A stretch of DNA of 64,000 nucleotides from the NCBI GenBank assembly GCA_946803585.1, contig CAMPEQ010000010.1:1-64000 (forward strand), read 5' to 3'. Each line of letters begins with the position of its first letter. Position 1 is the first letter of the stretch. This DNA comes from an uncultured Actinomycetes bacterium (lineage in GTDB: Bacteria; Actinomycetota; Actinomycetes; S36-B12; UBA10799). The translations under genes and the position numbers were made by a program. This document shows, piece after piece, positions 1 through 64,000 of the stretch. The notes beneath the pieces were generated by a model, which was given only the letters and a program-made list of their open reading frames with translations, did not search any database and was not told the DNA's origin.

Positions 1-40
1 CAAAGGGGTAAGTTCTCCCACAGTCAAGACATAGCGTAAG

Positions 41-80
41 AAGGGCCCCGCCGGCAGATTTCCTGTCCGGCGGCCCCTTT
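41..80. terminator. GC-rich hairpin, likely terminator
   Basis: A GC-rich inverted repeat: CGCCGG pairs with CCGGCG around an A/T-rich loop, and outer AAGGG pairs with CCCTT, with a small internal mismatch. It is followed by CTTTCT on the plus strand and by a T-rich stretch on the minus strand, so it may act in either direction. It probably ends the gene that lies before the window. The 253 bases between it and the first CDS hold a promoter or leader; I see no convincing gene there. Confidence 0.55.
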
Positions 81-333
81 CTAGTCCGTCCGGACGCCTT
101 ATTCAGCCCCTCGAGGCGTTATCCATGCCGAATCGATCACTTCCGCGTCCCGCGTATCGCCAGGCGCCGCCGCAGTAGACTTGTCACTCTGCGTTGCGTT
201 CTTGCGAAGTATCCACAGTTCGAGTTCCCCGCTTTTGCAAGATCTCAGTAAGGGTGCGACGATATTCATCCAGCCCAAATCAGCGGGACTGCTCACTACC
301 TGCTGAACCGCGACTCCGCCACAGAGGACTACC

Positions 334-1344
334 GTGCAGTTTCGATCCACCGCAATCCGCCCGCTTCTGGGAATAGCGGTTGCGCTAACGGTAGGCACGA
401 TCGCCATCCAGTCCCCCACCGTCGCCGACAGCGGCCGTGCGGACAGCCAAAAGGTGTCGCAAGCAGTACCCACCAAGCTCTCGCCAGCTAGCAACAGCGA
501 GGGAAAGCTGCAACCAAACACAGTTCATCTGTTGCGACTGGTCGAGGCGATCTGGCCCTACTACGCCAACGGTGGAGTCATCGGGGGCTACCGACAGGAC
601 GCGATAGCTGACCACCCGAGTGGCCAGGCCCTAGACATCATGATGGCGAATGGCGGTCGAGACGCAGAGAGCGTTGCCCAGGGCCACCAGATCGCGGCCT
701 TCCTTACAGCGAATGCCAGCCAACTAGGTATCGACTACTTGGTGTGGCGACAAAGCATCTGGCATCCCGGACAGGCGTGGCGACTGATGGAAGACCGTGG
801 CGACTGGACTTCCAACCATATGGACCATATTCACGCGAAGGTGTACGGCGACTTCCAAGCAACGGACGACATCGTCATGCCTGCAGATCTCAAGATCTCA
901 CTCGATGAGCTCCCGGACGGCGAGGCCTTACGCGTTCAGCACGAGATCCGGGTCGCGGCCCAGCAGAAGGTCGATGCAGCCCAGGTCCGTGTGGATGCCG
1001 CCAACAAGGCACACAACAAGCTCCGGAAGAAGAACGACAAGCGAGCAGACGTCTTGGCTGCTGCTCAGCTGAAGGTAACCGCCGCTATCAGGCAGTCCTA
1101 CATGATGGGGATGGATCCGAACGTTCTAGCCCAGTTCACCATGCTGTTTGACGCTCAGAGCACCGATCCCGCGGTACTACTAGGCGTCGAGCGTCAGGTT
1201 CGAAGTGATCAAGAGGATGTTCGGTCCGCTGTCATCCTGCTGGCAGAGAACGCTGCCGCACTGAAGGCAGCTGAGAGCGAGCAAGAGGGCGCCGCCGAAC
1301 AGCTCGCTTCGGCACAGGGTGAACTCGCCCTAGCTAACGCCTAG
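334..1344 (+). CDS. secreted M15-like zinc peptidase domain with C-terminal coiled coil
   Basis: The 336-residue product begins with a signal peptide (hydrophobic residues about 10-31), so it should be exported. Residues about 60-172 resemble the actinobacterial ARB_07466-type/M15-like domain: a HxxGxxxD pattern (H94, D101) and a downstream HIH (H165, H167), the usual zinc-ligand layout of D,D-carboxypeptidase-like peptidases. The rest (about 200-336) is rich in A, E, Q, K and R and looks like a coiled coil. In the homologues I recall, the coiled coil precedes this domain, so the order here is reversed. Start is GTG at 334 with AGAGGA seven bases upstream. It stands alone, convergent with ctaF. 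A role in peptidoglycan turnover is inferred. Confidence 0.7.
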   Translation: MQFRSTAIRPLLGIAVALTVGTIAIQSPTVADSGRADSQKVSQAVPTKLSPASNSEGKLQPNTVHLLRLVEAIWPYYANGGVIGGYRQDAIADHPSGQALDIMMANGGRDAESVAQGHQIAAFLTANASQLGIDYLVWRQSIWHPGQAWRLMEDRGDWTSNHMDHIHAKVYGDFQATDDIVMPADLKISLDELPDGEALRVQHEIRVAAQQKVDAAQVRVDAANKAHNKLRKKNDKRADVLAAAQLKVTAAIRQSYMMGMDPNVLAQFTMLFDAQSTDPAVLLGVERQVRSDQEDVRSAVILLAENAAALKAAESEQEGAAEQLASAQGELALANA

Positions 1345-1470
1345 GGCGCCTCAGGGCAGGGAACCCAAACGTCACGCGACGTGAGGGGACCGCACTGCCC
1401 TCCCTGTAGAACAAGTGACCCAGGACCTTCTCTCCCGCCCCGGCCGGGGTTGTCAGCTCACTGCAAGACA

Positions 1471-1510
1471 AATGCCCCCAGAAGCGCTGAGATCGGCTTC
1501 TAGGGGCATT
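1471..1510. terminator. hairpin between convergent genes
   Basis: AATGCCCCCAGAAGC and GCTTCTAGGGGCATT form a 15-bp stem with one mismatch around a ten-base loop. It sits between the ends of the secreted peptidase gene (plus) and ctaF (minus), and can serve both. There is no long T-run on either side. Confidence 0.65.
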
Positions 1511-1523
1511 CGTAAAGTCTTGT

Positions 1524-1919
1524 CTAGTGGGCGTGGTCTCCACGGTAGTACTCGAAGACGAAGCCGACCAGACTGAGAAAGAGGAACGCCACGCCTGCAA
1601 CTACAAGCCAGGCGGCGAAGGCGATACCAAGGATAATGATCGCGCACGATGCTGCCACTGGAAGTGGCCACCAGGAGTGCGGGCTGTAGAAGCCGTAGTC
1701 CGGATCGGCCTCGTCTTGGCTTGCATTGGGCTCATCTTCGGGCCGTGGATACACGCGACGGGAAGCGTGTAGCACGAAGAATGCAATGATCATCGCGAGT
1801 AGCCCAGTGAATGCCAGCAGGATGAATCCGGCTGCATCCAGGGACCAGACTCCGTAGATCACGGCAATCAGCAGGTAGAACCCTGCTCCCCATAGGAAGA
1901 TCTTTCCTTCTTGCTTCAT
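1524..1919 (-). CDS. ctaF: cytochrome c oxidase subunit IV, actinobacterial type
   Basis: A 131-residue membrane protein with two pairs of hydrophobic helices (about residues 8-50 and 85-120) separated by an acidic loop containing the [11 protein letters not shown] stretch typical of actinobacterial CtaF. It is a small structural subunit of the aa3 oxidase in the plasma membrane and holds no cofactor. The start ATG overlaps the ctaD stop by four bases (ATGA), implying translational coupling as the last gene of ctaC-ctaD-ctaF. Confidence 0.93.
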
Positions 1920-3664
1920 TCAGAGCCTCCTGCGATCGCATCGGCGGTTGCCTTGTCGCCCACAACCTGTGCCCCGATCGGCATGTTTTTAGGTGCCAGT
2001 TCCGGATGGTGAAGGTCAAAGGCTGGCCGCTCCGAGCGAATCGGAGGCAGCGAGGTGAAGTTGTGCCGAGGTGGTGGGCAGCTAGTAGCCCATTCGAGTG
2101 ATCCTCCCCAACCCCAGGGGTCGTCCACCTCAACCTTAGGCGCGTGGCGCCAGGTTCGGTAGACGTTCCAAAGGAAGGGCAAGAACGAGACGGCCAAAAT
2201 GATCGACCCCACCGACGAGACGATGTTCATCGTCTCGAAGCCATCGCTCTGGAGGTAGTCAGCGTACCTACGCGGCATACCGATAACACCAAGCCAGTGC
2301 TGAATGAGGAAGGTGAGCTGGAAGCCGATGAAGAGCAACCAGAACTGGAACTTCCCAAGGCGCTCGTCGAGCATCCTTCCGGTGAGTTTTGGCCACCAGA
2401 AGAAGAATCCGGCGAACATGAGGAACACGACCGTTCCGAACACCACGTAGTGGAAGTGAGCAACAACGAAGTAGCTATCTGAGACAGCGAAGTCCAAGGT
2501 TGGTGCCGAGAGAATGACACCTGTCAGCCCACCGAAGAGGAACGTAACCAAGAATCCAGCGGTGAAGAGCATCGGCGTATCGAAAGAAATCGATCCCCGC
2601 CACATAGTTCCGATCCAGTTGAAGAACTTCACTCCTGTCGGGACAGCGATCAACATCGTCATGATCGAGAAGAAGGGCAATAAGACCGCCCCTGTCACAT
2701 ACATATGGTGAGCCCACACCGCCACCGAGAGTCCAGCGATCGCGATGGTTGCGAATACGAGGCCCTTGTACCCAAAGATGGGTTTGCGGCTGAATACCGG
2801 CAGGATCTCTGAGCAAATCCCGAAGAACGGCAACGCGAGGATATAGACCTCAGGGTGTCCGAAGAACCAGAACAAGTGCTGCCAAAGCAGCGCACCACCG
2901 TTCTCTGGCGCGAAGACCTGCGCTCCAAACTTGCGGTCAGCGACCATCATGACGAGGGCGGCTGCGAGGACAGGGAACGCGACAAGAACGAGCACGCTTG
3001 TCAGCAATACGGTCCACACAAAGATGGACATGCGGAACATGGTCATGCCGGGGGCACGCATACAGATGATCGTGGTCAAGAAGTTAACCGCACCGAGAAT
3101 GGTTCCCAGCCCACCTAGGGTGAAGCCGAGTAGCCATAGATCCCCACCGATCTCCGGGGTGTAGACCGATCCAGATAGCGGCGCATAGGCGAACCAACCG
3201 AAGTCAGCAGCTCCGCCTGGCGTGAAGTAGGCCGAGAGAACGACGAGTCCACCGAATAGGTAGAACCAGTAGGCCAACATATTCAGACGTGGGAACGCCA
3301 CATCTGGTGCGCCAATCTGTAGCGGCATGATGGCGTTGGCGAACCCGGCAAATAGCGGGGTGGCGAATAGCAGCAGCATGATTGAGCCGTGCATGGTGAA
3401 CATCTGGTTGTACTGCTCATTCGAGATGAACTGTTGACCAGGATTGGTCAGCTCTGCTCGAATCAACAACGCCATGATGCCGCCGAGGAAGAAGAACGTC
3501 ATCGACGTGATGAAGTACAGGTTGCCGATGACCTTATGGTCGGTGCTAGTGATCCACCGAACAACTGTGCGGCCCATGTGCTTCTTGCGAAGCTGCTTTT
3601 GAGTGAGTGGGGCCGGCGATTGCGGCTCTACGGCGCTAGACGCTGGCTCGTTGAGGATTGTCAC
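1916..3664 (-). CDS. ctaD: cytochrome c oxidase subunit I
   Basis: The 582-residue catalytic subunit of the aa3-type terminal oxidase, reducing O2 to water with proton pumping. Visible landmarks are STDHKVIG near residue 40, [14 protein letters not shown] (CuB histidine and cross-linked tyrosine) in the middle, the HH of AHHMYVTG (CuB) and [10 protein letters not shown] (heme a3 and heme a histidines), with twelve or so hydrophobic helices. Length fits actinobacterial CtaD, which carries extra terminal segments. It follows ctaC by 11 bases and overlaps ctaF, forming one operon. ctaE and the bc1 genes are not in the window. Confidence 0.98.
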
Positions 3665-3675
3665 GTTCGTTCCCC

Positions 3676-4593
3676 TTATCCGACTTCTTGGGCTCGGTTA
3701 GTGGTGCGTCCCGTATCGAGTTGGCCTTCTTGGCCGCGTGCGCGTAGGTCGGCAATGTGGGCGTCAAACTCCTCTTGAGTGACGACCTTGAGCGAGAAGA
3801 GCATCCGCGAGTGATCGACACCGCACAACTCAGCACAGCGACCTGCATAGGTACCGAGTTTGTTCGGGGTGACCTCGAAGACGTTCGTCCGCCCTGGGAT
3901 GACATCTAGCTTGTAGAGGAAGTTCGGCACCCAGAATGAGTGGATGACGTCAGGCGAGGTGAGTTGGAACTGCACCTTCTCATTGATTGGGAGCCACAAA
4001 ACAGGTGCCGCTGAGTTCTCGTCTGCCGGCACGTTCTGGCGACCTGAGCCTTGGGGTGAATCTGGGCGGTAGGCCGGCTGCCCAACGTCATAGACGTTCT
4101 CCTCGATGTAGTTGAAGGTCCAACTCCAGCGGAACCCGACGACGTTGACTGTCTGTGTCTGGTCATTGCTCACGCGAGTGATTTCGGCTTCATCGCGAGC
4201 GGAGAAGTAGAAGATTCCCACGACTGCGATAAGTGGCGCGATCGTCCAGAGCGCCTCGATCGGCATGTTGTACCGCGTCTGCACTGGAACATCCGAGTGC
4301 TTACGTCGCCGGTAGAAGATGAACGCCCAGAACATCAGGCCCCATACGAAAATTCCGACGATGATTAGAGCGATCCAGCTGCCCGTCCAGAAACTGAGGG
4401 TGATGGGTGCCTGCTCGGTTACCGGCTCCGGCATTCCACCTCGTTGCCACTCTGATAGCGAGCAGCCGGTGGCGACCACTGCTGTGAGCAGCCCCATTGC
4501 CACAACGCCCGCTCGCCGACCGAACTTCTGTCCGGGCAGTTGGGGGGTGCGTTGCGCACGCTTCGTGTCGCGTTCTTCTACGTGACCCGTCAT
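3676..4593 (-). CDS. ctaC: cytochrome c oxidase subunit II, lipoprotein-anchored
   Basis: A 305-residue subunit carrying the CuA electron-entry centre. After a basic N-terminus there is a lipoprotein signal (AVVATGC, Cys44), then two transmembrane helices at about 60-130, then the periplasmic cupredoxin domain. The CuA ligands are visible in HSFWVP and in [12 protein letters not shown] (C, E, C, H, M). First gene of the oxidase operon, with its promoter in the 181-base gap shared with the divergent NifS-like gene. Confidence 0.97.
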
Positions 4594-4774
4594 CGCTTAC
4601 GTCCGTACACGTGAGGCCTTCCCTGGTTTCGGCTCCTCGGTGGAATGTATGTCCAACTCGGACACCCTAGTGGCGGCCAGTTTGGACATCACCACCGAGG
4701 GTAACGACGTCTCGCCGCGAGAATAGCGCAGCTTGAGCCGGAAAGCGCCCGCCAGGGCGGGTAGGTTCCTAGGT

Positions 4775-6022
4775 ATGTCGCGAGCATTCCTCGACTCCGC
4801 AGCCGGTCAGCCGCTCCACCCCTCCGCATTGGAGGCTCGGCGCGGCTTTTCTGACCGGACGTGGGCGGATCCCCATCAGAGTTATCACGAGGCTCGAGCG
4901 AGCGCGCAGGTGCTCAATGCCGCACGCGAGACGGTTGCCAAGGTTGTCGGGATCGCCCCAGCTGGGGTTAGCTTTCACCCAAAAGCTACTTGCTCGACCC
5001 TGGCAATCTCCGGCGCACACAAAGCGCTGGAAGCAAGGACAGATTCTTACCTAGTCTCGGGCGCGGCGAGTCACCCGCGGGTATTCGCCTCGCAGGTTGA
5101 GCGCGCCGAGGTCCTTGAATCGGTGCAAGGGCTACGGGAGGGGGCACTGGAGTTGCTGCCGGTCGATAGCGAAGGGCGTATCGATCTCACTGCACTATCC
5201 ACGATTGCAGCCGATGAAACTGCGAATCCTGGGCGATCGCGTGCACAGCCCTCCTTACTGGTACTTCAGAACGCAAACATTGAGGTCGGCACTCGCCAAC
5301 CGACCGCAACGGCACTGCACCACCTCCGGCTCGAGCGAGCTCCCCACGACCCCCAGCAGACCTCACATGGCGCCAGTCCCGCACCAGATGTGCTGGTGAC
5401 CGACGCAACGGGAAGCCTCGGCCTGGTTGATATCGATCCTGTGTGGTCGGTCTTGTTCGCCGATGCTGCGGGGTGGGCTGGCCCACCGGACATTGGGGTC
5501 CTCGCGATCCGAAGCCTGGAGCAGTGGCAAGCACCCACGAACTGGAATGGGACCGGAACTCTTCCCAGCGGGTATCCGATAGACACCGTGGGCGTTCTCG
5601 CGGCCGCTGAGACTGCGGCGGCACTGCACGCGGTCTACGCCGCTCGCCGGACTGAGACCGCCAGGCTCACCGCCCTAGTCGATCGAGTCCGGGAGGAGGT
5701 TCCCCGACGGATAGCTGATGTGGAGGTCCTAGGAGATCCGTTGGATCGGCTCCCGAATATCGTCACTTTCTCCGTCTTGTACGCCGACGGAGAACGCCTG
5801 GCCAGCGAACTCGACCGACTAGGCGTTGCAGTTGGTAGCGGGTCGGCCTGCGCATCGCGTGCTGGCCTGCCCAGCCACGTCCTGACCGCAATTGGCGCCC
5901 TCACCCACGGAAACGTCCGGGTTAGCCTGCCGCTAGGCGTGACAGACGCAGCTATCGATCATTTTCTTTCCGTCCTACCCCGCGCAGTAGCCGCTGTTAG
6001 GGACGAGGCGGGGGCACCGTGA
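4775..6022 (+). CDS. NifS/class V aminotransferase-like protein lacking the PLP lysine
   Basis: The 415-residue protein has the overall fold pattern of a cysteine desulfurase: LDSAAGQPLHP at the N-terminus, a histidine in the AASHPRVF stretch, and the group I persulfide loop GSACASRAGLPSHVL near the C-terminus. The lysine that normally binds PLP (S-x-H-K before a G-P motif) is absent: FADAAGWAGPPDIG has Ala-Gly there, the Lys position being residue 233 (codon GGG, 5471-5473). The usual Gln after the PLP aspartate is Gly (DATGSLG), and the NNE(I/V)G motif reads NIEVG. Cysteine desulfurase activity is therefore doubtful. It overlaps a TusA-like gene by four bases. I chose ATG 4775 because homology starts there; a TTG 42 bases upstream is possible. 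Confidence 0.8.
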   Translation: MSRAFLDSAAGQPLHPSALEARRGFSDRTWADPHQSYHEARASAQVLNAARETVAKVVGIAPAGVSFHPKATCSTLAISGAHKALEARTDSYLVSGAASHPRVFASQVERAEVLESVQGLREGALELLPVDSEGRIDLTALSTIAADETANPGRSRAQPSLLVLQNANIEVGTRQPTATALHHLRLERAPHDPQQTSHGASPAPDVLVTDATGSLGLVDIDPVWSVLFADAAGWAGPPDIGVLAIRSLEQWQAPTNWNGTGTLPSGYPIDTVGVLAAAETAAALHAVYAARRTETARLTALVDRVREEVPRRIADVEVLGDPLDRLPNIVTFSVLYADGERLASELDRLGVAVGSGSACASRAGLPSHVLTAIGALTHGNVRVSLPLGVTDAAIDHFLSVLPRAVAAVRDEAGAP

Positions 6023-6249
6023 TTGAACTCGACGAGCGGGGAAAGCGGTGCCCTGCACCTGTGATTTCTCTGGGCCGCGAGGCAAAAAGGATCGAGTTGA
6101 GACCGTTGGACATCGCGGTGCTCTCAGATGATCCGGCTGCGGCCTACGACATTCCAGCATGGTGCCGAATGCGAGGCGCGCGCCTAGCGGAGGTTCGCCC
6201 ACTCTCCGACGGCACCGGAACCAGATTTGTTGTCGTCCTGGACCACTAG
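6019..6249 (+). CDS. TusA/YeeD-family sulfur carrier
   Basis: A 76-residue protein with the family signature LDERGKRCPAPVISL; the CPxP cysteine is the persulfide-carrying residue in TusA. A second cysteine (AWCRMRG) sits in the central helix, as in many family members. TusA proteins receive sulfane sulfur from a cysteine desulfurase and pass it to thiolation or other acceptors. It begins with GTG overlapping the stop of the NifS-like gene (GTGA), so the two are translated together and probably work together. Its end overlaps the convergent aat gene by four bases. Confidence 0.88.
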   Translation: MIELDERGKRCPAPVISLGREAKRIELRPLDIAVLSDDPAAAYDIPAWCRMRGARLAEVRPLSDGTGTRFVVVLDH

Positions 6250-7007
6250 GTCTTGGGCCGCTGCGAGTCGCGATAGAACGGCTCGAAGGCAAGTGGATGA
6301 TCTAAGTCGGCGGGGCGAAGAGGTAATGCCGCTGCGAGTCGCTCGTGATGCTCCGAACGTGTGACTTCCCTAACGCCAAGGGTCCGCAAATGATCCGTCG
6401 CCCACTGAACGTCGATGAGGCGCCTGGCACCGGAGTTCGACTCGCCCGGGTCGACGGGGGTTGCCGCAAGCTCCGCACATAGGGCCCATAGCGCGACTTT
6501 GGAGGCATCCGTGCGGATGTGGAACTTCGACTCGGCTGCAAACAGACCACCGATTTGGACTCCGAACAACCCGCCCACGAGCCCTCCGGAGGCGTCCCAT
6601 ACCTCGACAGAATGAGCCCACCCGTCACGATGTAGAGCTTGGTAGGCATGTTTGAAGTCTGCATCTATCCACCCGTGCGGTCGACGCGGATCGGCGCAGT
6701 TAGCCACGACATCACTGAAGGCAGAGTTGAAACTGACTGAGTAGTCGCGGCGAGATCGCCGTAGCGAGCGGCTCACGTGGAAGTCGGCGGGCAGAAGCAC
6801 TCCCCGTGGGTTCGGCGACCACCAACCGATCTGCTCTGTGCCATCCGGCAGCTCCACCCCCATCGGGAAGATGCCGCTGGCATACCCGGCAAGCATCGTC
6901 GCGGGTTCAAGGTCTGCCCCGATCCCGATGAGTTCGGCATCATCAGGAGCTTCGAGCGGGTCAGGTAAGACCCACGGTGACGGTGGCGGATTGATCTGGG
7001 CCAGCAT
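6246..7007 (-). CDS. aat: leucyl/phenylalanyl-tRNA--protein transferase
   Basis: The 253-residue enzyme moves Leu or Phe from aminoacyl-tRNA onto proteins with N-terminal Arg or Lys, marking them for ClpS/ClpAP or ClpCP degradation (N-degron pathway). Family hallmarks seen: GIFPMG, WWSPNPRGVLLP, the conserved HGWID and the core GGLFGVQIGGLFAAESKF. Length is normal. It stands alone, convergent with the TusA-like gene. Confidence 0.96.
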   Translation of the reverse strand: MLAQINPPPSPWVLPDPLEAPDDAELIGIGADLEPATMLAGYASGIFPMGVELPDGTEQIGWWSPNPRGVLLPADFHVSRSLRRSRRDYSVSFNSAFSDVVANCADPRRPHGWIDADFKHAYQALHRDGWAHSVEVWDASGGLVGGLFGVQIGGLFAAESKFHIRTDASKVALWALCAELAATPVDPGESNSGARRLIDVQWATDHLRTLGVREVTRSEHHERLAAALPLRPADLDHPLAFEPFYRDSQRPKT

Positions 7008-7058
7008 GTCCCCCGAAACCCTCCTGCTTGTAACTATCCGCGGATCTACCCCAGGGTT

Positions 7059-8042
7059 CTAGGCCAAGGCGTTGATGTGCGGGGCGACCTCATCGGCACT
7101 CTGGTTGCCGTAGGCCCCCGCGAACCGCTCCAAGAACTCACTTGGCACTAGCTCGTAGTCCTGCGGTCCGGTTGTCTCGATAACCAGCGCCGCGACGGCG
7201 GAACCTACCTGGGCGCTGCGCAACGGTCCCATCCCCCACGAGAGGGCAGCCAAGTAGCCAGATCGGAATGCATCACCCACGCCGGTGGGGTCCACAACTC
7301 CCGAAATCGGAACGGCCGCAACCTCAATCGGTGCCTCGCCCTGGCGCTCGATGACCGATCCTTTCTCTCCCTTGGTGGTGATGCGGGTCCCCACCCGGCT
7401 CAAAATGTCTGCCGGTGACCATCCAGTCTTCTTCTCAATGAGCGCTGCCTCGTATTCATTGGTGAACAGGTACTGCGCACCATCGATTAGGGCGCGAATA
7501 TCGTCGCCTTCCAGGAACGCAAGCTGTTGGGACGGGTCCGCGGCAAATGGAATCCCGCGATCTCGGCACTCCTCGGTATGACGCAACATCGCGGCAGGAT
7601 CGTTCGGGGAGATAACTACCAGATCAAGAGAACCTGCTCGGTCAACGATCGGGCCAAGCTCGATGAGGCCAGCCTCCGCCATTGCCCCTGGGTAGAACGA
7701 GGCGATCTGGTTGCTTTGACTGTCGGTGGTGCAGACAAATCGTGCGGTGTGATGAACCTTCGACTCTCGGATGAACTCGACATCAACGCCATGACGCACC
7801 AGCCAGGAACGGTAATCGGAGAAATCCTCTCCAACTGCACCCACCAAGAGCGGACTGAGTCCCAGGCAGCCGAGACTGAACGCAATATTCGCTCCGACCC
7901 CACCTCGTCGGATCTGCAAGTCGTCGACAAGGAAAGAGACGCTGAGTGAATCCAGCTCGGAGGCGATCATCGAATCGCCGAAGCGTCCGGAGAAGGTCAT
8001 CAGGTGGTCCGTAGCGATTGAACCCGTTACACAAAGTTTCAC
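7059..8042 (-). CDS. PfkB-family carbohydrate/adenosine kinase
   Basis: A ribokinase-fold kinase of about 327 residues. It has the RRGGVGANIAF sugar-binding glycine motif near residue 50 and the C-terminal catalytic motif DPTGVGDAFRSG (Asp is the base) near residue 265. The opening VTGSIATDHLM and the stretch SFYPGAMAEA closely resemble the mycobacterial enzyme characterised as adenosine kinase (AdoK/CbhK), so adenosine is the likeliest substrate, but this is by memory of the family. GTG 8042 matches the family start; a TTG 15 bases upstream is an alternative. In actinobacteria this gene commonly lies between ctaC and erpA, as here. Confidence 0.88.
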   Translation of the reverse strand: MKLCVTGSIATDHLMTFSGRFGDSMIASELDSLSVSFLVDDLQIRRGGVGANIAFSLGCLGLSPLLVGAVGEDFSDYRSWLVRHGVDVEFIRESKVHHTARFVCTTDSQSNQIASFYPGAMAEAGLIELGPIVDRAGSLDLVVISPNDPAAMLRHTEECRDRGIPFAADPSQQLAFLEGDDIRALIDGAQYLFTNEYEAALIEKKTGWSPADILSRVGTRITTKGEKGSVIERQGEAPIEVAAVPISGVVDPTGVGDAFRSGYLAALSWGMGPLRSAQVGSAVAALVIETTGPQDYELVPSEFLERFAGAYGNQSADEVAPHINALA

Positions 8043-8144
8043 GGCGCAAACGTACAACCTTCACGAGCGTCCGCAGCCACAAAGCGGCCTACGACACCCC
8101 GCAATGGAGATTCGCCCGTTCAAGCGAACGAATCTGGCAACGAT

Positions 8145-8537
8145 CTAGTGGAACGAGTCACCGCAGGCGCAGGAGCCTGTCGCGTTGGGGTTATCGATCG
8201 TGAATCCCTGCTTCTCAATCGTGTCAACGAAGTCGATGACTGCGCCCCCGAGATACGGAACGGACATACGATCCACAACGACGGCTACTCCGTCGAAGTC
8301 AATCTTCTCGTCGCCATCGAGGGCACGATCGTCAAAAAACAACTGGTAGCGCAAGCCAGAGCAGCCACCTGGCTGAACGGCAACTCGAAGTGCGAGGTCA
8401 TCTCGGCCCTCTTGGTCGAGCAGGGTCTTCACCTTCACGGCGGCGCCGTCGGTCAGGACAACGGATTCAGCCGCAGTCGCGACTGCGGCATCGGTGACAA
8501 CGTCGGTTGACTCAGTGGTCGAGGTTTCTGCGGTCAT
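8145..8537 (-). CDS. erpA: iron-sulfur cluster insertion protein, ErpA/HesB type
   Basis: A 130-residue A-type carrier that delivers Fe-S clusters to apoproteins. The three cluster cysteines are visible: GGCSG in the middle and SCACGDSF at the C-terminus. The first 25 residues or so are an acidic, low-complexity extension found in several actinobacterial homologues. Single gene. The 227 bases upstream (8538-8764) hold its promoter and no gene that I can support. Likely clients in the window are NadA and LipA. Confidence 0.94.
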   Translation of the reverse strand: MTAETSTTESTDVVTDAAVATAAESVVLTDGAAVKVKTLLDQEGRDDLALRVAVQPGGCSGLRYQLFFDDRALDGDEKIDFDGVAVVVDRMSVPYLGGAVIDFVDTIEKQGFTIDNPNATGSCACGDSFH

Positions 8538-8764
8538 GTGTCCGCGGCTCCTATCAATAGGTGTGAGGCAGGATACGCCCGTGGCTCGTCATGTGAAGGA
8601 CTCGTTCTTCTAACACACGACTAAGCGAGGTCATTCCCGATTTTGCGCGCGACCCTATGGTGTCACAGCTTTGTCGATTTGAGAATCCACCAGTGTCGCT
8701 CATCTCAGGCTGGCCCCCTGCCTTCCGGTATCGCCCGCCCGGTCTCGCGGCCCACTCAGCAGAT

Positions 8765-9874
8765 CTACCGACTCCAGGTGCGAGCAACACGCGCGGCAGT
8801 TGCTTGCAACCACTGAACCGGCTCGGCCTCAGCAGCTTGGACCGAACCGGCCACCTCGGCGATCGGGTACGCACTAGAAATCCCTAGCGCGCTGTACTCG
8901 CGCCGACCAACAAGCACGTCACCGGCAATGACGACACACGGCCGTGCGGTTGGCATCGTCATAGTCGCAACACCGCTCACGACTTTTCCGCGCATGGACT
9001 GCCAATCAAAGCAGCCCTCCCCTGTGATGACGAGGTCGCACGCCCTCACTCTCGCGTCGAAGTCCGTCGCGGCTAGCACAGTCCCGATTCCAGGCGAGCG
9101 AGTCGCCCCAAGATGCATAAGCGCGTAGCCCAGCCCACCCGCTGCCCCCGAACCAAGAGCGACGGCCGGATCCTTCCCATCAGGTCGCCGACCTATCGCC
9201 GCTGCAAACGCCTCGAGCGCCGCGTCCAGAACCAGAACGGTGTTGTCATCAGCACCCTTCTGGGGCCCGAAGGCCTTGGAGGCCCCCGTAAGCCCGAGTA
9301 GCGGATTGTCGACATCAGTGGCTGCCACTAACTCAACACCCGCTAGTAACTCCCTCGCCAGTTCAATATCGATCTCACTGATGCCAGCGAGCCCTGAGCC
9401 GCCCGCACCCAACTCAACGTCTGCGGTTGCCCCAAGCGCCGCGAGAAGGCCGGCTCCTCCGTCGTTGGTGCCCGATCCACCTAGTCCCACTACGATCTTC
9501 TTCGGTCGCAGGGAGACCGCGATCCGAAGCAACTCCCCCACTCCAAAGCTCGTCGTGACACGAGGGTCCTGAGCCGTGGTCTCGATCAGATGGATCCCAC
9601 AGGCCTGCGCCGATTCCACATAAACGACGTCATCAACTAGCAATAACGCCGCGGGAACAGGTGCTCCAAGTGGGCCAGACACGGTTGCGCTGATTAGCTC
9701 ACCGCCGAGGGCAGCGGCCAACGTGTCAACAAAGCCTGGTCCACCGTCTGACATCGGGCACAGGTCGAGCACATCTTCGGGTGCTGTCTGCGCCCAGCCC
9801 TCCGCTATGGCGCGAGCGGCGGCAGGCGCGGTTAGACTCCCCTTGAACTCATCTGGGGCAATAACGATCCGCAT
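8765..9874 (-). CDS. glycerate kinase (GarK/GlxK family)
   Basis: A protein of 369 residues phosphorylating D-glycerate with ATP. The start MRIVIAPDEFKGSL is the family's N-terminal signature, and internal landmarks are LCPMSDGGPGFVDTL, VVGLGGSGTNDGGAGLL and the C-terminal TGEGCFDWQSMRGK. ATG 9874 is chosen because the signature starts there; a longer frame upstream has no family match. Divergent from nadA with only 39 bases between the starts, so the two promoters overlap. Confidence 0.93.
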   Translation of the reverse strand: MRIVIAPDEFKGSLTAPAAARAIAEGWAQTAPEDVLDLCPMSDGGPGFVDTLAAALGGELISATVSGPLGAPVPAALLLVDDVVYVESAQACGIHLIETTAQDPRVTTSFGVGELLRIAVSLRPKKIVVGLGGSGTNDGGAGLLAALGATADVELGAGGSGLAGISEIDIELARELLAGVELVAATDVDNPLLGLTGASKAFGPQKGADDNTVLVLDAALEAFAAAIGRRPDGKDPAVALGSGAAGGLGYALMHLGATRSPGIGTVLAATDFDARVRACDLVITGEGCFDWQSMRGKVVSGVATMTMPTARPCVVIAGDVLVGRREYSALGISSAYPIAEVAGSVQAAEAEPVQWLQATAARVARTWSR

Positions 9875-9913
9875 CCGCTGACCGTACTGCCCTGCGCGAG
9901 CGAAAGTGGACAG

Positions 9914-11125
9914 ATGACCCGAACATCCCCGCCCAACACCGATCAATCGGCCGAGTCCAACGATTGGGTCGACCCTGCCCCATCACCACTCTTACTCCTG
10001 CTTGGATCAAGCTCCGACACTGAGAGCGAACGTGGGGTGGACTGCCCGGGTACCCTCCCGTCTCCAAGTGACCCTGGCCTCGCTGCCCGAGCCCAAGCCG
10101 CCAAGGACGCCCTAGGCGATCGGGTGTTCGTCCTAGGACACCACTACCAGCGCGATGAGGTCGTCGAGTTTGCCGACGTAACCGGCGACTCGTTCAAACT
10201 GGCCAGAGAGGCAGCGGCACGACCCGAGGCAGAGTTCATCGTGTTCTGTGGTGTCCACTTCATGGCCGAGAGCGCCGACATCCTGACCTCAGATGAGCAA
10301 GCAGTCATCTTGCCCGACCTTGCGGCCGGCTGCTCGATGGCTGATATGGCCGCGATTGATCAGGTTCGAGATGCCTGGCGCACCCTAGAAGCCGCTGGGA
10401 TCGCAGACCAAACGCTCCCTGTGACCTATATGAACTCCTCGGCAGCGATCAAGGCGTTCACTGGCGAACACGGCGGAACTGTTTGTACGTCAAGTAACGC
10501 AGCCACGAGCCTGCGGTGGGCCTTCGATACGGCCGAGCATGTGCTCTTCCTCCCTGACCAACACCTGGGCCGAAACACCGCGGTCGGCGATCTCGGGCTA
10601 TCCCCCCACGATTGCGTCGTCTTCGATCCACGCAAGCCCGGCGGCGGCCTCACCCACGACGAACTTCGCGCAGCCAAGATGATTCTGTGGCGCGGCCACT
10701 GCTCAGTTCACGGAAGATTTACACCCGAGTGTGTGGACGATGTCCGCGCTCGAATTCCCGGAGTGAACGTCATCGTGCATCCCGAGTGCAAGCGGGAAGT
10801 GGTCGAGAAGGCGGACTTCGTCGGGTCGACGGAGGGAATTATCAAAGCCCTTGAGGCGGCAGAACCTGGATCGGCCTGGGCAATCGGTACCGAGTTAAAC
10901 CTCGTCAAGCGCTTAGCTGGGCAGCACCCAGATAAGCGAGTGGTATTCCTGGACAAGACGGTTTGCTACTGCAGCACCATGAACCGGATCGATCTCCCAC
11001 ATTTCACGTGGGCGCTGGAATCACTTGTGGCCGGCAATGTCGTCAACCAGATTGAGGTGGATCCCCAGACGGCGTATTGGGCGCGGGTCGCGCTCGACCG
11101 CATGCTGGCACTGCCGGGCGGATAA
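9914..11125 (+). CDS. nadA: quinolinate synthase A
   Basis: A 403-residue [4Fe-4S] enzyme condensing iminoaspartate with dihydroxyacetone phosphate to quinolinate in NAD synthesis. The three cluster cysteines lie in AAGCSMAD, HPECKREV and KTVCYCSTMN. FVLGHHYQRDEVVEFAD and GDSFKLAREAA mark the first domain. The first 60 residues are a low-complexity extension. nadB and nadC, which often follow in actinobacteria, are not next to it, although nadE is in the window at 52.9 kb. Confidence 0.97.
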   Translation: MTRTSPPNTDQSAESNDWVDPAPSPLLLLLGSSSDTESERGVDCPGTLPSPSDPGLAARAQAAKDALGDRVFVLGHHYQRDEVVEFADVTGDSFKLAREAAARPEAEFIVFCGVHFMAESADILTSDEQAVILPDLAAGCSMADMAAIDQVRDAWRTLEAAGIADQTLPVTYMNSSAAIKAFTGEHGGTVCTSSNAATSLRWAFDTAEHVLFLPDQHLGRNTAVGDLGLSPHDCVVFDPRKPGGGLTHDELRAAKMILWRGHCSVHGRFTPECVDDVRARIPGVNVIVHPECKREVVEKADFVGSTEGIIKALEAAEPGSAWAIGTELNLVKRLAGQHPDKRVVFLDKTVCYCSTMNRIDLPHFTWALESLVAGNVVNQIEVDPQTAYWARVALDRMLALPGG

Positions 11126-11196
11126 GAAGCAACACGATCAGTGCCTAGTTGGGCACACTGTCGAACAAATCGTCAGCTAGCACGTACGCTTGGGCA

Positions 11197-11850
11197 ATGT
11201 TCGGAAAAAGCTCAAACGACGACGCCACGCCCACTGCAGTCGCTGATGACAGTGTTTCAGTGAGCGAGTCCAATACTTCCGCCGCTCCCAAGGGCCGACC
11301 AACCCCGACTCGCAAAGAGGCCGAGGCTGCTCGCAAAGCGTCCCTCAAGACGGGGATCGTGCCGCCAAAAGGGAACCCCAAGTCCAGTAGTGGCGACAAG
11401 AAGGCTGACCGCGCCGCGCAGCGAGAGTACGCGCGCGAACAGCGGATCAAGGCACGCGAGGGCATGCAGCGCGGCGATCAGCGGTACCTGCCCGCTCGAG
11501 ACCAAGGCCCCGTACGTATGGCTGTGCGCGATTACATCGATTCGCGCCGCACCGTCGCCGAGTTCTTCGTACCCGTCGCGGTAGTCGTCCTCGTACTCGG
11601 ACTGATGCGCAACTCCCAACTGCAGGCCATCGTGACCCTGGTGTGGATGCTCATCATCATCGTCGTTGTCACCGATACCGGGATCATGCTGGTCCGAATG
11701 AACGGCAAACTGCGTGAGCAGTTCCCCGACAAGGCGCAGCGCAAGGGCGTGAACTTCTACGCAACGATGCGCGCGATGCAGATTCGTCGCCTGCGCCTGC
11801 CACCGCCGCGGTTCAAGGCGGGCGGCAAGCCCGTTACACCGAAGGCCTAA
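11197..11850 (+). CDS. DUF3043 membrane protein
   Basis: A 217-residue conserved actinobacterial protein of unknown function. The N-terminal half is hydrophilic and basic (PTPTRKEAEAARKASL, then KADRAAQREYAREQRIKAREGM), followed by RYLPARDQGPVR, the family core, two transmembrane helices (about residues 115-160) and a basic C-terminus. ATG 11197 (MFGKSS) matches the family start; a TTG 48 bases upstream is in frame. The gene sits between nadA and the aldo/keto reductase, a common actinobacterial neighbourhood. Confidence 0.9.
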   Translation: MFGKSSNDDATPTAVADDSVSVSESNTSAAPKGRPTPTRKEAEAARKASLKTGIVPPKGNPKSSSGDKKADRAAQREYAREQRIKAREGMQRGDQRYLPARDQGPVRMAVRDYIDSRRTVAEFFVPVAVVVLVLGLMRNSQLQAIVTLVWMLIIIVVVTDTGIMLVRMNGKLREQFPDKAQRKGVNFYATMRAMQIRRLRLPPPRFKAGGKPVTPKA

Positions 11851-11903
11851 TCCAGCGCACCAGCACCTTGGCTCACCCGCCGGGGCGAACAGATGGAGGT
11901 CCG

Positions 11904-12902
11904 ATGGAGCACCGACACCTTGGCCGCAGCGGACTACTCGTCAGCGAGTTGGCCTACGGCAACTGGATCACACATGCCTCGCAGGTAGAGAACGATCAGG
12001 CGATTGCGTGTGTTCACGCCGCCCTCGACGCAGGGATCACGACCTTCGATACTGCCGACGTCTACGCAGCGACCGAGGCCGAGCGAGTCATGGGCGAGGC
12101 GCTGAAAGGCCAGCGACGTGAAGGGCTCGAGATCTTCACTAAGGTCTACTGGCCGACTGGGCCGGGCCGGAATGATCGCGGGCTTTCCCGTAAACACATC
12201 ATTGAGTCCTGCAACGGATCCTTGCGGCGTCTTGGAGTCGACTACATCGACCTCTACCAAGCACACCGATTCGACTACAGCACACCGCTAGAGGAGACGC
12301 TGCGCGCGTTCGACGACCTCGTCCGTAGCGGCAAGGTGCTCTACATCGGCGTCTCAGAATGGCGAGCCGAGGAGATCGAAGCGGCCGTACGAATGGCCGA
12401 CCAGCTTGGCTTTGACCGGATCATCTCCAACCAACCGCAGTACTCGATGCTCTGGCGAGTAATCGACAAGGAGGTCGTCAAGACCTCGAAGAAGCACGGA
12501 ATCGGCCAGATCGTTTGGTCGCCCCTTGCCCAAGGCGTACTCACAGGTAAGTACAAGGCTGGCCAAGAACCACCGGCCGGATCACGAGCCACCAACTCTG
12601 AAGGCGCAAACTTCATTTCCCAGTGGCTACGTGATGACGTCCTGGACAGGGTCGCGAGACTCGCGCCGATCGCTGCCGATGTGCAGCTAACGACGGCCCA
12701 ACTCGCTTTGGCGTGGGTCCTACAGAACTCAGCCGTCAGCGCGGCGATTATCGGCGCGACGAGGCCCGAGCAGGTAGCGGAGAACGTGAAGGCCAGCGGG
12801 ATCGATCTTGACCCTGCCGTGATGTCCGAGGTCGACAAAGTACTCGGCGATGCCATTGTTCGAGACCCAGCCATGACAAAGTCGCCACGGAACCGCCCAT
12901 GA
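11904..12902 (+). CDS. aldo/keto reductase, potassium-channel beta-subunit-like
   Basis: A NADPH-dependent oxidoreductase of 332 residues with a TIM-barrel. It opens with MEHRHLGRSGLLVSEL; FDTADVYA holds the catalytic Asp and Tyr, and DLYQAHRFD the conserved His. Sequences such as SRKHIIESCNGSLRRLGVDYIDLY and the C-terminal cofactor segment IIGATRPEQVAENV place it in the AKR6/AKR14 (Kv-beta/YghZ) group. Natural substrate unknown. GGAGGT stands four bases before ATG 11904, which decides the start. Overlaps the following small gene by four bases. Confidence 0.93.
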   Translation: MEHRHLGRSGLLVSELAYGNWITHASQVENDQAIACVHAALDAGITTFDTADVYAATEAERVMGEALKGQRREGLEIFTKVYWPTGPGRNDRGLSRKHIIESCNGSLRRLGVDYIDLYQAHRFDYSTPLEETLRAFDDLVRSGKVLYIGVSEWRAEEIEAAVRMADQLGFDRIISNQPQYSMLWRVIDKEVVKTSKKHGIGQIVWSPLAQGVLTGKYKAGQEPPAGSRATNSEGANFISQWLRDDVLDRVARLAPIAADVQLTTAQLALAWVLQNSAVSAAIIGATRPEQVAENVKASGIDLDPAVMSEVDKVLGDAIVRDPAMTKSPRNRP

Positions 12903-13117
12903 CCTGGACGTGGCAGTTCCTCGATAGCAATGCCTGCGTGACTTCGGCACCCGACGAGCTGGAGAGTGAAGCGCAGTTCCACGCCCAAGCCGATGCCGAG
13001 ACCTGGATCGGCGAGAACTGGCAGGAGCTTGTGGACGCTGGTGTTCACTCGGTGAATCTCCTTGACGCTGGCAGCCTCGTCTACGGCCCAATGAGTCTGC
13101 ACCCCGAAACTAGCTAG
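12899..13117 (+). CDS. small conserved actinobacterial protein
   Basis: A 72-residue soluble protein without a known function. It has the pattern I recall from short actinobacterial hypothetical proteins: MTWTW at the start, QADAETWIGENW in the middle and VYGPMSL near the end. Acidic, no signal peptide and no cysteine pair. ATG overlaps the stop of the aldo/keto reductase (ATGA), so it is co-translated with it. Confidence 0.75.
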   Translation: MTWTWQFLDSNACVTSAPDELESEAQFHAQADAETWIGENWQELVDAGVHSVNLLDAGSLVYGPMSLHPETS

Positions 13118-13261
13118 CCCGCATTCGTGAGCTGAGCCTGCCGGACAACAGACCTTGCAGCGGTCGGTCAGGACGGTGAGAAGTTGTCATTTCGCGACCA
13201 GATCTCACCGAGGGAGTGCAGCTGGTCTAGCTCGTTCGACTTCCGATTCGTGGGTGAGGCG

Positions 13262-13395
13262 CAAACCGGTGTATGGTTTGGCCCGTGTTCGATGAATCTG
13301 AACACACGCTCATGTCAGGGGAAGCCGGTCCAAATCCGGCGCTGACCCGCAACCGTAGGTGGGACTGCCAGTCCCACGAGCCGGAGCACCTGAAC
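13262..13395 (+). promoter_or_regulatory. cobalamin riboswitch aptamer
   Basis: The leader carries the conserved core of a cobalamin riboswitch: GTGTTC/GAACAC hairpin (13285-13304), then GGGGAAGCCGG and CCGGCGCTGACCCGCAACCG (13317-13355), a GTGGGACT/AGTCCCAC hairpin (13359-13377), and the B12-box-like GAGCCGGAGCACCTG (13378-13392). The architecture is compact, lacking a long peripheral arm. It lies about 120 bases before an ECF transport operon, so repression of that operon by intracellular cobalamin is expected. The exact 5' limit is uncertain; GGTG at 13268-13271 could close P1 with CACC at 13387-13390. Confidence 0.9.
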
Positions 13396-13405
13396 TGAGT
13401 GGATT

Positions 13406-13439
13406 GGCTGATAACTGTCGAGGTTTCACAGCATCAGCC
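13406..13439 (+). promoter_or_regulatory. hairpin after the riboswitch, possible expression platform
   Basis: GGCTGAT (13406-13412) pairs with ATCAGCC (13433-13439), extended by CTGT/ACAG after a small asymmetric bulge. It starts eleven bases after the aptamer's 3' arm, where an expression-platform helix would be expected. There is no T-run, so simple intrinsic termination is not evident. Confidence 0.5.
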
Positions 13440-13471
13440 CATGGGATTCGCGGCTTTGACCGCTACCCGCG

Positions 13472-13498
13472 GGTTGTGAGGGTGGCTCGGTCACAACC
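13472..13498 (+). promoter_or_regulatory. hairpin abutting the ribosome binding site
   Basis: GGTTGTGA (13472-13479) pairs perfectly with TCACAACC (13491-13498), an eight-base-pair stem with an 11-base loop. It ends directly before GAAGGGG (13499-13505), the ribosome binding site of the next gene. Position suggests control of translation initiation by the riboswitch; this is inference. Confidence 0.5.
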
Positions 13499-13510
13499 GA
13501 AGGGGTCCAC

Positions 13511-14242
13511 ATGCACACAACGAAGACCAATAGTCGCCGCGGGATGGGCCGGATCCTGGCTGCCGCAGCAATCGCAGCAACTGCGCTCCTCTTCACCAGC
13601 ACGGCCGCTTCCGCTGATGATGCGTCGCCGTCGGCTAGTGACTCAAGTTCGGCCGCAACCTACGTGTATTGGTCCTACTGGAGCGGCAACACCAACGGCG
13701 AATGGACCTTTGGACAGAAGGGCGCCGGCGACATCACCCCTGCCGACGGCACCGTCGAAGGCTGGGCCTACAGCGGCGGCTCGGACGGATCCATCTCTCA
13801 GCCACCCCGTATCGCGGCCGACTTCGACCAGATCTGCGGCAACACGGATCCGGTTGATGGCAAGAAGCGCGTGGCCGTCGTCGTCGACTTCGGAACCACG
13901 GCCGTTGCCCCGGCCGGAGCTACTCCGCCGGTACCAGCCTACGACTGTGTAACAGCGGATCCGAATGCCAACGGCGTTCAGGTGCTAGCCGATGCTCAGC
14001 CAGTCCGAAGTACCCCCGCCGGGCAGGTTTGCGGGATCAATAACTACCCCGCCAGCGGGTGCGGTGAGCAGGTTCCGCTGTCAGCCGTCAATGCGATTGA
14101 GGAAGCTCCCGGCGATACGGCCGGTGAGTCAACTGCGGACACGTCGAGCCTGCCGACCTGGGCGCCATTTGCGATCGGTGCGGTCATTCTGATTGCACTC
14201 GCTGGTACCGCGATTGCAATGTCGCGGCGCCGCAATGGCTAA
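13511..14242 (+). CDS. SCO2322-family secreted protein, C-terminally membrane-anchored
   Basis: A 243-residue exported protein: twin-basic N-terminus and hydrophobic signal (about 14-36), then a domain with YVYWSYWSG, KRVAVVVDFGT and CGINNYPASGCGEQV, and a C-terminal transmembrane helix (about 216-237) ending in RRRNG. The pattern matches the SCO2322-type proteins that accompany ECF transporter genes in actinobacteria. Four cysteines (in DQICG, YDCV, VCG and GCG) may form disulfides outside the membrane. Function unknown; an accessory or ligand-capturing role in cobalamin or precursor uptake is inferred from position as first gene after the riboswitch. It overlaps the ecfT gene by eight bases. 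Confidence 0.8.
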   Translation: MHTTKTNSRRGMGRILAAAAIAATALLFTSTAASADDASPSASDSSSAATYVYWSYWSGNTNGEWTFGQKGAGDITPADGTVEGWAYSGGSDGSISQPPRIAADFDQICGNTDPVDGKKRVAVVVDFGTTAVAPAGATPPVPAYDCVTADPNANGVQVLADAQPVRSTPAGQVCGINNYPASGCGEQVPLSAVNAIEEAPGDTAGESTADTSSLPTWAPFAIGAVILIALAGTAIAMSRRRNG

Positions 14243-15377
14243 CAGGCTGCCGAGGTACCTACATCCAGGTGCCTGGTGGCTATGGGCGCTAGGCCTGGCA
14301 GCTGCGGCGAGTAAGACCACGAACCCACTACTGCTCGGGCTCATTCTGGCTGTCGCCGCGTTGGTCGTGGCTGCGCGCAAGCCCGATGCGCCCTGGTCTC
14401 GATCGTTTTCTTTCTTCCTTAAACTCGGCCTTGTCGTGATCGCTATTCGCGTGGTGTTCCAGGTCCTCTTGGGCAATCCCATCGGGTCGAACGTATTGTT
14501 CACGCTGCCTACCGTCCCCCTTCCGGACTGGATGGCAGCCTTGCGTCTGGGGGGTCAGCTCACCCTCGAATCGCTACTGCTGGCGATTTGTGACGGGTTT
14601 CGTCTTGCGGTTTTACTCGCCTGTGTCGGGGCAGCCAACTCCTTGGCCTCCCCTAGTCGTCTACTCAAGGCCATGCCCGCAGCTCTTTACGAGGTAGGGG
14701 TCGCGATTGTCGTGGCGATGACCTTCGCACCCCAACTCGTGGCTGACCTCAGCCGCGTTCGGCAAGCACGCAGGCTACGTGGCCGCGCCGACAAGGGAAT
14801 CAAGGGTGCCGCTGGAGCAGCGATGCCGGTCTTCGAAGGCGCCTTGGACCGCGCGATCACGCTCGCCTCGGCCATGGACTCTCGTGGCTACGGTCGAACG
14901 GGTCAGGTCCCCATCGGGGTGCGTCGCGTGACGGTGCTCCTTGTCATTGGCGGTCTCCTAGGCGTGTGCATCGGCCTCTTCGGGCTCTTATCCACCAGCC
15001 AGCTCTCACCATTGGCCTTCCCACTCCTGGCCGCCGGACTCCTCGCAGCGATAGGCGGGATGTGGCTAGGCGGTCGGCGTTCGATCCGAACGCGCTACCG
15101 AAGCGATCCGTGGAGGCTCCCCGAGTGGGGCGTGATGGGAACCGGCATTGCCGCCGCGGCCGGCGTTATTGCCACCGGAATCGTCGACCCGGCGGCTCTG
15201 ACAATGTCGGTCACCCCGCTGCAATGGCCGCAACTTCCTCTGGTGGCCACCGTTGGGATCCTGCTCGCCGCGTTGCCGGCGCTTGTCGCCCCGGAACTGC
15301 CTGCACCCGCCCAGGTCCGTCGCCGTGGTGGTAGCCGGGCCGGTGCGCCCGTTGAACGAATGGCGGCAGCCGGGTGA
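14235..15377 (+). CDS. ECF transporter transmembrane component (EcfT)
   Basis: A 380-residue integral membrane protein that couples the ATPases to the substrate-binding S component. Family marks are LHPGAWWLWALGLA at the start, five or more hydrophobic helices, and the coupling-helix motifs with Ala-Arg-Gly-like sequence RQARRLRGRA and SAMDSRGYGR. Length exceeds a minimal EcfT because of added C-terminal helices, as is common in actinobacterial members. ATG 14235 gives the family start; it overlaps the SCO2322-type gene by eight bases and the next gene by four. Confidence 0.9.
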   Translation: MANRLPRYLHPGAWWLWALGLAAAASKTTNPLLLGLILAVAALVVAARKPDAPWSRSFSFFLKLGLVVIAIRVVFQVLLGNPIGSNVLFTLPTVPLPDWMAALRLGGQLTLESLLLAICDGFRLAVLLACVGAANSLASPSRLLKAMPAALYEVGVAIVVAMTFAPQLVADLSRVRQARRLRGRADKGIKGAAGAAMPVFEGALDRAITLASAMDSRGYGRTGQVPIGVRRVTVLLVIGGLLGVCIGLFGLLSTSQLSPLAFPLLAAGLLAAIGGMWLGGRRSIRTRYRSDPWRLPEWGVMGTGIAAAAGVIATGIVDPAALTMSVTPLQWPQLPLVATVGILLAALPALVAPELPAPAQVRRRGGSRAGAPVERMAAAG

Positions 15378-17029
15378 TCCACTTCAATGACGTGACGATT
15401 ACCTATCCGGAGGCACCGGCGCCCGCCTTAAGCAACGTGGACCTTACGATCGAAGAAGGCGAACTCGCCCTCCTCGTGGGGAGAACTGGTTGTGGGAAGT
15501 CCACACTTCTTCGTGCGGTCAACGGCCTCGTCCCGCACTTTACCGGCGGGCTTCTGACTGGCGCGGTCACCGTTGACGGCCGCGATACCAGAACTCATCC
15601 CCCACGGGAGCTCGCCGATATTGTCGGGATGGTCCCGCAAGACCCGATGAGCGGATTTGTCACCGATACGGTCGAGGAGGAACTCGCCTACGGAATGGAG
15701 GCTCTCGGTATTGCTCCCCAGACAATGCGTCGTCGCGTCGAAGACATCCTCGACTTGCTGGGATTGGCCGAGATCCGAGATCGATCAATTTTGTCCTTGT
15801 CAGGCGGCCAGCGGCAACGAACCGCGATCGGCTCCGTCCTCACGACCAATCCCTCAGTCCTCGTTCTAGATGAGCCCACAAGCGCGCTCGACCCCGGGGC
15901 AGCTGAGGAAGTTCTTGCGGCGATCCAACGCCTGGTCTTTGATCTCGGTCTCACAGTTCTGATGGCCGAGCATCGACTCGAGCGAGTTGTCCAGTACGCC
16001 GATCGCCTCGTGGTGATCGAGAACGACGGCGCAGTGGTGCACGGCGAGCCCGCGCTACTACTTGCAAGCGCCCCGGTGGCACCTCCCGTCGTCGAGCTTG
16101 GGCGGCGCATCGGTCTGAACCCGCTCCCGCTCTCGGTCCGAGACGCTCGGCGGGCAACTGCGGCAATCCGCCGAGAACTTGCCCCGCAGAGCTCCGCAGA
16201 TGCGCCCGGACAGAACTCCCCCACCTCCCTGGCGCAGTCGAGGCAGGACCATCAGCGACCTGTCGGCACCGTGAAGCATCTCAGCGTGTTGTACGGGAAG
16301 TTCGCCGCCGTCGCCGATCTCTCCACGGAGATCCGTCCGGGTGAGATCGTCGCACTCATGGGCCGGAACGGGGCTGGGAAATCTACTCTGCTCAATACTC
16401 TTGTCGGCCTACGCAAAGCCGACCTTGGCAGCGTCACGGTCGGGCCGGACAACGAGGACCCCTTCGGGATGCCGGGCTCAGAACTGCTGAATCGCGTGGG
16501 CCTCGTCCCGCAAGAAGCCGGCGACATGCTCTACGCGCAAACAGTCGCCGACGAGTGCGCCGCAGCCGACCGAGACGCTCGTACTGCGCCAGGTACCGTC
16601 AGGGCGCTACTCGAACGCTTTGCCCCAGGCATCGACGACAACACCCACCCGCGAGATCTGTCCGAGGGCCAGCGCCTCTGCTTAGTCCTAGCAATCGTGT
16701 TGAGCGCCCAGCCACCACTACTGCTACTCGATGAGCCGACGCGCGGTTTGGACTACCCAGGCAAGCGTAACTTCACCGCGGTCCTACAGCAGCTCGCCGA
16801 GGACGGCCACGGGATTGTGATGGCTACCCACGATGTGGAACTCGTCGCGAGCACGGCTACCAGGGTATTGATCGTCGCCGACGGTGAGCTCGTAGCCGAC
16901 GGCCCGACCGCAGAAGTCGTTGTCTCCTCGCCGATGTTCGCACCCCAGATCAGCAAGGTCTTGCGACCGACGTCACTGCTGACGGTCGATCAAGCTGTGG
17001 CTGCTATTGATTTGGTCCAAGCCCGATGA
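15374..17029 (+). CDS. ECF transporter double ATPase (EcfA-EcfA' fusion)
   Basis: A 551-residue cytoplasmic protein with two ABC nucleotide-binding domains. Domain one (about 1-235): Walker A GRTGCGKST, signature LSGGQRQR, Walker B VLVLDEPTSALD. Domain two (about 300-551): Walker A GRNGAGKST, signature LSEGQRLC, Walker B LLLLDEPTRGLD. It powers the transporter with EcfT and the S component encoded on each side. Start GTG at 15374 overlaps ecfT by four bases. A linker of about 60 residues rich in S, A and Q joins the domains. Confidence 0.95.
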   Translation: MIHFNDVTITYPEAPAPALSNVDLTIEEGELALLVGRTGCGKSTLLRAVNGLVPHFTGGLLTGAVTVDGRDTRTHPPRELADIVGMVPQDPMSGFVTDTVEEELAYGMEALGIAPQTMRRRVEDILDLLGLAEIRDRSILSLSGGQRQRTAIGSVLTTNPSVLVLDEPTSALDPGAAEEVLAAIQRLVFDLGLTVLMAEHRLERVVQYADRLVVIENDGAVVHGEPALLLASAPVAPPVVELGRRIGLNPLPLSVRDARRATAAIRRELAPQSSADAPGQNSPTSLAQSRQDHQRPVGTVKHLSVLYGKFAAVADLSTEIRPGEIVALMGRNGAGKSTLLNTLVGLRKADLGSVTVGPDNEDPFGMPGSELLNRVGLVPQEAGDMLYAQTVADECAAADRDARTAPGTVRALLERFAPGIDDNTHPRDLSEGQRLCLVLAIVLSAQPPLLLLDEPTRGLDYPGKRNFTAVLQQLAEDGHGIVMATHDVELVASTATRVLIVADGELVADGPTAEVVVSSPMFAPQISKVLRPTSLLTVDQAVAAIDLVQAR

Positions 17030-17907
17030 GCGAATCCACTATCAGCCGCCAGCCCGCTGGATCAGATGAACCAGCCTCCCGCCCGGCGCAGAAGCCAAAA
17101 TCCAGCAAACCCGGAACCGTGCGCGCCGTGCACATCGGGAAGCGAACAGCGGTCTCGCTAACCCTCGTCACTCTGATCGGGATCGCGGCGTTTGGCTGGC
17201 CGTTGCTGGCCGACCCGTCCTCGGCCGCCGTGGCTCACTCGACAGACGCACCGTGGCTATTCGCTCTGCTCCTCCCCCTGGTCTTGGCGGTGGTGTTCGC
17301 TCAGGTGGCAGATGGCGGCCTCGATGCCAAAGGCATCGCCATGCTGGGCGTACTCGCCGCCATTGGGACCGCTCTGCGCCCGCTCGGCACCGGTATCGCC
17401 GGATTCGAACCCATCTTCATTGTGCTTGCCCTTGGTGGGCGGGCCATGGGTAAGGGCTTCGGATTCGCGCTGGGTTCGATCACACTCTTTAGCTCGGCTG
17501 TCCTCACCGGTGGTGTCGGTCCGTGGCTACCGTTCCAGATGATGGCTGCCGGTTGGTTCGGATTTGGGGCCGGCTGCCTACCTGCCCGACTGCGTGGCAG
17601 AGCCGAGGTCATCGTGTTGGCCGCGTACGGAGCAGTGGGTGCGCTCATCTATGGGCTGCTACTCAATCTATCCTTCTGGCCGTGGGTCAACGGAATCGCT
17701 TCGCAACTGGCATACGTGCCAGGTGCGCCGCTCTTAGAGAACCTCCAGCGTTGGATCGCATTCGATATTGCAACTTCGTTGGGCTTCGACCTGCCGCGCG
17801 CGTTCTTCACTGCCGTCTTGATCCTTATCGTGGGACGCCCCATCCTCTTTGCACTACGCCGGGCTACTCGTCGAGCAGCATTTGGCGCGGTAGGTGAGTT
17901 CAGCTAA
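17026..17907 (+). CDS. ECF transporter substrate-binding (S) component
   Basis: A 293-residue membrane protein with a hydrophilic N-terminal stretch of about 45 residues, then about six hydrophobic helices containing the small-residue-rich segments expected of an S component (IGTALRPLGTGIAGFEPIFIVLALGGRAMGKG is paraphrased here only by position, about residues 105-135). Basic C-terminus. The riboswitch upstream points to cobalamin or a cobalamin precursor, as for CbrT-type S components; that assignment is inference from context. It overlaps the ATPase gene by four bases and its stop overlaps the next start by one base (TAATG). Confidence 0.85.
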   Translation: MSESTISRQPAGSDEPASRPAQKPKSSKPGTVRAVHIGKRTAVSLTLVTLIGIAAFGWPLLADPSSAAVAHSTDAPWLFALLLPLVLAVVFAQVADGGLDAKGIAMLGVLAAIGTALRPLGTGIAGFEPIFIVLALGGRAMGKGFGFALGSITLFSSAVLTGGVGPWLPFQMMAAGWFGFGAGCLPARLRGRAEVIVLAAYGAVGALIYGLLLNLSFWPWVNGIASQLAYVPGAPLLENLQRWIAFDIATSLGFDLPRAFFTAVLILIVGRPILFALRRATRRAAFGAVGEFS

Positions 17908-18557
17908 TGGATGACCTACCGGTTCCCGTATTCCAACCGCCGCCGTTAGGTGGGGTCTCAGCGATTCTTCAGTGGTGGGCGACTTGCACTGGTGCAACCG
18001 ATATCGCTGGGCTTCCAGAGGCTGTCTTGGGCGAGAACCTAGTAGTCATCCACGACCCGAAAGAGTCAGCTAGCCCGGTCAGCGCGGCAGTCACCGGGCT
18101 ATTAACCGGTCGCGATGCACCCTCGACAACGACCTCGTTCATGGGGCTCGATGGATATCTCGACCATGAACTTTGGATGGCGCAATGTGCGGCAACGCGC
18201 GATGAGATGGGCCGACTGCGGGAGTTCCGCGGAGACCCGACTGCCATGCAAGCTGCAGCCGGCAGAGATTTCAGCGATCTTGTCGACCAACTGGCCTCGG
18301 TGCGCGCCGGGACCGCCCACCTAATCGATGGAGCAAACGCTGCCGGAGCAGCCCTGCTGGCCTATGAAGTCAATCCGGAAATGCTCGCGATCTCTCGCCC
18401 ACTCCAGAGCGGCGAGACGGCGGTTGATGCGATCGCGTGGGAATACCTCCGGATCGCCCCCATCCTGCCGATTCGGTCCAACTTGGCCAGCGGAGAACTT
18501 GCCCCATCAGCGGCCGGGCTGATCAACAACCTGATCGCGGTTGCCAAAGCGGGCTAG
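17907..18557 (+). CDS. shortened CobT-like protein (DMB phosphoribosyltransferase homologue)
   Basis: A 216-residue soluble protein. By eye its ends line up with CobT, the enzyme that makes alpha-ribazole phosphate: PPPLGGVSAILQWW near the start (cf. the GSLG..L..W region), VVIHDPKESASPVSA (cf. the GDHGV..GVSA motif), AAGRDFSDL, LIDGANAAGAALLA (cf. LLDG....AAAL) and IAPILPIRSNLASGELAPSA (cf. the LGEGSGAA segment with the catalytic Glu). About 110-140 central residues of the usual 350 are missing and the phosphate/base-binding motifs are altered, though Gly-Glu is kept. Last gene of the riboswitch operon, coupled by TAATG. Either a degenerate cobT or a repurposed ligand-binding protein. Confidence 0.6.
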   Translation: MDDLPVPVFQPPPLGGVSAILQWWATCTGATDIAGLPEAVLGENLVVIHDPKESASPVSAAVTGLLTGRDAPSTTTSFMGLDGYLDHELWMAQCAATRDEMGRLREFRGDPTAMQAAAGRDFSDLVDQLASVRAGTAHLIDGANAAGAALLAYEVNPEMLAISRPLQSGETAVDAIAWEYLRIAPILPIRSNLASGELAPSAAGLINNLIAVAKAG

Positions 18558-18619
18558 GTCAGTTGTCGATTTCAGTGTCGGAGGTCCGAGCTAAGTGTTC
18601 GGCGCTTCGGTCTCTGCAT

Positions 18620-19738
18620 CTAGTCGCGAGTTGAGGCCGCCACGAATGGGAGGTCGACGACCTCCGCTCGACAAAGACGTCCACGAATATCAACCGTCAC
18701 CTCGTCGCCCGATTGCACGTCAGGGTCAAGGAAGGCCAAAGCGATCCCCGTCTTAAGGGTCGGGGAGAAGGTTCCACTCGTCGTCGCACCAAGAACCTCG
18801 ACGTTCTCACCCTCTACTCGAACGGTCATCCCCGCCCGGGGAACTGCCCGCTGCAAGCAGCGAAGCCCAACGAGCTTGCGCGACTGAACACTCTGATCTC
18901 GAGCCTCGACTAGCGCACGCTTGCCCGGGAAAGCGGTCTTGTTCCAGCCGACCGCCCAAGATAATCCCGCCTCGACTGGATTGATTGTCGAGCTCAACTC
19001 GTGGCCGTGCAGTGGGTAGCCCATCTCGGTGCGCAGGGTGTCGCGTGCGCCTAGCCCGCATGGAAGCCCACCGTGGTCAGCCACAGCAGTAACGATCACA
19101 TCCCACCAGTACGGTGCAAACTCCACCGGTATCAACAACTCAAACCCGAGCTCGCCGGTGTATCCCGTGCGGGCGACGAGCAGGGCTCCGTGGCTGGTCT
19201 CAATGTCAACAAACCGTAGGTAGTCCAACTCTGGCGAGATGCCGATGTCGGTGAGCACGGCGGCTGCCTGCGGACCTTGAATCGCAAAAATTGCAGTCTG
19301 ATGCTGTAGATCAGCTAATCGAACGTCACTGGACTCAAGGACCCGTTCAACCGTTGCCGTCACCATCGAGGAGTTAGCCGCATTGGGGACAACAAGTACC
19401 TCCGAATCAGATCGAAGGTAGACAAAAACGTCGTCGACGACTCCCCCGTTGTCGTTGCACAGCAGGCTGTATTGCGCCCGACCCGGTCCGATTTTGGCCA
19501 GGTCATTAGTGAGGACTTGATTGAGGACATCGGACGCACCTTCGCCCGACACCACGAACGTGCCCATGTGAGAGACATCGAAGACTCCGACCCGTTCCCG
19601 AACCGCCTCATGCTCAGCCATCACGCCACCATTCGCATACTCCAGCGGCATCGACCATCCCGCGAAGTCGCCGAACTTGGCGTTCATCGCGACCTGAGCA
19701 TCGTGGACGGGCCCGTGGTGAGCTGCAAGATTGGTCAC
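18620..19738 (-). CDS. gcvT: aminomethyltransferase, glycine cleavage T protein
   Basis: A 372-residue enzyme that takes the methylamine group from lipoyl-H protein and gives 5,10-methylene-THF and ammonia. Recognised by HDAQVAMNAKFGDFAGWSMPLEY, VGVFDVSHMGTF, LLCNDNGGVVDDVFVY (the catalytic Asp region), GYTGELGFELLIP and GLGARDTLRTEMGYPLHGHEL. gcvH and gcvP are not in the window; LpdA and lipoate synthesis are. Start is GTG at 19738. It runs convergently to the CobT-like gene with 62 bases between. Confidence 0.97.
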   Translation of the reverse strand: MTNLAAHHGPVHDAQVAMNAKFGDFAGWSMPLEYANGGVMAEHEAVRERVGVFDVSHMGTFVVSGEGASDVLNQVLTNDLAKIGPGRAQYSLLCNDNGGVVDDVFVYLRSDSEVLVVPNAANSSMVTATVERVLESSDVRLADLQHQTAIFAIQGPQAAAVLTDIGISPELDYLRFVDIETSHGALLVARTGYTGELGFELLIPVEFAPYWWDVIVTAVADHGGLPCGLGARDTLRTEMGYPLHGHELSSTINPVEAGLSWAVGWNKTAFPGKRALVEARDQSVQSRKLVGLRCLQRAVPRAGMTVRVEGENVEVLGATTSGTFSPTLKTGIALAFLDPDVQSGDEVTVDIRGRLCRAEVVDLPFVAASTRD

Positions 19739-19883
19739 GGAGCAACCGTATCGCCATTACGGGCGGCGGGAGCTGAGGCTGCACGTTAGAGTCACTAATC
19801 AGCAGCCATCGCCGAGATCATTGCCTAGAATCTCTTCGAGGGGTTCGGCATCGCGCCGCCGTTCACATCTACCAGGAGGTCAC

Positions 19884-21392
19884 GTGACTGAAGTCCGACT
19901 TGCCGCAGTCGATCCCAAGAGCTCTGGATACGACACTCTCGTAGTTGGGGTCACCACCACCAAGCGGGATTCTAAGCTCGATATTGCCGCAAGCACGGGA
20001 CTCGGTCATTCCGAACGTAAGCGGATCCTGGCCGGTCTGACACAGGTCGGTGCCAAAGCAAAGCCCGGTTCGGTGACCAAGTTGCCGGGGGTTTCCGGCA
20101 TCGATATCCCCCAGTTGATTTGTGTCGTGATCGGGGCGACGGAGGAAGAAGCCACCCCCGAGCAGATCCGGCAGGCCGCGGGTGCGGGGACTATTGCCGC
20201 CGAGGACTCGGCCAAAGTGGCGGTTGTGATGCCAGGAAAGGCACCGGCCGATGTTGCAGCAACTGCACAGGGTGCCCTACTGGGCGCCTACCGGTACGAG
20301 CAGTGCCGCGGATCCGGAACGAAGAAGCCTGCCAAGGCCGCCAAGACCATCACGGTCCTGACCGATTCCAATCGGGACCGTCACGTACGTGAGGCCGTTC
20401 GACAGGCTGAGATCGTCGCGCAAGAAGTCTGGTTTGCCCGCGACCTTGTGAACGCCCCGCCATCGGCACTACATCCGATCGAACTGGCGGAGGCGGCCGT
20501 GGCCCAGGTTGCCGGACTTGCGGTGGAGACGCTAGTCCTCGATGAGGCCGACCTTGAGGAAGGCAAGTACGGGGGGATCCTGGCAGTCGGCCAGGGGTCG
20601 ATCAATCCCCCACGGCTTGTCCGTCTCGAATACCGGCCAGAACGAAGCGCCGTCCATATTGCGCTGGTCGGAAAGGGAATCACATTCGACTCGGGGGGTC
20701 TATCCCTGAAGCCGCCAACTGCGATGGAGACCATGAAGTGCGATATGGGTGGCGCCGCAGCCGTCCTGGCGGCAACTGCCGCAATCGCCCGACTTGGACT
20801 ACCGGCAACAGTGACAACCTACGCCGCCTGCGCCGAGAACATGCCCTCAGGTACGGCCCAGCGCCCAGGCGATGTGCTGACCACTCTTGACGGAACAACC
20901 GTTGAGGTATTGAACACCGATGCCGAGGGTCGCCTAGTGCTCGCCGACGCCTTGGTATCTGCGGGTCGAGACGAGCCCGACGTGATCATCGACGTTGCGA
21001 CGCTAACGGGTGCGCAGATGGTCGCACTCGGAAACCGAGTCTCCGCTGTCATGAGCAACAGCGATGATCTGCGTGACGACGTTGTGCGGGCCGCGGACAT
21101 GGTCGGCGAGCAGTTCTGGCCTATGCCGCTTCCGCCCGAACTACGCGAGTCACTAGATTCGCCAATCGCCGATCTTGCAAACATTGGCGATCGGATGGGC
21201 GGAATGCTCACGGCAGGTCTGTTCCTACAGGAGTTCGTCGATCCGGAGACTCCCTGGGCGCACTTGGATATTGCCGGCCCGTCATTTAACGATTCAAAGC
21301 CCCACGACTACACCCCCAAAGGGGGAACAGGCGTCGCAGTTCGGACGTTAGTTCAACTAGTGAAGGACCTCGCCGACGCTGCAAGTAAGTAA
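19884..21392 (+). CDS. pepA: leucyl aminopeptidase
   Basis: A 502-residue M17 metallo-exopeptidase removing N-terminal residues from peptides in the cytoplasm. The C-terminal catalytic domain shows the two-metal site: VGKGITFDSGGLSLKP (Lys and Asp), MKCDMGGAAAV, and the family signature NTDAEGRLVLAD. The N-terminal macro-like domain is about 1-170. AGGAGG (19874-19879) before GTG 19884 fixes the start. It precedes lpdA and sucB, a common actinobacterial order. Confidence 0.97.
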   Translation: MTEVRLAAVDPKSSGYDTLVVGVTTTKRDSKLDIAASTGLGHSERKRILAGLTQVGAKAKPGSVTKLPGVSGIDIPQLICVVIGATEEEATPEQIRQAAGAGTIAAEDSAKVAVVMPGKAPADVAATAQGALLGAYRYEQCRGSGTKKPAKAAKTITVLTDSNRDRHVREAVRQAEIVAQEVWFARDLVNAPPSALHPIELAEAAVAQVAGLAVETLVLDEADLEEGKYGGILAVGQGSINPPRLVRLEYRPERSAVHIALVGKGITFDSGGLSLKPPTAMETMKCDMGGAAAVLAATAAIARLGLPATVTTYAACAENMPSGTAQRPGDVLTTLDGTTVEVLNTDAEGRLVLADALVSAGRDEPDVIIDVATLTGAQMVALGNRVSAVMSNSDDLRDDVVRAADMVGEQFWPMPLPPELRESLDSPIADLANIGDRMGGMLTAGLFLQEFVDPETPWAHLDIAGPSFNDSKPHDYTPKGGTGVAVRTLVQLVKDLADAASK

Positions 21393-21488
21393 GTTCTGGC
21401 ACATCTTTACTGCGGTGGTTTGGTGCAGCGATCACAGGGGTGAAAGGATGGGTCCCGACGCAGTTCGCGCGAACACTCTGGAGTTGGT

Positions 21489-22865
21489 ATGACTGAGACA
21501 ACCGCAGACATTGTCATTCTCGGTGGGGGAAGCGGCGGTTACGCCTGTGCTCTGCGAGCCGCTGAACTTGGGCTGACTGTCACGCTGATCGATGAGGCCG
21601 AACTAGGCGGAACTTGTCTACACCGAGGCTGTATTCCAACGAAGGCACTCCTGCATGCAGCTGAGGTCGCCGACACCGCACGCGAGAGCGAGTCGGTCGG
21701 CGTTCACACCACCCTCGAGGGAATCGATATGCCGGCCGTGCTGAAGTACAAGGACGGCGTGGTTGGGCGGCTCTATAAGGGACTCCAGGGTCTCATCAAA
21801 TCGCGCGGTGTGAATGTTGTGGCTGGTCGCGGGACCCTCACCAGCGCCGATACCGTCACAGTGGATGGCACGGCCTACAAAGGCCGTAACGTGGTCCTGG
21901 CTACCGGCTCCTACGCGCGGAGCCTGCCTGGTTTGGAGATCTCCGGTCGCGTGATGACCAGCGACCAGGCGCTTACTTACGATCAGGTGCCGGGCTCAGT
22001 TGTCGTCCTCGGTGGTGGCGTCATCGGGTCGGAATTCGCCAGCGTCTGGCGTTCATTCGGCGCCGACGTGACGATCGTCGAGGCTCTCCCCCGGCTCATG
22101 GCTGCCGAGGATGCAGCGTGCTCGAAGGTCCTCGAGCGAACATTCCGTAAGCGCGGGATCGCTTTCAAGACCGGCGTCAAGTTTGCTAATGCTGTTGATA
22201 ACGACTCCAACGTGACCGTCAATCTGGAGGATGGCACTTCCATAACCGCTGACCTGTTGTTGGTTGCCGTGGGGCGTGGACCACGCACCGAGGGCCTGGG
22301 TTACGAGCAAGCCGGAGTCACCATGGACCGCGGATTCGTTCCGGTCAACGACCGCCTTGAAACAAATGTCCGTGGGATCTACGCCGTCGGCGATATCGTT
22401 CCTGGCCTCCAGCTCGCCCACCGTGGGTTCGCCCAAGGGATCTTTGTCGCCGAGCAAGTAGCCGGACTGAACCCGCGGCCGATCGACGAAGAGGGAATCC
22501 CGCGAGTGGCCTACTGTGAGCCGGAGGTAGCCAGCGTAGGTATTACCGAAGCGGCCGCTAAGGAACGTCACGGCGCTGACGCGATCGAGGTCTACGAGTA
22601 CAACCTCGGCGGGAACGGTAAGAGCCAGATCCTTGCAACGGCAGGCTTTATCAAGCTCGTGTCCCTCAAGAACGGCCCAGTCATTGGGATCCACATGGTT
22701 GGATCGCGCGTCGGGGAGCTCATTGGAGAGGCACAACTCATCGTTAACTGGCAAGCTGAGGCTGATGACGTTGCGACGCTCATTCATGCCCACCCCACTC
22801 AAAACGAGGCGCTCGGTGAAGCACACCTAGCGCTAGCAGGAAAACCGCTACACGCACACGCCTAG
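21489..22865 (+). CDS. lpdA: dihydrolipoyl dehydrogenase (E3)
   Basis: A 458-residue flavoprotein that reoxidises dihydrolipoamide with NAD. FAD-binding GGGSGGYACALRAAELG near residue 11, redox disulfide GGTCLHRGCIPTK near residue 40, NAD-binding VVVLGGGVIGSEFAS near residue 173, and the C-terminal HAHPTQNEALGEA with the catalytic His-Glu. It can serve the SucB complex encoded 53 bases downstream and the glycine cleavage system. Confidence 0.97.
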   Translation: MTETTADIVILGGGSGGYACALRAAELGLTVTLIDEAELGGTCLHRGCIPTKALLHAAEVADTARESESVGVHTTLEGIDMPAVLKYKDGVVGRLYKGLQGLIKSRGVNVVAGRGTLTSADTVTVDGTAYKGRNVVLATGSYARSLPGLEISGRVMTSDQALTYDQVPGSVVVLGGGVIGSEFASVWRSFGADVTIVEALPRLMAAEDAACSKVLERTFRKRGIAFKTGVKFANAVDNDSNVTVNLEDGTSITADLLLVAVGRGPRTEGLGYEQAGVTMDRGFVPVNDRLETNVRGIYAVGDIVPGLQLAHRGFAQGIFVAEQVAGLNPRPIDEEGIPRVAYCEPEVASVGITEAAAKERHGADAIEVYEYNLGGNGKSQILATAGFIKLVSLKNGPVIGIHMVGSRVGELIGEAQLIVNWQAEADDVATLIHAHPTQNEALGEAHLALAGKPLHAHA

Positions 22866-22918
22866 CCGCTACCGAAGCAGGGTCCAGCCCCGCTTTATTT
22901 CGAATGGAGACACCCGCG

Positions 22919-24715
22919 ATGCCGGTCTCAATCACGATGCCACAACTTGGTGAGAGCGTGACTGAAGGCACGGTGACGCGATGGCTCAAAGACGTCGGCG
23001 ACACCGTCGAGATGGATGAGCCACTCCTTGAGGTCAGCACTGACAAGGTCGACACCGAGATCCCCTCGCCCGTGGCAGGCGTACTCGTCGAGATCAAAGC
23101 CGTCGAGGACGATGTCGTCGAGGTCGGCGGCGAACTGGCAGTGGTCGGGGACTCCGCCGATGTGGGCCAATCCCCCAGCGAGCCAACGAGCCCAGCAGCC
23201 CAACCGGTTGCTGAAAATCCGGAACCATCCGAGCCAGTAGCGCCACCAGCGACTCCCGCGCCTGAACCAGTCGCAAGTGAGCCGACCCCAGCACCTGCAT
23301 CGACTGCCCCAGTACCAGCAGAACCCGCAGGCCCTACGTCAGCGTCGCCTTCCAGTGGAGCTTCCAACACAGAGGTTGTCCTACCCGCCCTCGGTGAGAG
23401 TGTGACCGAGGGAACTGTCACCCGATGGCTTAAGGCAGTCGGCGACGAGGTTGCGATGGACGAACCACTACTTGAGGTCTCGACCGACAAGGTCGACACC
23501 GAGATCCCGTCACCGATTGCGGGAACCCTTGTCGAGATCAGCGTCGCCGAGGACGAGACAGTCCCAGTCGGTGCCGTGCTTGCGATTGTTGGTACAGCCC
23601 CTGCGGGCGGCGAGTCGATGCCTGAAACCGCACCCGCCCCGACCCAAACAACATCTCCTGCTGTCGCACCCAAATCAGTGCCCTCTGCCGAGCAGTTGTC
23701 CGCAGGCGCTACTACGGTGCCCGCAGGATCAGCGACTCCCTACGCAAGCCCGATCGTGCGTAAGCTCGCGCGCGAGTCCGACGTCGATCTAGCCTCTGTC
23801 TCGGCCAGCGGTAGCGGTGGCCGGATCACCAAAGACGATGTACGCGCGGCGGTGGCTTCTGCGCCCACCGCAAGCAGTCCTGCGCCCGCCGCTTCGGCTG
23901 CGAGCCCGACCCAGAGATCATCACCGGCGTCGCCTGCTACACCAGCGCCTTCCGCACCGCGTCAGGCTGGCACGGACTCAACCGTCCCAGGCGAACGTGG
24001 CCGCACCGAGAAGATGACCCGCCTACGTCAGGTGATCGCATCGCGGATGGTGGACTCCCTACACGTCTCGGCGCAGCTGACCACGGTCGTTGAAGTCGAC
24101 GTGACCCGAATCGCTGGACTACGGACCCGTGCCAAAGGCAGCTTCCAGGAACGTGAAGGCGTTTCCTTGTCATACCTGCCCTTCTTTGCCCGAGCCACCC
24201 TCGAAGCACTTCGGCTCTACCCAATGGTGAATGCCTCGGTCAATAGCGAGGACAACACGATCACCTACCACGACCAGTCGAACCTGGGCATCGCTGTCGA
24301 CACCGATCGCGGGCTACTCGTGCCCGTGATTCGCGATGCCGGAGATCTCACCCTTGCTGGGCTAGCTCGTCGCATCGCCGACCTCGCTCAGCGCACGCGC
24401 ACCAGCCAAGTGAGTCCCGACGAGCTCTCGGGCGGAACCTTCACTTTGACGAATACCGGGAGTCGCGGCGCACTGTTCGATACCCCGATCATCAATCAAC
24501 CTCAAGTTGGAATCCTCGGAACCGGATCGGTTGTTAAGCGAGCTGTCGTGGTCACTGAACCTTCCGGCGAGGACGTGATCGCGATCCGTTCAATGGTGTA
24601 CCTCGCGCTGACCTACGACCATCGCATCGTGGACGGTGCGATCGCAGCACAGTTCCTTACCGCGATAAAGGCTCGCCTGGAATCGGCTGAGTTCGACGCA
24701 GAGTTGGGCGTGTAG
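22919..24715 (+). CDS. sucB: dihydrolipoamide acyltransferase (E2) with two lipoyl domains
   Basis: A 598-residue E2 core. Two tandem lipoyl domains carry the lipoylated lysine in STDKVDTEIPSP (about residues 40 and 175), joined by Pro/Ala-rich linkers. A peripheral E1/E3-binding domain follows (SPIVRKLARESDVDL, about 275-310), then a third linker and the catalytic domain with ALTYDHRIVDGA (His and Asp) at the end. Actinobacterial proteins of this type are annotated SucB but can serve pyruvate dehydrogenase as well, so the acyl group is not certain. ATG 22919 follows GGAGAC by about nine bases; an ATG 15 bases upstream is the alternative. No E1 gene is adjacent. Confidence 0.95.
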   Translation: MPVSITMPQLGESVTEGTVTRWLKDVGDTVEMDEPLLEVSTDKVDTEIPSPVAGVLVEIKAVEDDVVEVGGELAVVGDSADVGQSPSEPTSPAAQPVAENPEPSEPVAPPATPAPEPVASEPTPAPASTAPVPAEPAGPTSASPSSGASNTEVVLPALGESVTEGTVTRWLKAVGDEVAMDEPLLEVSTDKVDTEIPSPIAGTLVEISVAEDETVPVGAVLAIVGTAPAGGESMPETAPAPTQTTSPAVAPKSVPSAEQLSAGATTVPAGSATPYASPIVRKLARESDVDLASVSASGSGGRITKDDVRAAVASAPTASSPAPAASAASPTQRSSPASPATPAPSAPRQAGTDSTVPGERGRTEKMTRLRQVIASRMVDSLHVSAQLTTVVEVDVTRIAGLRTRAKGSFQEREGVSLSYLPFFARATLEALRLYPMVNASVNSEDNTITYHDQSNLGIAVDTDRGLLVPVIRDAGDLTLAGLARRIADLAQRTRTSQVSPDELSGGTFTLTNTGSRGALFDTPIINQPQVGILGTGSVVKRAVVVTEPSGEDVIAIRSMVYLALTYDHRIVDGAIAAQFLTAIKARLESAEFDAELGV

Positions 24716-24719
24716 AACC

Positions 24720-25601
24720 TTGCGAGTCGCCATCACTGGCGCATCTGGACTCATCGGTTCAGCGCTTGGTGAGAGCTTGCGCTCAGATGGGCACCAGGTC
24801 AGCCGGCTAGTTCGCCGCACACCGTCGGCTGACGACGAGGTCTCGTGGGATCCCAAGAGCGGCGAGATTGACCTGTCCGGGCTTCGCGACGTCGATTCGA
24901 TCGTCCACCTAGCGGGCGCAGGAGTAGGCGACCACCGCTGGACCGACGCCTATAAACAGGAGATCCTCGATTCCAGAGTCCTCGGCACACAAACGATCGC
25001 CCGGGCTGCAGCCGATGTTGGGGTGACATCACTTGTCTGCGGTTCGGCGATTGGCTACTACGGTGACCGCGGTGACGAGCGCCTATCGGAGGATTCCTCA
25101 AAGGGCTTCGGATTCCTCTCCGATGTCGTGGCAGATTGGGAAGCCGCTGCAGCACTCGCGGAACAAGCTGGGGTTCGGGTGACCTACGCGCGAACTGGTC
25201 TCGTGGTCAGCTCCGAGGGTGGCGCGTGGAAACGAATGCTCCCGCTCTTCAAAGCCGGAGCGGGTGGACGGCTGGGTTCAGGTAGGCAGTTCTGGTCCTT
25301 CATCGCCCTATCAGACGAGGTAAGAGCACTGCGGTTCTTGATCGACAGCGAGTCGATCCGCGGGCCGGTCAACATCACCGCCCCAGAGCCGGTAACAAAC
25401 CGAGTCGCCACTGATGTCCTAGCCAAGGAGCTTCACCGTCCTTCATTCGCTGCAGTTCCGGCTTTGGCGCTCAAGGCCGCGCTCGGGGAGTTCTCATCCG
25501 AGGTACTGGGCTCCACTCGAGCTATTCCAGCGCGCCTGATCGATGCTGGCTTCAAATGGGATGCACCGACCATGCGCGAGGCAGTGTCCGCAATCCTCTA
25601 G
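24720..25601 (+). CDS. TIGR01777-family NAD(P)-binding epimerase
   Basis: A 293-residue Rossmann-fold protein of the extended SDR class. The nucleotide-binding motif VAITGASGLIGSAL is at the very start; HLAGAGVGDHRWTDAYKQEI, GSAIGYYGDRGDE and ARTGLVVSSEGGAW are hallmarks of this family (SulA/YfcH/Rv2216-type). Function is not established. The start codon is TTG, four bases after the sucB stop, consistent with co-transcription with sucB and with actinobacterial synteny. Confidence 0.92.
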   Translation: MRVAITGASGLIGSALGESLRSDGHQVSRLVRRTPSADDEVSWDPKSGEIDLSGLRDVDSIVHLAGAGVGDHRWTDAYKQEILDSRVLGTQTIARAAADVGVTSLVCGSAIGYYGDRGDERLSEDSSKGFGFLSDVVADWEAAAALAEQAGVRVTYARTGLVVSSEGGAWKRMLPLFKAGAGGRLGSGRQFWSFIALSDEVRALRFLIDSESIRGPVNITAPEPVTNRVATDVLAKELHRPSFAAVPALALKAALGEFSSEVLGSTRAIPARLIDAGFKWDAPTMREAVSAIL

Positions 25602-25701
25602 CGATCTCTGCACGCTCCAAACCGTGCCGGGGCCCCGTATTGCCCTGCCAACCTGACTTCATCACGATCGAGTCACTCCATTTGCGTGCCCCACCTCGGG
25701 C

Positions 25702-27117
25702 TTAGGCGGACTCCGAGCTGTAGATCCGCCACTGACCAGCAGTTGCCCGCAGTGTGACCTCCCAGCTAGCCGATGGCCGCGGCTCGCGCACCTCAATCAC
25801 GGACTCGTCGGAAACCGTAACTACCTCGTAGCCCGCAAGTTCATCGGTGACTGCCAACAGGACCTGCGCTGAGTCGGCTTCCATCACCCGCACATCTGTA
25901 ATTGTGGACCGTACCCCTCGTGCCACCGCCCCGATCTCCTGCAGATCGGCGAGGACCTGCGCGTCCGCCACAGCGGCTGGGGAGCCAGGCACGTTGACAT
26001 CCTGCAGGAGCTCGGACTTGCCTACTTCAAATGCCCTGGCCCTAGCCGAATCGAGTTTGGCGACTAACGCAGCCCACGAGGTCGGGTGGGCAGCAGGGCC
26101 GATCGATTTGACCTGTACTCCTGGCTCGACGACGGCGGCGGTAGACATCCCCGCGGTGGGAGTCACGGCGACGGTGGAAGTTGACGGCGGGGTCTGAGTC
26201 GATGACGACGGCCGAGCCGACGGACCCTGCACTGGTTGACTCGAGGCCATCGCCTCCGCGGCTACCGAATCGTCGGAATCAGTGCCAATGAGCCCGACGA
26301 CGAGCAGGAGCGCGATAGCGACGCCCGCTCCGACCCAAAGCACCCGATGAGATCTCCCTCGCTTTGAAGGCGTGCCTTCGGGGGAGGCTGCAGAGCTTGC
26401 GCTGCTCGTAGATCTTGATCTCGCGGCCGTCGGAGACCTTTGCTTCGGAAGGCCCATAGCCCCATCCGGTTCCGCTGTCCTGGATCGGTCCTCCGCTCTG
26501 GGTACGTCATCCTCTGCCGTCAGGAACTCCGCCACCTGTTGAGGTGTCCCGAGGGAGTTCATCGTGGTCGCCAGCACCCGGCAGTCGATCGCACTTCGAG
26601 AGAGCAGAAGCCGAGCGGCCATCGGGGGAACCGGCTGATTGCCGATTAACTCAGCGAAGAGCTCCAATAGTGCCGGGCCCGTGCTAGCGAAGGTCTGTGG
26701 GATCTTCACGTGGCCGTCGGACTCCACGGCGAAGACCCGAGGATCCTGCACGTCAACTGCCTCGCCACTAACCCGGCCACTGCCCTCGCGAATTCCGCCG
26801 TTGCTCGGTGCATTGAGTTCCGCATCGACGTGCGCTGCCAACTGACCCACGATGCACGCAACCACCTCAACCGGCGACTCCTGAGTGCCGCGCCCTGAGC
26901 CGAAGTCCCCAACGACCCACCCCGACGACGCGGCGTCATTCCACGATCTAGGGCCTACCCGCTGCCTGCCACCCTCGGAACCTACCCGCGATGCTCTAGG
27001 CACGGCGGCGTTCCCCGGCTCAGGCAACCCCGCTGGGGCCGGGTCGGGGGCGGGTCGTTTGGGAGGTCGTCTCGCCGGAAATTCCTTCCACCGATTCGGG
27101 TCGATTGGTTTCGCCAT
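25702..27117 (-). CDS. single-span membrane protein of unknown function
   Basis: A 471-residue protein I do not recognise. The cytoplasmic half opens MAKPIDPNRWKEFPARRPPKRP, is rich in Pro, Arg and Ser, and includes a folded-looking segment (about 90-190, with LLELFAELIGNQPVPPMAARLLLSRSAID paraphrased by position). One transmembrane helix lies near residue 260, followed by a Ser/Thr/Pro linker and an external C-terminal domain of about 130 residues (WAALVAKLDSARARAFEVG to WRIYSSES) that looks like an SnoaL/NTF2-like or DUF domain with a terminal beta-strand. ATG 27117 is chosen; divergent from the MMPL gene with 146 bases between. Confidence 0.65.
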   Translation of the reverse strand: MAKPIDPNRWKEFPARRPPKRPAPDPAPAGLPEPGNAAVPRASRVGSEGGRQRVGPRSWNDAASSGWVVGDFGSGRGTQESPVEVVACIVGQLAAHVDAELNAPSNGGIREGSGRVSGEAVDVQDPRVFAVESDGHVKIPQTFASTGPALLELFAELIGNQPVPPMAARLLLSRSAIDCRVLATTMNSLGTPQQVAEFLTAEDDVPRAEDRSRTAEPDGAMGLPKQRSPTAARSRSTSSASSAASPEGTPSKRGRSHRVLWVGAGVAIALLLVVGLIGTDSDDSVAAEAMASSQPVQGPSARPSSSTQTPPSTSTVAVTPTAGMSTAAVVEPGVQVKSIGPAAHPTSWAALVAKLDSARARAFEVGKSELLQDVNVPGSPAAVADAQVLADLQEIGAVARGVRSTITDVRVMEADSAQVLLAVTDELAGYEVVTVSDESVIEVREPRPSASWEVTLRATAGQWRIYSSESA

Positions 27118-27263
27118 CCCACGATCCTCACCCACTTCCAGAAGTCCTGCTTGAGCTATCCACAGCACTCGGGGTAGTGGGCGATTGCCATCCTGCCAAC
27201 CGATACGTCTCTGCCCTAAGGTGCAGACACGCGGGTACGCACTCTCACTACCTAGGAGTCGAA

Positions 27264-29480
27264 ATGGGTCCGGTCTCTCGTTGGGCTGTAAATAGACCGT
27301 GGCAGGCCGTCATCACGTGGGCAGTTGCCCTGTTCATCATCATCGGGTTCTCCGCAGTCCACGCCGGCAGTTACAACGACTCGTTCAAGCTTCCCAATAC
27401 CGACTCGACCCGCGCTGAGAACCTACTCACCGAGAAATTCGGCGCACAAGCTAACAACGCTTCCGTTCAGGTGCTCTTCTCCCTCGGTACCGAGCTGATT
27501 AATCAACCAGGCCTCGAGGCCCAGATCAAGGCTCTGACCCAAGAGATCGAGTCCATCCCCTCGGTCAGCTCGGTGCAATCGCCCTATACCGCCGCCTCGC
27601 CCACTGCCGCAGTCGAATCGGGTCTCGTCAGCCGCGATGGAACCATCGGCAAACTGAATGTGGAGTTCAACGTTCCCGATACCGAGGTTCCTGCCTCGGC
27701 CGGTCTAGAGATCCTCAACGACGTTCGAGCCCTCGAATCGGACAACCTCGAGATCGGCGCGGCGGGTACTGTCATCGCCAACGCTGACACGACCGCGCCC
27801 GATAGCGAAATCGTCGGAATCATCGCGGCAATCATCATCATGCTCATCATGTTCGGATCTATCGTGGCCGCCGGACTTCCTCTCGTCACCGCGCTCCTGG
27901 GATTGACCGCCGGACTCAGCTCGCTCGTACTCTTGGCAAACAACGTGAGCATGGCCAGCTTCGCCCCCACCTTGGCGGCGATGATTGGGCTCGGCGTCGG
28001 CTTCGACTACTCGCTGTTTCTACTCAACCGCTACCGGCAGGCGATACGCGACGGCTTAGACCCCAAACCTGCCGCGTTGGTGGCGGTCAGCACGGCTGGG
28101 CGAGCGATCGTATTTGCTGCCGTAACCGTCGTTATCGCACTATCGGGTCTATTCATCCTCGGGTTGTCATTCCTCAATGGCCTAGCTATCGGCGCAGCTG
28201 TCACGGTCATCTGTGTGATGGTCACCGCCGTTACCTTGCTTCCAGCCCTGCTATCGCTACTCGGCGAGCGCGTTTTCGCCTGGAAACTACCGTGGGGACG
28301 CAAACCGATCAATGCAGTCCGCGGCCGACGGTTCGCTAGATACGCCGAACTTGTCGAGAAGCGCAAATGGGTCTTCGGTGGATTGGCCCTCGTCCTCGTG
28401 GCGATCATGGCGATCCCCGCGCTTTCGATGCGCGAAGGATTCACCGATGCCGGATCAAATCCCCCGCAAGACCCGCAATACATCGCCTACGAGCTCACCG
28501 CTGAAGGATTCGGGGTGGGAGCCAACGGACCGCTGCTCGTCGTCGCTCAACTACCCAATGACAAGTCGATTCCGCAAGCCGAGGCATTGTCCAAGGCGAT
28601 ATCCGATACCCCTGGAGTAGCGGTTGCAACGCCGGTCACGGCCGGAAGCGCCGCCATCGCCAAAGACGGCACAACTGCGCTCATAACTGTGATCCCCAAG
28701 AGTGGACCGCAAAGCGAGGCCACCACTGAGCTTCTGCGAACCCTGCGCGACAAGACGATCCCCGAAGCAACCGCGAACACCGGAATTGTTGCCTACGTCG
28801 GCGGCGCTACCGCAGTCGCAGAGGACTTCAGCTCCGTCCTGACCGAGAAGCTCCCGGCATTCCTGCTCATCGTGGTCGGGCTTGGATTCCTCGTCTTGAT
28901 GGTGCTGTTCCGATCACTGCTTATTCCACTGACCGCAGCAATCACCGCACTGATGAGCTTCAGCGCCGCGCTAGGAGTCTCGGTCTTCGTATTCCAGTGG
29001 GGAAATCTCGACTATCTATTCGGGGTCTACGGGTCCGGACCGATATTGCCCTTCCTGCCAGTCATGCTGTTCGCAATCCTGTTCGGACTATCAATGGACT
29101 ACCAGGTGTTCCTCGTCAGTCGCATGCAGGAGGAATGGAATGCCCATGGCGACAATAAGCGGGCTGTACGGGTCGGCCTAGGTGGTTCTGGCCTCGTTGT
29201 CGTCGCAGCCGCGCTCATTATGTTCAGCGTCTTCATGTCGTTTGTCTTCCAGTCGAACGCCACCATCAAACTCTTCGGGCTCTCGCTAGCGGTCGCGATT
29301 GCCGTCGATGCCTTCCTGATTCGGTTGATGTTCGTACCTGCGCTCATGACCGTGCTCGGTCGGGCGAACTGGTACCTACCCAAGTGGCTCGGAAAGATCC
29401 TGCCCAAGGTAGATGTTGAGGGTGGAGCATCCACCCAGCCGCCACCGGCGGAGGAAGACAAACCCCTCGTGAAGGCCTAG
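27264..29480 (+). CDS. MMPL/RND-family exporter
   Basis: A 738-residue inner-membrane transporter with the MMPL architecture: one N-terminal helix (about 12-32), a large outer loop, five or six helices (about 185-350, containing GLGVGFDYSLFLLNRYR), a second loop and a matching helix bundle near the C-terminus (LFGLSMDYQVFLVSRMQEEW). The Asp-Tyr pairs in both GxDY motifs are those of the proton relay in MmpL proteins. It likely exports a lipid or hydrophobic compound; substrate unknown. AGGAG at 27254-27258 fixes ATG 27264. Divergently transcribed from the preceding membrane protein. Confidence 0.92.
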   Translation: MGPVSRWAVNRPWQAVITWAVALFIIIGFSAVHAGSYNDSFKLPNTDSTRAENLLTEKFGAQANNASVQVLFSLGTELINQPGLEAQIKALTQEIESIPSVSSVQSPYTAASPTAAVESGLVSRDGTIGKLNVEFNVPDTEVPASAGLEILNDVRALESDNLEIGAAGTVIANADTTAPDSEIVGIIAAIIIMLIMFGSIVAAGLPLVTALLGLTAGLSSLVLLANNVSMASFAPTLAAMIGLGVGFDYSLFLLNRYRQAIRDGLDPKPAALVAVSTAGRAIVFAAVTVVIALSGLFILGLSFLNGLAIGAAVTVICVMVTAVTLLPALLSLLGERVFAWKLPWGRKPINAVRGRRFARYAELVEKRKWVFGGLALVLVAIMAIPALSMREGFTDAGSNPPQDPQYIAYELTAEGFGVGANGPLLVVAQLPNDKSIPQAEALSKAISDTPGVAVATPVTAGSAAIAKDGTTALITVIPKSGPQSEATTELLRTLRDKTIPEATANTGIVAYVGGATAVAEDFSSVLTEKLPAFLLIVVGLGFLVLMVLFRSLLIPLTAAITALMSFSAALGVSVFVFQWGNLDYLFGVYGSGPILPFLPVMLFAILFGLSMDYQVFLVSRMQEEWNAHGDNKRAVRVGLGGSGLVVVAAALIMFSVFMSFVFQSNATIKLFGLSLAVAIAVDAFLIRLMFVPALMTVLGRANWYLPKWLGKILPKVDVEGGASTQPPPAEEDKPLVKA

Positions 29481-29501
29481 CCGTTCATCCCTTCGAGACT
29501 G

Positions 29502-30323
29502 CTAGTCGCCGAGTCCACTCGTTGCAGCCGCAACTGCACGAGCAGTGATCTCTGCACCGGTGTAGGTCGCGGCATCGTGGAAATTCAGTGGCCCCGTGAG
29601 TCCCCTTCCGGCACTGATGAAGGCATCAATGGCTTGCGGGAAACGCTCGTTGACTCCCCTACCCCAGACGATCGGATCTTTGACGTTGACAACATTGAGC
29701 CATCCACCCAATCTGTCGTAGGGGAACGTCGCAGGGTCTTGCCAGGTCTTGCCCCAGAAGTCCTTCACCCCGAGCGGTGAACCGAAACTGACGAGCAACT
29801 CCACCGATACCCCTCGCACATGGAGCGCATCCAAGGCCACGACCGATCCCAAACTGTGCGCCAGAAGGATCACCGGGCCGTCCACTTGATTAATCGCTTC
29901 CGCCACTCGGTCCAGGACGTCGGCCCTTACATGATCGTCGTGACGATAATGCCCGGCTTGGCGCATGCCGAGGACGGGTAATCGAACCATCACCTCGCCG
30001 GGAATCAACACCGGTATTGGCCTGGCCGAGGCGACCCGGTCCGGACTGTCCCAGATGGCCTTGCGGAGTCGACCTTGGCGACGTTGGTAGCGGGCCCGCG
30101 CCTCGCTTCGGGAGTCGCCCAGCACCGGTTCGTGCCGATGAGCTGCGGGCCGTCGGCGAATCGCCCCAGAGCGACCGATCAGGTCATCGAATCCGACTTC
30201 AAGTGAACCGACGTGCAGTTGGGGTGAAATGTGCTCAAGCTGGCCCCCCAGCGCGCCATCCCACCCTGGCATTGATCCCCCCACCCCATGGAGAAATACA
30301 GCAGTCGCGGTTGACATGACCAT
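29502..30323 (-). CDS. alpha/beta-hydrolase-fold protein
   Basis: A 273-residue hydrolase-like protein with the oxyanion segment FLHGVGG near residue 10 and the nucleophile elbow AHSLGS (Ser near 156). The Asp and His of the triad are plausibly in VNVKDPIVW and NFHDAATY. Between the HGxG and the elbow is a long Arg-rich insertion (about 50-95). No signal peptide. Substrate unknown. Start ATG is at 30323; the gene faces away from lipB. Confidence 0.75.
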   Translation of the reverse strand: MVMSTATAVFLHGVGGSMPGWDGALGGQLEHISPQLHVGSLEVGFDDLIGRSGAIRRRPAAHRHEPVLGDSRSEARARYQRRQGRLRKAIWDSPDRVASARPIPVLIPGEVMVRLPVLGMRQAGHYRHDDHVRADVLDRVAEAINQVDGPVILLAHSLGSVVALDALHVRGVSVELLVSFGSPLGVKDFWGKTWQDPATFPYDRLGGWLNVVNVKDPIVWGRGVNERFPQAIDAFISAGRGLTGPLNFHDAATYTGAEITARAVAAATSGLGD

Positions 30324-30398
30324 AGTTTGACGACCTCCGACCGTCTCCCTTGACGGCGGGCTCGCCCTTACCGGTCACAGCCGCGTAGCTTGGTAGCT

Positions 30399-31100
30399 AT
30401 GAGCGATCACCCAGCCCTGGGCATCAGACGGGTTGACCTCGGCTCAGCGCTCGTGGACTACGAGAGCGGCTGGGACCTGCAGCGAGAAGTTCATGCTGAT
30501 GTCGTCTCTGGCCAATGCCCACCAACGATCCTGATCCTCGAGCACGCGGCGATTTACACTGCTGGGCGCCTCACGCAGCCCGATGATCGGCCGACTGACG
30601 GGTCCCGCGTCATCGACGTCGATCGAGGTGGTCGAATCACCTGGCACGGCCCTGGGCAATTGGTCTGCTACCCGATCGTTACGTTGCCTCACCCGATGGA
30701 TGTCCTCGCTCATGTCAGACGCCTCGAATCGGCGATCATGAAGACGTGCGCTGACTTCGGGGTCGTCACCGAACAGATCTCGGGCAGGAGTGGGGTCTGG
30801 TGTGCGGCGGATGCTGCGAGGCGACGGCCTGATCGCAAGATCGCCGCGATCGGTATCCGGGTCTCTCGCGGGGTGACGATGCACGGTTTGGCGCTCAACG
30901 TGGACTGCGATCTGGATTGGAGTGACCCGATCGTTCCCTGTGGCATCCCAGACGCGGGGGTGACCTCAATGGTCGAGGAGGGAGCGCTGGTCGACATCCC
31001 TCATCAGTCCCGCCTCGTCGCAGTTTCCGACGTCCTGGAGCAGCACTTGCGCGCAGCACTAGAACCAACACTTCCCAAATCGCATGAGAGCGTAGGCTGA
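30399..31100 (+). CDS. lipB: octanoyl-[ACP]:protein N-octanoyltransferase
   Basis: A 233-residue enzyme that moves octanoyl from acyl carrier protein to lipoyl domains, the first step of lipoate synthesis. Family marks: [51 protein letters not shown] (catalytic Lys) and [13 protein letters not shown] (catalytic Cys). ATG 30399 is preferred over a TTG nine bases upstream. Followed four bases later by lipA; both supply SucB and the H protein of glycine cleavage. Confidence 0.96.
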
Positions 31101-31104
31101 GGAC

Positions 31105-32052
31105 ATGTCCGAATCCGGCGTCGCCCCCGAAGGTCGAAAGCTCCTGCGCCTTGAGGTGAGAAATACCCAGACCGACATAGAACGCAAACCGCCCTGGATT
31201 AAGGCGAAATACCGAAACGGCCCAAACCACGCCGATATCCGCAAGCGCGTGGCTGACGCCGGCCTTCACACCGTGTGTCAGGAAGCCGGGTGCCCCAATA
31301 TCAGCGAGTGTTGGGAGGACCGCGAGGCCACCTTCCTCATCGGTGGCGATACCTGCTCGCGGCGCTGTGACTTTTGCCAGATCGATACGGGCAAGCCGAC
31401 TCCCCTTGATCGAGACGAACCTCGAAGAGTGGCCGACTCTGTCGCGGCAATGGACCTGCGCTACGCCACCATCACCGGAGTCGCTCGCGACGATCTCCCC
31501 GATCAGGGCGCGTGGCTCTATGCCGAGACCGTTCGTGCCATCCATCAAACAATCCCCGGTTGTGGTGTTGAACTACTGATTCCGGACTTCTCTGGCGAGC
31601 CCGATCTGCTCGCCGATGTATTTGCGTCCCGCCCTGAGGTGCTTGCTCACAACGTCGAGACAGTCCCACGCCTCATGCGCCGGATTCGCCCCGCCTTCAC
31701 TTATGAGCGCTCGCTTGGTGTCATCACCGCCGCCCGCGAGGCTGGATTGATCACGAAGTCCAACCTCATTCTCGGGATGGGCGAGCAACGTGCCGAGGTG
31801 GAATCGGCGCTGAAGGACTTGGTGGACGCCGGGACCCAGCTCATCACTATCACCCAGTACTTACGGCCATCCGCGCGCCATCATCCCGTTGAGCGATGGG
31901 TCACCCCGGATGAGTTCGACGAGCTTGCCGTGGTCGCACAAGAGTTGGGTTTCCTCGGAGTCATGAGCGGCCCCCTCGTCCGCTCGTCGTATCGCGCAGG
32001 CCGCCTCTACAGCCAAGCGCAATCGGCCCTGGAGTCAGCCGCAATCAGCTGA
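31105..32052 (+). CDS. lipA: lipoyl synthase
   Basis: A 315-residue radical-SAM enzyme inserting two sulfurs into octanoyl groups. The auxiliary cluster motif [12 protein letters not shown] (CxxxxCxxxxxC) and the radical-SAM motif CSRRCDFC (CxxxCxxC) are both complete; the C-terminal SSYRAGRLY holds the conserved RSSY-like serine ligand. Start ATG lies four bases after lipB and uses GAGGA overlapping the lipB stop. Confidence 0.98.
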
Positions 32053-32114
32053 CTTTCTCTGAACACGTACGGCAGTGCGCCACGCTGCGCGCTGGCATGG
32101 CTTACTCTTGACCA

Positions 32115-32789
32115 ATGGCTCGTAAGGACGGCAGCCCAGGGCGCCTCAAGCAGATCAGAGAGACGTTCACCCTCACGAGGAAGTCTGATCCCAATATCGG
32201 GTGGATCCTCCTCGCGATCTTCCTAGGAACCATCGCAGTCTTTGCGATCATCGGCACCCTGCTGGGAATGGTGTTCTTCTTCACCCCGATTGGCATCGCG
32301 TTCGGGCTCCTCGCTGCGGTGATCGTGTTCGGTCGCCGCGCGGAACGAGCTGCCTACGCCCAGATCGAAGGCCAACCGGGAGCAGCAGCAGCAGTTCTGA
32401 AGTCACTAAAGTCCGGGTGGTTCGTTACCCCAGCCTTGACGATGAACAAGAACCAAGACGTCGTCCACCGAGTGATCGGCCGCCCAGGTGTCATCCTCGT
32501 CTCCGAGGGTCCCTCGAGCCGAGTCACCCATATGCTGGCCAATGAGCGTAAGAAGACAGCGCGGTTCGTGCCAGACATCAACATCATCGAAATCCAATCG
32601 GGCAACGATGAGGGACAGATCCCGCTCAAGAAGCTCAACACAAAGGTCCGCAAGCAGAAGCGAACTCTGAAGCCTGGGCAGGTGACCGAAGTCCGCAAAC
32701 GCCTTGAGGCACTCTCGACTCAGCCGGTCTCTGCACCGAAGGGCCCCATGCCTAAGAGCGTTCGCTCCGCGCGCGGTCAACGCGGCTAA
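32115..32789 (+). CDS. DUF4191 membrane protein
   Basis: A 224-residue conserved actinobacterial protein. After a basic N-terminus (MARKDGSPGRLKQIRETF) come two hydrophobic helices (about 33-55 and 60-80), then a soluble domain with VVHRVIGRPGVILVSEGP and a basic C-terminus. Homologues sit right after lipA in mycobacteria and streptomycetes, as here. Function unknown. Confidence 0.92.
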   Translation: MARKDGSPGRLKQIRETFTLTRKSDPNIGWILLAIFLGTIAVFAIIGTLLGMVFFFTPIGIAFGLLAAVIVFGRRAERAAYAQIEGQPGAAAAVLKSLKSGWFVTPALTMNKNQDVVHRVIGRPGVILVSEGPSSRVTHMLANERKKTARFVPDINIIEIQSGNDEGQIPLKKLNTKVRKQKRTLKPGQVTEVRKRLEALSTQPVSAPKGPMPKSVRSARGQRG

Positions 32790-32971
32790 CAGCACGACAT
32801 TTAGGACAAAACGGCCGACACCTCCGCTTTTTGGGTATTCCTTTGACATTGAGTTCATGGATTGAGCGGAGTTCGAGGAGTTAATACGCAAGTCTGGTGG
32901 TGACCGCCCAGATACGTTTCCTTGCATCCTCAGCTCGGTGCATAAACGTCGCACCTAAGTCCGGAGAAACC

Positions 32972-33865
32972 TTGCCCACCATGTCTCCCGTATTGCCCGT
33001 TGCCGCTGGAATCGCAATCGCGGCAGGACTGATAATCGGACCCGCATCAGCGGCCGATCCAGTAGATCCACCCGAAACCCCGGCGCCCACGGCTACGCCC
33101 ACTCCCACTCCCACGCCCACCACACCGCCACTCTCACAGTGGCCGTCGAAGGTAACCGTGGGCTACTCCAACCAGGGGCGCAAGATCGTCGCAAAGCGGC
33201 AGGGAAACCCGGCCGCACCCCGAGTGCTACTTGCGATCGGAATCATTCACGGGAACGAAAACAAGGGCAGAAAGGTCATCAATAAGCTTAGAAAGAAGTC
33301 CGTAAGCTCAACCGGAGACCTCCAGATCTGGACGATCCGATCGATGAACCCCGACGGGACGCGCGCTAACCGTCGATACAACTCGCGTTGGGTGGATCTG
33401 AACCGCAACTTCCCATATGGCTGGTGGCGCGGAACACAGGGCGCTGGCCGCAGCCCGGCAAGTGAGCCGGAGACCCAAGCCCTCATCTCTTTCATGAACC
33501 GCCTCCGCCCGGACGGGACCTTGGTGTTCCACCAGGATTGGAACATGGTCTTGGGCGTCTGCAACTCCAAGACGGCTCCCTACGCCAAGCAGTTCGCCTC
33601 CCTTAGCAAGATCCCTCGCGAACCTTGTAAGCGCGCGTACACGGGAACCATGGGCTCGTGGGCGAACTCCACCCTTCCCGGCTACACCCTGACGGTCGAG
33701 CTTCCGAGCTCACGGGTCGTAAACGGTAAGAAGGTCAAGCGCTGGGCTAAGGCTGTGAAGAAGCAGGCAAAGCGCGTTCCGAATCTGGATCCAACATCAC
33801 CACTGCCACCGGCACCGACGCCGACACCGACACCAACTCCGACCACAACTCCAACCCCGGAGTAG
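32972..33865 (+). CDS. secreted M14-family zinc carboxypeptidase
   Basis: A protein of about 297 residues with a signal peptide (PVLPVAAGIAIAAGLIIGPASA) and a Pro-Thr-rich linker before the catalytic domain. Zinc ligands are HGNE (HxxE) and the His in LVFHQDW; the substrate-binding NR pair is in LNRNFP, and the catalytic Glu in TVELPSS. The C-terminus is a second Pro-Thr repeat. The family includes metallocarboxypeptidases and MpaA-type murein-peptide amidases; a cell-wall peptide substrate is inferred. TTG 32972 has GGAGA six bases upstream; the in-frame ATG 32981 would have a 15-base spacer, so TTG is preferred though unproven. It interrupts the usual DUF4191-RDD adjacency. Confidence 0.82.
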   Translation: MPTMSPVLPVAAGIAIAAGLIIGPASAADPVDPPETPAPTATPTPTPTPTTPPLSQWPSKVTVGYSNQGRKIVAKRQGNPAAPRVLLAIGIIHGNENKGRKVINKLRKKSVSSTGDLQIWTIRSMNPDGTRANRRYNSRWVDLNRNFPYGWWRGTQGAGRSPASEPETQALISFMNRLRPDGTLVFHQDWNMVLGVCNSKTAPYAKQFASLSKIPREPCKRAYTGTMGSWANSTLPGYTLTVELPSSRVVNGKKVKRWAKAVKKQAKRVPNLDPTSPLPPAPTPTPTPTPTTTPTPE

Positions 33866-33914
33866 ATAGTCACCTCTGAGCCCCCGAGCTAGCCTCCAGT
33901 GCTCCGCAGCCCAC

Positions 33915-34409
33915 TCAGGGGGCTGGCTGGCGGCCTGGGCGGGTCTTCACCACAACGGTTCCTACTGCCTTGTCGTGTAGGCCCCGGCCATCTCGATCCC
34001 AGATCACTGGTGGGATCACCAAGCAGATGAGAAATGATCGAAGAATCGCTCGAAACGGGTTGATGTAGGCGCGACCGAGCGGTTGCACCCGGGCACCCAT
34101 GATTCGTTGGCCGAACGAGGCGCCTCCGAACGCGGTGAAGATTGATTTCACGACAAAGAAGATGCCGAGGGTCGCAAACGCAGACTGCTCACTACCGTAA
34201 GGCCATTGCGGGAAAATCAAGGTCGCAACAAGTGCGGACGCTATCCAGTCGATGAATAGCGCAACTGCGCGCCGACCAAAGCCCGACACTGAGCCGACCC
34301 CATACTGCGGAAGTCCCAGGCGTTCACCCCGGTAGCCCAGGTCAATGCCGGATGCTTCCAGTGCTGTCCGTGGTCCGGAGACCCAGGAACCAATATCTCG
34401 GCGATCCAT
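33915..34409 (-). CDS. RDD-family membrane protein
   Basis: A 164-residue protein with the RDD domain: GFGRRAVALFIDW (Arg and Asp) near residue 43, then three hydrophobic helices and QRIMGARV. Family function is poorly defined. It lies divergent from glnA1 as in mycobacteria, sharing the 231-base intergenic region that contains the GlnR-like boxes. Confidence 0.9.
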   Translation of the reverse strand: MDRRDIGSWVSGPRTALEASGIDLGYRGERLGLPQYGVGSVSGFGRRAVALFIDWIASALVATLIFPQWPYGSEQSAFATLGIFFVVKSIFTAFGGASFGQRIMGARVQPLGRAYINPFRAILRSFLICLVIPPVIWDRDGRGLHDKAVGTVVVKTRPGRQPAP

Positions 34410-34469
34410 GTGACAAGGCTAACTCCCCACATGTTTAGGGTGGGGTCAGCCCTGGAAGAACTGCGGTGT

Positions 34470-34507
34470 GTAACAAATGCGCAACAAATGAGACACGCAT
34501 GCGACAC
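34470..34507 (+). promoter_or_regulatory. candidate GlnR operator upstream of glnA1
   Basis: Four pentamers with exact 11-base phasing: GTAAC (34470), GCAAC (34481), GACAC (34492) and GACAC (34503), each separated by six bases. This matches the actinobacterial GlnR pattern of alternating GTnAC and GAAAC boxes at n6 spacing, on one face of the helix. It stands 134 bases before the glnA1 start. Confidence 0.72.
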
Positions 34508-34640
34508 AGCGCCAGCCTAAGTTCTTACCTCAGGTAGGCGGCTAGGGCCGTTAGACCAGGCGTCGCGCCACACCCGGCGGCAGCGCAACAGCCAACCAGT
34601 GTCGTTGACTCAACCGTCAACGGCCGATAAGGAGCGGTGA

Positions 34641-36080
<1,440 letters not shown>

Positions 36081-36123
36081 GACTCAGGAAACGCCGACGG
36101 TCACACGATCACACCGGCAAAAC

Positions 36124-36158
36124 AGAACGGCGGCCCCACCCGACGGTGCCGCCGTTCT
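36124..36158 (+). terminator. terminator hairpin after glnA1
   Basis: AGAACGGCGGC (36124-36134) and GCCGCCGTTCT (36148-36158) form a perfect 11-bp stem with a 13-base loop, 43 bases after the glnA1 stop. A strong hairpin without a T-run, as is usual for actinobacteria. Confidence 0.8.
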
Positions 36159-36269
36159 GCCGTTGGCGACGGATACCCTCTCGGGCAGGTTGGCTAGGAG
36201 TGGGTGCGAGTTCTGATCCGGTGATCCACGATTCACTCCCGACTAGGCATAACCGACTAGGATTTCCCA

Positions 36270-36866
36270 GTGGCCTCCCATCCGGTTGCGGTGTCGACCA
36301 GATCACCCAACACCATCATGTTCATTCGCCACGGCGAGAAGCCCAGTTCGTCCGGTGCACCATTCGGGGTTGATCAGCACGGCAAGGAGAACTCGCACGC
36401 GCTGTCCGTGCGGGGATGGCAGCGAGCGGGCGCTCTCGCCGGGTTGTTCAAACTCGCACAACAGGTGGAATACCCAGGCCTCGTCACCCCCACCGCCATC
36501 TACGCGACAGCTCCGAGCTCGGCCGCCCACAGCACGCGCGAATACAACACAGCGCAACCGCTAGCGGAGTCGCTGAACGTCGATATCAATGCTGACTTCC
36601 GACACGGCCACGAGCATCAACTTGCGGCCCATATCGCGAAGCGGGATCACGACGCACTCGTGGTGTGGCACCACGGCGAACTCCCTGGGGTACTCGCTGA
36701 GTTCCCGATCGCCAACAACAAGGATGTTCCACTCGAATGGCCGGATCGCCGATTCGATCTTGTATGGGTTCTCACAAAGGTGGCTGGTTCATCAGCATAC
36801 GAGTTCAGTTCGCTAGACCAGCGACTTCTCGTTGGCGATCTCGACGACAAGACCGTTAGCCGGTAG
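36270..36866 (+). CDS. histidine-phosphatase-like protein
   Basis: A 198-residue protein with the RHGEK motif of the histidine phosphatase superfamily near residue 19 and a second conserved His in VVWHHGELP near residue 130. The central SVRGWQRAGALAGLF is the usual follow-up helix, but the rest is divergent, so catalytic activity and substrate are uncertain. Start GTG 36270 has TAGGA nine bases upstream. Confidence 0.7.
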   Translation: MASHPVAVSTRSPNTIMFIRHGEKPSSSGAPFGVDQHGKENSHALSVRGWQRAGALAGLFKLAQQVEYPGLVTPTAIYATAPSSAAHSTREYNTAQPLAESLNVDINADFRHGHEHQLAAHIAKRDHDALVVWHHGELPGVLAEFPIANNKDVPLEWPDRRFDLVWVLTKVAGSSAYEFSSLDQRLLVGDLDDKTVSR

Positions 36867-36884
36867 TAGATTCGCCCGTATCGG

Positions 36885-38138
36885 CTACTTGCAGCGACTC
36901 GGGAACTTCATCCCTTGAGCAACAGCCTTGCTTTCAGTGTCTACGATCATCTGCCACTGCGAGGCATATTGCCCAGTCGCGGGGCATCCAGCACCGGCAA
37001 TATCGACACTGCGGGCCGATCCGTCACGAACCGATTGAATCGGGAACCCCTTCAGCGAAGTCACCTCGAACTGACCATCCGAGACCTCCGTGAACGTCAC
37101 ATCTGACACGAGTCCAGTGAGCATTCTGGTCTGATCGGGGAAGAAGGATGACATCAGATTCCCGTGCCACACCACCCACGTGTCGTTGAACTTCTGGGCT
37201 GGCTGGACGGTGTGCGACCCGTGACCGACCACGTAATCGACATCTCCGCCAGCCGTGATGGTCTTGGCGGCCAACTTCTGGGAGCCGGAGAGCTCGACTG
37301 CATTCATCTCCCCCATCGCCAAGGAGACGATGACGATCTCCGCTCCCTGCTCGCGGGCGAGTTTGGCATCGGCGGCGATCTCTGCCGGAGACTGGTTATT
37401 GACTGCCCACGGCGAACCGAGTATCCCCGGCGAATCGGCAGGATCGGTGTAGGAAAGATGTGCGACGCTGATGCCGTTGACATCGCGGACGACGACGCGC
37501 TGAGCCTTCTGGTTCGCGCCCGCGCCGGTGTGCTCAACCCCTGCAGCCTTTAGCGACCTAATGGTCCGGCGGACGCCGGCAATGCCCTTGTCGAAGGTCC
37601 AGTTACTCGCAATCGAGCACCCATCGAACCCGGTAGCCTCAATCCCCTGCGCGAGATTGGGGTGCACGTAGTAATGGGGAAACGGCTGGCGGTGGCCAGG
37701 TGGTGAGAATGGCGTCTCAGCGTGGCAAATGGCGTAGTCGCCCTTAGAGATCAGTGGTCGCACATCGGCCAGCATCGGCGCGAAGTCAGGATTTGCCGCC
37801 CCACCATTCGCGTCGGCTTGGGCCGACAGACTCGGGTGGATGAGGATGTCTCCTGAACCGATGACATTCAGCGTGCGGGCTGCGTGGGTGAGAGCAACAG
37901 GAGCCTGAGCCGCGTCTGCAGGGGTCGACTGATCCGTCCCAGTGGCGTCACCGGTTTCAGCAGAGCCGCCGGCTGCCGTGGGCAGCGCACTCGGGACTGC
38001 AGCCAGTGCCGCGCCATCTCGCAGCGCAGCATCATTGCCAGTCGATGCCGACAGGGTCGCACACCCACTAACAAGAATCACCGTCACTGCAGCGGCCGCC
38101 AGTGCACCACTAAGCCGCCTTGGTGGATAACTACCCAT
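36885..38138 (-). CDS. CapA-family lipoprotein
   Basis: A lipoprotein of 417 residues: signal ending LVSGC (Cys near 25), Ala/Thr-rich linker, then a calcineurin-like CapA/PGA_cap domain. Marks are IGSGDILIHPSL (metal Asp and His), GDYAICHAETPF, GCSIASNWTFDKG and VVGHGSHTVQPAQ near the end. CapA proteins are tied to poly-gamma-glutamate capsule synthesis in firmicutes; in actinobacteria the role is unproven. ATG 38138 is chosen since the lipoprotein signal starts there; 53 upstream codons are in frame but look non-coding. Confidence 0.88.
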   Translation of the reverse strand: MGSYPPRRLSGALAAAAVTVILVSGCATLSASTGNDAALRDGAALAAVPSALPTAAGGSAETGDATGTDQSTPADAAQAPVALTHAARTLNVIGSGDILIHPSLSAQADANGGAANPDFAPMLADVRPLISKGDYAICHAETPFSPPGHRQPFPHYYVHPNLAQGIEATGFDGCSIASNWTFDKGIAGVRRTIRSLKAAGVEHTGAGANQKAQRVVVRDVNGISVAHLSYTDPADSPGILGSPWAVNNQSPAEIAADAKLAREQGAEIVIVSLAMGEMNAVELSGSQKLAAKTITAGGDVDYVVGHGSHTVQPAQKFNDTWVVWHGNLMSSFFPDQTRMLTGLVSDVTFTEVSDGQFEVTSLKGFPIQSVRDGSARSVDIAGAGCPATGQYASQWQMIVDTESKAVAQGMKFPSRCK

Positions 38139-38366
38139 CACTGATCTCACGCTCCTACTCGCACGCGACAGTATGCGACATTCGGGCGGGATTCTCGGTC
38201 TGGCGCAGCTGGACCGAGATGGGAATTCGACCGAGATCCGGGCGAACATTTCTGGTTGAGCGTGACAGCGGGACCTAAACACGCCAAGATTGCCCACAGC
38301 GGGTCAGCAATCGCATTAGGCCCAGGTAAGAGTTCGCGTTCGCCAGATCCCAAGGAGTGCAACGAA

Positions 38367-38966
38367 ATGGTGTCCATCAAAGCCACTGCCGCAGTCGCTA
38401 TCGCAGCCTCGACGATCGCATTGGCCGGCTGCACGTCCAGCGCAACCAGCGAACCAGAGCCCGGCCTTCAGACAGGTACCAGCGGCTATGTCGGATCGAC
38501 GACCACCGTCACCAACAACGGTGTCACCTTCGAGTACCCGAGCGCCTGGCAACAGACCGACACTAGCGGCGGCGCCTCATCGGGTAACGCCTTGTGGAAT
38601 GAGAACTTCGCCGTCAGTGAGGCTGATTTCGCCGCTATCACCGCGTACGAGCTCAATTCCCCCGTTACCGGAGCCAATATCGGTGACGCTCAGGAAGAGT
38701 TCACCAGCACACTGACACAGCTAGCGGCCCAAGCAAATGGGGCAATCACGACACCACTTCAACCTGAGGGCACTGCCGGATTCCCTGGACTCACCGGGCA
38801 GTTGAGCGTCGAGACGCCGGCCGGTGAGGCGGTCGACAGCACCATTTGGGTGTTCTTCGATGGCACCACCGAGTACTTCATCAACTGTCAGTACCAGAGC
38901 GCCGAGAAGACCCAGATGCTCGCCGGATGCGGACTCATTCGAGACACCTTCAAGGTCGTTGAGTAA
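38367..38966 (+). CDS. lipoprotein of unknown function
   Basis: A 199-residue secreted lipoprotein: signal MVSIKATAAVAIAAS...LAGC (Cys near 22), a Ser/Thr/Glu spacer, then a beta-rich domain with VTFEYPSAWQQTD that resembles PsbP-like/DUF domains of actinobacterial lipoproteins. Two cysteines near the C-terminus (INCQ and GCGL) may pair. AAGGAG nine bases upstream fixes ATG 38367. Divergent from the CapA gene. Confidence 0.75.
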   Translation: MVSIKATAAVAIAASTIALAGCTSSATSEPEPGLQTGTSGYVGSTTTVTNNGVTFEYPSAWQQTDTSGGASSGNALWNENFAVSEADFAAITAYELNSPVTGANIGDAQEEFTSTLTQLAAQANGAITTPLQPEGTAGFPGLTGQLSVETPAGEAVDSTIWVFFDGTTEYFINCQYQSAEKTQMLAGCGLIRDTFKVVE

Positions 38967-39060
38967 GCCACGCCCAAGAATCGGGTCACCTGATCCTGCG
39001 GTTTGACGAAACTAGTTGTAGTGTCAAGCTAGTTAGACATTCAACCTGAGGATGTGTCAG

Positions 39061-39888
39061 ATGCCGATTGCCGTTCCCATCGTGGCCGGTACCGCCATTA
39101 AGGGCGTCGCCGCCACTGTCATGATGCGCGGAGTTATGGAACGGCACCCCAACGCATTCTTGGTGACGCTCTCTAGTTTTGGCTTAACCGTTCCGCTCCA
39201 CCGCGCGCAGGCCCAGATCGCTCGTGACGTCCAGCGTGGACTCGCTGAACAAGGCCGCGATCCCGACAGCCCGTTGGTGATGGTTGGCCATTCACAAGGC
39301 GCCTTGGCCTCCCTTCGGTATGCGCTGGAACACCAAGACCAGGTACTGCACGTCTTTTCCGTTGGTTGCCCGTGGCAAGGCTCGGTAAGTGCTGGGTTCT
39401 GGTCTAACCGCATCAAGCGCCTTAGTGGAAAGCACCTCGCGCCGGCATTGCGCGATATGGCGCCAGACTCTGATTTCCTCACCAAACTCCATGGTGATCT
39501 CCCAGCGATCGCCGATCGCGTCACGAACATCTACAGCACACACGAGCTCTTCATTCGCCCCTACGTCGGCGCACATATAGATGTTCCCGGGGTATCGAAT
39601 GTGCTGATCGCTAACGAGATGGAATATGCCCGTCACCTGCGGACATTCCAAGATCTACCGATCGATGAACTCATCGAGGTCACTGGTCGGGTGACCCACG
39701 CTGGAGAGATGAATACGCCCGAGGTCAGATCGCTGATCTGGCGCAAGGTGTCGGAGCTCTCGGCGAACATCCGACTCGGTCGCACGATGCCGAGCCCTGC
39801 GACCAAGGTCGCACCTCCGCGCCAACGAACGGCGACCGACGGGCGACCCCAGGCCGGAATTGCCCGCGTGACCAAGTCACCTGCGTAA
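39061..39888 (+). CDS. PGAP1/lipase-like alpha/beta hydrolase
   Basis: A protein of 275 residues with the nucleophile elbow MVGHSQGALAS (Ser near 81) followed by VFSVGCPWQGS, the pattern of triacylglycerol-lipase-like and PGAP1-like hydrolases. The His may be in EYARHLRTF. No clear signal peptide; the N-terminus (IAVPIVAGTAIKG) is mildly hydrophobic. C-terminal 40 residues are basic and disordered. ATG 39061 is preferred (GAGG 11 bases upstream) over GTG 39052. Confidence 0.75.
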   Translation: MPIAVPIVAGTAIKGVAATVMMRGVMERHPNAFLVTLSSFGLTVPLHRAQAQIARDVQRGLAEQGRDPDSPLVMVGHSQGALASLRYALEHQDQVLHVFSVGCPWQGSVSAGFWSNRIKRLSGKHLAPALRDMAPDSDFLTKLHGDLPAIADRVTNIYSTHELFIRPYVGAHIDVPGVSNVLIANEMEYARHLRTFQDLPIDELIEVTGRVTHAGEMNTPEVRSLIWRKVSELSANIRLGRTMPSPATKVAPPRQRTATDGRPQAGIARVTKSPA

Positions 39889-39913
39889 CCGTGTCCGGTC
39901 TCTGCTCAATCCA

Positions 39914-40759
39914 GTGCGGTGCTTCGTGACGAGCGCTGCCTCACCCACTCGAAATATCCGCCGCCACGACCTCGTCGCGACAGTGATGGGTTTTGGACCA
40001 CCCCTGCTACTGATCCACGGGCTCGGGAGTGACCGCAGCGTATGGCGCCCGATACTTCCATCCTTATCTGAGCACTTCACGACTGTCACCGTCGATCTTC
40101 CCGGGCACGGCGAGTCTGGTTGGCTCGAGCCCACTCCCCCGACCTTCACCCCAGCCGAGCACGCCCAAGCCCTCAAACCGTTGATCGATGAGTTCGGCGG
40201 CTCCATGCACGTGGCAGGCAATTCGATGGGTGGCTGGGTCAGCCTGGAGGTCGCCGCGAATGGTTGGGCGCGCTCGGTGACCGCGCTCTGCCCGGCAGGT
40301 TTGGAGTTCGATCCCTGGGTCTCCCGCAATGATCTGCTGGTCAATAACTACCGGGTCTCCAACTTTCTCGGCCCCACAGTGGCACCGGCCACTGAACTCG
40401 TCGCCAGAGTACCCGGCCTGCGCGACCTCATCATGGGATACGCCACTGTCGACTTCGATTCCCTTGACCTCAGTTTGCTCGGTGCGTCCGCTGATGCGAT
40501 GCGCCAGGCACGCGGTTTCTATGCTTGCCACGACGGAATGCTGGACCTGCTGTTCACTCGTGCTGATGACGTTCCAGACGACACCGCAGTGGCAGTCGTA
40601 TGGGGCACCCAGGATCTACTCATCGTGCCCGAACGTCAGCGCCGCGTCGCGGCGCCTCGGCATGCCAAATGGATCGTCCTAGACCGGTGCGCTCACGTGC
40701 CGATGTGGGACCAGCCCGAGCGAACGCTTGAGATCATCCGCCAAACCGCTGGAGTCTGA
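39914..40759 (+). CDS. alpha/beta hydrolase
   Basis: A 281-residue hydrolase with a complete family pattern: LLLIHGLGSDRSVW (oxyanion), AGNSMGGWVS (nucleophile Ser near 103), WGTQDLLIVP (Asp) and DRCAHVPMWDQPE (His). Substrate unknown. It starts 25 bases after the preceding hydrolase gene with GTG at 39914; GTG 39926 is an alternative. The two neighbouring hydrolases are not obviously related in sequence. Confidence 0.87.
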   Translation: MRCFVTSAASPTRNIRRHDLVATVMGFGPPLLLIHGLGSDRSVWRPILPSLSEHFTTVTVDLPGHGESGWLEPTPPTFTPAEHAQALKPLIDEFGGSMHVAGNSMGGWVSLEVAANGWARSVTALCPAGLEFDPWVSRNDLLVNNYRVSNFLGPTVAPATELVARVPGLRDLIMGYATVDFDSLDLSLLGASADAMRQARGFYACHDGMLDLLFTRADDVPDDTAVAVVWGTQDLLIVPERQRRVAAPRHAKWIVLDRCAHVPMWDQPERTLEIIRQTAGV

Positions 40760-40857
40760 GCCCCCGCCCGCGCGCACTACCGGGAATCGTTATCCGCGCA
40801 GTATTGTTGCTAGACAACGAGTGAGTCAACGGAATCACGCGGAGGGAGGCACAAGAG

Positions 40858-41442
40858 ATGGCGAGCAGGGATCTTTGGGATCAGGTCGATGGCGACCTCT
40901 ACCAGGTGCTTGGCGTCACCTCCTCAGCTGACTCGGTCGCCCTGCAGTCAGCGTGGCGGCAGGCTGCCAAACGCTCCCATCCAGACCTTGGCGGCGATAT
41001 CGAGGAGTTCCAATCGATAGAGATCGCCTACCAAGTGCTGTCCAACCCACTTGAGCGTCGGCGCTACGACCTTCACCGCCAACACACGCAAGCATTCGCC
41101 ACCCGGCAGCGCCAGTCTCGCGGTTCGTCCCAGTTCACGACGTACGCATCCGCAACTGCTCCGACAGATCCGGCGTACGACACCGGGCCGTACGAATGGG
41201 CCTCGCCCACCTTCGCCTACTCCGCTCCGCCGAACCGACGTCCCCAGGCTGGCCCAGGCTCTGACCCCCAACGGCAACCGCGCAATCCGTGGCTGGTGTT
41301 CGTCGCTGTGATGGTGGTCATGGCTCTCTTCATTGCGGCGACGATGTTGGCGCTCGGTTCATTCATGGTGGTGTTTGGGGCCCTTATCCTGATCGTGGCG
41401 CGCTTCCTGCGACCCAAGACACCACCAGCACAGCGTCGTTAG
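40858..41442 (+). CDS. membrane-anchored DnaJ-domain protein
   Basis: A 194-residue protein with an N-terminal J domain (about 10-75) including the HPD motif (RSHPDLGG), which stimulates Hsp70 ATPase. A Ser/Pro/Arg-rich linker follows, then two C-terminal transmembrane helices (about 143-185). No zinc-finger or substrate domain, so it would recruit DnaK to the membrane. GGAGGGAGG is about ten bases before ATG 40858. Confidence 0.87.
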   Translation: MASRDLWDQVDGDLYQVLGVTSSADSVALQSAWRQAAKRSHPDLGGDIEEFQSIEIAYQVLSNPLERRRYDLHRQHTQAFATRQRQSRGSSQFTTYASATAPTDPAYDTGPYEWASPTFAYSAPPNRRPQAGPGSDPQRQPRNPWLVFVAVMVVMALFIAATMLALGSFMVVFGALILIVARFLRPKTPPAQRR

Positions 41443-41469
41443 CTGGCAGACTCACTCACCACGCGCCGC

Positions 41470-42621
41470 CTACTTCTTGTCTTGGATGAGCGCGGCCTGT
41501 GACGGTGGTAGGAAGAGCTTCCCGCGGAATCCGTTCGCGACAGTCTTGGCGAACACCAGTGCCCACGCAGCGACTAGCCCGGTGAAGAGCACAACGGCAA
41601 CAACCTCGAAGAACACGGCACCCGAACGATTAGCCAGGGCGCTGGTACCAGCCACGACCGTTCCGACCGGGAAGGTGAACGACCACCACGTCAGCGCGAA
41701 TGGGAGCTTCTTACGCACCTCCCGAATCGTGATCATTCCCGCCATCACCAGCCAGAACATGGCAAAGCCCCACACCGGAACGCCATAAAGCAACCCGAAT
41801 GCCTCCATCACCTCATCCAACTGACCAGGAATGTCGCGAAGCACCGCGGCACTGAGATTGTTCGCCGCAGCCGTCGATTGACCTAAAGGCCCAAGCACGA
41901 TCCACAGCGTCGGCACCAGGACAGCCGCGGGCATTGCGTGAAACAGCAGCCGTGACCAAATCAGCGTGATGATGATGATGCTGATTACCAGCGAGATTCC
42001 AAATAGCGCGTAGCAAATGATCACCATTGATAGCTGCGGTTGACCATGTGGCAATGAGTCAATGAGAAACGCACCGGCATTCGCGCTGACCATGGGCGGA
42101 ACGATAGGCATCAACCACCCCCCGAAGGCAGCATCGGGTTTGGCAAGTCCTCGAGTGAACATGACGAACGGGACAACGATCGCACTCAAGAGGCCAAGGA
42201 TCGTTCCCAGAACCCAGCAGAACCAACTCACTATCAGCGCCGCGTCGTAGCCGATGACGTCTTGACCCACGAGCAGTGTCGAGAGTCCAGTCGTCAGGAT
42301 CGCCATCGGCGGTGCGCCGTAGAACTGCGACAGAATCGGATCATCGATCCAGCGGCGCGCGTTGTCGGGAAACCTCACCCAATGCACGAGCCAGGCTGCG
42401 CTGATCCCCACAAGGAGGACGACGGTGATAGCCCAAAACACCAGCGCGAATACCCGTAGTCCTGGGAGTTCGACCGGAAGTGTTGCCGCCGTGACAGAGA
42501 TGATGCCGGTGCCCATGACCGACGCGTACCAGTTGGGTCCTAGGTGGGCGTAGACGTGGCGCTTGCGTTCAAGGTCTCGCAAGAAGCGTTTCCGGGCCGC
42601 AGCTTGAGGTGCATCTGTCAT
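41470..42621 (-). CDS. TDT-family (TehA/Ssu1/SLAC1-like) transporter
   Basis: A 383-residue protein with about ten hydrophobic helices. It begins with a basic N-terminus, then NWYASVMGTGIISVTAATLP, the first helix of the tellurite-resistance/dicarboxylate transporter family; the conserved Phe-rich FALTWWSFTFPVGT region is near the C-terminus. Members export sulfite, malate or other anions; with sulfur genes elsewhere in the window sulfite is possible but unproven. Its start is seven bases after the kup stop, same strand. Confidence 0.87.
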   Translation of the reverse strand: MTDAPQAAARKRFLRDLERKRHVYAHLGPNWYASVMGTGIISVTAATLPVELPGLRVFALVFWAITVVLLVGISAAWLVHWVRFPDNARRWIDDPILSQFYGAPPMAILTTGLSTLLVGQDVIGYDAALIVSWFCWVLGTILGLLSAIVVPFVMFTRGLAKPDAAFGGWLMPIVPPMVSANAGAFLIDSLPHGQPQLSMVIICYALFGISLVISIIIITLIWSRLLFHAMPAAVLVPTLWIVLGPLGQSTAAANNLSAAVLRDIPGQLDEVMEAFGLLYGVPVWGFAMFWLVMAGMITIREVRKKLPFALTWWSFTFPVGTVVAGTSALANRSGAVFFEVVAVVLFTGLVAAWALVFAKTVANGFRGKLFLPPSQAALIQDKK

Positions 42622-42628
42622 TGGCTAC

Positions 42629-44545
42629 TCATTTCCGCAATTTGACGACAGTCCATACCCCAAGGACACGGTCTGTCGGCAGGTGCATATAGATCATCGG
42701 ATTGGAAGCGACGCGTTGCATGACCGCGAATAGGCGTTGGCGCCGGATCCACATTGGTGCGTCCTTTGATGTTTCGATAGAAATCTGATGAACGACGTAC
42801 GAACACGTCTGCGGGTCAATCGGAACACCCTGTCGTACCGCATCGTCAATGACAATGCCAGCGTTGGTTCGCTCCATGAAGCCGAACTTCGCTGTCACTT
42901 GTGAGAAGCCGGGAACGTCGTTGGTCACTGTGACTCGATCGTGATCGGCAACTGTCGGCACATCCAGCACTTGGAAGCGCAAAAGAACTACCTGCTCCGA
43001 GACCGCGTCGAGGAGGTTGGCGTGCTGGGTGAGAGCGAACGGTGCTTTGCCTTCTTCCACCGATAGGTAGACCATCGAGCCAGGTGTCCGCTTAACCCCA
43101 GCGTCCTTGATCTGCCGGGCAAATGTCCGCAAATCCGGCCCGAGTTCTCGCAGTGAGTTGAACATCAGCTTGCGTCCGCGATGCCAGGTCATGAGGACAC
43201 TAAAAATGATGACCGCGGAGGCCAGCGGAAACCACCCGCCGTGGAAGAACTTCGTCAAGTTCGCCGCAAAGAACGCCATATCGATTGTGAAGAAGAGGGC
43301 GAAGACTGGCCATACGAACAGCGGCCGGATCTTCCACTTGTGCAGAGCAACATAGGTGATCAAGCACGTCGTGATGACGAACGTCCCGGTCACGGCAATG
43401 CCGTAAGCGGACGACAGATTCGAGGAATTCTGGAAGCCCACCACTAGCAGCACGACCGCGGCCATCAGCATCCAGTTCACGGCTGGAACGTAAACCTGAC
43501 CCTGCTCTGAACTCGAGGTGTGCTTGACCAGTAGGCGCGGGAGGTAATCGAGCTGAATCGCCTGCTTGGTCATCGAGAAGGCTCCGGAGATCACCGCTTG
43601 TGAGGCGATCACGGTCGCCAGCGTCGCCAGCACCACCATCGGTAGTTGCAGGTTCTGCGGCACAAGGAGATAGAACGGGTTAGCCACTGCCGTGGGGTCA
43701 CGCAGCACTAGGCCAGCTTGTCCGAAGTAGTTCAAGTACAGCGCGGGGACAGCGATCGCGAACCAGGAGAACCGGATCGGACCGCGACCGAACTGGCCCA
43801 TATCTGCATACAGCGCCTCGGCTCCGGTGACACACAAGACGACCGATCCCAACGCCAAGAAAGCCAACATTGGCTCACCTGCAAAGAACTCATACGCGTG
43901 GTAGGGGTTAACCGCACGAATAACGTCGGGCGACTTGATCACGCTGAGGAAGCCGAACACTGCGATACAGCAGAACCAGACGAACATCACCGGACCGAAT
44001 GCTGCGCCCATCTTTCCAGTGCCGTGCCGCTGGACCATGAACAGGGCGATCAGGATGACCACGGCGATCGGCACGACCCAGGCCGATAGCCCAGGCTCGA
44101 CAAGCTCCAACCCCTCGACCGCCGACAGGACCGACACAGCAGGGGTGATCATGCCATCGCCGTAGAACAGCGCGGCACCAAGGATCCCGAGCCCCATTAT
44201 GATGATCTTGGGTCGGCGGGCCATCCGCGAGACAGCCCCGGCAGCAAGAGACGCGAGCGCCATAATGCCGCCCTCGCCCTTATTGTCAGCTCGCATCACA
44301 ATGAGGACGTACTTAATAGAGACGATGAGAGTAAGGGTCCAAAAGACCATGGAGGCGGCGCCCATGACGCGCGATTCGAGGGCCGGAATCGAATGTGCAC
44401 CGTCGAAGATCTCTTGGAAGGCGTAGAGGGGGCTCGTTCCGATGTCGCCGAACACAACCCCCAGCGCACCAACGCCAAGCACGATCTTGCGCTTGGATCC
44501 GCTCGCCTTAGCTGGCGCTACGGCAGGCGTCGTCGGGGGGCTCAC
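42629..44545 (-). CDS. kup: KUP-family potassium uptake protein
   Basis: A potassium:proton symporter of about 638 residues with twelve hydrophobic helices and a soluble C-terminal domain. Marks are LGVVFGDIGTSPLYAFQEIF at the first helix, GEGGIMAL, FYGDGMITPAVSVLSAVEGLEL and the C-terminal PMWIRRQRLFAVMQR. The start is not certain: GTG 44545 (VSPPTTPA) gives the family length; an upstream stretch of 43 codons is Ser/Thr/Arg-rich and unlike Kup. No clear ribosome binding site precedes the GTG. Confidence 0.94.
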   Translation of the reverse strand: MSPPTTPAVAPAKASGSKRKIVLGVGALGVVFGDIGTSPLYAFQEIFDGAHSIPALESRVMGAASMVFWTLTLIVSIKYVLIVMRADNKGEGGIMALASLAAGAVSRMARRPKIIIMGLGILGAALFYGDGMITPAVSVLSAVEGLELVEPGLSAWVVPIAVVILIALFMVQRHGTGKMGAAFGPVMFVWFCCIAVFGFLSVIKSPDVIRAVNPYHAYEFFAGEPMLAFLALGSVVLCVTGAEALYADMGQFGRGPIRFSWFAIAVPALYLNYFGQAGLVLRDPTAVANPFYLLVPQNLQLPMVVLATLATVIASQAVISGAFSMTKQAIQLDYLPRLLVKHTSSSEQGQVYVPAVNWMLMAAVVLLVVGFQNSSNLSSAYGIAVTGTFVITTCLITYVALHKWKIRPLFVWPVFALFFTIDMAFFAANLTKFFHGGWFPLASAVIIFSVLMTWHRGRKLMFNSLRELGPDLRTFARQIKDAGVKRTPGSMVYLSVEEGKAPFALTQHANLLDAVSEQVVLLRFQVLDVPTVADHDRVTVTNDVPGFSQVTAKFGFMERTNAGIVIDDAVRQGVPIDPQTCSYVVHQISIETSKDAPMWIRRQRLFAVMQRVASNPMIYMHLPTDRVLGVWTVVKLRK

Positions 44546-44606
44546 AGTCGCTGAACATACCGCTGATCTGGCTGCGATAACCGATCGGAAATATCGCCGC
44601 CTAGTA

Positions 44607-44960
44607 CTAGCCGTAGCCGAGGTCGTGGAGTCGATCCTCTTCGATACCGAAGTAGTGACCGACCTCATGCGCAACGGTGATTCTGACCTGACGAATCACT
44701 TGCTCGTAGGAGTGGCAAATCGACAGAATCGGGCGCCGGTAGATAGTGATCGAATCGGGCAGGAAGCCGCTGTAGGTCGCGGATCCGCGCTCGGTTAGCG
44801 GGATTCCGCGGTAGAGACCCAGCAGAGTTGGCGAGTCTGGCGGGGAATCGTCTTCGATTAGCACGACAACGTTGGCGATCATCTTGGCCAACTCATCGGG
44901 AATCATGTCCAGGGCGTAGCCCACGAGCTCCTCAAAGTGATCTGGATCGACCTCGATCAT
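44607..44960 (-). CDS. zincin-like metallopeptidase (PF06262)
   Basis: A 117-residue protein with the full motif HEVGHYFGIEEDRL (HExxHxxGxxE) near the C-terminus and the family N-terminus DPDHFEELVGYALDMIPDEL. These small cytoplasmic zincins are widespread in actinobacteria; substrates unknown. The stop of the VanZ-like gene overlaps the start ATG (ATGA), which decides ATG 44960. Confidence 0.92.
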   Translation of the reverse strand: MIEVDPDHFEELVGYALDMIPDELAKMIANVVVLIEDDSPPDSPTLLGLYRGIPLTERGSATYSGFLPDSITIYRRPILSICHSYEQVIRQVRITVAHEVGHYFGIEEDRLHDLGYG

Positions 44961-45517
44961 CGACTCACCGCCTCCCCGATCCTTGCTCCCAGCACCCAAA
45001 TCAGCCTGATCACCAAACCAACGGCAACTCCGATGAACAATCCAAGCTCGTTTGTTGCAATATCGTAGAACGAGCAGGTTCGCCCCAGCCGAGCCAGCGC
45101 ATACTGGGTGAACTCAACTGCGAACGGCGTCACAATGGCGATGAACAAAGTTGCCAAGACTGCGATCAGCGGTCGCAGCCAGGTGAGCAGCACTCCGACC
45201 GGGAACAGCAACAGCATGTTCATGCTGATATCGGTCGGCTCAACGAGTTCGGATCGGGTCGGTCGAGTCAGCGCGTAACTACATGTCTCAGCGACCCCGT
45301 ATATCCGGATCTGCGGGGTGAGAGTGAAGACCAAGACCGCACCATAGGCAGCAAGTAGAAGTCCAACAATGGCAACATTCGAGCGAAGCAACCGCCCGAT
45401 TGGAACCGCCAGCAACACCGAAGCGATGATGACGACCAATAACCCCCCACGAGCCCACGGAGTGATCTCGTACGCACGCTGAAACCAGGTTGCCGCCTGA
45501 TCAAAGTACTCGCTCAT
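44957..45517 (-). CDS. VanZ-family membrane protein
   Basis: A 186-residue membrane protein with four or five helices. VanZ-like marks are ISMNMLLLFPVGVLL, FAVEFTQYALARLGRTCSFYDIATNELGL and the following Gly-rich helix. VanZ relatives give low-level teicoplanin resistance in some bacteria, but most members have no assigned role. Translationally coupled to the zincin gene downstream. Confidence 0.85.
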   Translation of the reverse strand: MSEYFDQAATWFQRAYEITPWARGGLLVVIIASVLLAVPIGRLLRSNVAIVGLLLAAYGAVLVFTLTPQIRIYGVAETCSYALTRPTRSELVEPTDISMNMLLLFPVGVLLTWLRPLIAVLATLFIAIVTPFAVEFTQYALARLGRTCSFYDIATNELGLFIGVAVGLVIRLIWVLGARIGEAVSR

Positions 45518-45548
45518 GCTCTATGGGTTCGGATACAACAAGTGCGGG

Positions 45549-46073
45549 TTACGTCGACTTCGCGCGCTGTTTGGTGCTGTAGCTCGCCAGTTGGCGCTGC
45601 GTCAGCTGCTGCAACGCCGCCTGTGGGAGAACTGGGACCCGAGCGACTAGCCCGCCAGCCATCCCGAAGGCCTGACCCGACCAGCGAACCAAATCAAAGC
45701 TATCGGTGTGGCGAATGATCAAGCCCTCAGCGAAGTCGAACTCCGCATCAATCACATTGTGCACTTTCCGGCCAGTGCTGAATGTGTAGTCCGCCTCCCA
45801 GTGAGCCTGACCCCTACCGTCGGCGGCAGTGATATCAGACGCGGCGACAGTCAGATCTTTGGAGGAACGGCACAGCATTCGCCACATGTTCCTGGCATCG
45901 TCGCCGCGCAACTGACCGAATGCAGGATCGGTAAAGACGACATCTCGGTGGTAACACGCAACCATCGCCTCCGCATCACCGAGCGCGAACGCCTCGTAGA
46001 ACGTCGCGATCAACGCCGCGTGGTCCTCGTTGAGCTCAGCTTGTCTACCCGCAGAGTGTGATTCCGTAGCCAT
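45549..46073 (-). CDS. SnoaL/NTF2-like protein
   Basis: A 174-residue soluble protein whose residues about 18-140 match the SnoaL-like cone fold: LIATFYEAFALGDAEAMVACYHRDVVFTDPAFG and DFAEGLIIRHTDSFDLVRW. Family members are isomerases, hydratases or non-catalytic binding proteins; no specific role can be given. Lies downstream of the CstR-like gene on the same strand, separated by the 49-bp repeats. Confidence 0.85.
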   Translation of the reverse strand: MATESHSAGRQAELNEDHAALIATFYEAFALGDAEAMVACYHRDVVFTDPAFGQLRGDDARNMWRMLCRSSKDLTVAASDITAADGRGQAHWEADYTFSTGRKVHNVIDAEFDFAEGLIIRHTDSFDLVRWSGQAFGMAGGLVARVPVLPQAALQQLTQRQLASYSTKQRAKST

Positions 46074-46095
46074 GGACTGACCTTAGCCTAGATGC

Positions 46096-46504
<409 letters not shown>

Positions 46505-46526
46505 TCAGCGACCACGGTACCATCAG

Positions 46527-46542
46527 ATACCCCTAGGGGTAT
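46527..46542. promoter_or_regulatory. palindromic operator of CsoR/CstR type
   Basis: ATACCCCTAGGGGTAT, a perfect 16-base palindrome, lies between the divergent repressor and persulfide reductase genes. CsoR-family operators carry this kind of TACCCC/GGGGTA inverted repeat. The overlapping TATACA (46540-46545) could be the -10 element of the reductase gene, placing the operator on its promoter. Confidence 0.8.
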
Positions 46543-46554
46543 ACAGTTGTGGCT

Positions 46555-48210
46555 ATGCCTTCAGAAGAAAACCCAGTTCGCAGAGTAGTTGTCGTCGGTG
46601 GAGTCGCAGGCGGAGCATCGGCAGCAGCCAGGCTACGCCGCCTTGACGACAGCGTAGAGATTGTCGTCCTCGAGCGCTCGGGGTACGTCTCGTTCGCAAA
46701 CTGTGGTCTGCCGTACCACCTATCGGCCACGATCCCCGACCGAGACGATCTGCTGCTCCAGTCACCCGAGAGCCTGCGCACTCGCTTCGCTTTGGACGTG
46801 CGGGTACTCAACGAGGTCACCGGAATCGACCGCAACGCTCAGGTCCTGACAATCCGACGGCTCACTGACGGCACCACCTACGAGCTGCACTACGACGCTC
46901 TGATCCTCTCCCCCGGCGCGGCGCCCATCGTTCCGGATATTCCCGGAGCTGAGCGAGGGTTCGTCCTTCGAGACGTTGAGGACCTTGACCGACTTGTCCA
47001 GCAGGTCCAAGGTGCCAAGAATGCTGTGATCGTTGGTGGCGGCTTCATCGGTCTCGAGGCGGCGGAGAATCTGAGCCCTCGCCTTAAGGTCCGCGTCGTG
47101 GAGCTCGGAGACCAACTCCTGGCACCCCTGGACCCAGAGATGGCTAGCCCACTTGCACGAGAGCTCACCAAGCACGGGATTGAGGTCGATCTGAACTGCT
47201 CGGTTGTCGAGGTCGGCGACGGATTTGCCGTCCTAAGCGATGGGCGTCGAGTTCCGGCGGATCTCGTCCTCTTCGCGATTGGCGTTCGCCCCGATACAGG
47301 TTTAGCGAATAGCTTCGGTATCGACACCGGCGATCTCGGTGGAATCGCCGTCGATGACGAGATGCGAACCAGCGACCCCCACATCTGGGCGGTCGGCGAC
47401 GCAACCGAGAAGATCGATATCGTCGACGGTCAGGCAACGCTGACCCCGTTGGCCAATATTGCGAATCGTCAGGGACGTCGCGCTGCTGACGCGATTCTGG
47501 GCCACTCAACCAAAGTGCTACCCAGCCAGGGGACGGCAATCGTCAAAGTCTTCAACCTGGTCGTGGCAACAACGGGGTGGAATGAGAAGCGTCTACGCCG
47601 ATCCGGGCGCAACTACCTGGCGATTCATACTCATCCCACGAGCAACGCGACCTACTACCCGGGTGCCGAGCAGCTCACCATCAAACTACTGATGGACCCG
47701 ACCGATGGCGTGATCCTCGGCGCACAGGCAGTAGGCGGGGCTGGCGTGGATAAGCGGATTGACGTACTCGCCACAGCGATGCGTGCCGGTATTACCGCAC
47801 CGGACCTACTCGACCTCGAACTCGCCTACGCTCCCCCGTTCGGTTCTGCGAAGGACCCAATCAACGTCTTGGGCTACATCGCCGAGAACCGGATGGCTGG
47901 TCATGCGAGTGCGGACTGGTCGGAAGTCGATGAACTGGTCGAGCAGGGTTGGTTGGTCCTGGACGTACGCACGATCGAGGAGTTTGCTGCTGGGGCGATT
48001 CCGAACTCACTCAATATTCCGCTCGATGAGTTGCGAGCGCGTCTCACCGAACTACCGAGTAAGCAGCTAATCGTGAACTGCGCCGCCGGGCAGCGAGCGC
48101 ACGTCGCCTCCGCGATGCTCAGCTCGAACGGGTACGACGCACGCACCCTCGATGGCGGCTGGAATACCTGGCTAGCTGGCGCGCGGGCGACCAACTCCTC
48201 AGCTGGCTAA
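46555..48210 (+). CDS. NADH-dependent persulfide/CoA-disulfide reductase fused to rhodanese
   Basis: A 551-residue fusion. Residues about 1-445 are a FAD/NAD(P)H disulfide oxidoreductase: VVVVGGVAGGASAAARLRRLD (FAD), single redox Cys in SYVSFANCGLPYHLS-type context near residue 45, NAD-binding AVIVGGGFIGLEAAENL and VGDATE. Residues about 455-551 are a rhodanese domain with the active Cys in VNCAAGQRAH. This is the CoADR-Rhd architecture, which reduces polysulfides or CoA persulfide. GTG 46549 and ATG 46555 are both possible starts; no ribosome binding site is visible, so the transcript may be nearly leaderless. Confidence 0.9.
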   Translation: MPSEENPVRRVVVVGGVAGGASAAARLRRLDDSVEIVVLERSGYVSFANCGLPYHLSATIPDRDDLLLQSPESLRTRFALDVRVLNEVTGIDRNAQVLTIRRLTDGTTYELHYDALILSPGAAPIVPDIPGAERGFVLRDVEDLDRLVQQVQGAKNAVIVGGGFIGLEAAENLSPRLKVRVVELGDQLLAPLDPEMASPLARELTKHGIEVDLNCSVVEVGDGFAVLSDGRRVPADLVLFAIGVRPDTGLANSFGIDTGDLGGIAVDDEMRTSDPHIWAVGDATEKIDIVDGQATLTPLANIANRQGRRAADAILGHSTKVLPSQGTAIVKVFNLVVATTGWNEKRLRRSGRNYLAIHTHPTSNATYYPGAEQLTIKLLMDPTDGVILGAQAVGGAGVDKRIDVLATAMRAGITAPDLLDLELAYAPPFGSAKDPINVLGYIAENRMAGHASADWSEVDELVEQGWLVLDVRTIEEFAAGAIPNSLNIPLDELRARLTELPSKQLIVNCAAGQRAHVASAMLSSNGYDARTLDGGWNTWLAGARATNSSAG

Positions 48211-48278
48211 CCGGCAAGATCTCCTACGCCGTCACTGACGCTACGTTCGATCAATGCATAGCCGATCGAATCCGTCGG

Positions 48279-51200
48279 TTACACCATCATGTCGTCGTCA
48301 GGATCCTGCTCGGGACCGTCCCAGCCATAGAACAAACGCTCGAACACCGAGCGTGCGTGGCGGGCGTCTCGCAGGTAGTCCTCCGTGAGGAACGCGCGCT
48401 GATCGGCCGCATAGCCAAGCATGTGCGCCACACCTGACAACACCTTGAAGTCGGTCGGCACCTGATCGCTTGTTCGCCCTGTCACAGAGAAGACCGCATT
48501 GCGGACCTTCGTGGCCAGCGACCAGGCGGTGACGAGAGCAACCTCGTCATCACCTTCGATGAGTCCCAAGCGCCGAGCCGCGGCGAGCGTCTCGAGGGTT
48601 CCAGCAACCTGCAGCGACTCGTGCCCGCTCGTTCCACCCCACCGCATCTGGATGAGTTGAGCCACCCACTCAACATCGGTGAGCCCGCCCCTACCGAGCT
48701 TGAGATGTAGCGCGGGGTCCGCGCCCCGCGGGAGCCGCTCTGACTCCATCCGAGCCTTCAACCGCCGGGCCTCGATGAGGTCTGACTCCGAGATCCCCTC
48801 TGGTGGATATCGCAGCGGGTCGACCAGCGCGACGAACTGATTACCTAACTCCGCGTCACCGGCCAATGGCCGAGCTCGCAAGAGTGCTTGGGCTTCCCAG
48901 GGCGAGGACCAACGGCTGTAGTAAGCCGCGTACGACGAGATCGAGCGCACGAGGGCGCCCGAACGCCCCTCAGGCCGCAGGTCTGCGTCGATCTCCAGAC
49001 CAGGGTCCGGACTGTTAAGAGATAAGAGCCGACGCAGCTCATTTGCCACCAACGTCGCTGCCTTGGTGGCCGCTGTCTCGTCGACCCCCGGTAGCGGATC
49101 ATGCACGAACATGGCGTCGGCATCGGATGCGTAGCCGACTTCGCGGCCACCTAGGCGACCCATCGCAATAACGCAGAACCTGGTGGGTAGTGGTGATCCG
49201 GTGGAACGCTCAACCGAGCGAATCGCAATATCCAGCGTCGCTGCGACGGTTGCGTCAACTAGATCCGAAAGTGCATGGCCGGTAGTAGCCACAGACAGGA
49301 TCTCGTTGATATCGGCTGCGGCGATTCGGAACAACTCCCGACCGCGCACTGCGCGCACCGCCAGTGCGGCCTCATCCGGGTGGGACTGCCGCTGCGCCGT
49401 CACCGACATCTCACGAACGATGTCTCCGAAGCTGCGCGGAACAAGGTCCTCAACGTTGTTCAGGAGTCGAATGCCATCTGGTGACCGCAAGAGTAATTCG
49501 GTGGCAAACTGGGAGGTGGCCATGATCTGAGCCATTCGCTCGGCCGTCTCTGACTCGTCTCGCAGCATGCGCAGGTACCAAGGCGTTCCACCAAGGGTCT
49601 CTGAAACACGACGGAATGCGAGCAACCCAGCGTCAGGATTCGGCGCGTCAGCGAACCAGCCCAGCAGAACCGGAAGCAGAGTGCGCTGAATCGCCGCTCG
49701 GCGGCTGATCCCAGAGGACAACGCCTCAATGTGGCGCAGGGCGCCTTGCGGATCGACGTAGCCCAGAGCGGTCAAACGCTCCCGTGCGGCAGCCTCACTA
49801 AGCCGGGCATCGCCAGAATCGAGTCGGGCGACGGCGTTGAGTAGCGGCCGGTAGAACAGCTTCTCGTGAAGGCGACGCACGACAACGCGCTGCTTTTGCC
49901 AAGCGGCCGTCAACTCGGCCGCCGCGTCCCCAGAGAAACCCATTGACCGGCCTAGTCTGCGCAGGTCGTCCTCGTCCGCTGGGACGTCGTGGGTGCGACG
50001 CAACCGGTAGAGCTGCAGACGATGTTCCATCGTTCGCAGGAACCGATAAGCAATTGCTAGGGCGGCCGCATCCTCTCGCCCGACGTAGCCCCACGTCGCC
50101 ATCGACTCGAGGGCGGTCAGTGTATTGGAACTGCGCACCATGACATCAGATCGGCCATGAACTAGCTGCAGGAGTTGCACGCTGAACTCAACATCGCGCA
50201 AGCCGCCCTTGCCGAGCTTTAACTCACGATCAGACTTCGCCGCCGGAATATGCGCCTCGACCCGACGTCGCATCTGCTGCACATCGGCAACGAAGTTCGT
50301 CCGGTCCGCTGCCGCCCACACGAAGGGCATGATCGCGTCGACGTAGGACTCACCAAGCTCACGGTCGCCGGCGGCAAACCTGGCCTTCAATAGTGCCTGG
50401 AACTCCCACGTTTGCGCCCACCGTTCGTAGTAGCCGATATGACTAGCGAGTGTTCGAACGAGGGCCCCGGACTTTCCTTCCGGGCGAAGTGCAGGGTCGA
50501 CTTCCCAAATGGTGCCTTCCGGAGTCGGCTCGTTGGCAGCCCGCATGACGCCTCTAGCAAGTGCCGTGCCGGTTGCCAGTGCATCGGTCTCGTCAGCCAG
50601 CGATCCGTCCTCGTACTCCCCGGGCTCAACGACGAATACGACGTCGACATCGGAGACGTAGTTCAGCTCTAATCCACCACACTTCCCGAGCGCAATGATC
50701 GCAATCCGACAAGGCGGCGCATCCATCGGCAACTCCGACTTAGCTAGCTCGAGCGAAGCCGCGAGCACGGCATCGGCTAGCTGCGACAGCTCTTGCGCAA
50801 CCTCACCAAAGAGCGCTGTGCCAGTCAGATCCCGCGCGGCCAAACTCAGCAGCCTGCGCCGATAGGCCACGCGCAGCACGATCGCGGCATCCTGCCAACT
50901 GCCACCACCAGCAAGTGCACCGATGACCGCCTCGACGAGGCCAGCGCGTAATTGCTCGCCAGTCGGAGCCGCTAGGCCAGCAGCATTGTCGACCAGCGCA
51001 AGGTAATGATCAGGATGGCGGGCCAGATGCTCTGCCAGTGCCTCACTTGCACCTAGGACGAGAATCAACTGCTCGCGGAAGCTCTCGTCGGAGTCAAGAA
51101 CGAGGATTAGGTTCTCGCCAAAACCAGCGGCCTGAGCTGCGAGCACAACGCGCTCGAATCCCAGCAGCGCCTGGTCGGGGTCGGCCGCCCGGCTGAATGC

Positions 51201-51326
51201 CTCGAGCAACTCATCGGGGTCGGTGACTCCGTCGAATATCGAGCCTTCAAGGATAGCTTTGGATCGATCGATCTCGGTAAAGCCCAGCCGGGCCAACTGA
51301 CCCGTTAGCGTCGGATGACGAGCCAT
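48279..51326 (-). CDS. glnE: bifunctional glutamine synthetase adenylyltransferase/deadenylylase
   Basis: A 1015-residue enzyme with two nucleotidyltransferase halves. The N-terminal (deadenylylating) half has LGKCGGLELNYVSDVDVVFV near 215; the C-terminal (adenylylating) half has MGRLGGREVGYASDADAMFV near 720. Each shows the GGxE...SDxD metal site. It adenylylates the Tyr of GlnA1 when nitrogen is plentiful. Adjacent to glnA2 on the same strand, 69 bases downstream of it, as in mycobacteria. Confidence 0.97.
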   Translation of the reverse strand: MARHPTLTGQLARLGFTEIDRSKAILEGSIFDGVTDPDELLEAFSRAADPDQALLGFERVVLAAQAAGFGENLILVLDSDESFREQLILVLGASEALAEHLARHPDHYLALVDNAAGLAAPTGEQLRAGLVEAVIGALAGGGSWQDAAIVLRVAYRRRLLSLAARDLTGTALFGEVAQELSQLADAVLAASLELAKSELPMDAPPCRIAIIALGKCGGLELNYVSDVDVVFVVEPGEYEDGSLADETDALATGTALARGVMRAANEPTPEGTIWEVDPALRPEGKSGALVRTLASHIGYYERWAQTWEFQALLKARFAAGDRELGESYVDAIMPFVWAAADRTNFVADVQQMRRRVEAHIPAAKSDRELKLGKGGLRDVEFSVQLLQLVHGRSDVMVRSSNTLTALESMATWGYVGREDAAALAIAYRFLRTMEHRLQLYRLRRTHDVPADEDDLRRLGRSMGFSGDAAAELTAAWQKQRVVVRRLHEKLFYRPLLNAVARLDSGDARLSEAAARERLTALGYVDPQGALRHIEALSSGISRRAAIQRTLLPVLLGWFADAPNPDAGLLAFRRVSETLGGTPWYLRMLRDESETAERMAQIMATSQFATELLLRSPDGIRLLNNVEDLVPRSFGDIVREMSVTAQRQSHPDEAALAVRAVRGRELFRIAAADINEILSVATTGHALSDLVDATVAATLDIAIRSVERSTGSPLPTRFCVIAMGRLGGREVGYASDADAMFVHDPLPGVDETAATKAATLVANELRRLLSLNSPDPGLEIDADLRPEGRSGALVRSISSYAAYYSRWSSPWEAQALLRARPLAGDAELGNQFVALVDPLRYPPEGISESDLIEARRLKARMESERLPRGADPALHLKLGRGGLTDVEWVAQLIQMRWGGTSGHESLQVAGTLETLAAARRLGLIEGDDEVALVTAWSLATKVRNAVFSVTGRTSDQVPTDFKVLSGVAHMLGYAADQRAFLTEDYLRDARHARSVFERLFYGWDGPEQDPDDDMMV

Positions 51327-51395
51327 ATCAACTCCCCTGGCCTAGGACGTCGGCTTGTCTGCGTCGCTGTCGTGGTCCGGCGAGAGCTAACCCAC

Positions 51396-52748
51396 TCACA
51401 GGACGGGCAGGTACTTCGACCGCTCAAACTCGGTCACCTGCATTGCGTACTCTTCCCACTCTGCCCGCTTGTTCCGCAGGAAGAACTCAAAAACGTGCTC
51501 CCCGAGGGTTTCAGCCACCAGTTCGCTGCGTTCCATCGCTTGGATCGCTCGGTTCAAGCTGGTCGGCAACGGCTGCAGTCCCATGGCTCGGCGTTCAGCG
51601 GCAGATAGCGACCAGACATCGTCTTCGGTTCCCGGGGGAAGCTCAAGGTCGTCCTCGATTCCCTTCAGTCCCGCCGAGAGCAACATGGCCAGGGCGAGAT
51701 AGGGGTTACATGCACTGTCGAGGGCCCGGTACTCAATCCGCGTCGAGTTGCCCTTGTGCGGCTTATACATCGGCACCCGAACCAGCGCCGAGCGGTTGTT
51801 ATGGCCCCAGCAGATGAATGAGGGCGCCTCGCCTCCGCCAACAATTCGCTTGTACGAGTTAACCCACTGATTGGTCACGGCAGTGATCTCCGGGGCGTAA
51901 TGCAGTAGCCCGGCCATGAACGAGCGAGCTACCCGGGACAACTGCATGTCCGCACCAGCCTCGTAGAACGCATTGCGCTCGCCCTCGAACAAGCTCAGGT
52001 GGGTGTGCATTCCGGATCCGGCGTACTGGGTAAACGGCTTTGGCATGAATGAGGCGAGCAATCCTTGCTCGAGTGCGACCTCTTTGACGACCAAGCGGAA
52101 CGTCATGATGTTGTCCGCAGTTGTGAGGGCATCGGCGTATCGCAGGTCGATTTCCTGCTGACCGGGAGCGCTCTCGTGGTGGCTAAACTCCACGGAGATT
52201 CCGAGCTTTTCAAGCATCGTGATGGCCGTCCGACGGAAGTCCTGTCCGCCACCCTGGGGGGCATGGTCGAAGTACCCAACATCGTCGACCGGTACCGGCG
52301 GTGCGCCGGACTTCAGCTTCTTCTCGAGTTCACGGTCCTTGAACAGGAAGAACTCGATCTCAGGATGGGTATAGAACGTAAAGCCCATATCGGCTGCCCG
52401 TGCGAGGGTTCGTTTGAGAACCCAGCGCGGATCGGCGTAGGAGGGAGAACCGTCCGGCAAGGTGATATCGCAGAACATTCGAGCGACGGCCTGGGTGTCA
52501 CCGCGCCACGGCAGCGGCTGGAAGGTGGAGGGGTCCGGCTTGGCCAGCATGTCGGACTCGCTGACTCGGGAGAATCCCTGAACTGCGGAGCCATCGAAGC
52601 CGATGCCTTCGTTGAAAGCACCCTCAAGTTCTGCGGGTGCGACCGCGACGGACTTCAACATGCCCAGTACGTCGGTGAACCACAAACGCACGAAGCGGAT
52701 ATCCCGCTCCTCCATTGTCCGCAAGACGAACTCAGTCTGCTTATCCAT
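51396..52748 (-). CDS. glnA2: glutamine synthetase type I (alpha-like)
   Basis: A 450-residue type I synthetase: FDGSAVQGFSRVSESDM near 50, FMPKPFTQYAGSGMHTHLSLF near 240 and RNRSALVRVP-like NNRSALVRVP near 315. The segment that carries the adenylylation Tyr in GlnA1 reads DDVWSLSAAERR here, with Trp instead of Tyr, and the 25-residue insertion of the beta subtype is missing. It is therefore probably not controlled by GlnE despite being next to it. GGGAGG nine bases upstream fixes ATG 52748; ATG 52757 is too close to it. Confidence 0.95.
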   Translation of the reverse strand: MDKQTEFVLRTMEERDIRFVRLWFTDVLGMLKSVAVAPAELEGAFNEGIGFDGSAVQGFSRVSESDMLAKPDPSTFQPLPWRGDTQAVARMFCDITLPDGSPSYADPRWVLKRTLARAADMGFTFYTHPEIEFFLFKDRELEKKLKSGAPPVPVDDVGYFDHAPQGGGQDFRRTAITMLEKLGISVEFSHHESAPGQQEIDLRYADALTTADNIMTFRLVVKEVALEQGLLASFMPKPFTQYAGSGMHTHLSLFEGERNAFYEAGADMQLSRVARSFMAGLLHYAPEITAVTNQWVNSYKRIVGGGEAPSFICWGHNNRSALVRVPMYKPHKGNSTRIEYRALDSACNPYLALAMLLSAGLKGIEDDLELPPGTEDDVWSLSAAERRAMGLQPLPTSLNRAIQAMERSELVAETLGEHVFEFFLRNKRAEWEEYAMQVTEFERSKYLPVL

Positions 52749-52882
52749 GCCGGCCATCCTCCCACGCTGGCACGATGGACGCGCGTGACGGCTAGGCGCA
52801 AGGGCATCGCAGCCCCGCGCGATCTTCACCTGAGTCAGTCGAGGCCGAAGCGCTTTGCTGCCCGGGCCACTAGGGTTGGCCC

Positions 52883-54547
52883 GTGACGAATATTCGAGTG
52901 GCCCTCGCGCAGCTCAATCCAACCGTCGGCGATCTCGCTGGCAACTCCCGACTCGTCCTCGCCGCCTGTAAAGAAGCCTCAGCGGCCGGTGCCCAGCTTG
53001 TGGCGTTTCCGGAGATGGCACTCACCGGATATCCGATCGAAGATCTAGCATTGCGTAGCTCATTTCAAGAAGCGAGCATCTCAACAACCGAGGACCTAGC
53101 GCGAGAACTTGCTAGTGCAGGTCTCGGAGAACTGTGTGTAGTTATTGGGACTCTGCTGGTGGGCGATCGGCAGCCGCAAAATGCCGCCGCGGTCTTGCGC
53201 GACGGAAGAGTCCAGACCTCCTACGTCAAACATCACCTCCCGAACTACGGCGTCTTCGACGAGCGCCGACTCTTCGAATCCGGCACCACGCCTTGCGTTG
53301 TCGAGGTCGACGGACTCAAAGTCTCGATCGCGATTTGCGAGGACATCTGGCAACCAGACAGCCCAGCTGAAGTCGCTTTAGGCGAAAGCGGGGCAGATCT
53401 ACTTCTCGTCATCAACGCCTCACCGTTTGAGCGCGGCAAGGATCACCGTCGGCGTGAGCTCTGCAAGGAAGTGGCGAAACGAACCGAGCAGACTGTTGCC
53501 TATGTGAACTGTGTCGGGGCTCAGGACGAGCTGGTATTCGACGGTGGATCACTCGTGGTTCGCCCCGATGGGACCGTGGCCGCCCGAGCTGAACGCTTCA
53601 CCCCTGAGCTACTGGTATTCGAAGTCTCGCGCCAATCATCCGATTCGCCTTTCCAGGTTGGCTCCGGTCCGGTCGCCGATGACATCAGCGATCTTGCTGA
53701 GGTCTACGCGGCACTGTGCGCGGGCTTAGGCGACTACGTTCGAAAGAACGGAATTAGCGATGTGGCCCTAGGGATGTCTGGTGGAATTGACTCGGCCCTG
53801 GTGGGAGCTTTGGCTTGCGATGCGTTGGGTTCAGCGCATGTACTGGGAATTGCGATGCCCTCGGCGTACTCGTCAGATCACTCGGTGCAAGATGCCCAGG
53901 ACTCGGCGAAGCGAACTGGTATGCGCTTTCGTATCGTGCCCATCGCGGCGATGTTTGACGCCTTCCAAAGCCAACTAGATCTCACCGGACTAGCTGAGGA
54001 GAACCTCCAAGCTCGCATCCGCGGTACCACGCTAATGGCTGTGTCTAATGCTGAGGGACCGTTGGTGTTGGCCACCGGAAACAAGAGTGAACTTGCTGTT
54101 GGCTACTCGACGATCTACGGCGATGCCGTCGGTGGGTTTGCGCCAATCAAAGACGTCCCGAAGATGTTGGTGTGGGAGCTGGCACGGTGGCGCAACCAAC
54201 AAGCGCAGACTGCAGGTGGCACTCCCCCAATCCCGCCGCGCTCGATCGAAAAACCTCCGAGCGCTGAGCTACGGCCAGGTCAGCTCGATACGGACTCACT
54301 ACCGGACTACTCGAAGCTCGACGTGATTGTTGAGCGCTACGTCGAGGAGCGCGTATCCGCGCGCGAACTCGTCGAGGCTGGATTCGACGCCGAACTGGCC
54401 CAGCGAATCATTCGTTTGACGGATGCAGCTGAGTACAAGCGGCGGCAGTACCCACCCGGAACGAAGATCACGTCGCTGGCGTTCGGCCGAGATCGACGGA
54501 TGCCCGTCACTAATCGTTGGTCAGAACCCGGCGAAGTCGACGGGTAG
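52883..54547 (+). CDS. nadE: glutamine-dependent NAD(+) synthetase
   Basis: A 554-residue two-domain enzyme amidating deamido-NAD. The N-terminal nitrilase-like glutaminase shows Glu (FPEMALTGYPIEDL), Lys (YVKHHLPNYGVFDE) and Cys (AICEDIW). The C-terminal ATP pyrophosphatase carries LGMSGGIDSALVG near residue 298. Start is GTG 52883 in a 134-base gap to glnA2 (divergent). It uses glutamine made by GlnA1/2, and completes the pathway that NadA begins. Confidence 0.97.
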   Translation: MTNIRVALAQLNPTVGDLAGNSRLVLAACKEASAAGAQLVAFPEMALTGYPIEDLALRSSFQEASISTTEDLARELASAGLGELCVVIGTLLVGDRQPQNAAAVLRDGRVQTSYVKHHLPNYGVFDERRLFESGTTPCVVEVDGLKVSIAICEDIWQPDSPAEVALGESGADLLLVINASPFERGKDHRRRELCKEVAKRTEQTVAYVNCVGAQDELVFDGGSLVVRPDGTVAARAERFTPELLVFEVSRQSSDSPFQVGSGPVADDISDLAEVYAALCAGLGDYVRKNGISDVALGMSGGIDSALVGALACDALGSAHVLGIAMPSAYSSDHSVQDAQDSAKRTGMRFRIVPIAAMFDAFQSQLDLTGLAEENLQARIRGTTLMAVSNAEGPLVLATGNKSELAVGYSTIYGDAVGGFAPIKDVPKMLVWELARWRNQQAQTAGGTPPIPPRSIEKPPSAELRPGQLDTDSLPDYSKLDVIVERYVEERVSARELVEAGFDAELAQRIIRLTDAAEYKRRQYPPGTKITSLAFGRDRRMPVTNRWSEPGEVDG

Positions 54548-55169
54548 TTTTACGCGATGGCTTAGTCGCTACCTCGATCTCGCCATCATCGCTGAGAGTG
54601 GGAAGGCGCGACATTCCCCGCAACGCCTGATTGACTAATCGTCGAACGAAGTCCCGGCGCCCGCGCGCACTCTGCTCGTTGATGATCTTATTGAGCAATA
54701 CTGGCGAGACCAACATACTGCTGGCAATCTCGACGTCTAGTGAATCGTCGAACTCACCGCGCTCGACACCCAGACGCAGGACCTCTTGCACCCGCATCAT
54801 TCGAGGCAGGATCAGTCGTTCATGACAGAGTTGGAACAGGACCGGGTTGCTCTTGGCCTGCGCGAAGATTCTGGGGAGCAGTTCAGACCCGGACGACTGT
54901 GAAGTTCGCATCCACTCAAGCATCTCCACCAACACGTCCTCGGTGTGGGCCTGCTTGTTGATTGCGGGTAGGTCGTCGTTGAGTGTCTCGATCGCCGAGT
55001 TGATCAGATCATTACGATCGGCGTAGCGACGGTAGATCGTTGCCCTGCCGACACCTGCCCGAGATGCGACTTCTTCCACTGAGAAGGCCTCGATGCCACG
55101 GTCAGCGATTACCGCCAACGCAGAGGTAACAATGGCCTCATCGGCTACCTCACTTCGCTGTCTCGCCAT
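54510..55169 (-). CDS. TetR-family regulator
   Basis: A 219-residue repressor: N-terminal helix-turn-helix VEEVASRAGVGRATIYRRYADRNDLI (about 28-60) and a ligand domain with an ASMLVSPVLLNKII core. Ligand and targets unknown. Its end overlaps the nadE end by 38 bases, tail to tail. Divergent from panB with 165 bases between starts. Confidence 0.88.
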   Translation of the reverse strand: MARQRSEVADEAIVTSALAVIADRGIEAFSVEEVASRAGVGRATIYRRYADRNDLINSAIETLNDDLPAINKQAHTEDVLVEMLEWMRTSQSSGSELLPRIFAQAKSNPVLFQLCHERLILPRMMRVQEVLRLGVERGEFDDSLDVEIASSMLVSPVLLNKIINEQSARGRRDFVRRLVNQALRGMSRLPTLSDDGEIEVATKPSRKTTRRLRRVLTND

Positions 55170-55334
55170 TGGGGAATCGTAGACAACGCCCAGAGCGCAG
55201 CGATACCTACCCTGCAGTGCTGTGACGTGAACCGCTTACGTGGTAAGGACCCCATCTCCCCATTCCAGCGAATTCATGCCACCATTGACCTATCCGGGGA
55301 CTGCACTGGGCAGCCTCGAGATGGGAGAACTGCC

Positions 55335-56197
55335 ATGACGACACAGCGATCCGATGAGAAGTCCCTCTACGGTGGCCAACCGAGTGCCGCCGCGAGTCGT
55401 GTCCGTCGCGTTACGGTCACCGACTTAGCCGCAGCAAAAGAGCGCGGCGAACACTGGCCGATGATCACTTGCTACGACGCTCTCACTGCCGGGGTGTTCG
55501 ACGATGCCGGAATCCCCGTCATGTTGGTTGGTGACTCTGCCGCCAACGTCGTCTACGGATACGACACCACAATTCCAGTCACCGTCGACGAGCTCCTTCC
55601 ACTGGTTCGGGCCGTGACCCGTGGTTCCCAACGGGCGATGGTCGTTGCGGACCTGCCGTTTGGTTCCTACCAGTCCTCGCCCGCTCAAGCGCTCGATACT
55701 GCAGCCCGATTCATGAAGAGGCCGGAGCCCACGCGGTCAAACTCGAAGGTGGAGCCCGGGTGCTCCCGCAGGTAGAAGCACTGACAGCTGCCGGTATCCC
55801 GGTGATGGCACATCTCGGGCTTACTCCGCAGTCCGTGAACACCATGGGTGGCTACCGAGTGCAAGGCCGCGGGGAGGCCGGACAGACTCTCCTGCAGGAC
55901 GCAAAGGCCCTGCAAAACGCTGGAGCCTTCGCGGTCGTTCTGGAACTCGTTCCCGCCGAACTTGCCGACATGGTGACCCGATCCCTCGCCATCCCAACAA
56001 TCGGAATCGGTGCCGGATCAACAACTGATGCCCAGGTTCTGGTGTGGCAAGACATGGCTGGGCTGACAGCCGGAAAGCCGCCGAAGTTCGTGAAGCAGTA
56101 CGCCGATATGCGATCGGTGCTCAGCGACGCGGTTACGCAGTGGGCCGATGAAGTCTCTAGCGGGACCTACCCCGGCCCAGAGCACGAGTACAGCTAA
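55335..56197 (+). pseudogene. panB: ketopantoate hydroxymethyltransferase with a one-base deletion
   Basis: The sequence encodes PanB, which makes ketopantoate from alpha-ketoisovalerate for pantothenate and CoA. Residues 1-127 read normally ([41 protein letters not shown]). After ATGAA at 55713-55717 one base is missing: AAGGAG is expected, AAGAG is seen, and reading jumps frame. The rest ([19 protein letters not shown] to the stop at 56197) is intact, including [12 protein letters not shown] and [11 protein letters not shown]. Restored length would be about 287 residues, normal for PanB. A true recent mutation or a sequencing error in a short run are both possible. The main start ATG is 55335. 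Confidence 0.9.
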
Positions 56198-56901
56198 AGG
56201 TCCGTAATCCGAACTCCGGCGTGCGCTTTATACCGGCGGTTCATCGAGATGAGGTTCGCGGTCATCGCCTCGACTTGGTGAGCGTTGCGTAATCGCCCGC
56301 CGTAGATTCCGCGAGTACCTGGAAGCCGACTCGCTAGCGCTTGAACAGCGTTTGTCGCGGTTCGAACGTCACCCAAAACAAGCACATCGGTATCCAGACC
56401 AACTACCGCTGGGTCCAGCAGTAAGACCGCGCTGAGGTGGTGGAATGCGGCAACTACCGTCGACTCGGGTAACAAGGCGGCGGCCTGTTGGGCGGCACTT
56501 CCCTCAGGAACCGTCAAGGCGAACGCACCCTGTTTATCGAACCCCAACGGGTTGACGCAGTCAACAACAATCTTGCCGACCAGCGGTGACTGTAGCGACG
56601 CAAGTAGGTCCTTATGCCCTGCCCACGGCACCGCGGCTACCACGACGTCGGCTTGTGAGGCGCACGTTGCGTTGTCGGTACCAGTTACGCCGTGACCTAG
56701 CTCCTCGGCGACTTTGGCAGCTCGTGAGGAATCGCGGGATCCGAGAATGACTCGCTGACCGGCAATAGCCCAGCGATACGCCAACCCACGACCTTGCTCA
56801 CCCGTACCGCCGAGCACCCCGACGGTCAGCCCAGAGACATCTGGTAGTTCGAACGGGCTCGTCGCGGCCGGCTGATGCGCCTCTCGCTTCGGGTCACTCA
56901 T
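56194..56901 (-). CDS. F420-dependent NADP reductase (Fno/NpdG-like)
   Basis: A 235-residue Rossmann protein transferring hydride between coenzyme F420 and NADP. Opening [19 protein letters not shown] is the NADP-binding motif of Npd[25 protein letters not shown] and [17 protein letters not shown] are family segments. It indicates that the organism uses F420. The first 25 residues are a hydrophilic extension. Ends overlap the end of panB by four bases. Confidence 0.92.
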
Positions 56902-56919
56902 CGCTTGCTACTCGACTAA

Positions 56920-57099
56920 CTACTCGTTATCGCCATCCCAGGCAGCATTCTCCTGGTCCCATGTCTCGTTGCGCTTGCGCGCGTGCTCGAGGGCGTTATT
57001 GGCCTCTGCCTCGGTCTCAAACGGTCCGAGTCGCTCGGCGTTGGGTCCGCCGGGGCCTTCTTCGACCTTGCCGCTGAGCAGGTTGTACCACCAAGCCAC
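56920..57099 (-). CDS. small SPOR-like actinobacterial protein
   Basis: A 59-residue protein starting with GTG at 57099. It reads MAWWYNLLSGKVEEGPG, then ERLGPFETEAEANNAL and ends WDQENAAWDGDNE. This matches short actinobacterial proteins with the WYYxxxTGxVE, GPxxTxEEAxxAL and WDxED pattern, often annotated as SPOR-domain-containing. Function unknown. AAGGAG five to six bases before the start supports expression. It lies 18 bases upstream of, and on the same strand as, the F420:NADP reductase gene, so the two may be co-transcribed. Confidence 0.8.
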   Translation of the reverse strand: MAWWYNLLSGKVEEGPGGPNAERLGPFETEAEANNALEHARKRNETWDQENAAWDGDNE

Positions 57100-57257
57100 G
57101 ATTACTCCTTTGTCATGCCGACTCTTTACGTCGACTTCCTTAGCCGTCGTTTGCGCCAGCCCCAGCAGCCATAGCTACGTTGCTGACCGACCTATAGGAA
57201 CCTACCAACAACGCACGAGGAAGCGCGCGCTTTCATGTTGGCATCTACACTTCTGCC

Positions 57258-58118
57258 ATGCCGTTACAACAGGGAACGATTAGCCCACTTCGACCAGTTC
57301 CGACTGCAATCGTGCGTCCGGATTACGTAACAGCAGGTCGAGTCGCTCCCTTCATGGGTTCGGAAGTCAAAGATGCCGAGACCATCGAGTTGATGCGGAT
57401 CGCCGGACGAGTTGGTGCGCAGGCCCTTGCCGAAGTCGGCCGTGCGGTGACTCCCGGAGTGACAACTGACGAGCTCGACCGGATCGGCCACGAGTTCCTC
57501 TGTGACCACGGCGCCTACCCCTCGACGTTGGGCTACCCCGGTTCAGGCCACGACCCATTCCCGAAGGCGCTGTGCTCATCGGTGAACGAGGTCATCTGTC
57601 ATGGGATCCCTGACTCGACCGTGATCGCTGACGGCGACATCGTCAACATTGACATCACGGCCTACATCGGCGGAGTACACGGCGATAACAACGCAACCTT
57701 CCTTGCCGGTGACGTCGATGAAGAGTCGCGGCTCCTCGTCGAACGAACCTACGAAGCAACGATGCGAGCGATCAAGGCGGTTGCCCCTGGGCGCGCCTTG
57801 TCGGTCGTCGGACGAGTGATCGAGTCCTATGCCAAGCGCTTCGGGTACGGCGTTGTCCGCGACTTCACGGGCCACGGTATCGGTACAGCTTTCCACTCAG
57901 GGCTCATCGTTCCCCACTATGACGACCCGAACTTGGCTGTCACGATTGAGACGGGAATGACATTCACTATCGAGCCAATGTTGACTCTTGGAACGATCGA
58001 CTACGACATCTGGGACGACACCTGGACCGTCGTCACCAAGGATCGTAAACGAACCGCGCAGTTCGAGCACACGATCCTGGTCACCGACACGGGTTCCGAG
58101 ATCCTGACGCTGCCGTAG
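57258..58118 (+). CDS. map: methionine aminopeptidase type I
   Basis: A 286-residue enzyme removing the initiator methionine. All five metal ligands are visible: the Asp of VNIDIT and of HGDNNATF, His in GHGIGTAF, Glu in TIEPML and Glu in QFEHTI. The N-terminal 40-residue extension with Pro-rich segments is like mycobacterial MapB, which binds the ribosome. Single gene with a 158-base upstream region. Confidence 0.97.
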
Positions 58119-58127
58119 CGCAGCGAG

Positions 58128-59228
58128 TTAGACGCGCGCGTCGATCTCGGTCATGACCTCTTCGACCGTGAGTTCGTCGATCAAGCCGAGAGCGTGCGCG
58201 ACCTTGGCCATCTCGACTGAATCGCGCACAACAACCAGCTTCGAAGTATCGATCTGGTCCCGGGAGACCTTCTCATCGAAGTCCGATGGTTTGGCGGAAA
58301 CGTCCCGAATGAGAACGACCTTGATCCGATCGGGGTCGGAGTCCAGGAACTCTTGGTAGACCTTGGGATCGCGTTCGCCGCTGTCGCCGATCAACACGAA
58401 CTCTAGATCCGGGTAAGCGTCAAGAATCCTGCGAATGCGAGCCCGCTTGTGATGCGATTCGAGCTTGTTATCGGCGTCGCCAACAGGTGCGCTTGGGCGC
58501 CAGTCAAGCAGGAACATCGGGCCACGAGGGAATCCGCGCACACCCAAGAACTGGGTGAGCATGTCGTAAAGGTTCCACGGCCCAGCCGACACGTAGAAGC
58601 AGGTCGACTCGGGGCGATTGCCGTTGGCGCCGCGCGCGAGACCACGGTAGAAGCTTGGGGTTCCGGGCACTGGTTTGCGGCCATATGCGTCACGGAAGAG
58701 GGTTCGTTGAACTGCCTTCAAACCTTCGGTGATTCCGGTGGCCAGGATCGTGTCATCGATGTCGGTAATGATGCCGATCTCGGAGGCAGGGTCCGGTAGT
58801 ACAACCCGACCGCGAGCAGTGACCTCGTTCCCTCGGTCAACAGCCGAGAAGTGAACCTCATGCCAGCCAGGCTCGATATCACCAACTGGAACCTTGGCAA
58901 TGACAAATCCATCAGCGTTACTGGTTGCGGTGACCGAGTGTCCTTCGACCGTCACCTTGACCTCAACGCCAGCGATATCCAACACAATCCAGCGCAGCAA
59001 ATTTGCCGCTAACGTGGCATCGATCCGCAAGCCCCTAGGCGCGGCGTCATATACCGGCTCCTCCATCACCCTGGCACGCACATGCGCGACTCCATCGGCG
59101 ACGAACCCTCGGTACGGCTGGATCACTGTGGGTCGCAGCAGACCAGTTGCGCGCTTACCCGTTCGCAAAGTCTGAGTCGCGAGATCTTCCATATCTGCAC
59201 CGAATTGCAACCAATCAACCATTCGCAC
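58128..59228 (-). CDS. App1-family phosphatidate-phosphatase-like protein (DUF2183)
   Basis: A 366-residue protein with a HAD-type active site ITDIDDTILATG (DxDxT) near residue 155, followed by SFYRGLARG, CFYVSAGPWNLYDML and EFVLIGDSGERDP, the App1/DUF2183 signature. App1 of yeast is a phosphatidate phosphatase; bacterial role unproven. N-terminal 150 residues form a beta-rich domain. Start GTG 59228 or ATG 59222; no strong ribosome binding site decides. Confidence 0.88.
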   Translation of the reverse strand: MRMVDWLQFGADMEDLATQTLRTGKRATGLLRPTVIQPYRGFVADGVAHVRARVMEEPVYDAAPRGLRIDATLAANLLRWIVLDIAGVEVKVTVEGHSVTATSNADGFVIAKVPVGDIEPGWHEVHFSAVDRGNEVTARGRVVLPDPASEIGIITDIDDTILATGITEGLKAVQRTLFRDAYGRKPVPGTPSFYRGLARGANGNRPESTCFYVSAGPWNLYDMLTQFLGVRGFPRGPMFLLDWRPSAPVGDADNKLESHHKRARIRRILDAYPDLEFVLIGDSGERDPKVYQEFLDSDPDRIKVVLIRDVSAKPSDFDEKVSRDQIDTSKLVVVRDSVEMAKVAHALGLIDELTVEEVMTEIDARV

Positions 59229-59360
59229 ATGATGCCACCAATCGCTTCCGGTGGCATAGGCGAGATTGCGGTCAGATCGGTGAATTGTGGTCGTCTAGCG
59301 ACCAGATTTCACCGGCCTGATGCGACGCACGCGAGGCTTGGGCGCGACCGAGCGAAAGAG

Positions 59361-59779
59361 GCGGATGAGTCGGTCTGTAAGCCGGATCCTGTGGCTGCGC
59401 CGGTTGCCCAGCGACAGCGGCGATCATCCATCTGGGACTGTCGTTGCCGACAGCCTCATGCGGTCTACCCGCAGATCAGCGAGCGAGCAGCTCTCCTGCG
59501 CAGCCGCCCCCGAGGGGACGACCTCTTGACCTTGCTCCAGGTGGGGTTTACCTAGCCGCGCCGGTCACCCGGCACGCTGGTGGTCTCTTACACCACCGTT
59601 TCACCCTTACCTCACGATTGTGAGGCGGTTTGTTTTCTGTGGCACTATCCCGCGGGTCACCCCGGGTGGGCGTTACCCACCACCTTGCTCTTTGGAGTCC
59701 GGACTTTCCTCGACTGCGATTGGCCAACCCCCTTGCGAGGGCGCACTAGCAGCCGCGATCACCCGACCGACTCATCCGC
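59361..59779 (-). ncRNA. rnpB: RNase P RNA, bacterial type A
   Basis: On the minus strand the conserved core GAGGAAAGTCCGGACTCC lies at 59694-59711 and ACAGAAAACAAACCGCC at 59624-59640. The ends GCGGATGAGTCGGTC (59361-59375 as plus) and GACCGACTCATCCGC (59765-59779) pair as helix P1, giving a length of about 419 nucleotides. It is the catalytic RNA processing tRNA 5' ends. Exact ends are inferred from P1. Confidence 0.97.
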
Positions 59780-59852
59780 GGGTCACCCTACGCGCTCATT
59801 CTGCGAGCGGGGAGAGATGGGCCAAAACCTAGCCATAGGTCAACGTTGGACA

Positions 59853-59888
59853 AGCGAAAGGCCCCTCCCATTGGAAGGGGCCCTCGCT
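59853..59888 (-). terminator. strong hairpin upstream of rnpB
   Basis: GGCCCCT (59860-59866) pairs with AGGGGCC (59876-59882), extended by AGCGA/TCGCT on the outside. On the minus strand it is followed by TTTCGCTT. It stands about 74 bases upstream of the rnpB 5' end and about 475 bases downstream of the RNase HI gene, so it may end a long 3' tail or an unrecognised transcript. Confidence 0.55.
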
Positions 59889-60362
59889 CGGTGAAGTCCG
59901 CATCGCCACAGCGACGCTTCCGCCCACCTGTGAATCGCTCCGATTCCGTCGGCGTGGCACTCACGCAGCCTCGCCTCGGTAATCCGAGACATCTCCGAGT
60001 AGTTCTACCCAGCCCAGTGTTGCCGAGCGTTCCTAGCCAGAGTTTGACCAGCTGGTCGCGTTGTCGATCGCTCGACGGGCTTCCACCTAGCCGGTTGTTC
60101 ACTTCCGATCAGCAGCTGCGGCGCATGCAGCACGAGGCGGTCAGTTGGTCCGGCCCGACCATCGCAACCAACAGATCTCGTCCGACGGTTCTCGCGTCTG
60201 GTGGCCTCTCAACACTGCCCGCCCGCCGATGTTTTGGCGAACAACCTAATTAGATCCCCTCCTATGGGGGCTAGCAACCACCGTTGGCGATCTTGCACCC
60301 AAATGGGTGAAACAAACTGTGAACTACCAAGGCGAGGGCAAATCGAACCGCCAGCCAACGCC
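59889..60362. other. 474-base intergenic region without a supported gene
   Basis: No open frame on either strand resembles a known protein. Two small hairpins are visible: CCCCTCCTATGGGG (60255-60268) within a TAG...CTA repeat, and CACCCAAATGGGTG (60296-60309). A GGTTCGATT-like sequence at 60336-60349 on the minus strand is not part of a tRNA fold. Confidence 0.5.
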
Positions 60363-60806
60363 CTACGTTCGGCGAAGAATCTCACCATCGCGGCCACTGG
60401 CGATCGCGTCTAAGCACTCGTTTACCAGAGCGTCAGCCGCGGCGTTGTCAGCTCGCGGCACCCAGGTGTAGATCACCTGTTCTGGCGCTAGCGCATTGCG
60501 GGCAGCGATAGCTAACTCCCGCATTGCGGGATGCTTGATCTTCCACCGTCCGCTCATCTGCTCGACGACGAGCTTGGAATCAAGCCTGGCTTCCACTGTT
60601 GCCCCGGGATCGCGTTCGGCGATCAACTGCAATCCCGTTAGCAGTCCGGTGTACTCGGCCACGTTGTTCGTGGTCTCGCCGAGATAACCGGCTGCCTCAA
60701 CGAGAACGTGACCGGAGGCTGCATCGCGTACGACCGTCCCGTAGGCAGCCGGGCCGGGGTTACCTCGCGAGCCTCCGTCAGCCTCAATAATCAGATCGGC
60801 GGCCAC
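60363..60806 (-). CDS. rnhA: ribonuclease HI
   Basis: A 147-residue enzyme that degrades RNA in RNA:DNA hybrids. The catalytic acids are visible: Asp in EADGGSRGNPG, Glu in NNVAEYTGL, Asp in ARLDSKLVVEQM and Asp in RADNAAAD. In mycobacteria the protein is fused to a C-terminal CobC-like phosphatase domain; here it ends after the RNase H domain. Two bases separate it from the zinc-ribbon gene, upstream on the same strand. Confidence 0.94.
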   Translation of the reverse strand: MAADLIIEADGGSRGNPGPAAYGTVVRDAASGHVLVEAAGYLGETTNNVAEYTGLLTGLQLIAERDPGATVEARLDSKLVVEQMSGRWKIKHPAMRELAIAARNALAPEQVIYTWVPRADNAAADALVNECLDAIASGRDGEILRRT

Positions 60807-60808
60807 TC

Positions 60809-61540
60809 TTACGACCTACGAATCAGGATGCGACTGCACTCTTCACAACGCACAACGTCATCTGGAGCTGCCGCCGCGATTGATGTGAGGTCTGTTGGCG
60901 CAAGCTCCATATTGCAGCCCTCGCAGTGCTTACCGACCAATGGTGCGGCTCCCACTCCTCCGAGGTTGTTGCGCAGCCTCTGGTAGAGCGTTACCAGATC
61001 TTCCGGCACGTCTTCCAGTAGTTTGATTCGGCGCAGCTCATTGGTCCTCACCTCATCGGAAATCTCACTCATGACCGCGTCCCGCGACTGCTCGACATCG
61101 GCGAGTTCCGCGCGAGTCCTAGCGACCGAGTCACTCAGGTCATCCACCCGAACCTGAACTCCTTCGGCCTGCTCCATCAACTCGAGTTCAACATCCTCCA
61201 ACGAGGTCTGGCGCTTAGCCAGTGAGGTGATCTCGTGCTGCAGATCCTCAAGCTGCTTCCCCGAGCTGATCGCACCCGAGTCAAGGAGGCTTTGATCTTT
61301 CTGAGCTCGCGCACGGACCCCGGCGACTTCCAACTCCGCCTTCGCTACTTGTTCTCCTAGGTCAGAGAGCTCCGTCTGGGCCTGAACTGAATCGCTTTGA
61401 AACTCCTCGAGACGGGCATTGAGCTCGGCACACCGAGCGATCTCTGGCAGGTTCGCGACCCGATGGGCGAGCTGGTCGAGGCGCGTATCAACATGCTGTA
61501 AATCCAGCAGGACCTGCTGCTCTTGTGGCGATGCCTTCAC
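60809..61540 (-). CDS. coiled-coil protein with C-terminal zinc ribbon (C4-type)
   Basis: A 243-residue protein: long coiled coil (about 10-185), then a zinc ribbon with CEGCN and CEEC near the C-terminus. Matches the actinobacterial family next to Nif3 and RNase HI (Rv2229c-type). A role in nucleic-acid binding is suggested by the ribbon but not shown. GTG 61540 with GGGAG six bases upstream is the start; the frame extends further without family similarity. Confidence 0.9.
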   Translation of the reverse strand: MKASPQEQQVLLDLQHVDTRLDQLAHRVANLPEIARCAELNARLEEFQSDSVQAQTELSDLGEQVAKAELEVAGVRARAQKDQSLLDSGAISSGKQLEDLQHEITSLAKRQTSLEDVELELMEQAEGVQVRVDDLSDSVARTRAELADVEQSRDAVMSEISDEVRTNELRRIKLLEDVPEDLVTLYQRLRNNLGGVGAAPLVGKHCEGCNMELAPTDLTSIAAAAPDDVVRCEECSRILIRRS

Positions 61541-61611
61541 GTTGGTCTCCCTGTTGACTCGACATCTGGATGGTCTTGGCTTGGAACGCAGTAACTGCTG
61601 GGCGGATCGCT

Positions 61612-62775
61612 CTACGACAGGTGAGCAGCCCACGGATCGGTAACTAACGTACTGACCGTGACGGTTACGGTATCGCCCGACTCCACCAGAGACCGTTGCA
61701 GTATGGCCGCGGTCTGCTCACACCAGGGAAACTCGCTAGCAAAATGGGCGACGTCAACGATCGCGCAACCGTCGTCAGCCAAATGCTCGCTGACGCGGTG
61801 GTGTTTGAGATCGGCGGTGACGAACAAATCGGCCCGGGCCGCGTTGGCGGTTCCCAGCAGGGAGTCGCCCGAACCACCGCACACAGCGATTGTGCGAACG
61901 AGGCGGTCCAGATCGCCCGCCACGCGCACTCCATGATGAGTAGTTGGTAGCCGCTGCGATGCCATCTCGGCAAAGTCCCGCAAACTGATCGGCTCAGGCA
62001 ACTCACCGATCCTTCCGAGGCCTTGCGCGCCTACACCCCCGACTCCTGTCCCCTGCACATGAGAGTCGGCGCTGACAAGCTCCACGATGTCGAACGCGGG
62101 TTCCTCGTACGGGTGGGCCGCCAGTAGCGCCGTTACGATAGCCGTCCGTTGCGATCGAGCCAGGACCATCTCTAGGCGCTGTTCGGCAACTTCCTCGACC
62201 ACACCTACCTGACCGATATGGGGGTCCGCGCCAGCGAGCGGCAGGAAGGTGCCGACACCGTCAACGAGGTAGGCACATCTCTCGTAGTTCCCCATAGTCC
62301 CCGCACCGGCGGCGGCTAGGGCGTTGAGGACTGGCTGGACGTGAGAGGTCGGTACGAACACCGTGACCTTGTCGAGTTCGATGCCACTCACAGGTTCGAG
62401 CGGGCTCATCTCAGTGATCCCGAGCAGCGCACCGAGCGCGTCAGAAACGCCTGGGTTTGATGAGTCGGCGCTGGTGTGTGCGACATACAACGCGATCCGG
62501 TTCTCAATTAGGTCGTGAATCATCTGACCCTTGTGATCATCGGGGGCAACCGAGGTCACGCCCCCGAGTAGTACTGGATGATGGGCCAGGATGAAGTCGA
62601 CCCCATCGGCGATCGCGTCTGCGACGACCTCGGGGGTGACATCCACTGTCAGCCGCACTGAGCGCACGCTCGCGGTAGGTCGACCACAAACAAGCCCGAC
62701 CGCGTCCCACGATTCGGCCAGCGCGGGTGGAAACTGCTCCTCAATCCACGCGACGAGGTCTTTTACTGTTGCCAT
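61612..62775 (-). CDS. Nif3-like dinuclear metal-centre protein
   Basis: A 387-residue protein of the Nif3/YqfO family. Metal-binding histidines are in DFILAHHPVLLG near 61 and DVAHFASEFPW near 345; a PII-like insertion domain lies at about 130-240 (VFVPTSHVQPVLNAL). Proposed as GTP cyclohydrolase-related or nucleotide hydrolase; function is unsettled. First gene of the Nif3-zinc ribbon-RNase HI operon. Confidence 0.95.
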   Translation of the reverse strand: MATVKDLVAWIEEQFPPALAESWDAVGLVCGRPTASVRSVRLTVDVTPEVVADAIADGVDFILAHHPVLLGGVTSVAPDDHKGQMIHDLIENRIALYVAHTSADSSNPGVSDALGALLGITEMSPLEPVSGIELDKVTVFVPTSHVQPVLNALAAAGAGTMGNYERCAYLVDGVGTFLPLAGADPHIGQVGVVEEVAEQRLEMVLARSQRTAIVTALLAAHPYEEPAFDIVELVSADSHVQGTGVGGVGAQGLGRIGELPEPISLRDFAEMASQRLPTTHHGVRVAGDLDRLVRTIAVCGGSGDSLLGTANAARADLFVTADLKHHRVSEHLADDGCAIVDVAHFASEFPWCEQTAAILQRSLVESGDTVTVTVSTLVTDPWAAHLS

Positions 62776-62865
62776 AGCGCCTCACCCTACGCTTGCTGAC
62801 GAATTCATAGCGATCTCATCGCTTGGTCACAGCAAACCGACAGGCTCGTCCGCCACAGTCCATCC

Positions 62866-63357
62866 ATGACTGAACAGAATCCTGACGAGTTGATTCCCTG
62901 GGAACGTCCCGACCTATCGACCACGCAGCCCCTCCCGAGCCAGCCTCCGATTCAGCCATCAGCAACCACTCCCACTTCCTCAGTGCGGCCGCAATCTCGG
63001 TCTGCCCGAATTAGAAAGCTGAACAAGGTCACTGCCATCGCGGCGTCTGCTGCGCTTGTTTCGGTTCTCGCGGTCGGCACCGGAATCACCGCCGCCAACA
63101 CGCTGACCTCTGCCCGTGCGGATCCAGCCATGACCCAGAGCGGAACAACCGACTCCGGATCCGCGACTCCCAACGATGGAAGCGACTCGACGGACTCCAG
63201 CCAATCGGACGATGACAGTGGCGACTCGGACGATGATGATTCCTCGTGGTCCATCCTCGGTCTCGAAGGCGAGGACACGCAGCGTGCGCCCGGAGGTTCC
63301 ACTACCAATCGCCAACGGGGATCGCAGGACGATCACGGGTCTAGCGGCCAGTCATGA
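62866..63357 (+). CDS. membrane-anchored acidic protein of unknown function
   Basis: A 163-residue protein with a hydrophilic N-terminus (about 1-50), one transmembrane helix (about 55-78, AIAASAALVSVLAVGTGITAA) and an external low-complexity tail rich in Asp, Ser and Gly (DDDSGDSDDDDSSW). Not recognised. It overlaps the ferric-reductase-like gene by four bases, suggesting that the two form a membrane unit, perhaps an FMN- or heme-related electron transfer pair. Confidence 0.65.
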   Translation: MTEQNPDELIPWERPDLSTTQPLPSQPPIQPSATTPTSSVRPQSRSARIRKLNKVTAIAASAALVSVLAVGTGITAANTLTSARADPAMTQSGTTDSGSATPNDGSDSTDSSQSDDDSGDSDDDDSSWSILGLEGEDTQRAPGGSTTNRQRGSQDDHGSSGQS

Positions 63358-63911
63358 ACCTGCTATGGGTTCTCGCGCGTAGCGCCGGGGTTGTCAGCAC
63401 CGTACTCCTTTCCGCCACCATGGTGTTCGGCATCATGAGTTCGGCGGACTTCCCCCGAGGGTATTGGTCACGGTGGCTCCGAAAGGAAGTCCACCGACGG
63501 ATCGCACTGCTGGCATGCTCGATCCTCGCCCTGCACATCGTCGCCGTCGTACTCGACAGCTTTGTCGATATCGGGTGGATGAACGTAGTTCTGCCGTTTA
63601 GTTCGACCTACGACCGACTCGGGGTTGGCTTCGCCGCAGTCGCCCTCGACCTCTTGCTCATCGTTATGGCCACTAGCGTCGCTCACAAGCACCTGCCCTT
63701 CATCACCTGGCAGGTAATTCACACAGTGGTGTACCTCGTCTGGCCGGTAGCGATCCTGCACGGAATCCTCAGCGGCACCGACGACCTACTGGTGTGGCTG
63801 GTCTCCTTAGGTGGAGCAGTTGCAGTCGCGACCGTTGCCGCGATTCGCTGGATCAACCCAAAGCGTCGCAAGAGCAAATCCTCCCCTGACCGGATACATG
63901 TGGCTGCGTAG
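63354..63911 (+). CDS. ferric-reductase-like transmembrane protein
   Basis: A 185-residue membrane protein with five or six helices. Conserved histidines (EVHRRIALL, LALHIVAV, TWQVIHTVVY, AILHGILSG) fit heme ligation in the ferric reductase/MsrQ family. It ends in a basic tail. Electron partner unknown; such genes often sit beside FMN-binding proteins. Start ATG overlaps the previous stop (ATGA). Confidence 0.82.
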   Translation: MNLLWVLARSAGVVSTVLLSATMVFGIMSSADFPRGYWSRWLRKEVHRRIALLACSILALHIVAVVLDSFVDIGWMNVVLPFSSTYDRLGVGFAAVALDLLLIVMATSVAHKHLPFITWQVIHTVVYLVWPVAILHGILSGTDDLLVWLVSLGGAVAVATVAAIRWINPKRRKSKSSPDRIHVAA

Positions 63912-63969
63912 CGCACTGCGAGCACAGCAGTGCGCCGTTGGACCAATGACTGGAGTCAATGGCCCAACG
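63912..63969. terminator. double hairpin terminator
   Basis: CGCACTGC (63912-63919) pairs with GCAGTGCG (63927-63934), and CGTTGG (63936-63941) with CCAACG (63964-63969) extended by internal CCA/TGG and TGAC/GTCA. They begin one base after the ferric-reductase-like stop. Confidence 0.7.
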
Positions 63970-64000
63970 ACGCAGCTGCTGGCTAGTTCACCTCGCCGAA

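Follow-up and report, generated by a model that had tools for sequence, protein, structure and literature searches.

A ctaC-linked NifS-like protein without the PLP-binding lysine, coupled to a TusA-like carrier: a candidate persulfide relay in Actinomycetes

The window analyzed here is a stretch of 64,000 nucleotides (contig CAMPEQ010000010.1, assembly GCA_946803585.1) from an uncultured Actinomycetes bacterium. An ORF at 4775-6022 on the plus strand was found to encode a full-length NifS/IscS-type protein, with a divergent ctaC gene on one side and a TusA-like gene on the other. The features of the locus are as follows.

3676..4593, minus strand: ctaC, cytochrome c oxidase subunit II; divergent, conserved neighbor (Pfam COX2, synteny in relatives)
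4775..6022, plus strand: NifS/IscS-like protein, 415 aa; Gly233 at the PLP lysine position, loop Cys359 kept (ORF, alignments, AlphaFold2, PDB folds)
5102..5104, plus strand: Arg110 at the position of IscS His104, which stacks on PLP (alignment, site rates)
5462..5464, plus strand: Asp230 at the position of IscS Ser203, a PLP phosphate contact (alignment, site rates)
5471..5473, plus strand: Gly233 codon GGG at the PLP lysine position, IscS K206 (alignments)
5843..5884, plus strand: persulfide loop SACASRAGLPSHVL, residues 357-370, with the Cys359 codon at 5849-5851 (Cys in 183/183 family members)
6019..6249, plus strand: TusA-like sulfur carrier of 76 aa with a GTG start and a CPAP motif (Pfam TusA; no other TusA detected in the genome)
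6246..7007, minus strand: aat, leucyl/phenylalanyl-tRNA protein transferase; convergent, usual neighbor in the order
8145..8537, minus strand: HesB/ErpA-type iron-sulfur insertion protein, member of the conserved neighborhood (profile matches, synteny)

The NifS-like protein matches the Pfam profile Aminotran_5 above its cut-off, and its AlphaFold2 model (from an alignment with 27 relatives) has a mean pLDDT of 91. The model shows the IscS/NifS fold, the nearest solved folds being IscS of Mycobacterium tuberculosis (best match, 4isy, TM 0.81-0.90) and of Archaeoglobus fulgidus, the latter also being the best PDB match by sequence. The score against the curated NCBIfam NifS equivalog (120.9 bits) is below the cut-off of 530.75, which is a weak discriminator, as the canonical IscS of the same genome also falls below it (311 bits). 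An insertion of ~16-20 residues at window 5312-5393 (residues ~180-206) is absent from the other 27 aligned members.

The position of the PLP lysine was set by alignment with canonical IscS proteins from the window's order and with PDB IscS chains. Other E. coli IscS residue numbers were transferred by aligning motifs and from background on the IscS residues. In the window protein the lysine segment reads DAAGWAGP, compared with the canonical S-A/G-HK-x-GGP, which places Gly233 at the PLP lysine and Ala232 at His205, as a sequence-only reading of this DNA had proposed. The same reading had the pocket Gln and an Asn changed, and these are found as Gly213 (Gln183) and Ile169 (Asn155), the second being weak evidence alone, as even the family members with the lysine have His at that position. 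This family column 169 (window 5279-5281), His in those members and Asn155 in IscS, is a peculiarity of the PLP site of the family. Missed by that reading were the replacement of His104 by Arg110 and of Ser203 by Asp230, and a phosphate loop in which S-G-T reads K70-A-T72. Its description of a full-length gene coupled to a CPxP protein, with the persulfide loop and its cysteine kept, agrees with the alignments: Cys359 (C328) is intact within SGSACASRAGLPSHVL, Asp210 (D180) is the only one kept of the pocket residues His104, Gln183 and Asp180, and Arg382 (R354) is also retained. Only three lysines are left in the protein (56, 70, and 83), none of them conserved, and Lys70 is not shared by any other member of the family. 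An assembly error behind Gly233 was considered and rejected, since same-genus homologues have Thr at position 233 and likewise lack the wider pocket. The activity of E. coli IscS is abolished by any one of the changes K206A, H104Q, Q183E, D180G, and C328S (PMC9978102), and three of the five residues concerned are missing from the window protein.

The GTG start of the TusA-like gene at 6019 overlaps the stop of the NifS-like gene by 4 bp (GTGA). Its product, with C11-P-A-P as the CPxP motif, scores 46.8 bits with Pfam PF01206 (cut-off 28.6) and 31.9 bits with the NCBIfam TusA equivalog, below the 78 bits required there. No second TusA was detected in the window genome. Residues D38 and D44, matched by eye to D45 and D51 of E. 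coli TusA, are nearly or fully invariant in the aligned partners. Elsewhere in the genome a canonical IscS is encoded at C10:108745-110028, adjacent to mnmA, and SufS is present together with a scaffold of SufU type. The NifU_N protein that adjoins SufS on another contig is the only IscU/SufU-type protein found in this genome.

Sixty relatives and 118 genomes of the class were searched for the family, whose typical arrangement, a divergent ctaC neighbor and a TusA gene downstream of, or fused to, the NifS-like gene, is present at the window locus. With the family profile, members score above ~300 bits and canonical IscS below 295; three exceptions, one of them a partial frame and the other two short and divergent, were assigned by their neighbors. 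The family is set apart from canonical IscS by profile score and in the tree (support 100). Of 183 distinct members, 173 have ctaC beside them on the opposite strand, and at the remaining 10 it was not detected within the 0-2.1 kb of upstream sequence available. Downstream of TusA, the usual order in the window's order is aat, a PfkB kinase, and HesB. Other classes of the phylum have more distant NifS-like loci, of which some include TusA and several clearly retain the lysine; no relatives were found in viral contigs, and no papers on the ctaC-linked NifS-like/TusA module were found in the literature. Two contigs titled as Acidobacteria and Acidimicrobiales MAGs (L144, L187) bear a NifS-like/TusA gene of actinomycete type, through mis-binning or transfer. 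Neither the NifS-like gene nor any TusA was detected in two genome-reduced genomes of family f6, genus g12 (G015, G026).

The TusA gene lies downstream of, or is fused to (L021, L029, L032), the NifS-like gene in most family members, and the CPxP motif is present in all 29 TusA partners of lysine-less members. A TusA adjoining the NifS-like gene was not found in several genomes of family f5, in two of family f10, or in G034. Five f5 genomes without a gene-adjacent TusA have a different TusA elsewhere; G033, G056, G037, G041, and G047, with no linked TusA, carry a different, higher-scoring one at another site. TusA was not detected anywhere in the genomes of G014, G044, G034, G062, and G085. 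The loop cysteine is kept even in NifS-like members without TusA, and since G014, G044, and G034 are lysine-less, keep this cysteine, and have no detected TusA, TusA cannot be the sole acceptor.

An alignment of the ctaC-adjacent homologues at the PLP lysine position, which the sequence-only reading had suggested as a check, gave Lys in 145 members and another residue in 38, a ratio that is not a frequency because 75 of the lysine-containing loci came from a pattern scan of named genomes selecting for lysine. Without these loci there are 70 members with Lys and 38 without, relatives of the window genome being oversampled. The residues found in place of lysine are Ser (10), Asp (8), Met (5), Thr (4), Gly (4), Ala (4), Tyr (2), and Ile (1), and the loop cysteine is kept in all 183 members, including the 38 without lysine. 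Most lysine-less members belong to the window's order (Candidatus Nanopelagicales), where they occur in families f1, f3, f5, and f6 and in genus g20 of f7, while the sampled members of f4, f2, and the rest of f7 keep the lysine; beyond the order, loss was seen in three genomes of the class from other families (L131, L132, L136). The statement of the sequence-only reading that this position varies in ctaC-adjacent proteins is thus correct for the window's order and for three families elsewhere, but not for the class sample at large, which nearly always keeps the lysine. Similarly, the suggestion of a change conserved in a lineage holds for the loss itself, which is retained across whole families, but not for the replacing residue.

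Both the quick and the careful trees need 4-5 changes at the lysine, and well-supported branches force at least two. The lysine-less members formed one clade in 0 of 200 bootstrap trees, although the AU test does not significantly reject such a clade (p 0.084). The PLP lysine was therefore probably lost more than once, with the count not settled. Lysine-less branches are longer in the tree. At family column 212 (window 5408-5410) the lysine-less members mostly read D-A-T, compared with D-A-A in lysine-containing members and D-A-V in IscS; D-A-T is also found in the D180 segment of A. fulgidus IscS, and this sharing is possibly a convergence.

Site rates were estimated separately for lysine-containing and lysine-less members. 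The PLP-contacting columns, those of IscS A75, T76, H104, N155, S203, H205, and K206, lie at percentiles 1-24 in the lysine-containing members and at 37-88 in the lysine-less ones. In the latter, C359, S355, G356, V369, L370, R382, and D210 remain at or below the 6th percentile, and H368 and N168 are also among the slowest columns. A conserved relocated lysine was sought and rejected, no column having Lys in more than 12% of the lysine-less rows. Thirteen lysine-less proteins (one partial) have no Lys at all in the NifS domain, and in these a relocated Schiff-base lysine is thereby excluded; seven of them, one fused to TusA, have none in the whole stop-to-stop frame. Conversely, 35 lysine-containing proteins have no lysine other than that at the PLP position. 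The dN/dS ratio of the closest lysine-less pair is 0.154, against ~0.14-0.25 in close lysine-containing pairs, values that describe relatives rather than the window gene; saturation affects those from more distant pairs. Purifying selection on related lysine-less pairs at this level argues against pseudogenes. The proposal that the window protein lacks desulfurase activity is strongly supported at the sequence level, the lysine and the pocket being lost together, relatives lacking any NifS-domain lysine, and the single changes K206A, H104Q, or Q183E each inactivating E. coli IscS.

Lysine-less IscS proteins are already known. As cited in PMC7585200, A. fulgidus IscS is described as having no PLP lysine and no desulfurase activity, with its loop cysteine ligating a cluster on IscU, and Methanosarcina acetivorans IscS1 is suggested to be similar. 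The A. fulgidus protein (PDB 4eb5, 4hvk, 4r5f; IscS-IscU) resembles the window protein in its IscS fold, in a replaced lysine (Asp there), and in the retained loop cysteine. It differs in being archaeal and in keeping His104 and Asn155 in the alignment, whereas most of the pocket is gone from the lysine-less actinobacterial proteins; its partner is IscU, whereas by gene context the partner here is TusA, and it is this pairing that distinguishes the actinobacterial case. The E. coli IscS-TusA complex (PDB 3lvj) is alike in that the loop cysteine of a NifS-fold protein meets the CPxP cysteine of a TusA with the conserved aspartates, but the E. coli enzyme is an active desulfurase with Lys206, His104, and Gln183 in place. 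Its Trp45, a main TusA contact, has no evident counterpart in the window protein when the sequences are matched by eye. Within the family, lysine-containing members (Streptomyces, Nonomuraea, Actinomadura, and others) share the neighborhood and an adjacent or fused TusA, but still have SAHKWGGP and His104; desulfurase activity is probable for them. The canonical IscS of the window genome shares the fold and loop cysteine, yet it has the PLP lysine, His104, and Gln183, lies at another site, and has no adjacent TusA.

On balance, the reading somewhat favored for the window protein is a desulfurase-dead persulfide relay that would feed TusA within an actinobacterial ctaC-linked module. The ancestral NifS-like form would have kept the PLP lysine and presumably drew sulfur from cysteine for TusA; in the window lineage the PLP site would then have decayed while the persulfide loop and TusA stayed. 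Cys359 would most likely be loaded with a persulfide by some other source, for example the canonical IscS or SufS of the same cell or a low-molecular persulfide, and the CPxP cysteine of TusA would then receive it. The two cysteines concerned, that of the IscS loop and that of TusA, lie ~4 A apart in the E. coli complex (PMC2854127). A relay or scaffold role is consistent with the invariance of the cysteine loop, with the persistence of TusA, at times as a fusion, and with purifying selection, and the window protein probably passes sulfur on rather than making it. Against a bare relay stands the near invariance of D210 and R382 in lysine-less members, as a relay has no obvious need of them. 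The equivalent residues of IscS contact PLP and substrate. As a speculation, a small-molecule ligand may still occupy the vacated pocket, or the two residues may form a structural salt bridge.

These two residues would also suit a protein that is still an active PLP enzyme, holding PLP without the lysine or through Lys70 in its phosphate loop. E. coli IscS K206A retains some PLP (PMC9978102), so that the window protein may likewise hold some. Such activity is nevertheless very improbable: Lys70 is unique to the window protein, several relatives have no lysine whatsoever, the phosphate-contact residues are replaced, often by Asp, and IscS is inactivated by H104Q, Q183E, or K206A singly. A module decaying toward loss, with no specific present function, would agree with the longer lysine-less branches and with the genome-reduced g12 relatives in which both genes went undetected, but full-length frames, an invariant cysteine loop across many genera, and the dN/dS near 0.15 make this quite improbable.

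Two further alternatives grant the protein a function other than sulfur carriage. As a pseudo-subunit or docking platform, it would pair with canonical IscS or TusA to regulate or position them, its own cysteine standing outside sulfur chemistry. Dead partners of active subunits do occur among fold-type I PLP enzymes, as with Lcb1 of serine palmitoyltransferase, but a purely structural role would not demand that the persulfide cysteine and its loop be among the slowest-evolving parts of lysine-less members, and this explanation is improbable. As a cysteine-ligand scaffold, the loop cysteine would assist in holding an iron-sulfur cluster under assembly, or some other metal, the role put forward for A. 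fulgidus IscS. The standing of that protein as closest PDB sequence and the steady HesB/ErpA neighbor speak for such a role; it is unlikely, though worth serious consideration, as the linked or fused partner is TusA rather than IscU and the sole IscU/SufU-type protein found sits beside SufS on another contig.

If the relay reading is extended to the family, a cysteine desulfurase of Actinomycetes may, quite tentatively, have given rise several times to a PLP-free sulfurtransferase that retained just its persulfide loop and TusA partner and would act, at the cytochrome oxidase locus, as a dedicated relay for persulfide. The lysine-less proteins are easily mistaken for cysteine desulfurases by their fold. 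If the reading is true, they would represent a natural experiment in which making a persulfide is split from passing it on, and a protein set that opens the relay half to study in isolation from the PLP half. It would also point to an uncharacterized sulfur module, kept beside respiratory oxidase genes across much of the class.
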